Positions 1 to 26,643 of a DNA stretch of 26,643 nt are shown here, one piece after another; the stretch's first letter is position 1; every line of letters starts with the position of its first letter. A model generated the notes under the pieces. It did no database searches. It saw only the letters and a list, made by a program, of their open reading frames with translations, and had not been told where the DNA came from. Source of the stretch: a virus; the IMG/VR virus record IMGVR_UViG_3300009373_000166, positions 1-26,643 of that record. One strand, 5' to 3'. Made by a program: the position numbers and the translations under genes.

Positions 1-219
1 AAAGCAATCCAAAAAGGAGATGCAGCCGAAGTTAAGCTTTGGATGCAGCTCATTGAAGAATGGGTTGAAAAAGAGAAATTAAAAGTAGAACATGGACCAC
101 AAAGACATATCATTATCACAAGAGGCGAAGGAAGCGATAGCGATCAAGCCAGTGAAAATAGACCTGTATCGGGGGCAAATAACGCCGTGGCACCAGAAAG
201 TGATAAAGGAGTGGAATGA
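1..219 (+). CDS. 3' end of a gene upstream of terminase, probable small terminase subunit (partial)
   Basis: An open frame enters from the left edge in frame 1 and stops at the TGA ending at 219, giving 72 residues. It reads KAIQKGDAAEVKLWMQ, then an acidic/basic helix, then KVEHGPQRHIIITRGEG and a Ser/Asn/Gly-rich tail. A helical part followed by a K-V-E-H segment and a disordered tail is what I know from the C-termini of phage small terminases, and the position directly before the large terminase agrees. It overlaps the large terminase frame by 128 bases, which is long. Either the tail is real and the overlap is true, or the large subunit starts later than 92. No N-terminal DNA-binding domain can be seen because it lies outside the window, so the name is an inference. 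Confidence 0.5.
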   Translation, partial: KAIQKGDAAEVKLWMQLIEEWVEKEKLKVEHGPQRHIIITRGEGSDSDQASENRPVSGANNAVAPESDKGVE

Positions 220-1507
220 TTCTCTTTATAAGATAATAGCAGTTGGACGGAAAGGAAGAAAAACAACGTTTGATATTAATGAGTTGTTCTTTAACGCGAT
301 GACAGATGAGCAGGGGTTAACTTATCCTTTTATCGGACCGACTAGAACACAGGCTAAAAAGATTGTGTGGGAGGATCATATTGAAAAGATTTTGAATTTA
401 TGCGATGATAATAATATAGAGTATAACAAGAATAAATCGGAACTATCGATTAGATTCCCTGGATATGGTAAAGTAACAGTAGACGGATCGGATAACATAG
501 AATCATTAAGAGGAAAATCTGACTGGGGAGGGGTTGTCATGGATGAGTTTGCTTCCTGGAAGAATAAGAGATATGCATGGGAGGATGTAATAGAACCTAA
601 CCTTGTTGTGCATAATGCATGGGCAATCGTATCCGGAACGCCAAAAGGATATGAGTATTTTCATCTATTAATGAAAATGGGTGATCACGTAGGAAAGATT
701 GAGGGTGACGCCTGGGATGATGATGGAAATCTTATCAAGCCCAACAAAGATTTTATATCATATAGATATACAAGCTATAACAATCCATTTGTTAACCACA
801 CCTGGATTGATGGAAGAAAGGATAGATTAACTGAAACAGCTTTTAAACAGGAATACTTGGCTAGGTTTGAAAAGTTTACAGGGTTAATTTATAAAGAATT
901 TACTAGAGACATTCATGTGATTGAACCATTTAACATTCCAGTCGGATGGTATAGATATGCAGGCGTAGACTTCGGCGCAGAGAACCCTACAGTTTACCTA
1001 TGGATTGCTATTGATAGAGATGATAAGATATATATATACGATGAGTATTATCAAGCTGGTAAAGATACGGAGTTTCATGCTAATGTAATAAAAGCAAAGA
1101 GCGAGAATAAAGTGCCGGTGACAGTATCTTATGGAGATCCTAGTGGTACTCAAGAAATACTAGACTTTGCCAATCAAAATGTTTACATAACGCCAGCAGT
1201 TAAGATATTGACAACCCAGCATGAACAGGGATGGGTTAGATCAGGAATAGATAAAGTGCAACAGCTTTTAAAAAAGTCAAGAACGACTGGAAAACCCAAT
1301 ATATTTATTTTCAATAATTGTCTTAATACGATCAAGGAGTTTGAATCCTATCGGTGGCTCGAGCATAAGAATCCTAAAGACGAGGATTTAAACGAAAGGG
1401 ATATGCCACTAAAAGCTAACGATCACTGTATGGATGCTTTGAGATATTTTGTGGTTAGCCACTTCTCAAGTACCCCAATAGGTGATAAAATATTAGAAGA
1501 GGAATAG
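92..1507 (+). CDS. terL: Phage terminase large subunit
   Basis: This is the ATPase/nuclease motor that pumps phage DNA into the prohead and cuts it. Residues 52-59 read GRKGRKTT, a Walker A variant of the terminase type. WGGVVMDEF near residues 144-152 is Walker B with the catalytic Glu. VSGTPKG near 188 is the coupling motif. From about residue 285 an RNase H-like nuclease domain begins with YAGVDFGAENP (first metal-binding Asp) and closes with NDHCMDALRYFV near the C-terminus (last Asp). The length, 471 residues, is usual. ATG 92 is the first ATG after an in-frame stop but has no clear ribosome site, and GTG 152 is an alternative start that would remove 20 residues without touching a motif. 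One base separates its stop from the portal ATG. Confidence 0.95.
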   Translation: MDHKDISLSQEAKEAIAIKPVKIDLYRGQITPWHQKVIKEWNDSLYKIIAVGRKGRKTTFDINELFFNAMTDEQGLTYPFIGPTRTQAKKIVWEDHIEKILNLCDDNNIEYNKNKSELSIRFPGYGKVTVDGSDNIESLRGKSDWGGVVMDEFASWKNKRYAWEDVIEPNLVVHNAWAIVSGTPKGYEYFHLLMKMGDHVGKIEGDAWDDDGNLIKPNKDFISYRYTSYNNPFVNHTWIDGRKDRLTETAFKQEYLARFEKFTGLIYKEFTRDIHVIEPFNIPVGWYRYAGVDFGAENPTVYLWIAIDRDDKIYIYDEYYQAGKDTEFHANVIKAKSENKVPVTVSYGDPSGTQEILDFANQNVYITPAVKILTTQHEQGWVRSGIDKVQQLLKKSRTTGKPNIFIFNNCLNTIKEFESYRWLEHKNPKDEDLNERDMPLKANDHCMDALRYFVVSHFSSTPIGDKILEEE

Positions 1508-1508
1508 C

Positions 1509-3434
1509 ATGAGCACACAGACTCCATTTTCAGGGCTCACCGGCGACCAAAGAGCCGTTGAACTCGTCAAAGCAAGACACACACTGGCCGAACAGGCACA
1601 GAGTGTTATTTTTAGTAAATACGACAAATGGTTTAGGATGTATAAGAATGAAAGGGTGGAGTATAACTATAAAGGATTTTCAAATATTAGAGTGCCTAAA
1701 GCATTTGAGAAAGTAGAACGAGGAACTGGAATATTAGCTCAAGCAATTAAAAGAATTAGGATTATACCTCAAGGAGAGGAGGATAAAGAATCAGGAGAAA
1801 TGAATGAGAGGTTGATTGAATTTGAGGATAGAGTTTTAAACATACCGAAGATTAGAAAACAGTGGATTAAGTCAGCCAGGATTCACGGCCAATCATATTT
1901 AAAAGTTACATGGGATGTGGGCAAAGAGGAACCGGAAAGACCATATAAAGGAATTGATATCTCTTTACCCGATCCTAAAACTATTTTTTACAATCCGGAC
2001 CACACACCAGATAAACCTTTTAGATGGGTGATCCATGACATGGACGTTCCATATGAGGAACTATCCAAAAACAAATCATTTGATAAGGAAGCTTTACTAA
2101 AAGCTAAAGATACCGCTACATTAGGAAAGAACACAGCGCATAAAGGTAGGAAAGGAAGAACCGGGAACAAGGGAGATTGGAAAAGCGATGAGACCACATT
2201 AATGGTCAATGTAAAGGAATATTACGGGCCATACCAGGATACTGACGAATCGGATGTTGAGCCATACAGAATCATTATGGCCAATAATGAGCATATACTA
2301 AAGAAAGGATTAAATCCTTATGCAGAAATACTAGATGATCCGATTCCAATCATCCCACTTTACACATACGTAGTGCCTCATGAGCCACACGCAATGGGGG
2401 ACATCGAGGCAACAGAATCTTTAATTATTGAATTAAACGACACGCGTAACCAAAGAATGGATACAGTTACGCAAAACATTGATCCTCCTAAGGAAGTATT
2501 AAAAGCAGCGCAGATTTCAGAATCCGATTTGGTGGCTAAGAGAGGATGGATTATTCATTCCTCAATGCCAAATGGAATCAAGTGGGTACATCCTGATATG
2601 CAAGGAGTTATCGCGGCAATCAACGAGGAGAAAATCATTCAAGGGGATATTGATAGAACATTAGGTATTCCAAGCTTTGGAGCAGAAACTCCAGTAGCTG
2701 GGGACTTAACAACTGATACAGCAACTGGAATCAATGCAACACTTCAAGCCCAAGATGTTATTTCGAACTCGATACTAGAGGAAGTTAAGGAAGCATTAAA
2801 GAAATTTTATCGAGCGATATTAGCTTACAACCAAACATTCATTGACCGGGAATTTAAAATTACAGTATTAGAAGAGGATGTGACTAATGTTCAGGGAGAG
2901 CAAATGGCTCCTGAAGAAATAGAAGGGCAGCCAGCAGCTCAACCAGCGCAAATACTAAGGGGTGGAATGGCAATGCAGCCATTCACAGTTGATAAGGACC
3001 GCATCAAAGGAAACTTTGATTTAGATGTAGAGGTAGAATTAGTTGGGAACAGACTGGCCAGGAGAGCAGAAGCATTGGCCGCTATTAAAATTATTGGACA
3101 AATACCTGGAGCAAAGCATGGGAGATTAATTGAGGATTACTTAAGGACTCATGATAAATACAACATTGAGGATTACTGGCAGCCACCAGAACCTCCAGCT
3201 CCGGAAGCTCCAAAAGTTAGCGTTTCATTGAGAGGTGAATTGGGCGATATGAGATCAGCTCAGGTATATAAAAACATCCCTGGAGTGAATGAAGCATTAG
3301 GAGATCCTGCATTTAGTATCGAGGGTAGAAAGATAATGAGAGGAGAATTACCGGAGAACGAGGAAAGAGATGATAAGGATAGAGAAATAGAAGAAAAGAA
3401 AAAAGAGAAAGTAGAAGTAAAGGAGGTTAAATAA
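1509..3434 (+). CDS. Phage portal protein
   Basis: A 641-residue portal protein, the dodecameric ring at the head vertex through which DNA passes. Evidence: position directly after the large terminase, size, and the layout of P22/SU10-like portals. It has an N-terminal part with KYDKWFRMYKNERVEYNYKG and FSNIRVPKAFEKVERG. Around residues 296-325 GDIEATESLIIELNDTRN begins the long stem helix region. IDRTLGIPSFGAE follows, and then TATGINATLQAQ, a crown-side helix typical of these proteins. The last 40 residues are very rich in Lys/Glu (DDKDREIEEKKKEKVEVKEVK region) and look disordered or coiled. GAGG lies 7-10 bases before the ATG. I am sure of the portal role, less sure of the subfamily. Confidence 0.9.
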   Translation: MSTQTPFSGLTGDQRAVELVKARHTLAEQAQSVIFSKYDKWFRMYKNERVEYNYKGFSNIRVPKAFEKVERGTGILAQAIKRIRIIPQGEEDKESGEMNERLIEFEDRVLNIPKIRKQWIKSARIHGQSYLKVTWDVGKEEPERPYKGIDISLPDPKTIFYNPDHTPDKPFRWVIHDMDVPYEELSKNKSFDKEALLKAKDTATLGKNTAHKGRKGRTGNKGDWKSDETTLMVNVKEYYGPYQDTDESDVEPYRIIMANNEHILKKGLNPYAEILDDPIPIIPLYTYVVPHEPHAMGDIEATESLIIELNDTRNQRMDTVTQNIDPPKEVLKAAQISESDLVAKRGWIIHSSMPNGIKWVHPDMQGVIAAINEEKIIQGDIDRTLGIPSFGAETPVAGDLTTDTATGINATLQAQDVISNSILEEVKEALKKFYRAILAYNQTFIDREFKITVLEEDVTNVQGEQMAPEEIEGQPAAQPAQILRGGMAMQPFTVDKDRIKGNFDLDVEVELVGNRLARRAEALAAIKIIGQIPGAKHGRLIEDYLRTHDKYNIEDYWQPPEPPAPEAPKVSVSLRGELGDMRSAQVYKNIPGVNEALGDPAFSIEGRKIMRGELPENEERDDKDREIEEKKKEKVEVKEVK

Positions 3435-3435
3435 C

Positions 3436-3651
3436 ATGGAAGAAAACTTGGAGATACAATTTAAAAAATGGAAAGAGGACCCTATGTTTGGGTACTTCGA
3501 GAAAAGAATGCGTGAACAGGCAGATTTATTGCGAGAGCAAGCAGATGTGCCACAGGTCGATGTTCATGATAGATTGTGGTTACTCGCAAAGGCTCAAGGC
3601 ATTGATGAGTCTTTGAAACAACCTGACTTATGGCTAAAAGAAAAAAAATAA
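3436..3651 (+). CDS. Small hydrophilic head-region protein
   Basis: A 71-residue protein of unknown function, starting one base after the portal stop. AGGAGG at 3421-3426 lies 9 bases before its ATG and is one of the best ribosome sites in the window, so it is probably translated well. The sequence is charged and helical (FKKWKEDPMFGYFEKRMREQA, HDRLWLLAKAQGIDESL), with no Cys, signal peptide or membrane segment. Its 3' end overlaps the start of the next small gene (3630) by 22 bases. The place between portal and scaffold suggests a head assembly role, but nothing in the sequence proves this. Confidence 0.75.
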   Translation: MEENLEIQFKKWKEDPMFGYFEKRMREQADLLREQADVPQVDVHDRLWLLAKAQGIDESLKQPDLWLKEKK

Positions 3652-3767
3652 CGAAAGCTAAAGCCAAACAGATGCTTAAAGAGAATAGAGCTCACGGAAA
3701 GCCATTAAGTAAGAAACAGAAAAGTTTCTTTGGTCTAATCGCTGGCGGCGGAAAGCCAAGGAAATAA
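3630..3767 (+). CDS. 45-residue basic phage head-region protein
   Basis: Short gene in another frame, overlapping the end of the preceding gene by 22 bases. It begins MAKRKKITKAKAKQML and ends with HGKPLSKKQKSFFGLIAGGG followed by KPRK. The pattern G-x-P-L-[ST]-x-K-Q-[KR]-x-F-F-G-x-I-A-G-G is one I recognise from tiny proteins encoded beside portal and capsid genes in many phages. There it is often missed by gene callers; its function is not known to me. It is strongly basic, so it may touch DNA or the acidic scaffold; that is inference. The start ATG 3630 is the first in frame after a stop. There is no clear ribosome site, so translational coupling to the gene above is likely. Confidence 0.75.
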   Translation: MAKRKKITKAKAKQMLKENRAHGKPLSKKQKSFFGLIAGGGKPRK

Positions 3768-3772
3768 CATTT

Positions 3773-4048
3773 ATGTCTAAACCAAACGACGAAAAAAAAC
3801 AAGCAGAAACAGGGCTGCCTTATGATGGAGGCAGAGGCGGTGATATTATTCACCACGATACGGAGATGCCTCGTATCAACTCGCACGTCGTGAAAACTGG
3901 GGCGAAAGAGGAAAAAGTTGGTCCTGACGCAGGAGTCAACTTTAGAGAGCCCTACGACGAGCAACACGGCGGCGAAGAGAACCTACATGATAGACATGTG
4001 AAAGTAGGTGAAATTGACCACACCTCTACTCAAAAATTTGAGAAGTAA
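3773..4048 (+). CDS. Hydrophilic protein of unknown function, head region
   Basis: A 91-residue protein with no recognised family. It is rich in Gly, Asp, Glu and His (GGRGGDIIHHDTEMPRINSH, EPYDEQHGGEENLHDRHVK), has no hydrophobic core and is probably largely disordered or folds only with a partner. Several His/Asp clusters (IIHHD, LHDRH) might bind metal, but there is no defined motif. It begins five bases after the stop of the 45-residue gene and is followed by the long hairpin at 4072-4169. Coding is supported by position, direction and a tight fit between neighbours rather than by homology. The opposite strand also has an open frame here, which I take as a shadow. Confidence 0.65.
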   Translation: MSKPNDEKKQAETGLPYDGGRGGDIIHHDTEMPRINSHVVKTGAKEEKVGPDAGVNFREPYDEQHGGEENLHDRHVKVGEIDHTSTQKFEK

Positions 4049-4071
4049 CCTTAATAATTAGGCCAAGAGGT

Positions 4072-4169
4072 GAGGTTTCTTCCATGCCTTATCGGATAAT
4101 TAAGAGGATCCGGCTAAGTCCTCAATTCTGATACTTTAGATTTATCCGATGCGGCATGGAGGAAATCTC
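4072..4169 (+). ncRNA. Long imperfect hairpin before the scaffold gene (mRNA structure or processing site)
   Basis: The arm at 4072-4088 (GAGGTTTCTTCCATGCC) pairs completely with 4153-4169 (GGCATGGAGGAAATCTC), using two G-U pairs. After a single mismatch (4089/4152), ten more pairs follow between 4090-4099 and 4142-4151, one of them G-U. This makes 27 pairs in 28 positions, closing a 42-base loop that itself holds GAGGA (4104-4108) and TCCTC (4119-4123). The segment CGGAT (4093-4097) could also pair with a second ATCCG at 4108-4112, so an alternative fold exists. GGAGG (4158-4162), a ribosome-site-like sequence, is buried in the right arm. No U-run follows, so it is not a simple terminator. 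It may be a cleavage site for RNase III or a translational control element. Confidence 0.6.
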
Positions 4170-4187
4170 TATATTGGCTACATAATC

Positions 4188-5054
4188 ATGCCAGAAGAAA
4201 AAAAGACGGATAACATTATGCTAAATCAGGAAGGACAACCTGTTAATGTTCCTGGAGTAAAAGACGAAAAAGTCGTCAAGGATGCCGAAGGAAATCCTAT
4301 TGTGCCAACCGGCACAGAGGAACCTGGCACCGAAGCTCCTAAAGATAAATTAGCAAGGCCCGCACCTGATCCAAGTGCTGCGCAGCCGCAGCCAGTAGCT
4401 ATGCCCGATCAAAAAGCTCCTGATCAGATCCAGGAGACAGCTCCTCAAAAGGCCGTGGAGGAAACGATAACCTTTGATGAGTTGGCTGCGAAAAAGGGAT
4501 TTAAATCGCCTGATGATATGGCGAAATCTTATCAAAACCTTGAATCGCAGAATACAAGAGTAGAAGTCTCCTTAGCAGATGCAATAAAGGCCAGAAATGA
4601 AGGCGAAGTTTCTAATGAAAGAAACGAAGTCGAATCTGCTATGAATGCTGAATCCACCGATGATGCTTTGAAAATTGTCAGTCGTATGATTGACAAAAAA
4701 GTAAAGGCAGTCGAGGATAAGCAGGAATATCAGTTGCATTTAATGGCTAACCCTGATGACCAGAAGCACGCAGCAAAAGCGATTGACATTGTGCGTGAAA
4801 ATCCTGGTATTAGTTGGGGAACTGCATTTGACGCTGCTAAGGGTAGAGACACTGGACAAAACCTTAGCGCAGCACGCGAAGAGGGCAAGCAAGAGGCATA
4901 TGATACAAAAACAGCAAAAGAGGATGTCACCGATATTCACGGTGGGACCACTAAAGAGCTGCAAATGACTCCCAAAATGTTAATAGATGGGATAAAGACA
5001 GGACAGATTCCACTTGCTGAGGCTCGTAAGATTATCAACGCTGCTACACCTTAA
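4188..5054 (+). CDS. Scaffold-like protein preceding the major capsid gene
   Basis: 288 residues if started at ATG 4188. A longer start at 4149 would lie inside the hairpin arm and would add 13 residues of unlikely sequence. The N-terminal 90 residues are Pro/Ala/Gln-rich and acidic, hence disordered. Then comes FDELAAKKGFKSPDDMAKSYQNLE, the short helical motif commonly seen in phage scaffolding proteins, followed by charged helices to about residue 200. The C-terminal 40 residues contain LIDGIKTGQIPLAEARKII. Order, composition and position immediately upstream of the capsid gene are those of scaffold proteins, which fill the prohead and leave before packaging. There is no protease motif. The nearest GGAGG is 25 bases from ATG 4188 and sits in the hairpin, so initiation here may be unusual. 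Confidence 0.7.
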   Translation: MPEEKKTDNIMLNQEGQPVNVPGVKDEKVVKDAEGNPIVPTGTEEPGTEAPKDKLARPAPDPSAAQPQPVAMPDQKAPDQIQETAPQKAVEETITFDELAAKKGFKSPDDMAKSYQNLESQNTRVEVSLADAIKARNEGEVSNERNEVESAMNAESTDDALKIVSRMIDKKVKAVEDKQEYQLHLMANPDDQKHAAKAIDIVRENPGISWGTAFDAAKGRDTGQNLSAAREEGKQEAYDTKTAKEDVTDIHGGTTKELQMTPKMLIDGIKTGQIPLAEARKIINAATP

Positions 5055-5079
5055 AAATAGAGAAAGGAGTATATAAGTT

Positions 5080-6156
5080 ATGCCTGCAATAGGACTTGGT
5101 ACTATTACTAGTATCAGCGATCTTACCAATTTGGTAAAAACTTATTACGACCGGATGCTATTGGAGACCCTTGATCCTGAAGTTAAGTTCTTTCAGTTTG
5201 GCGTTAAGAAACCGTTGCCACGAGGCGAAGGTAACAGCGTCTACTGGAATAGGCCAAGACGTTTAGGTTTTGGTCAGAAGTTAGCTGCTGGGATTAAGCC
5301 GTCTGCCAATGAGCTATCAACCATACTCGTTTCTGGTTTGATTGAGGTTTATGGTGGATACACCCTCATTGAGGACTTAGTATCTACCACGGCTATCGTT
5401 GATCCATTGGAAATCGCAACCCAGGAGCTTGCTAAGCAAGCTGCTGAAACGATTGATAAGGCTACGATGCAAGCGATCATCTTCTATGGTGATCCAGGTA
5501 CTAACACTTCTGCGGTTCATGTTACTAAAAGCTCTGCTGCACTTTTGATTTCGACTAACTCTTTTGTCGCTAATGTTGATACAGCATGTCTCATTGCAGT
5601 ATCCGACATTAGGGCTTGTACAGCTGAATTAAGGCGTAGGAGAGTTCCGACTGTTGATGGTCAGAACTACGTGGGTATAATCAACCCAGTTGTAGCTGCT
5701 GACATGAGGTCGGACTCAACATGGCAGAACTGGCATCAGTACACCACCCCTGAATTCCTTTATCGAGGTGAAATTGGAAGAGTAGAAGGTGTTCGATTCG
5801 TCGAAACCGACTTGACTCCAGTTTCAGCCGGTTCAGGCGCAGGTATCGCCATTTCAATGGCGGCTGGTGTTTCTGCACTTGCCTATGGTACGCCGATTTT
5901 CGGACGAGGATTCTACGGAGTAACTGAGTTAGATGGAGGAATCCATACTTACTTAGTAACCGGAGCTTCTAAGTCTGACCCTCTCAATCAGACAACCACA
6001 TATGGTTGGAAAGCATTCTACACTTCTAAGGTTTTGAACGTATCAGCTGGATTAGTTCTTTGGACTGGTTCCGAAGACACTATGACTGGTACTAGTTCAA
6101 CCTCTGCTCGTGAGGCTGCTGGATTGACTCTATCGGCAATTCCAACTGCTACCTAG
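5080..6156 (+). CDS. Major capsid protein, N4-gp56 family
   Basis: A 358-residue HK97-fold capsid subunit of the N4-gp56 family. Family hallmarks are visible: TNLVKTYYDRMLLETLDPEVKF near residues 15-36, FGVKKPLPRGEGNSVYWNRP (44-63), the LAAGIKPSANELST segment (70-83), VYGGYTLIEDLV (91-102) and a long helix IATQELAKQAAETIDKAT (113-130). The length is normal for the family. AAAGGAG at 5063-5069, ten bases before the ATG, is a strong ribosome site and fixes the start. The codon choice is more mixed (CGT, GGT and GCT are frequent) than in the AGA/ATA-rich genes around it, as expected for a highly expressed gene. It is followed by hairpins and a promoter. Confidence 0.95.
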   Translation: MPAIGLGTITSISDLTNLVKTYYDRMLLETLDPEVKFFQFGVKKPLPRGEGNSVYWNRPRRLGFGQKLAAGIKPSANELSTILVSGLIEVYGGYTLIEDLVSTTAIVDPLEIATQELAKQAAETIDKATMQAIIFYGDPGTNTSAVHVTKSSAALLISTNSFVANVDTACLIAVSDIRACTAELRRRRVPTVDGQNYVGIINPVVAADMRSDSTWQNWHQYTTPEFLYRGEIGRVEGVRFVETDLTPVSAGSGAGIAISMAAGVSALAYGTPIFGRGFYGVTELDGGIHTYLVTGASKSDPLNQTTTYGWKAFYTSKVLNVSAGLVLWTGSEDTMTGTSSTSAREAAGLTLSAIPTAT

Positions 6157-6181
6157 TCGTAATTGGAACGATCTGAACCTG

Positions 6182-6228
6182 CCTGTGGGTTTATTACTCA
6201 ACACAGGTGGCAAGCTTATTGGCTTGCC
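6182..6228 (+). other. Two tandem hairpins after the capsid gene
   Basis: CCTGTG (6182-6187) pairs with CACAGG (6202-6207), and two T-A pairs can extend it past a GG bulge. One base later GGCAAGC (6209-6215) pairs perfectly with GCTTGCC (6222-6228) around a six-base loop. Neither is followed by a U-run, so classical intrinsic termination is not shown. They may protect the 3' end of the capsid mRNA or slow polymerase. The right arm of the second hairpin overlaps the -35 box of the promoter that follows. Confidence 0.5.
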
Positions 6229-6253
6229 TGGGTAATTGAACATATGCTATAAT
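6224..6253 (+). promoter_or_regulatory. Sigma-70-type promoter with extended -10
   Basis: TTGCCT at 6224-6229 (four of six consensus bases) is followed after 18 bases by a perfect TATAAT at 6248-6253. TGC directly before it forms an extended -10 (TGCTATAAT). A start near 6260 would give a leader of about 35 bases to the gene at 6294. This is the best promoter I found in the window. It lies between the capsid gene and the two small genes leading into the sugar island. Confidence 0.65.
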
Positions 6254-6293
6254 ATATAAAGGTCGATTACCGAGTATAAGCCAATAAACTATC

Positions 6294-6506
6294 ATGTCAA
6301 AAAGACAACTAACAGATGCAACAGATGCAGGTAACAGCCAGCCAGTCGGCGAGGGTTACGAAGAACTAATTACCTCTGCAGGTAATAAGTTAGTTTTTAG
6401 AACTCCGGCCGAGAGGTACGCTTACCAAAATAGCCCTGCGAATGCAACACAACTCGGAAAACGAAAAGGTGAATTTAATAAGGTCCAGGATAATGCGGCC
6501 CAATAA
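6294..6506 (+). CDS. Small protein of unknown function downstream of the capsid gene
   Basis: 70 residues, polar, without Cys or membrane segments. I recognise no family. It contains EGYEELITSAGNKLVFRTP followed by AERYAYQNSP and a charged end. The start ATG 6294 has no visible ribosome site but lies about 35 bases after the predicted transcription start. It is the first gene of the short group before the sugar island, where small head-completion proteins often lie; that role is only positional inference. Confidence 0.65.
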   Translation: MSKRQLTDATDAGNSQPVGEGYEELITSAGNKLVFRTPAERYAYQNSPANATQLGKRKGEFNKVQDNAAQ

Positions 6507-6510
6507 GATT

Positions 6511-6702
6511 ATGTCTAAGAAAAAAGAAACCAAAAAAGAAACAGTTAAAAAGACAAAACGCATTCCAGTTAAACATGGTTCTTGCACGTGGTGTGGGGCT
6601 AAGATTGATAAAGTACCTTTAGAGTTTTGTTCCGATGAATGTAGGGAAACCTATGTGGATCATAACCCTGAGGTTGAGATCAAAAAGGCAAAAGCCAAAT
6701 AG
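6511..6702 (+). CDS. Small treble-clef-like zinc finger protein
   Basis: 63 residues. A very Lys-rich N-terminus (MSKKKETKKETVKKTKR) is followed by CTWCGAKIDKVPLEFCSDEC, that is C-x2-C, eleven residues, C-x3-C. This is a likely four-cysteine zinc site of the treble-clef kind in which the second pair lies in F-C-S-x-x-C. The C-terminus is again Lys-rich. ATG 6511 is preferred because it begins four bases after the previous stop. An upstream ATG at 6442 in the same frame would overlap the previous gene and add residues without a family pattern. A basic zinc finger could bind nucleic acid or a protein partner. Its place between promoter and sugar island makes a regulatory role thinkable but unproven. 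Confidence 0.7.
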   Translation: MSKKKETKKETVKKTKRIPVKHGSCTWCGAKIDKVPLEFCSDECRETYVDHNPEVEIKKAKAK

Positions 6703-6708
6703 GCTGGA

Positions 6709-6751
6709 TTACTGTATCATTTAAATAATACAGAAACTAAGGTTACTGTAT
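6709..6751. promoter_or_regulatory. Imperfect dyad and direct repeat before the sugar island (possible operator)
   Basis: Positions 6712-6733 form a 22-base inverted repeat with outer arms CTGTAT and ATACAG and a central ATTTAAAT; only one symmetric pair is mismatched. TTACTGTAT occurs at 6709-6717 and again at 6743-6751. The element lies in the 85-base gap before the first sugar gene. It could be a protein-binding site or a weak hairpin. No clear promoter was found beside it. Confidence 0.35.
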
Positions 6752-6787
6752 TAGTGCAACAATAAAGAAATTAATAGGATAAGACCT

Positions 6788-7747
6788 ATGCGTATAGCAA
6801 TAACTGGGGCAGCCGGTTTTATCGGTTCAAACTTCGTCTATTATATGGCGAAGAAATACCCTAACTACGATTTTGTTTTAATAGATAAATTAACCTACGC
6901 TGCTGGCGAGGGCGGTTTTGCGTGGGATAACATCGAGGATTTCCGCACGGATCCTCGATTTCGCTTTTTTGAAAACGATATTTGTGATGAGGAATCAATG
7001 TATGACGCTTTGTATATGTGTAATTCAGTAGTCAACTTCGCTGCAGAATCGCACGTAGGTAGAGCTATTGTTAAACCAAATAGACACATGCGTTCGAATA
7101 TAATGGGAGCAGCCATTATAGCAGAGGTAGCCACGAATTATCACATGAGGATGTTACATATAAGTACTGATGAGGTATATGGGGAAATCAATAAAGGAAA
7201 ATTTGAGGAGGATGCGCCTAGGCTTCCACAAAATCGTTATGCTGGCTCGAAAGCGGCAGCAGAAGTCTTTACTTACTCGTATATGTTTCCTCCCCATAAT
7301 TTGGATATATTGTATACTCGTTCTGGTAACAATTTTGGCAAGTTCCAATCGCAAGAAAAATTTGTACACGTTATTGCGGAAAGTATTGCCAAGAACCGTG
7401 CGATTCCTGTCCACGGAAAGGGGGAAGAAATACGAGACTGGCTTTACGTTTTGGATAACTGCCGAGCTATTGACCTCGTATTACATGAAGGTAAAAGTGG
7501 GGAATTTTATAACATCGCTCCTCATAATGAGTTGCGTAATATTGATCTTGCTAAGCTCGCTATTGATAAATTCGGAGGCACGCTCAATTTTATCGCCAAT
7601 CGTCCTGGTAATGATGCTCGTTATTCTTTGGATACAAAAAAGGTCGAAGCATTAGGATGGAAACCAGCAGCAGTAGGTAAGGAGTTTGAAAAAGTAATGT
7701 TAGAAACGATAGAATACTACATTAATAAATATAGGAGGGGAAAATGA
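6788..7747 (+). CDS. dTDP-glucose 4,6-dehydratase-like enzyme (RmlB family, extended SDR)
   Basis: 319 residues. The NAD-binding loop is GAAGFIG (7-13), and FAAESHVGR (84-92) is the usual segment after strand 4. The dehydratase triad motif STDEVYGE holds T127, D128 and E129, and Y151/K155 (YAGSK) are the catalytic pair. Asp-Glu after Thr is the mark of true 4,6-dehydratases as opposed to 4-epimerases. RDWLYVLDNCRAI and an ending like other RmlB proteins (RPGNDARYSLD, LGWKP) add support. Expected reaction: NDP-glucose to NDP-4-keto-6-deoxyglucose; whether the carrier is dTDP or UDP cannot be read here. The V-D-R-S loop of RmlB is V-G-R-A. Two thirds of its Arg codons are CGN, unlike the later island genes. 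Its stop overlaps the next start (ATGA). Confidence 0.85.
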   Translation: MRIAITGAAGFIGSNFVYYMAKKYPNYDFVLIDKLTYAAGEGGFAWDNIEDFRTDPRFRFFENDICDEESMYDALYMCNSVVNFAAESHVGRAIVKPNRHMRSNIMGAAIIAEVATNYHMRMLHISTDEVYGEINKGKFEEDAPRLPQNRYAGSKAAAEVFTYSYMFPPHNLDILYTRSGNNFGKFQSQEKFVHVIAESIAKNRAIPVHGKGEEIRDWLYVLDNCRAIDLVLHEGKSGEFYNIAPHNELRNIDLAKLAIDKFGGTLNFIANRPGNDARYSLDTKKVEALGWKPAAVGKEFEKVMLETIEYYINKYRRGK

Positions 7748-8151
7748 TTGATACTTATAGAATTTATGAACCGGAGTTGAGTAAAATATTGACACAAGAT
7801 ATCGGGAATGATTCAGTTATTCATTCACATGTATGTATTTACAAAGATGTCAAGATTGGCGAAAGAGTCAGGATCCAAGCATTCACATTTATACCTGATG
7901 GAGTGACGATAGAAGATGATTGTTTTATCGGACCAAGAGTAACGTTTACTAATGATCCCAAATTAACCTGCAAGGGACCTAAATATTGGGAAAAGACATT
8001 AGTAAAGAAAGGAGCAAAGATTGGAGCAGGTGCGAACATACTGGCCGGAGTGACTATTGGAGAGAATGCTATTATAGGAATGGGTGCTAACGTGATGAGA
8101 GATGTCGATGACAATGAAAAGGCGTGGGGATTAGTAACAAAAGAAAAATGA
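7744..8151 (+). CDS. Sugar O/N-acyltransferase, left-handed beta-helix (hexapeptide repeat) type
   Basis: 135 residues, mostly imperfect hexapeptide repeats: VKIGERVRIQAF, VTIEDDCFIGPRVTFTNDP, AKIGAGANILAGVTIGENAIIGMGANVMRDV. The G-P-x-V-x-F-T-N-D loop and the following T-L-V-K-K-G-A segment are those of the WbpD/FdtC/QdtC group, which acetylate an amino group on a nucleotide sugar. It is shorter than the usual 150-190 residues, lacking some N-terminal coils. AGGAGG at 7733-7738 gives it a strong ribosome site, and its ATG overlaps the stop of the dehydratase gene. A second enzyme of the same fold lies at 9945, so the two probably act on different sugars or positions. Confidence 0.8.
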   Translation: MIDTYRIYEPELSKILTQDIGNDSVIHSHVCIYKDVKIGERVRIQAFTFIPDGVTIEDDCFIGPRVTFTNDPKLTCKGPKYWEKTLVKKGAKIGAGANILAGVTIGENAIIGMGANVMRDVDDNEKAWGLVTKEK

Positions 8152-9167
8152 TACCATTTTGCAAAACAACATTGGGCAAGGAAGAAAAAAGAGCAATCAC
8201 AAAAGTGATTGACTCTGGCTGGGTAGTAATGGGTAAAAAAACCCAAGAGTTTGAGGAACAATTCTCAAAATATGTGGGAGCTGAATACTCTGTTTTTGTT
8301 GACTCCGGAACGTCAGCTTTATTGCTGGCAATGGAATGGTTGACACAAAACGCAAAAGGTGAGTTTTCAGTTCCCTCTCTCACTTTTACAGCAACGGCAG
8401 AAGTGATTATTAATTCAGGAAACACGCCGGTATTTGAAGACGTGGACATAAATACTCTATTAATGGAAAGTCTATATATAGATGGACCATCATTGCCAGT
8501 TCATTTGCTTGGAAATAAATCGGGAATAGACGCAATGATTTATGATTCGGCTCATAGAATAGAAAAGGATGATTTAAAAGGAGTGCCGGCAGCTTTGTAT
8601 TGTTATTCGTTTTACGCAACAAAGAATATGACCACAGTTCAAGGAGGAATGGTGGCCACAAACAACAAAAAGGCGTATGAGTGGATCAAGCTAGCCAGGG
8701 ACCATGGACTAGACATGGGGACTAAAGAACGTTACCAGGGCAAATACAAACAATACGAAGTTCAATTTGTTGGCTTTAGAGAAAAGTCAGATGATATTCA
8801 TGCAGCTATTGGGATCGAGCAATTAAAGAAATTGCCATGGATGACTGAAAGGCGGAATAAGTTACTTGAATACTACAATAGACTACTAGGATTAAACAGA
8901 ACAGGGAATCATGTTTATTACGTATTGGTCGACAAGCGTGATAGATTCATGCAGTACATGTTTGATAAAGGAATCCAGTGTACAGTGCATTTTAAGCCGT
9001 TACATTTAATGAAAGGATATAGAAAGTATTGGAGGAATGAATTACCCAATACAGAATACTTAGGAGATAGATTAGTATCTCTACCGCTTTATCCTGACAT
9101 GACTAACGAACAAGTCAATTATGTGGCTAAAGCAGTCAGGGATTCTAACTTATTGATAAATGAATAA
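8148..9167 (+). CDS. PLP-dependent nucleotide-sugar aminotransferase (DegT/DnrJ/EryC1 family; WbpE/FdtB-like)
   Basis: 339 residues from ATG 8148, which overlaps the previous stop as ATGA; a GTG 24 bases upstream is possible but less likely. The family pattern is clear: SGWVVMGKKTQEFEEQFSKY at 23-42, then DSGTSALLLAM (52-62), which holds the phosphate of PLP. YDSAHRIE follows, with D133 (pyridine N) and H136. YSFYATKNMTTVQGG has K159 as the Schiff-base lysine. It transfers an amino group from glutamate to a keto sugar, probably the 3-keto uronic acid made by the next gene's product, or a 3- or 4-keto-6-deoxy sugar made by way of the dehydratase. It is some 25-30 residues shorter than most relatives, with compact loops around PVHLLGN. 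Confidence 0.88.
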   Translation: MIPFCKTTLGKEEKRAITKVIDSGWVVMGKKTQEFEEQFSKYVGAEYSVFVDSGTSALLLAMEWLTQNAKGEFSVPSLTFTATAEVIINSGNTPVFEDVDINTLLMESLYIDGPSLPVHLLGNKSGIDAMIYDSAHRIEKDDLKGVPAALYCYSFYATKNMTTVQGGMVATNNKKAYEWIKLARDHGLDMGTKERYQGKYKQYEVQFVGFREKSDDIHAAIGIEQLKKLPWMTERRNKLLEYYNRLLGLNRTGNHVYYVLVDKRDRFMQYMFDKGIQCTVHFKPLHLMKGYRKYWRNELPNTEYLGDRLVSLPLYPDMTNEQVNYVAKAVRDSNLLINE

Positions 9168-9969
9168 ATGGGGAATAATAGGGCTGGGATTTATCAGCCA
9201 GAGGCACGTAGATGCCATTAAAGACATAGGCGACAATCTAATTGCCGTCTGCGATATAGATAGGAGTAAAAAAGAAAAGTTTAGCGCTACATTTTTTGAT
9301 GACTACAAAAAGATGATAGAAACAATGTCATTAGATAATGTGGCCATATGTACGCCAAATCATTTACATGTAGAAATGGCGGAGCATTGTTTAGATAAAG
9401 GAATAAAAGTTTTATGCGAGAAACCTTTGAGTATTAGTTCTAGGAGTATTAATAAATTACCTAACGATGGCTCAATTTATACCATTTTACAACTAAGGCA
9501 TAATCCGGAGATACAAGAAATCAAAGAGCAATTAAATCCGAAAGACTATTATAACGGTAGAATGATAATTAGCATTCATAGAGACCGGCCATATTTTAAA
9601 AGCTGGAAAGCAGACGAATCTAAATCAGGAGGATTACTAAATAACATCGGAGTGCATTACTTTGATTTACTATACTGGTTTTTTGGAAAACCTAAGGAAG
9701 CTAAATTTGACACAGGGACAGATAGATCATCAGATGGTCGTATAAAATTTAAAAACGCCGAGATATATTGGAATTTATCAATAGAAGCTCCACTAGATAA
9801 TCAAATTAGAAAGTTAAATATTAATGGATTTGGGATTGACCTAACTAGACATTTTGAAGGATTGCACACAAAAGTGTATCGAGACTTTAAAAATGGAAGA
9901 GGAATACTGCCTAGAGAGGCAATCCATTCCATTAAATTAATAGAATGTTTGAAAAGAAACTCAAAATAA
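9160..9969 (+). CDS. Nucleotide-sugar 3-dehydrogenase, Gfo/Idh/MocA family (WlbA/WbpB-like)
   Basis: 269 residues. The nucleotide-binding loop is GIIGLGFISQRH (5-16) and the E-K-P motif lies in LCEKPLS near 85-90. SGGLLNNIGVHYFDLLYWFFG at about 156-175 contains the catalytic His region of WlbA/WbpB proteins. The end, FEGLHTKVYRDFKNGRG plus AIHSIKLI, matches the C-terminus of the same group well. Known members oxidise C3 of UDP-GlcNAc-uronic acid, giving the 3-keto substrate for the WbpE aminotransferase, whose homologue is the gene just before (8-base overlap). It is shorter than the typical 310-320 residues because the middle of the substrate domain is trimmed. I am fairly sure of this subgroup because both the G-G-x-L-x-N-x-G-x-H block and the C-terminal block agree. 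Confidence 0.85.
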   Translation: MNKWGIIGLGFISQRHVDAIKDIGDNLIAVCDIDRSKKEKFSATFFDDYKKMIETMSLDNVAICTPNHLHVEMAEHCLDKGIKVLCEKPLSISSRSINKLPNDGSIYTILQLRHNPEIQEIKEQLNPKDYYNGRMIISIHRDRPYFKSWKADESKSGGLLNNIGVHYFDLLYWFFGKPKEAKFDTGTDRSSDGRIKFKNAEIYWNLSIEAPLDNQIRKLNINGFGIDLTRHFEGLHTKVYRDFKNGRGILPREAIHSIKLIECLKRNSK

Positions 9970-10511
9970 GTGCTGCGGAAACAGCAATCATAGAAGATGG
10001 GGCCAAGATTGGAGATGGTTCAAAGATTTGGCATTTCTCTCATATCATGGGGACTGCAGTCATTGGGGATAATTGCTCAATAGGAGAAAGAGTATTTATT
10101 GGAGATGGAGTTATTATAGGAGATAATTGTAAAATAGCTAATGGGGCAAATATATATAAAGGGGCCGTAATAAGAAATAATGTTTTTATTGGAAATAATG
10201 TATCGTTTACTAATGTCAAATATCCTCGTGCCTGGAGAAAGCCGCGAGAATTTGTGCCAGTAATAGTAGACGAAAATGTTACTATTAATGCTAACGCTAT
10301 CGTGGTCGGTGGTGTTCGTATAGGTAGGAACTCGACAGTCGGCGAGGGGGCAATTGTAGTTAGAGACGTTTCAGAGGGTGGATTTGTCGTAAGTCCGCCA
10401 GCTCAATGTCTCTGTGATCGTGATAATTGCGCCGAATGTTTTAAACGTAAAGAGAAAAATAAATTACGATATCAAAAAAATGTTGAAAAAAAACAACAAA
10501 ACAACACCTAA
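9945..10511 (+). CDS. Nucleotide-sugar N-acetyltransferase, left-handed beta-helix (WbpD/WlbB-like)
   Basis: 188 residues. It opens AAETAIIEDGAKIGDGSKIW and continues HFSHIMGTAVIGDNCSIGER, close to the start of WbpD/WlbB proteins. Regular hexapeptide coils run to about residue 145, with the V-S-F-T-N-V loop near 85-90. In the known pathway it acetylates the 3-amino group to give the UDP-2,3-diacetamido-uronic acid. After the last coil a short Cys cluster, CLCDRDNCAEC, is followed by a Lys/Gln/Asn tail. Four Cys spaced C-x-C-x4-C-x2-C are not part of the family as I know it and may bind a metal. Codon choice shifts near 10220: CGN arginine and GGT/GCT become frequent in the second half. It overlaps the oxidoreductase gene by 25 bases. 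Confidence 0.85.
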   Translation: MFEKKLKISAAETAIIEDGAKIGDGSKIWHFSHIMGTAVIGDNCSIGERVFIGDGVIIGDNCKIANGANIYKGAVIRNNVFIGNNVSFTNVKYPRAWRKPREFVPVIVDENVTINANAIVVGGVRIGRNSTVGEGAIVVRDVSEGGFVVSPPAQCLCDRDNCAECFKRKEKNKLRYQKNVEKKQQNNT

Positions 10512-12666
10512 GATGTCATTTATTACGCCATGTTATAATGATGGCGATGAGATAGAAAGATACGTTGATTCTTTAATAGATCAGGATTTTAAGAATTGGG
10601 AATTGATTATAGTAAACGATGGATCAACCGATGATTCTAAAAATGTCATTAACGCTCTCGTTCAAAAAGATGAAAGAGTTAGGGCGATACATCTCAAGAA
10701 GAATCAGGGGGCCTGTATTGCTAGGAATAAAGGAGCTAAAGAAGCCAAAGGAGAAATCTATTCATTTCTACCAGCTGATTCATTTCTCTATCCGGGAATG
10801 CTTAGAATATGGGTCGAGCAATTAGATGAGTATAAAGATTATGATTTCTTATATGGAGGATATAGATTAGTCGATAATAAGACTCATGAACCACTACAAG
10901 GCGGAGAGCTTTTATTTCATCCCTTTGATCCTTATCTTTTACAGGTAATGAATTACATTGATGGTTCATTCCCTATCAGGGCCAAAGCATTTTGGGAAGT
11001 AACTGATTTAATGGTTAATAAACTGAAAAGACAGAAATCAGAAGGACTTTGGGACCCGGCCATTAAATCACTTCAAGATTGGGACTTTTGGTTATCTGTT
11101 GTTCAGATCGCCAAGAAAAAAGGCATTTACATTCAAGATATATTCTTTGAAACTACGGCGCCACATCCTGGTGGGTTATCTTATGACTCAGCTGAAAACT
11201 GGATTGAAAGAACAGAGGCAATCAAAAAAAAGCACGGAATACCCGATAGGAAACTATGTGTTGCTTCGTTGGGGGCCACATTCCACGCAAAAAGATTAGC
11301 TTATATACTAAATGCTGACTTTAAAGAAATGCCATCATTTAAGGCACACAAGTATGAGTCAATCTATGTTATAGGTTTTTATCCTGAATTTGCACCACAG
11401 CAAGACATGATGTTTTGGAATAACGCTTATAACAAGGATGGCGGAAAGACCACGGCTAAAAAGATTATTCATTTTGTAGGCACAGATATATGGCAGCTTA
11501 GAAAGATATCATTAGATGGATTACAAATTTGGAAACAATATATTAGAAACTTTATTGATGAGGTGTTGGTAGAGGCTGACTTCACTCGAGATGAGCTAAA
11601 AGAGATTTTAGGAATAGAAGCTAAGATAGTACCAATACCGCCAGCAAAATTATACAAGACAATGCCATTGCCTAAAAAGTTTACAGTGGCATGTTATCAG
11701 CCGGCCACTAATGCAGCATTCTATAATCCTCAAATTATGGAAGAAGTGGCCAAGCAAATGCCGAATGTAGAGTTTAAGTTCTTCGGTAATCCAATGACGG
11801 TAGGTAAGCATAAAGATATTAAAAACATTGAGAACGTTGGATACATAAATGATATGGAAACATTCATAAAAGAATGTTCAGCTATAATGAGATTTCCAAT
11901 GCACGATGGATTGCCAATTAGTGTACTTGAATTTGTATTGGCTGGTAGATACGCAACATTGAATGTACCAGTTAAAGAGACATATTTCGTGCCTAAATCA
12001 GATGTTAAATCAATCATTCATTCTCTTGATATAATACAGAAAAGAATTAAGAAAGAGGGGATAAACAAGAAAGCTTCTAAACATTGGAGAAAAGAATTAG
12101 ATCACGGCAAATATAAAACGACAATGGAAAAGATTGCTTTATATGATCCTAAATCCTATTGGGAAAATAGAGCTGAAAGTTGGGATGCACAAGCAAATAG
12201 TATGGAAGTGGAAGAAAATGATGTCAAAAAGTTTTACAATATAGTTAAGCCTAAAAGTGTATTAGACATAGGAGCCGGGAATGGACGATGGATACCAATA
12301 CTAGAGAAATGGGGATTGGACCTTAAAAATTATTTAGGCACAGACATATCAGGCAAGTTAGTGGATATAGCTCAAAAGAAATATCCTAAGGCTTCATTCC
12401 TTATGCAAGGAATAGAGCAATTAAAAATGGATAAGAAATATGATTTGATATTTAGTTATACGACTTTAGAACATGTAAGAGAAGAAGATATCGTTAATGT
12501 GGCTAAAAGAATTAAAAAGTGTGGTAAGAAATTACTATTGATAGAGCCAACGGATTTTATATCAAGACACTATTGTAGAAGTCATGACTACGAAAAGATC
12601 TTTAAGGTTATTAAGAAAAAGAAATTAAAGGATAAAACAATATTCTTATGCGATTTGTCAGCGTAG
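10480..12666 (+). CDS. Three-domain glycosyltransferase: GT2 + GT-B (GT4-like) + SAM methyltransferase
   Basis: 728 residues from ATG 10480; ATG 10513, one base after the previous stop, would remove 11 residues. Domain 1 (about 12-250) is a GT2 fold: SFITPCYNDGDEIERYVDSL, IIVNDGSTDDS, and ACIARNKGAKEAKGEI. The usual D-x-D position reads F-L-P-A-D-S, so the first and third Asp are replaced. Domain 2 (about 270-545) looks like a GT-B retaining transferase, with HFVGTDIW and the donor-side block HDGLPISVLEFVLAGRYATL near 475. Domain 3 (about 555-727) is a class I methyltransferase: SYWENRAESWDAQA, then VLDIGAGNGRW near 593 (SAM loop), GTDISGKLV, FSYTTLEHV. The protein probably adds two sugars, or one if domain 1 is inactive, and methylates the product. 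It lacks membrane segments. The gene after it overlaps by 19 bases. Confidence 0.85.
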   Translation: MLKKNNKTTPKMSFITPCYNDGDEIERYVDSLIDQDFKNWELIIVNDGSTDDSKNVINALVQKDERVRAIHLKKNQGACIARNKGAKEAKGEIYSFLPADSFLYPGMLRIWVEQLDEYKDYDFLYGGYRLVDNKTHEPLQGGELLFHPFDPYLLQVMNYIDGSFPIRAKAFWEVTDLMVNKLKRQKSEGLWDPAIKSLQDWDFWLSVVQIAKKKGIYIQDIFFETTAPHPGGLSYDSAENWIERTEAIKKKHGIPDRKLCVASLGATFHAKRLAYILNADFKEMPSFKAHKYESIYVIGFYPEFAPQQDMMFWNNAYNKDGGKTTAKKIIHFVGTDIWQLRKISLDGLQIWKQYIRNFIDEVLVEADFTRDELKEILGIEAKIVPIPPAKLYKTMPLPKKFTVACYQPATNAAFYNPQIMEEVAKQMPNVEFKFFGNPMTVGKHKDIKNIENVGYINDMETFIKECSAIMRFPMHDGLPISVLEFVLAGRYATLNVPVKETYFVPKSDVKSIIHSLDIIQKRIKKEGINKKASKHWRKELDHGKYKTTMEKIALYDPKSYWENRAESWDAQANSMEVEENDVKKFYNIVKPKSVLDIGAGNGRWIPILEKWGLDLKNYLGTDISGKLVDIAQKKYPKASFLMQGIEQLKMDKKYDLIFSYTTLEHVREEDIVNVAKRIKKCGKKLLLIEPTDFISRHYCRSHDYEKIFKVIKKKKLKDKTIFLCDLSA

Positions 12667-13343
12667 TAATGCCAACATACAACCATGGGCAATACATCGC
12701 CAATGCGATTAATTCTATTTTATTACAAAGCTATAAGAATTTAGAATTGATAATTATAGACGATGGGTCAGAGGATAATACGGAAGAAGTAGTTAAAAGG
12801 TTTAACGATAAAAGAATTAGGTATTTTAAGCATTCACACATGGGGATGATAAGGGCTAGGAATCTTGCAAACGAGATAGCAAGAGGTAATGTGATTATGT
12901 TTCAAGACGCAGATGATATTAGTATGCCCGATAGAATAGAAAGATGTATTGACTTATTTCTAAAGTATGACGTTGTATACCATGGTCTTTATCATAATGC
13001 ATGGAGTGAGATGGAATGCATGGCTAGAGTATATGTACAGGCAGAAAAGTTTGATAAGAAAAGATTATTAAAAGAACAATACATACCCGGCGCCTGTTTA
13101 TTTAAAAAAGAATTGTGGGAAAGAAAACCATTTAGAATAGACACTCAAGACGCATTTGATTGGATGATGCATTTGGATTGGGTTTATTCCGGAGCGAAAT
13201 ATATTAATTTAGATGTGGGGTTATATGAGTATGTAAGGACAATGAATTCCATATCGCAAACAAATGAGTCATCAGGTAGAAGAGTAGAAGCCATTAAAAA
13301 GATTAAGGAGATAATGAAAAATGAGTACAAAGCCAAAATTTAG
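12648..13343 (+). CDS. Family 2 glycosyltransferase (first of a tandem pair)
   Basis: 231 residues, GT-A fold. VSVVMPTYNHGQYIANAINS starts at residue 4, IIIDDGSEDNTEE near 35-47 binds the nucleotide, and FQDADDISMPDRI near 83-95 carries the D-x-D metal site. The rest is acceptor domain, with EQYIPGACLFKKELW and VGLYEYVRTMNSIS. A cytoplasmic inverting transferase is expected; donor and acceptor cannot be told. It shares an unusual block with the next gene (L-x-K-E-Q-Y-I-P-G, Y-E-Y-x-x-R), which suggests that the two arose by duplication. It overlaps its neighbours on both sides by about 20 bases and is shorter than many GT2 enzymes because it has no C-terminal extension. Confidence 0.88.
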   Translation: MRFVSVVMPTYNHGQYIANAINSILLQSYKNLELIIIDDGSEDNTEEVVKRFNDKRIRYFKHSHMGMIRARNLANEIARGNVIMFQDADDISMPDRIERCIDLFLKYDVVYHGLYHNAWSEMECMARVYVQAEKFDKKRLLKEQYIPGACLFKKELWERKPFRIDTQDAFDWMMHLDWVYSGAKYINLDVGLYEYVRTMNSISQTNESSGRRVEAIKKIKEIMKNEYKAKI

Positions 13344-14097
13344 TATAGTCATGCCAGTTTGGAATAGAGGAGATATAGTACAAAATGCTATTCGTTCAGT
13401 TTTAGATCAATCGGTTAAGGATTACGAGTTTATTATAGTAGATGATGGTTCTACGGATGGAACTGAAAGGATCATTAAGAGTTTTGAAAATCCGAGAATA
13501 AAGTATTTTAAGATACCGCATACCGGACACATTGGGCAAGTTAGGAATTATGGTAATAGGAAAGCCAAAGGAGAATGGATTGTAGTGCAAGATTCAGATG
13601 ATAGGTCATTCCCTGATCGTCTGTATTGGATAGATAAATATACAGATAAAGATACAGATATTATTTACCATGATATGTACGTAGCGTCGTTTGACCCTGA
13701 GCATAATGCGGCAATGCGGAGATTAAGAAAGATAGGAAGGTATTCAAAAGACAAATTAATGAAAGAGCAATACATTCCTGGCCAGATAGCTTATAGGAGA
13801 AAATCAATTTTGAAAGTACCATACGATGATAGGATTCAATGCTGTGATGATTTTCAAGTATTATTAGAACTAGCCCTGAATGATATGAGATTTAAGTATA
13901 TAGACAAGCCACTATACGAATACTTCATGAGATCAGATTCAGTAAACATATTAGGAGAAATAGATGGACGTAGATTTGAGGATACTAGAATAATTGTGGA
14001 TATACTAAAAAAGAAATATAAAATTAAAGCTATCGGTGAGCTTAAGAAATGGTCACCTATGACAGGCAAAATGACAAAACAAGAATATGTCGAATAA
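13321..14097 (+). CDS. Family 2 glycosyltransferase (second of a tandem pair)
   Basis: 258 residues. FSIVMPVWNRGDIVQNAIRS begins at residue 7, IIVDDGSTDGTERI near 38-51, and VVQDSDDRSFPDRL near 88-101 with the D-x-D metal site. The acceptor half has MKEQYIPGQIAYRRKSIL and PLYEYFMRSDSVN, parallel to the preceding gene. The ending adds 25 residues (KKWSPMTGKMTKQEYVE) not seen in the partner. It is a GT-A enzyme without membrane segment, so it is cytoplasmic. It starts 22 bases before the end of the gene above and overlaps the epimerase start by 11 bases. As the two copies have diverged strongly, they likely add different residues of the same glycan. Confidence 0.88.
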   Translation: MSTKPKFSIVMPVWNRGDIVQNAIRSVLDQSVKDYEFIIVDDGSTDGTERIIKSFENPRIKYFKIPHTGHIGQVRNYGNRKAKGEWIVVQDSDDRSFPDRLYWIDKYTDKDTDIIYHDMYVASFDPEHNAAMRRLRKIGRYSKDKLMKEQYIPGQIAYRRKSILKVPYDDRIQCCDDFQVLLELALNDMRFKYIDKPLYEYFMRSDSVNILGEIDGRRFEDTRIIVDILKKKYKIKAIGELKKWSPMTGKMTKQEYVE

Positions 14098-15103
14098 AAT
14101 ATATACCATAGTAGGAAATAGACCACAGTTTATAAAGGTGGACCCTAAATTAAAACAAAGAATTATTCATACTGGCCAACATCATGATTACAAGATGAGT
14201 CAGATATTCTTTAAGGAATTAAAATTACCTAAGCCGTATAAGAATTTAGGATGTAAATCAAATGAGTCTGGAAAGATGTATGATAAAATGGTGGAATTAT
14301 TTAAAAAAGATAAACCCGGACTCGTAGTTGTATATGGGGATACACTAAGTACAATGATGGGGGCATTGGCTGCAGCTTTTTGTAATATACCCATAGCTCA
14401 TATAGAGGCCGGATGTAGAAGTTTCAACATGGAAATGCCAGAGGAAATATCAAGAATAATAACAGATCGACTGGCTAAGATAGGAATAGCTTTTACAAGA
14501 GATAGTCATAAGAATTTAATAAATGAAAAAGGAAATACAGACAGGCACACTTTGTATATCAAGGGGGATCCGATGTTTGATGCTATGCAAATAGCTTTAC
14601 CGGCTAAAAGGTATAATTATCATAAATATATACTTGTAACTATTCATAGAAACTTTAATACAGATGACCATAAAAGATTAAAACAAATTATTCAAGGACT
14701 GAATGAATGTAAAGATGAGACATTTGTATGGCCAGTACATCCGAGGACTAAAAAAGAGCTAAGGAAAGCCAAATTACATTTGCAACCGCACGTGCAGATG
14801 ATAGATCCTGTAGGATATAAACAGATGATTAAATTAGAATCAAACGCTAAGAAAATATTAACTGATTCAGGTGGAGTAATGAGAGAAGCTTATTGGATGA
14901 GAATACCTTGTATAGTAGTAAGGAATGAAACTGAATGGCCATATATAGTTAGAGATGGCTGGGCTGTATTAGTTGAAGCAGATAAAAAAGTAGTTAGCGC
15001 AGCAATAAAACACTTCAATCCTGAATCAAGAACAAGACAAAGTGAATTGCCGGAGTATGGTGTTCATGCTAAAATTAGAAATAAATTAGCAATGTATTTA
15101 TGA
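14087..15103 (+). CDS. UDP-GlcNAc 2-epimerase family enzyme (WecB/WbpI-like)
   Basis: 338 residues. The family blocks appear in order: GNRPQFIK (10-17), IIHTGQHHDYKMS, VVVYGDTLSTMMGALAAA near 80-97, AHIEAGCRSF and MPEEISRIITDR, VTIHRNFNTDDHKRL, then VWPVHPRTKKEL and LTDSGGVMREAYW. These hold the Arg, Lys, Asp, two Glu and His residues known to matter in WecB. Two family-typical residues differ: G-T-R-P is GNRP, and H-R-x-E-N is H-R-N-F-N. The stretch between FIK and HTGQ is about ten residues shorter than usual. Likely reactions are UDP-GlcNAc to UDP-ManNAc or, given the neighbours, UDP-GlcNAc3NAcA to the manno epimer as WbpI does. The choice cannot be made from sequence alone. Confidence 0.88.
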   Translation: MSNKIYTIVGNRPQFIKVDPKLKQRIIHTGQHHDYKMSQIFFKELKLPKPYKNLGCKSNESGKMYDKMVELFKKDKPGLVVVYGDTLSTMMGALAAAFCNIPIAHIEAGCRSFNMEMPEEISRIITDRLAKIGIAFTRDSHKNLINEKGNTDRHTLYIKGDPMFDAMQIALPAKRYNYHKYILVTIHRNFNTDDHKRLKQIIQGLNECKDETFVWPVHPRTKKELRKAKLHLQPHVQMIDPVGYKQMIKLESNAKKILTDSGGVMREAYWMRIPCIVVRNETEWPYIVRDGWAVLVEADKKVVSAAIKHFNPESRTRQSELPEYGVHAKIRNKLAMYL

Positions 15104-16260
15104 AAAAACAAAAACTAAAAATCTATTTTTATGTAGCAGAAAATTCAGGCGTAGGATACTACCGTCAGTATTTACCAGCTTGGGTTTTAAGAGAATCGGG
15201 TGTGGCAGAAACGAGGATTAACGATTTTAGATGGGGAAAAGGTGATCATGTTGAACCAACGGAAAAGGCATTTTTTGAAATATGTAACTGGGCTGATCTT
15301 ATAGTAGTAGGAAGAATGGATAAGCCCGAGTATTACGCGAAATGGGGAGGAGCTAAAGAGTTCTTCAACATGCCGATTATACTAGACACAGACGACAATG
15401 TACAACACGTTAGGCCATCTAACCCAGGGTATCAAGGATATCATCCTGGATCAGAACATTTGATTTGGAATAAACAAGCAATGGAAAAAATATTTGATGC
15501 AATATCAGTTACAACAGATCATTTAAAAGAATTTTACAACAGATATCATCCTAGGATTTACGTACTTCCTAATAATTTAGATATTCCTAAGTGGGAAAAA
15601 TCACCATTGAGGAAAATAAAGAAAAATGATAAACTAAGATTAGGATTTATTTGTTCAGGATCACACGCAGAAGGATTTGGTATCATTCAGAAATCAGTGT
15701 ATAATATACTTAAGAAGTACAAGAACGTTGAATTTTATCATCCTGAAATGTATTATCGTTTATTTGATGGAGCTCCTAAAGAAGTAAAGAAACAAATTAA
15801 AAAACTGCCATGGATTTATTTAAAGAAATGGCCAAAAGAATTAAGGAAACTAGGATTAGATATAGCATTGATGCCTCTTAAAGATAATAACTTTAACAGA
15901 GGGAAATCAAACCTTAGATACATTGAATCGTCAATGACAGGAGCAGCTTCAATTGCTTCACCAGTAGAGCCATACAGAACAATCAACGATGGAGTAGATG
16001 GAATATTGGCCAGCGAAGAAAATGAATGGTTCAAAGCAATAGAATCACTGATATTAAATCCAGACGAAAGAGAACGATTAGCTAGTAATGCACAAAAAAG
16101 GGTTGTAAAGGAATTTAATATATGGGATAATATAGGTATATGGAATAATGTGTATCAAGAAATACACAAAAAGTTCCATGACTTCTATGGATCAAAGAAA
16201 AGGTACATGGATATAGGGAAAGGACAATACCAAGAAATTACAACCGGTAAAGGTGATTAG
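15100..16260 (+). CDS. GT-B fold glycosyltransferase (GT4-like)
   Basis: 386 residues; the last gene of the sugar island. The N-terminal half contains KIYFYVAENSGVGYYRQYLP, where GVGYYR is the acceptor-side glycine loop, then LIVVGRMDKPEYYAKWGG and VTTDHLKEFYNRYHPRIYVLPN before the domain linker. The C-terminal half begins LRLGFICSGSHAEGFG, and the donor-side block NLRYIESSMTGAASIASPVEPYR stands where GT4 enzymes have their E-x7-E region. Here the second Glu position is not conserved in the usual spacing. There is no membrane segment. It overlaps the epimerase gene by four bases (ATGA) and is followed within 35 bases by a terminator-like hairpin, so it closes the operon. Confidence 0.85.
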   Translation: MKKQKLKIYFYVAENSGVGYYRQYLPAWVLRESGVAETRINDFRWGKGDHVEPTEKAFFEICNWADLIVVGRMDKPEYYAKWGGAKEFFNMPIILDTDDNVQHVRPSNPGYQGYHPGSEHLIWNKQAMEKIFDAISVTTDHLKEFYNRYHPRIYVLPNNLDIPKWEKSPLRKIKKNDKLRLGFICSGSHAEGFGIIQKSVYNILKKYKNVEFYHPEMYYRLFDGAPKEVKKQIKKLPWIYLKKWPKELRKLGLDIALMPLKDNNFNRGKSNLRYIESSMTGAASIASPVEPYRTINDGVDGILASEENEWFKAIESLILNPDERERLASNAQKRVVKEFNIWDNIGIWNNVYQEIHKKFHDFYGSKKRYMDIGKGQYQEITTGKGD

Positions 16261-16294
16261 ACTAGCTTAAATAGATAAGCGCGTACGCCAAGAG

Positions 16295-16320
16295 AGGCTA
16301 TTTTAACGATAGCTTTTTAT
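16295..16320 (+). terminator. Candidate intrinsic terminator at the end of the sugar island
   Basis: AGGCTAT (16295-16301) pairs with ATAGCTT (16309-16315), seven pairs with one G-T, around a seven-base loop. The right arm runs into TTTTT (16314-16318). The stem is short, so strength may be modest. It ends only one base before the ATG of the adaptor gene, so late tail genes would need read-through or a start inside the element. Confidence 0.5.
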
Positions 16321-16321
16321 T

Positions 16322-17029
16322 ATGTACATATCATCAGTAGGAAATATAATGGAGGAAGCAGCTACTCGTCTAAATGAAGTATCGGCAGACGAATCAGATG
16401 TTTACTCCAATTGGGTTAACCTCTGTACAAGGGATATTCAGCTTTCATTCCCGCAAGCTCCTTTTTTATATGCTTCGGCAGATCGGACTTTATCCGCCAG
16501 CACTAGACAATACACGAACTTACCTAGTGATTTTGAAAAAATGATAACTATCGTGTATCCGGCCGGAGACGTGAAAATGAAGTATTTAACAGAGGAAGAG
16601 TTTACTGCTCTACAGCCTTCAGCTTCTGAAACCGGGACACCAAGTGTATTCACTATACATGGAGCCGAGGCGGCCGCAAACCAACAAGTTGAATTTTATC
16701 CAGTTCCTGGATCAGCATTAACAGTTAATTATCAGTACAGGAGATTACTGACCGATGTATCGGCTCAGTCAGCAGCTCCCCCAATTCCTATAAAGTGGAG
16801 GGAGCTTTATGTTTTATATTTAGAAAAGATGGGTCTTCGCAGGCGTGAGGATTATACTCAGGCCGAATTGGTCGAAGCGAAGTACGAACAGATGAAACAA
16901 CAAATGATCGATGACTTCAAACGTAGAACGGAGGAGCCATGGAGAATTAAATCTATTCGTGAATTTACCCAATCTAATAGACAATATGGAGATGAGATTG
17001 TTGACCTCTTTTGGGGTAATGACAATTAA
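16322..17029 (+). CDS. Head-tail adaptor protein, SU10-type
   Basis: 235 residues. An N-terminal helical part (NWVNLCTRDIQLSFPQAPFL) is followed by RQYTNLPSDFEKMITIVYP, a beta-rich central part with VFTIHGAEAAANQQVEFYPVP and LTVNYQYRRLLT, and a C-terminal helix pair (ELYVLYLEKMGLRRRE onwards). Alternation of an L-P-x-D-F block with an x-F-Y-P-x-P block, then Y-x-Y-R, is what I know from the adaptor proteins that connect portal and tail in SU10-like and other short-tailed phages. The start at 16322 directly follows the terminator-like hairpin and has no ribosome site; ATG 16349 is an alternative. It is the first virion gene after the sugar island and would normally sit close to the capsid gene. 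Confidence 0.75.
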   Translation: MYISSVGNIMEEAATRLNEVSADESDVYSNWVNLCTRDIQLSFPQAPFLYASADRTLSASTRQYTNLPSDFEKMITIVYPAGDVKMKYLTEEEFTALQPSASETGTPSVFTIHGAEAAANQQVEFYPVPGSALTVNYQYRRLLTDVSAQSAAPPIPIKWRELYVLYLEKMGLRRREDYTQAELVEAKYEQMKQQMIDDFKRRTEEPWRIKSIREFTQSNRQYGDEIVDLFWGNDN

Positions 17030-17037
17030 CTAAAATT

Positions 17038-17352
17038 ATGTCATTAAAATCAGAACAAGAAGTTGTAAATAGAGAATACGACGGTGGAGAATGGAGTAAT
17101 ATAATCACCTCTGGTGGAAACCAGTCAGTAGTTACTGGCAGTGGTAGATTGCATGGGATTATGTTCAATGCAGCGCCAACTAGTGCCGGTAGAATATTTG
17201 ATGGGACTACATCAGCAGGAAGTACTATTGCTAGCTGGCCAGCATCACTTGCGGCCGGAACATTCTACAGATATAACCTTAAATACAGTACCGGATTAGT
17301 AGTAAGTGCCGGATCAGCTGATACCGACATAACTGTCATCTATTTTAAGTAA
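17038..17352 (+). CDS. Small beta-rich virion protein (decoration or fibre-like)
   Basis: 104 residues, rich in Ser, Thr, Gly and Ala, with alternating strands: SGRLHGIMFNAAPTSAGRIF, TSAGSTIASWPASLAAGTFY, then RYNLKYSTGLVVSAGS and a final DITVIYF strand. Small proteins ending in I-T-V-I-Y are common among phage head and tail decoration proteins, where they form a beta sandwich. I can assign no exact family. Its many Ser/Thr residues and surface-type composition make it one possible acceptor for glycosylation by the island's enzymes, which is inference. ATG 17038 lies eight bases after the previous stop, without a ribosome site. Confidence 0.7.
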   Translation: MSLKSEQEVVNREYDGGEWSNIITSGGNQSVVTGSGRLHGIMFNAAPTSAGRIFDGTTSAGSTIASWPASLAAGTFYRYNLKYSTGLVVSAGSADTDITVIYFK

Positions 17353-17353
17353 A

Positions 17354-17797
17354 ATGGATATACAACCACATGCAGTACCAGCTCCGCCTGCACCAGCGAC
17401 TCAATTAGGAAGTGATGAGGAAAAGACAGAAGAGAAAGGATCTGGTGTAGTAGCTCCTGCTGAAACATCAGCAGAAGTTCCATTTACTCAATATGAGCAA
17501 ATGAAAGGCGAACCTTATACAATCCGATATTTTGGATTACAAGATTGGAATTTCTTTTTAAAGAATCCTCATTTTGATGAATCAGGTATAGGTAGTAAGG
17601 TTAGGTATGTTGAAAAATTTGTCAGCAATGAAATAGATAGAAAAAATCTCTACGACTCTCCAGAAAGTTATCGTGCAATAATGAACGATATCAAAACAAA
17701 ACTTAACATTGGACCATTAGACAGAAGTGACCTTGTTTTTGATAAGATCCACGGATTTATCAAAAGCATTAGGGGCAAGTCTGCCTATGGTAAATAA
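17354..17797 (+). CDS. Virion-region protein of unknown function with Pro/Ala-rich N-terminus
   Basis: 147 residues. The first 50 are low-complexity Pro, Ala, Glu and Thr (HAVPAPPAPATQLGSDEEKT), probably disordered. The remaining 95 are a compact, probably helical domain: MKGEPYTIRYFGLQDWNFFL, VRYVEKFVSNEIDRKNLYD, MNDIKTKLNIGPLDRSDLVF, ending with a basic IRGKSAYGK. I recognise no family. A flexible N-terminus joined to a small helical domain is compatible with a tether or assembly factor in the tail or neck. The gene begins one base after the previous stop and ends two bases before the next start, so it is clearly part of the virion operon. Confidence 0.65.
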   Translation: MDIQPHAVPAPPAPATQLGSDEEKTEEKGSGVVAPAETSAEVPFTQYEQMKGEPYTIRYFGLQDWNFFLKNPHFDESGIGSKVRYVEKFVSNEIDRKNLYDSPESYRAIMNDIKTKLNIGPLDRSDLVFDKIHGFIKSIRGKSAYGK

Positions 17798-17799
17798 AT

Positions 17800-19101
17800 A
17801 TGTACGGAGATGCAAACAGTCCAAAAAGAGATGATTTCTACGACATACATGAGTGGAACCTCGACAAGACGGTAAAACCTCATGTAATGGTTCGTGGGAT
17901 CATGGGTAAAGATGCCGCTGGCACATGGCAGTATGGTCTTGTTAGTGCTTCTAACAGAAGGATCATGGTGTCTGGAACACTTGATGCCACAATTTCTTTT
18001 AATGCAGATGCTGCCAACAACCGCGTATCTGCTGTTCAAGAGGATGCATCTAGTCTAATGATGAGTGGTAGATCAGCAGATGCCGCTTTATTTAGAGTTA
18101 GTTCCATAGGCGGTACAGCCGGAGACAATGTAATGGTCGATGGTCTTGATCAAACTCTGTCAGCTATGCTCGTATCATCGAGAAGCGTAGATTTTAGTGC
18201 ATTAGCTTTATCGGCAACACCTCAATTAATGGTAAGGCCAGGGACTGAAGATGCTGCAGAAGTAAGGGTATCCAGTTTTTCTAACGATGGTGCATTAATG
18301 AGAGTATCCGGGGTGCAAGGAGATGCTGGAGTATTCCTAGTCAGCGCAAAACAGGGAGACGCAGCTCTATTGAGGGTATCATCTATAATTGACAATGGAT
18401 CTATTTCTGCAATGCAGGGGGATGCAGCAAACCTTATGGTTTCTGCCAAGTCTGATGATGGGGCTCTATTTAGAGTATCATCATTAGGACCTATTTCTGC
18501 TAACCAATCGTTATCAGCCAGAATACTAGAAGGCACAGCATTTATAGGACAAGTATCATCAACCCTCAAAGCTGGGACAGCTAACATAGGATATGTATCA
18601 GCTGTAGTAGATAACGGATCAGTATCAGCTAAGCAAAGCGATGCTGCTAATTTGATGGTTTCTGGTAAGTCAGCCGACGGAGCATTGTTCAGAGTATCCG
18701 CTGTTCAAGATGGAGGTGCGGCTCTTAATGTATCAGCTAAATCCGCTGATGGAGCATTACTAAGAACATCCGCTCTACCGGGGCCGATGGCAACATTCTT
18801 TACCTCTGCATTTGATATAGGGACAGGATCAGGAGTAGCTGTAGTAAATGGTGCAGCTAGTAAAGTTATTAAGGTATATGCAATTCAAGCAACCTTAAAC
18901 GCTTCTGGTGGAATTAAATGGCGATCAGGATCAACTGAATTACAGGGGATCACTCGATTGTCAGCTTCCGCAGGTTACGTTATGTGTGTGAATCCGCCTG
19001 CCTATGTCATCGCAACTACCTCAGCTGGACAAGACCTCAATTTAGTATTAAGCGCAACCTCGGTTTCGGCTTCAGGTTGGGTTGCTGGTTGGAGCGAATA
19101 A
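17800..19101 (+). CDS. Fibre-like virion protein with 12-residue repeats
   Basis: 433 residues. After a 70-residue head (YDIHEWNLDKTVKPHVMVRG), residues 75-325 are built of a 12-residue unit of the form V-S-[AS]-x-x-x-D-[GA]-A-x-[LF]-[RM]. Val of the unit falls at residues 145, 157, 169, 181 and 193, again at 214 and 226, and at 275, 287, 299 and 311, always 12 apart. The stretch 76, 88, 100 has the same step. Short breaks with D-N-G-S-[IV]-S insert 9- or 6-residue steps. The C-terminal 100 residues form a Cys-poor beta domain (VIKVYAIQATLNASGGIKWR, GQDLNLVLSATSVSA). Repeats of this kind usually build beta-helical or prism shafts of trimeric fibres. It is very rich in Ser, a possible glycan acceptor. 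Confidence 0.7.
   Translation: MYGDANSPKRDDFYDIHEWNLDKTVKPHVMVRGIMGKDAAGTWQYGLVSASNRRIMVSGTLDATISFNADAANNRVSAVQEDASSLMMSGRSADAALFRVSSIGGTAGDNVMVDGLDQTLSAMLVSSRSVDFSALALSATPQLMVRPGTEDAAEVRVSSFSNDGALMRVSGVQGDAGVFLVSAKQGDAALLRVSSIIDNGSISAMQGDAANLMVSAKSDDGALFRVSSLGPISANQSLSARILEGTAFIGQVSSTLKAGTANIGYVSAVVDNGSVSAKQSDAANLMVSGKSADGALFRVSAVQDGGAALNVSAKSADGALLRTSALPGPMATFFTSAFDIGTGSGVAVVNGAASKVIKVYAIQATLNASGGIKWRSGSTELQGITRLSASAGYVMCVNPPAYVIATTSAGQDLNLVLSATSVSASGWVAGWSE
18022..18774 (+). repeat. Degenerate 36-base coding repeats (12-residue units) in the fibre-like gene
   Basis: The repeated unit is visible in protein more than in DNA: codons have drifted strongly. Compare 18415-18477 with 18631-18699, both encoding Q-x-D-A-A-N-L-M-V-S-x-K-S-x-D-G-A-L-F with many synonymous changes. 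Thirteen or so units are present, with short interruptions. Drift at silent positions together with a kept reading frame says that the repeat is old and selected as protein. It is not a CRISPR or satellite. Confidence 0.65.
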
Positions 19102-19114
19102 TAACAGAACCAAC

Positions 19115-20701
19115 ATGGAAGAGCTTAAAGAAAAACGTAGACTGAATACGAAAGTCTTTGATAATAAAGATGGGTCTTTTACAATGAATGCTCATGCTGG
19201 ACATATCCATTATAAAGATTTAAATACTCAAAAGTTAAGAGGAATCGATAATAATTTAGTTAAAAAAGGGAATCACTATTTAATGGACAAGGCATCTTAT
19301 CATTTAAGAGCACCTATTTTCAGTGATGAATTTATTAAGTTTGATAATAGATTTGAAGGTGCTCAACATAGTATAGAATTTAGACCTGTTGGTGAAAAGA
19401 AAGAATATATTAAAACTGACAAATGTCATCTCTTGGCTAAAAATGTTTTTGGTCAGGGAATTGATTTAGAATTAGCTGCTGGTTGGAACTCATTCAGAAA
19501 AGAAGTTATTATCAATGAAAAACCAGCCGATTTAACCAAAGATTTAGAGTTTAAGTTTGAAATTAAGGCAGATGGATTGAAATTAAAATATGCTCCTTAT
19601 CAATTAGATCAGGCAACTTTAGATAAGATAATTCCATTAGAAGAAAGATGCTATAAAACACTCAAAGATAGATTAACGCAATTAGCTGAAAAGAATAGAG
19701 ACGGTTTCAATGAAACCGATCAGCAAGAATGGAAAGATATTAAAAACGAAAGGGAATTTTTAGTCGGCAAAATAGACCGATTAAGAAGAAAGGTTTGGGA
19801 TAAAACAAATCAAAGAGAAACTATTTTAGATATTTGGTTTGATGATGATTTTGGAAAGAGAAGTTGGTTTAGACGGTTTATTGTTTGGGATAGTGAGGGG
19901 AATGCTCAAAAGATTAAAATTAGATTAACCCGAGAAAATGGCAAGCTCTTTTTAATAAAAATAATTCCAAAAAAGTTTTTAGAAAAAGCAATTTATCCTA
20001 TTAGGACAGATACAACTACGAGCTATTATACAGGGGCTGGCGATGGAGTAATATTTAGCGGATATAGTAGTACAGCTTGGGATACAATTCACGATGCGAC
20101 AACAACAAATCAAGCAAGCGATGTTCATGATACAGATACTTCGGTAGAAATAGCCGGTGTGAGTAGGTATGATAATGCGTCCCCACCCGATATTAATATC
20201 AGGCGAGGTTTCTTGCCCGTTGATACTTCTGGATTGCCTGACAATGCTATTATTAGCGCGGCTACTATGAATCTGTATGTGATAAGTGAAGATCACGGCG
20301 ATGATGACGCTCAGGCATATCTTGTTATAGTTGGCGAAACTTCACAAGCAGTGACAAATGCTTTAACCAGAGAGGATTATGATCAATGCGGAGCAATAGA
20401 TAATCCGACCGAAGGAAGCGATCAACTTTCACTTAATGGCATGGCAACGGGGCAATATGTTGCTTGGACTTTGGATGCGACTGGCAGAGGTTGGATTTCT
20501 AAAACTGGATTTACAATGTTAGGCATGAGAGAGGGTCATGATGTTGAGGATATTACTATTGCTGTTATAGGACATAATCGGGCAACAATCCGTTTTTCTG
20601 AATACGCCGATACCGGTTCAGACCCATATTTAAGTGTAACTTATACAGAGCCTGCCGGAGTAGCTTCAGGATCAAAAATGATGTTAGGAATAGGAACATA
20701 A
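19115..20701 (+). CDS. Large virion surface protein with a C-terminal DNRLRE-like beta domain
   Basis: 528 residues from ATG 19115; a TTG at 19082 in the same frame is unlikely because it overlaps the previous gene. The first 330 residues contain NKDGSFTMNAHAGHIHYKDL, strand-rich parts, and a charged coiled-coil-like insertion at about 180-235 (EERCYKTLKDRLTQLAEKNR). From about 345, SYYTGAGDGVIFSGYSSTAW leads to a jelly-roll domain with RRGFLPVDTSGLPDNAIISA and ATMNLYVIS. That F-D-T-S-x-L-P-x-x-A-x-I-x-x-A-x-[LM]-x-L-Y block is typical of DNRLRE and related carbohydrate-binding beta sandwiches. I infer an exposed virion protein, perhaps recognising polysaccharide. Catalytic residues are not visible. 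The N-terminal region has no family I know. Confidence 0.65.
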   Translation: MEELKEKRRLNTKVFDNKDGSFTMNAHAGHIHYKDLNTQKLRGIDNNLVKKGNHYLMDKASYHLRAPIFSDEFIKFDNRFEGAQHSIEFRPVGEKKEYIKTDKCHLLAKNVFGQGIDLELAAGWNSFRKEVIINEKPADLTKDLEFKFEIKADGLKLKYAPYQLDQATLDKIIPLEERCYKTLKDRLTQLAEKNRDGFNETDQQEWKDIKNEREFLVGKIDRLRRKVWDKTNQRETILDIWFDDDFGKRSWFRRFIVWDSEGNAQKIKIRLTRENGKLFLIKIIPKKFLEKAIYPIRTDTTTSYYTGAGDGVIFSGYSSTAWDTIHDATTTNQASDVHDTDTSVEIAGVSRYDNASPPDINIRRGFLPVDTSGLPDNAIISAATMNLYVISEDHGDDDAQAYLVIVGETSQAVTNALTREDYDQCGAIDNPTEGSDQLSLNGMATGQYVAWTLDATGRGWISKTGFTMLGMREGHDVEDITIAVIGHNRATIRFSEYADTGSDPYLSVTYTEPAGVASGSKMMLGIGT

Positions 20702-20702
20702 T

Positions 20703-22127
20703 ATGTTAAAACCAAAAATTACAATTGAAGGATTTGATAGAGGATTAATACCTAGCCCAACTGAACAAGTTAAGAATGCTTTTAATATGTGTTCAGGGAT
20801 AGATATATTTAAGAATCCTGGAATTTTACAAATATCAAAAAAATTAGATGCAATGGATGAAGCTGCCTCAACAGATGATATAACCGATACAATAAAATGG
20901 ATGGTTAAATATAGTAATGATAATAAAGTGTATGGATTAGGAAATGGTAGAATTTATGATTACAATAATACAGTAGCAAACAAATGGTCTTTAGTTCACA
21001 CTGATGCTAATAGTGGTGTGGGGAACGGAATGTTAGAGTTTAATGGAAATCTTTATTGGGCATCTAATGCTAATTTAGGACAATGGACAGGTGCGGCCTG
21101 GACTGATTCGCATCAAGCGTTTACAGCAGATGATAATGCTTGGCATCCAATGGTTATATATAGAGGGAAGTTAACAATAGGAGATGGAAGATACATTGCG
21201 ACATTAGATTCGTCTGGCACATGGAAAGCGACAGCATTAACCTTGCCTGATGGGTATAGGGTCAAGACTTTAGAAGTATATGGAGATAGATTAATTATTG
21301 GTACATGGAGAGGGACAGCTGTCTATGATCAATCGGAAGCAACTATTTTTAGATGGGATGGAGTAGATCCAACATACGAACATGCTTTAACAATTAAAGA
21401 AGCTGGAGTGCATGCAATGAAAGTATGGAGAAATATGTTAATTGTTTTTGCAGGAGTTAAGGGAAATATATACGCATACGATGGATCAGCTTTAATTAAG
21501 ATAGCCCAGATTCCTGATTTTGGTGCGGACACAGGGAGATTTGCTGTCGTTTATCCGGGGGCAGTAGGAGAATATATGGGGAACCTAGTATTTGGATTTT
21601 CTGCTGGGACAAGCTCATCTGATATGGCTCCTTATTATGGAATATATATGTTAGGACAAGCTACGCCGAACGGTCCGATAGCTCTCGTTAAGAGTCATAA
21701 CATGTCAGCAGGAGATCAAAATGACACAGTGGTAGGTGCAATTTTACAAGCAGGTACAAATGTTTTCTGGGCATCATTTAAATATAGCACAACCTATGGT
21801 GTAGATAAGATAGACCCAGATAATATTTTAACATCAGGAGTTTATTTTGAATCACAGATATATAATTTAGTACCATCTCATCGCAAAGAGCTAGTCAATG
21901 GTATTGAGGCAGTGTTTAATGGAACTCTACATTCTAGTGAAAGTTTCGTTATTAAATATAAATTGGATGGTGCCTCTAGTTGGTCGACATTAGGGACCAT
22001 TACAAGCGCTAATCAATTTGATATACTAAGAGGTATAAGAGCAAGAGCTAAAGTTATTCAGGTGAGAGGAGAGCCTGATGGTTCAACAACAAATACGCCT
22101 GAATTAATTAGAGTAAACATTTATTAA
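20703..22127 (+). CDS. Beta-propeller-like tail protein (candidate tail nozzle/hub)
   Basis: 474 residues, starting one base after the previous stop. The beginning, KITIEGFDRGLIPSPTEQVK, followed by a CSGIDIFKNPGILQIS block, resembles the opening of nozzle-like propeller proteins of short-tailed phages, in which the N-terminus names the positions replaced by each subunit. Repeated blade-like units follow: NNKVYGLGNGRIYDYN, FNGNLYWASNANLGQW, YRGKLTIGDGRYIATLD, YGDRLIIGTWRGTAVYD, WRNMLIVFAGVKGNIYAYDG, MGNLVFGFSAGTSSSD. Each has a strand, a Gly turn and an aromatic end, as in propellers. The last 120 residues form a separate beta domain. The role as the nozzle below the adaptor is inferred from position and fold pattern. 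No enzyme motif is seen. Confidence 0.7.
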   Translation: MLKPKITIEGFDRGLIPSPTEQVKNAFNMCSGIDIFKNPGILQISKKLDAMDEAASTDDITDTIKWMVKYSNDNKVYGLGNGRIYDYNNTVANKWSLVHTDANSGVGNGMLEFNGNLYWASNANLGQWTGAAWTDSHQAFTADDNAWHPMVIYRGKLTIGDGRYIATLDSSGTWKATALTLPDGYRVKTLEVYGDRLIIGTWRGTAVYDQSEATIFRWDGVDPTYEHALTIKEAGVHAMKVWRNMLIVFAGVKGNIYAYDGSALIKIAQIPDFGADTGRFAVVYPGAVGEYMGNLVFGFSAGTSSSDMAPYYGIYMLGQATPNGPIALVKSHNMSAGDQNDTVVGAILQAGTNVFWASFKYSTTYGVDKIDPDNILTSGVYFESQIYNLVPSHRKELVNGIEAVFNGTLHSSESFVIKYKLDGASSWSTLGTITSANQFDILRGIRARAKVIQVRGEPDGSTTNTPELIRVNIY

Positions 22128-22128
22128 A

Positions 22129-22320
22129 ATGGCTAAAATATTTAAAAAAACTAATAAAGATACTATCGAAGAAGAAGTCATAGTACAGAGGACAGAAAAA
22201 GTAGTCCATAGTATTAAGGATTTGAAAAGGAATAGAAAAGAACATAAAGAAAGAATTAAATATCATCAAGAAAGACTTGAGTGGATTGATAATATATTAA
22301 AATCGGCAGGAGAAAAATAA
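22129..22320 (+). CDS. Small basic coiled-coil protein
   Basis: 63 residues, very rich in Lys, Glu, Arg and Ile, with a predicted helix from about 20 to 58 (VHSIKDLKRNRKEHKERIKY and onward to LEWIDNILKS). No membrane segment or Cys. It begins one base after the propeller gene and overlaps the next gene by one base (TAATG). Small helical proteins in this position can act as tail assembly helpers or as part of a fibre stem, but I cannot assign a family. Confidence 0.65.
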   Translation: MAKIFKKTNKDTIEEEVIVQRTEKVVHSIKDLKRNRKEHKERIKYHQERLEWIDNILKSAGEK

Positions 22321-22748
22321 TGGATAAATTAGAACAACACGAACATACAGGCACAGATAGTAGGAAAGTGTCTTTTAAGAATTTAAAAGATAAGCCGCTT
22401 CAGATTAAAAAAAGTGCAATACCAGTAGACTTATCAGGTGCAGCAACAACTCAAGTGATACTTCATTTAGAAACAGAAGCAGCGCAGATTATTAGAGCAT
22501 TTATTTTATATTTTGAAGCAAGCTCGGCTGATGCTGGAATTACCTTAGAAGTAGGGAAAGAATCAGACAGAAATTATTTCTATACCGGAACGTCCGGAAC
22601 ATCTAAAAGTCAATGGGATGTTGATGAATTAACATTATTAAAAGATGATTTAGATGCAGGAGATACGCTAACATTTTATTCTCCAGGTGGAAAAACAGGA
22701 ACTGGAGAAGCTATACTCGTAATAGAGTACGTAACATTTAAGCAATAA
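22320..22748 (+). CDS. Small beta-sandwich virion protein (fibre tip or decoration-like)
   Basis: 142 residues. The N-terminus EQHEHTGTDSRKVSFKNLKD has the H-x-H-T-G-x-D-S-x-K-V form I know from short phage fibre and baseplate-linked proteins, where it precedes a beta domain. The rest alternates strands: AAQIIRAFILYFEASSADAG, DRNYFYTGTSGTSKSQWDVD, GDTLTFYSPGGKTGTGEAIL, VIEYVTF. The end (x-x-V-I-E-Y) is like that of the small protein at 17038. Many Ser/Thr. Its ATG overlaps the previous stop. A role as an attachment or decoration protein is likely from composition, not from a proven family. Confidence 0.65.
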   Translation: MDKLEQHEHTGTDSRKVSFKNLKDKPLQIKKSAIPVDLSGAATTQVILHLETEAAQIIRAFILYFEASSADAGITLEVGKESDRNYFYTGTSGTSKSQWDVDELTLLKDDLDAGDTLTFYSPGGKTGTGEAILVIEYVTFKQ

Positions 22749-22749
22749 T

Positions 22750-24108
22750 ATGCCAAACAAACCAATTACAGATTTAATAATAGATCCTAAAACCGGCTTA
22801 CCTAAAAAAAGGGATGAGATTAATATTCCTTTAGGATTTGAACCTACAGCAAGTCAATTAAAATTAGCTGGCCTGACTGGAACGCCTGCAGTTGGACCAC
22901 AACCAGCTCCAGGAACTCCAACTCCAACTATACCAGCATCGGTCGCTAAACCAACGGGAGTAGCTAAAGTTGATTATGGTAATCTAGTTAATAGAAATGG
23001 AGCTATTGTAGACATAAAGACCGGCAAACAATATTCTAGTAATGAACAGTTAGCGGCTGATCTAGGAATACCCCCTCATCAGATTGACTGGACTAAGATA
23101 AATCCAGAAGGAGGAACCCCAGGACAAAACATATTAGCTGGATTAGGGGTAGAAACTGGGGTGGCCGCAGGAGGTGGATTAGATGCGCAAAGTATTCAGG
23201 ATATCATGAAGTTATTTCAGCCTCAAGAAACAGAGGATCAGAAAAAGTTTAGAGAACAGCAACAAGGAACATTAGACAGATTAATTAATTTAGAGAAAGA
23301 TTTAGCCAAAGCAAAAACACCGACCCCTGAATTAGCATCTTTGAGGAAATCTATTGCGGAGCAACAAAAAGTTTTAGAGGAACTAACCCCTGAATCTTTT
23401 TTGGAAACAGAACCAGGACTTAAAGATGTAGGAATTACCCAAGCCGGGCTAGAAAGAAGAGTGGCCGCGGCCAGGGACCCTATCGCTAGGACTCTATCTA
23501 ATCTATTAACCTCTCATTCATTACTGGCGGAAGAACAACAAAGGGAAATTGCAGGATTAACTGCTGAACAGGCATCTTTGCAAAATATAACCCAACTTAG
23601 AGAATCTATTTCAAAACTAAAACCTGAAGCTTTTGAATTACCAGAATCAATCCAATCTAAGATACTCGAGGCAAAACTATTCCCTAAGACTGGAGAATTA
23701 CTATCAGTCAGCGAAGCTGCTAAATTAGGAGTACCATATGGAACTACTAAAGCTCAAGCAGTAGGAATGGAAGTGCCCGAAGCTGAACAAATATCTACAT
23801 TCACAGATGAGAGAGGAGTGGTAACAGCAGTTAATAAAAGAACTAGCGAAATACTATGGCAGAAACAAATAGGTAGAGCTGGAACTGCTGGGCCAAACAT
23901 TTCTGTAAATACTATTACCGATCCTGTAACCGGAGCTCCTAATGTAATAGAGATTAAGAATAAAGATACCGGCACAGTGGAATATAGAGATATAACCACT
24001 GGAGAAATAGTTGACCCATCAGAAGTACAAATTAAAGAGCCAAAGGATTCACTGGAGCAATTTATTGATAGTGTAGTCGGTGATATCCTCGGCGAAGTAG
24101 GACTATAA
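22750..24108 (+). CDS. Coiled-coil internal virion protein candidate
   Basis: 452 residues. Residues 1-75 are Pro/Thr/Ala-rich linker (GPQPAPGTPTPTIPASVAKP). A small domain follows (VDYGNLVNRNGAIVDIKTGK). Residues 140-310 are a long helical, mostly charged region, with EDQKKFREQQQGTLDRLINL, LRKSIAEQQKVLEELTPESF and LLAEEQQREIAGLTAEQASL, likely coiled coil. The C-terminal 130 residues alternate strands and turns (TFTDERGVVTAVNKRTSEI, EYRDITTGEIVDPSEV). It lies between tail genes and a giant hydrophobic-helix protein, the usual place of ejection proteins in short-tailed phages. A tail needle or tape-measure-like function is also possible. No enzymatic motif. Confidence 0.6.
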   Translation: MPNKPITDLIIDPKTGLPKKRDEINIPLGFEPTASQLKLAGLTGTPAVGPQPAPGTPTPTIPASVAKPTGVAKVDYGNLVNRNGAIVDIKTGKQYSSNEQLAADLGIPPHQIDWTKINPEGGTPGQNILAGLGVETGVAAGGGLDAQSIQDIMKLFQPQETEDQKKFREQQQGTLDRLINLEKDLAKAKTPTPELASLRKSIAEQQKVLEELTPESFLETEPGLKDVGITQAGLERRVAAARDPIARTLSNLLTSHSLLAEEQQREIAGLTAEQASLQNITQLRESISKLKPEAFELPESIQSKILEAKLFPKTGELLSVSEAAKLGVPYGTTKAQAVGMEVPEAEQISTFTDERGVVTAVNKRTSEILWQKQIGRAGTAGPNISVNTITDPVTGAPNVIEIKNKDTGTVEYRDITTGEIVDPSEVQIKEPKDSLEQFIDSVVGDILGEVGL

Positions 24109-24109
24109 A

Positions 24110-26643
24110 ATGCCATTACTAGACGTGCTAAAACGTGTAGGGTTAGGAACAGCAAGACTGCTCCTGCCTAAAAGTAGTGAGATCGCATTAGGAATAGCTA
24201 AACCAGAGGACATAGCCGAATTTAGAACATCTCGAGGAATGGATCAAGACGATGATCTTACTAGCGATGAAGAGGTTAGAAAGGCCTTGTCTGATTTAGG
24301 CGTCCAACCAAAAAGGGTTGAGGAAGCAGCTAAATCGTTTGATCCTGATCCAGAAGCATTAAAGTTAGAAATTAGGCAAGTCATTGAGCAGAATATTCAG
24401 TCAGGAATATTAGATAAGGATCAGATAAAAAATAATGTCAAATCTTTTGTAAAACAGAAAGTAAATAGCCAGATACTTAAAAAGGTAATACCTGAACCTG
24501 AAAAATCATTTGGAGGTTTTTTATCAAATGCTAGGAGAAATACCAGAGAAATAGTAGATGGCATTGGCACAATATTAGGATTAGGAATTAAGAGTGCAAT
24601 TAATCCGATTGACACATTTAAAAAGGCAAGTAATTTTACAAGACAAATGATAGCTTCGCCTGAGTACAGACAAGAAATCAAGAATACTTACGTGGACCCT
24701 ATAATAGACGAATATAAAGAATATCGTGATCCGACAACTAAATTATACGAGGATCCATTGGATGTAGTATTGGATATTTTGTCGGTTATGTCTTTAGGAT
24801 CTATGGGAGTAGCTAAGGTAGCGGCCAAAGGTGGAAAAGTAGCTAAGGTTGCTGAGATAACAAAAGCTCCTTTAGCATTTAAAAATATAAAAAATGTAAC
24901 TAAGGGAGTTATCAGAAAATTACCAGGCGGAGTGGAAATGGTAAAGAACTTGGAATTAGCTGCTACTACAAGGAGATTTTTACAAAAAGAACAATTGTCT
25001 TATTTGAATGTTAGAAATAGAGTAATTAATGAAGTAGACAAAAAAATAGGAGCATTAAGTAAAGAAGAGGTTGGTATGTTACCATTAGCAGTAGAGGGAT
25101 TTGCGACAGTGCCTAAGAATGCCTCTACTCAATTTAAAGAGGCGCTAGGAATGGTTAAAGCATTGGCAAAAGAAACAGAGGATTTTGGATTAAGAATAGA
25201 TAAATTAACTCCAGATATAATAGAGAGGCGTAGATTCCAACCATTAGCTAAGTTTTTAGAAAAGGAAGGTAAACTATCAGTTAAGAAAATAACTGGATTA
25301 CCATACGAGGAATTAGGCGGAAAACAATTAAATACTTATATTAATAAAATTAAGGAGTTCTTCCCTAATGCTGATCCTGTTTACATGAGGCATTTCTTTG
25401 AGGATCAGCCAACTAAGTTTAGTAATTTCTTTTTAAATACAAAACCAATTAGGACATTTAAGCCAGGATTCCTTAAAAAATCGTATGGAGTAGATGGATA
25501 TATAGGACAAAGTGGCAAAGTAACTAAAACTCAATTAAAGACTATATTTGAACGACAAGCAGCTGAATCTTTGAAATGGGAAAGAAATATTAAAATGTTA
25601 GAGGATCTAACTAATCATCCTGAAGTAAAGGCATATAAAAAAGGAGATGATTTATTAGAAGGACACGTAGTATTTGCTCCTGATGGAATGATTAGATTCT
25701 ATAAAGGGACCATGAATCTAACCAAAGAATTTGAGAAAGCTGCTCAAAAATTAGATATATGGGATGCATTTGAGGATGCAGTCAAACGAGCATTCCCAGA
25801 GGATGTCACTAAAGAATTCGTAGGAGTAGCCGGCGCTAAACTTTATCAAGTACCGGAAACTATGGCCAAAGAATTAAATAAATTAGTCAGATCAGCCAAT
25901 CCTTATATAAAACTATTTTGGGATAAGCCAATGGATGCCTTTAGATTTGCGGTATTAGCTCTAATGCCCAGATGGAACTTTAATAATATAGTAGGAAATA
26001 CAATTTTTAGCGTAGTGAGTGGAGATGTCTTCAATCCTAAAGCATTCTATATCCAAAACCAGGCGCGTAAATCAGGACTTATACCTGACGAATTATTTGG
26101 CGGAGTGCATAGAATAGAAAGAACCACAAGTGGAAGATTAGGAAATGCAGCCAATACTCCGATCGTCAAATCAACAGTAGCTCTGCATGACAAACTAATG
26201 GATACTCGAATAGTAGGACAGGTATTAAGAAATGTGGGAGCAGTGGTTCATAAAGGAGTATTCAAACCAATACAAAAAATAGGAGACTTTTCATTTAAAG
26301 CTAATCAATACGTGGATGATATGTTTAAGGGGATAGCTTTTGTGAACCGGGCCCTGAAAGAAGAAAGAAAGGGATTTATTAAAAGAATGTTTACCAGCTT
26401 TGATGATTCAATGAAAGCCCTAGAAAAGGTCAGGAAATCTGGAAAGGTTACAGAAAAATTAGTAGATGATGTTCATAATTGGTATTACCATGGACTGAAT
26501 TTAACAGACTTTGAAAGACGTGCAGTGAGAAGAATACTTCCTTTTTACTCTTGGATGAGATGGGCCACCTTATATTCATTGAGAATAGCGACGGAAGCAC
26601 CAGTCAGAGCTAATATAATAGCTAAAATGTCTAGGGATTTCTA
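24110..26643 (+). CDS. Giant internal virion / ejection-type protein (3' end outside window)
   Basis: An open frame from ATG 24110 (one base after the previous stop) runs past the window end with 844 complete codons. Two small-residue-rich hydrophobic segments lie at about 146-165 (EIVDGIGTILGLGIKSAI) and 217-240 (DVVLDILSVMSLGSMGVAKV). They could enter a membrane or pack as helices. The middle is charged and helical. Around residues 610-635, RFAVLALMPRWNFNNIVGN resembles the P-x-[WYF]-x-x-x-N segment, and around 812 FYSWMRWATLYSLR resembles the P-F-Y-[ST]-W-x-[RK] segment. Both recur in very large phage internal proteins of the polyvalent type. The likely role is DNA ejection or internal head structure. 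No polymerase or protease motif appears in the visible part. Confidence 0.65.
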   Translation, partial: MPLLDVLKRVGLGTARLLLPKSSEIALGIAKPEDIAEFRTSRGMDQDDDLTSDEEVRKALSDLGVQPKRVEEAAKSFDPDPEALKLEIRQVIEQNIQSGILDKDQIKNNVKSFVKQKVNSQILKKVIPEPEKSFGGFLSNARRNTREIVDGIGTILGLGIKSAINPIDTFKKASNFTRQMIASPEYRQEIKNTYVDPIIDEYKEYRDPTTKLYEDPLDVVLDILSVMSLGSMGVAKVAAKGGKVAKVAEITKAPLAFKNIKNVTKGVIRKLPGGVEMVKNLELAATTRRFLQKEQLSYLNVRNRVINEVDKKIGALSKEEVGMLPLAVEGFATVPKNASTQFKEALGMVKALAKETEDFGLRIDKLTPDIIERRRFQPLAKFLEKEGKLSVKKITGLPYEELGGKQLNTYINKIKEFFPNADPVYMRHFFEDQPTKFSNFFLNTKPIRTFKPGFLKKSYGVDGYIGQSGKVTKTQLKTIFERQAAESLKWERNIKMLEDLTNHPEVKAYKKGDDLLEGHVVFAPDGMIRFYKGTMNLTKEFEKAAQKLDIWDAFEDAVKRAFPEDVTKEFVGVAGAKLYQVPETMAKELNKLVRSANPYIKLFWDKPMDAFRFAVLALMPRWNFNNIVGNTIFSVVSGDVFNPKAFYIQNQARKSGLIPDELFGGVHRIERTTSGRLGNAANTPIVKSTVALHDKLMDTRIVGQVLRNVGAVVHKGVFKPIQKIGDFSFKANQYVDDMFKGIAFVNRALKEERKGFIKRMFTSFDDSMKALEKVRKSGKVTEKLVDDVHNWYYHGLNLTDFERRAVRRILPFYSWMRWATLYSLRIATEAPVRANIIAKMSRDF

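Follow-up and report, generated by a model that had tools for sequence, protein, structure and literature searches.

RNase III sites of T7-like phages are long stems of about two turns that lie between the genes of a polycistron, carry a small internal mismatch and are not followed by a U-run. More generally, a stem of two turns with a central mismatch is what is expected of an RNase III substrate. The T7 sites are, to our knowledge, not located between portal and scaffold, two genes that stand in the order portal-scaffold-coat in phage P22. In E. coli, the stability of betT mRNA is governed by tandem RNase III sites within a stem-loop (PMC4067347). In the T7-like phage LUZ100, a local promoter and a strong terminator lie around the capsid gene (PMC10134795), and autoregulation is described for the scaffolding protein of P22 (Wyckoff and Casjens 1985, as cited in PMC5744158). 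The open-access literature yielded no report of hairpins at the portal-scaffold border that are conserved in position and variable in sequence. The hairpin described here resembles the T7-like sites in stem length, intergenic place, mismatch and missing U-run, making it a candidate site, and differs from them in that relatives do not share its arm sequence. As in LUZ100, regulatory marks set the capsid gene apart from its neighbours; the LUZ100 marks, however, are a transcription start and stop, whereas no U-run follows the hairpins of the present group and their surroundings show no excess of promoters. With P22 the common points are a control site before the scaffold gene and the portal-scaffold-coat order; the present hairpins differ in that their sequence is not conserved.

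The window, the whole stretch of viral DNA that was analysed (26,643 bases), matches an identical 41-kb record (G001/L001), and the first 19 kb are without difference. Among 50,697 phage records there was no close relative of the window (best capsid identity 31%) and no nucleotide match for the window or the hairpin. Two small ORFs lie between the portal and scaffold-type genes (Table 1). The scaffold-type gene was assigned by its place before the capsid gene and by homology to ORFs in the same place in relatives; it had no match in PHROG or Pfam. Because the genes of the 41-kb record include an Amidase_2 enzyme and a DPBB lytic transglycosylase, the virus probably infects a bacterium that has peptidoglycan.

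Table 1. Features at the head-gene locus; positions are those of the window.
Feature	Position	Strand	Basis
Terminase gene	start 92		
Portal protein gene (upstream block)	1509..3434	+	PHROG 1216, E 1.7e-15
Small ORF (gp4), immediately 5′ of the hairpin	3773..4048	+	
Entire predicted structure, including outer 6-bp helix 4061-4066/4174-4179	4061..4179	+	fold
Main stem, 5′ arm (17 bp + mismatch + 10 bp)	4072..4099	+	fold, repeat finder
Loop with two small predicted stems (4104-4123, 4127-4140)	4100..4141	+	
Main stem, 3′ arm, holding GGAGG (4158-4162) and an in-frame ATG (4149)	4142..4169	+	
Scaffold-type gene	4188..5054	+	start inferred from relatives
Major capsid protein gene	5080..6156	+	PHROG 1357, E 1.4e-45
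Second hairpin, directly 3′ of the capsid gene (11-bp outer and 9-bp inner helix)	6206..6293	+	

A repeat finder limited to 200 nt ranked the two 28-nt arms first in length among the inverted repeats of the window, and the hairpin that they form is the strongest in the window. It sits inside a 139-nt gap between the small ORF and the scaffold-type gene. Direct reading bore out the initial annotation, which had described 27 of 28 positions as paired with three G-U pairs and one mismatch: the main stem has 24 Watson-Crick pairs, three G-U pairs and a single mismatch, U4089 opposite C4152. Besides the outer helix, the fold predicts two small stems in the loop. The RNA fold of 4060-4180 had an energy of -61.3 kcal/mol, compared with -30.5 ± 3.4 kcal/mol in 200 dinucleotide shuffles (z = -9.2; 0/200 shuffles as good). 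The stem score was 56.5; shuffled genomes contain almost no stems that reach a score of 38, about 0.25 per shuffled 41-kb genome.

Capsid searches gave 67 usable loci, to which L076 was added from a genome bin, and a stem finder was run over the loci; searches with gp4 of L004, the window portal and the L018 capsid returned no further contigs. In the window and in four other lineages (L003-L005, L008, L017 and L018), a strong hairpin, which is the top stem of its locus, immediately precedes the scaffold gene and lies between the same two flanking genes. The arm sequences are unrelated between lineages, such that pairing of an arm with its own partner gives -31 to -42 kcal/mol and pairing across lineages mostly -2 to -15 kcal/mol, with one value of -20. 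L017 and L018 have the upstream gene end in common, and L003 and L008 the scaffold leader, and in both pairs the hairpins are unalignable; in L017 and L018 the arms and loops are wholly different. Cross-lineage covariation is uncountable because the hairpins cannot be aligned. The main stem is 27 bp in the window and 20-26 bp in L003-L005, L008 and L018, with paired helices of 17+10, 14+11 or 12, 12+8 and 12+13 bp; L017 has 14 bp plus junction helices.

Upstream hairpins are confined to one clade of 11 rows in the capsid tree. Within it they are patchy: none was found in L002, L006 or L076, where the gaps are 20, 43 and 30 nt, and L007 has only weak stems in its scaffold-leader gap. This patchy distribution indicates that the hairpin has been lost, gained or replaced several times. 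According to the initial annotation, loss of pairing in relatives that keep the flanking genes would speak against a selected structure. Pairing is indeed absent beside conserved genes in L002, L006 and L076, two of which (L002 and L076) are the closest relatives of the window and do not conserve its exact hairpin, but L003-L005, L008, L017 and L018 contradict such a refutation, having different hairpins at the same border. In L076, an HNH endonuclease gene (PF01844; L076:4072-4518) is inserted exactly at the site of the window's hairpin.

Substitutions within one lineage are consistent with selection on the structure itself. L003, L004 and L005 are 96-97% identical overall. Between L003 and L004, 6/14 unpaired bases of the 64-nt hairpin differ and 0/50 paired bases do (P = 4e-5, with pairing status taken from the L003 fold), a test that is somewhat inflated since the three sequences compared also served to derive the structure. 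When the same six changes were placed at random, an equally stable fold resulted in 1% of trials. The L005 hairpin has lost 6 nt, all from the loop, and no two-sided compensatory change was seen among the three sequences. Together with the occurrence of unrelated hairpins in the same gap, the avoidance of paired bases agrees with the annotation's proposal of selection at the level of RNA structure. Shape rather than letters appears to be what counts, and we consider it highly probable that the hairpin is an element selected for its structure, which would act as RNA. A coding ORF running through the L003-L005 hairpin was also considered and rejected: the L003/L004 differences (I/T, P/S, H/R, F/L) are all amino-acid changes, and L008, which has the common leader AGATAAACCTATGGATAAC, is without an in-frame upstream extension.

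The enrichment of stems in scaffold leaders was evaluated in nine lineages of the one capsid clade, and compared with the remaining intergenic gaps that were 45 nt or longer. Stems scoring at least 32 occurred in 5/9 scaffold-leader gaps and in 7/74 other gaps (Fisher P = 0.0025), and stems scoring at least 38 in 5/9 and 3/74, respectively (P = 0.0002), P values that are indicative only because the gaps come from related genomes. In a folding scan corrected for GC by regression, the scaffold leader ranked first in the window, L004, L017 and L018 (in L018 tied with the post-capsid segment) and second in L008. Against a role specific to this border, hairpins are in general more frequent between genes than within coding sequence. 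Equally strong long hairpins also lie in other intergenic places on the contigs of L017 (G012; 2567-2641 and 7620-7718) and L018 (G013; 4148-4240 in reverse-complement coordinates).

Several familiar types of element were compared with these hairpins. An intrinsic transcription terminator has a G+C-rich stem and then an immediate U-run; no U-run follows the upstream hairpin in the window (tail UAUAUUGGCUAC) or in its relatives, and thus these are not intrinsic terminators. No Rfam match was found for the window and six relatives.

The initial annotation had also pointed to a buried sequence resembling a ribosome site and suggested a switch controlling the scaffold:capsid ratio. In one form of such a switch, pairing would mask the ribosome-binding site and opening of the stem would turn on scaffold translation. 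The GGAGG is placed in the 3′ arm as it had reported, and L003-L005 and L017 likewise have GGAG-like stretches in their 3′ arms. In a sequestering switch, however, the Shine-Dalgarno sequence would lie in the stem 5-10 nt before the start, whereas ATG 4188, the start that fits the scaffold start of relatives, is 25 nt beyond the end of the GGAGG. Nor is the motif conserved: the L008 hairpin has nothing resembling GGAGG, and scaffold leaders are A/T-rich and without a Shine-Dalgarno in L002, L003, L006, L008, L017 and L018, including relatives that have no hairpin. Several other genes of the window phage do have a Shine-Dalgarno. We therefore regard such a switch as scarcely credible. The in-frame ATG within the 3′ arm is probably not the scaffold start. 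A mini-ORF, TTG-GCT-ACA-TAA (4174-4185), begins 11 nt after the GGAGG, leaving 2 nt between its end and the scaffold ATG; it could serve as a translation coupler, and no counterpart was seen in relatives.

A further suggestion was that the hairpin is a small mobile palindrome, or an insertion remnant at a site that tolerates insertion. High sequence turnover would fit, as would the contents of the same gap, which is filled by the endonuclease gene in L076 and nearly empty in L002. A MITE- or REP-like element, however, requires several dispersed copies, and searches found a single copy in the phage and none dispersed in 2.9 million viral contigs or the 50,697 phage records (an exact 18-mer of the 5′ arm hit only the same phage in those contigs). 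No direct repeats were seen at the edges, and the L003/L004 substitutions avoid paired bases. Mobility is thus a very unlikely explanation.

The position of the hairpin in the scaffold-gene leader also raises autogenous control, whereby the scaffold (or capsid) protein would bind the hairpin and tune its own synthesis. The scaffold:capsid ratio matters in assembly, and P22, with its portal-scaffold-coat gene order, offers a precedent. A protein-binding site should nevertheless keep its sequence or its loop, which L017 and L018 do not, and no hairpin is present in relatives whose scaffolds are homologous (50-51% identity); we judge this reading improbable.

A second hairpin lies directly 3′ of the capsid gene. 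A post-capsid hairpin was present in 9/9 lineages (window, L002, L003-L005, L006, L007, L008, L017, L018 and L076), differing in sequence between them and reaching up to 27 bp in relatives (27 bp in L002), and in all nine it ranked within the top three structures of the locus in the GC-corrected scan. At least 5/9 post-capsid gaps scored 32 or more in the ungapped-stem test, a count that is a lower bound because the L008 gap was misplaced owing to its interrupted capsid gene.

Taken together, the upstream hairpin is probably an RNA boundary element of the scaffold-capsid mRNA, acting as an RNase III-type processing site or as an exonuclease barrier. In the proposed model, the upstream hairpin would mark the 5′ border of the scaffold-capsid message within the late mRNA and the post-capsid hairpin its 3′ border. 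The double-strand RNase of the host (RNase III) would cut at the hairpin, the cut or leftover stem would steer exonucleases, and the scaffold-capsid segment, for which demand is high, would then decay independently of the messages for portal and tail. The model has to call on a host enzyme since no RNase III gene was found in the 15 phage records examined. The 27-bp stem of the window exceeds the approximately 20 bp looked for in a candidate RNase III site, and most upstream stems span roughly two turns and are split by a small central mismatch. This anatomy at the border between portal and scaffold-capsid genes, together with the missing U-run, makes it a predicted site of the kind that the initial annotation had proposed. 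We give the whole boundary-element reading, with RNase III cleavage as its likeliest mechanism, about even chances; modelled cleavage of the hairpin by RNase III is itself close to an even proposition, perhaps slightly below it.

Alternatively, the hairpin might stabilise the mRNA uncut, solely as a roadblock to exonucleases at the 5′ end, as the post-capsid hairpin would be at the 3′ end. Stable stems do stand at both ends of the scaffold-capsid segment, and forms with a junction, as in the window and L017, would block exonucleases as well. Stabilisation without cleavage, which sequence does not tell apart from processing, is possible but doubtful, however, as a two-turn length and a central mismatch exceed what a roadblock needs. 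Returning to the processed boundary, the hairpin is a form of a known element type that is conserved in position and variable in sequence. We tentatively suggest, at rather less than even likelihood, that the hairpins bracketing the scaffold-capsid segment in this phage group are sequence-free RNA punctuation at the head-gene border, freely replaced as long as position and the shape of about two turns are kept, and defining a capsid message that is processed separately. An arrangement of this kind would suggest a means for such a phage to produce much more scaffold and capsid than portal off a single polycistron. Homology searches and Rfam miss elements in which form and location are kept rather than sequence, and position between syntenic genes offers a way to find mRNA processing borders in uncultured phages.

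Two relatives and the window itself showed further features of note. The capsid gene of L008 is broken by approximately 650 bp (L008:4355-5000) containing an ORF of 166 aa that carries a LAGLIDADG-like motif (IAGLVDGEGCIGI); this is probably an intron with a homing endonuclease, and no Rfam intron match was found in the interruption. L076, with a capsid 75% identical, is a phage contig in a Nanoarchaeota bin. That assignment is probably a binning error, an archaeal host being unlikely because the related window phage has peptidoglycan enzymes. Between its head and tail genes the window carries a sugar-synthesis and glycosyltransferase cassette (6788-16260) encoding sugar dehydratase/epimerase-like proteins, hexapeptide transferases, a DegT aminotransferase, a GFO/IDH/MocA oxidoreductase, several GT2 enzymes and a UDP-GlcNAc 2-epimerase, and a similar sugar/glycosyltransferase cassette lies 3′ of the capsid gene in L076.
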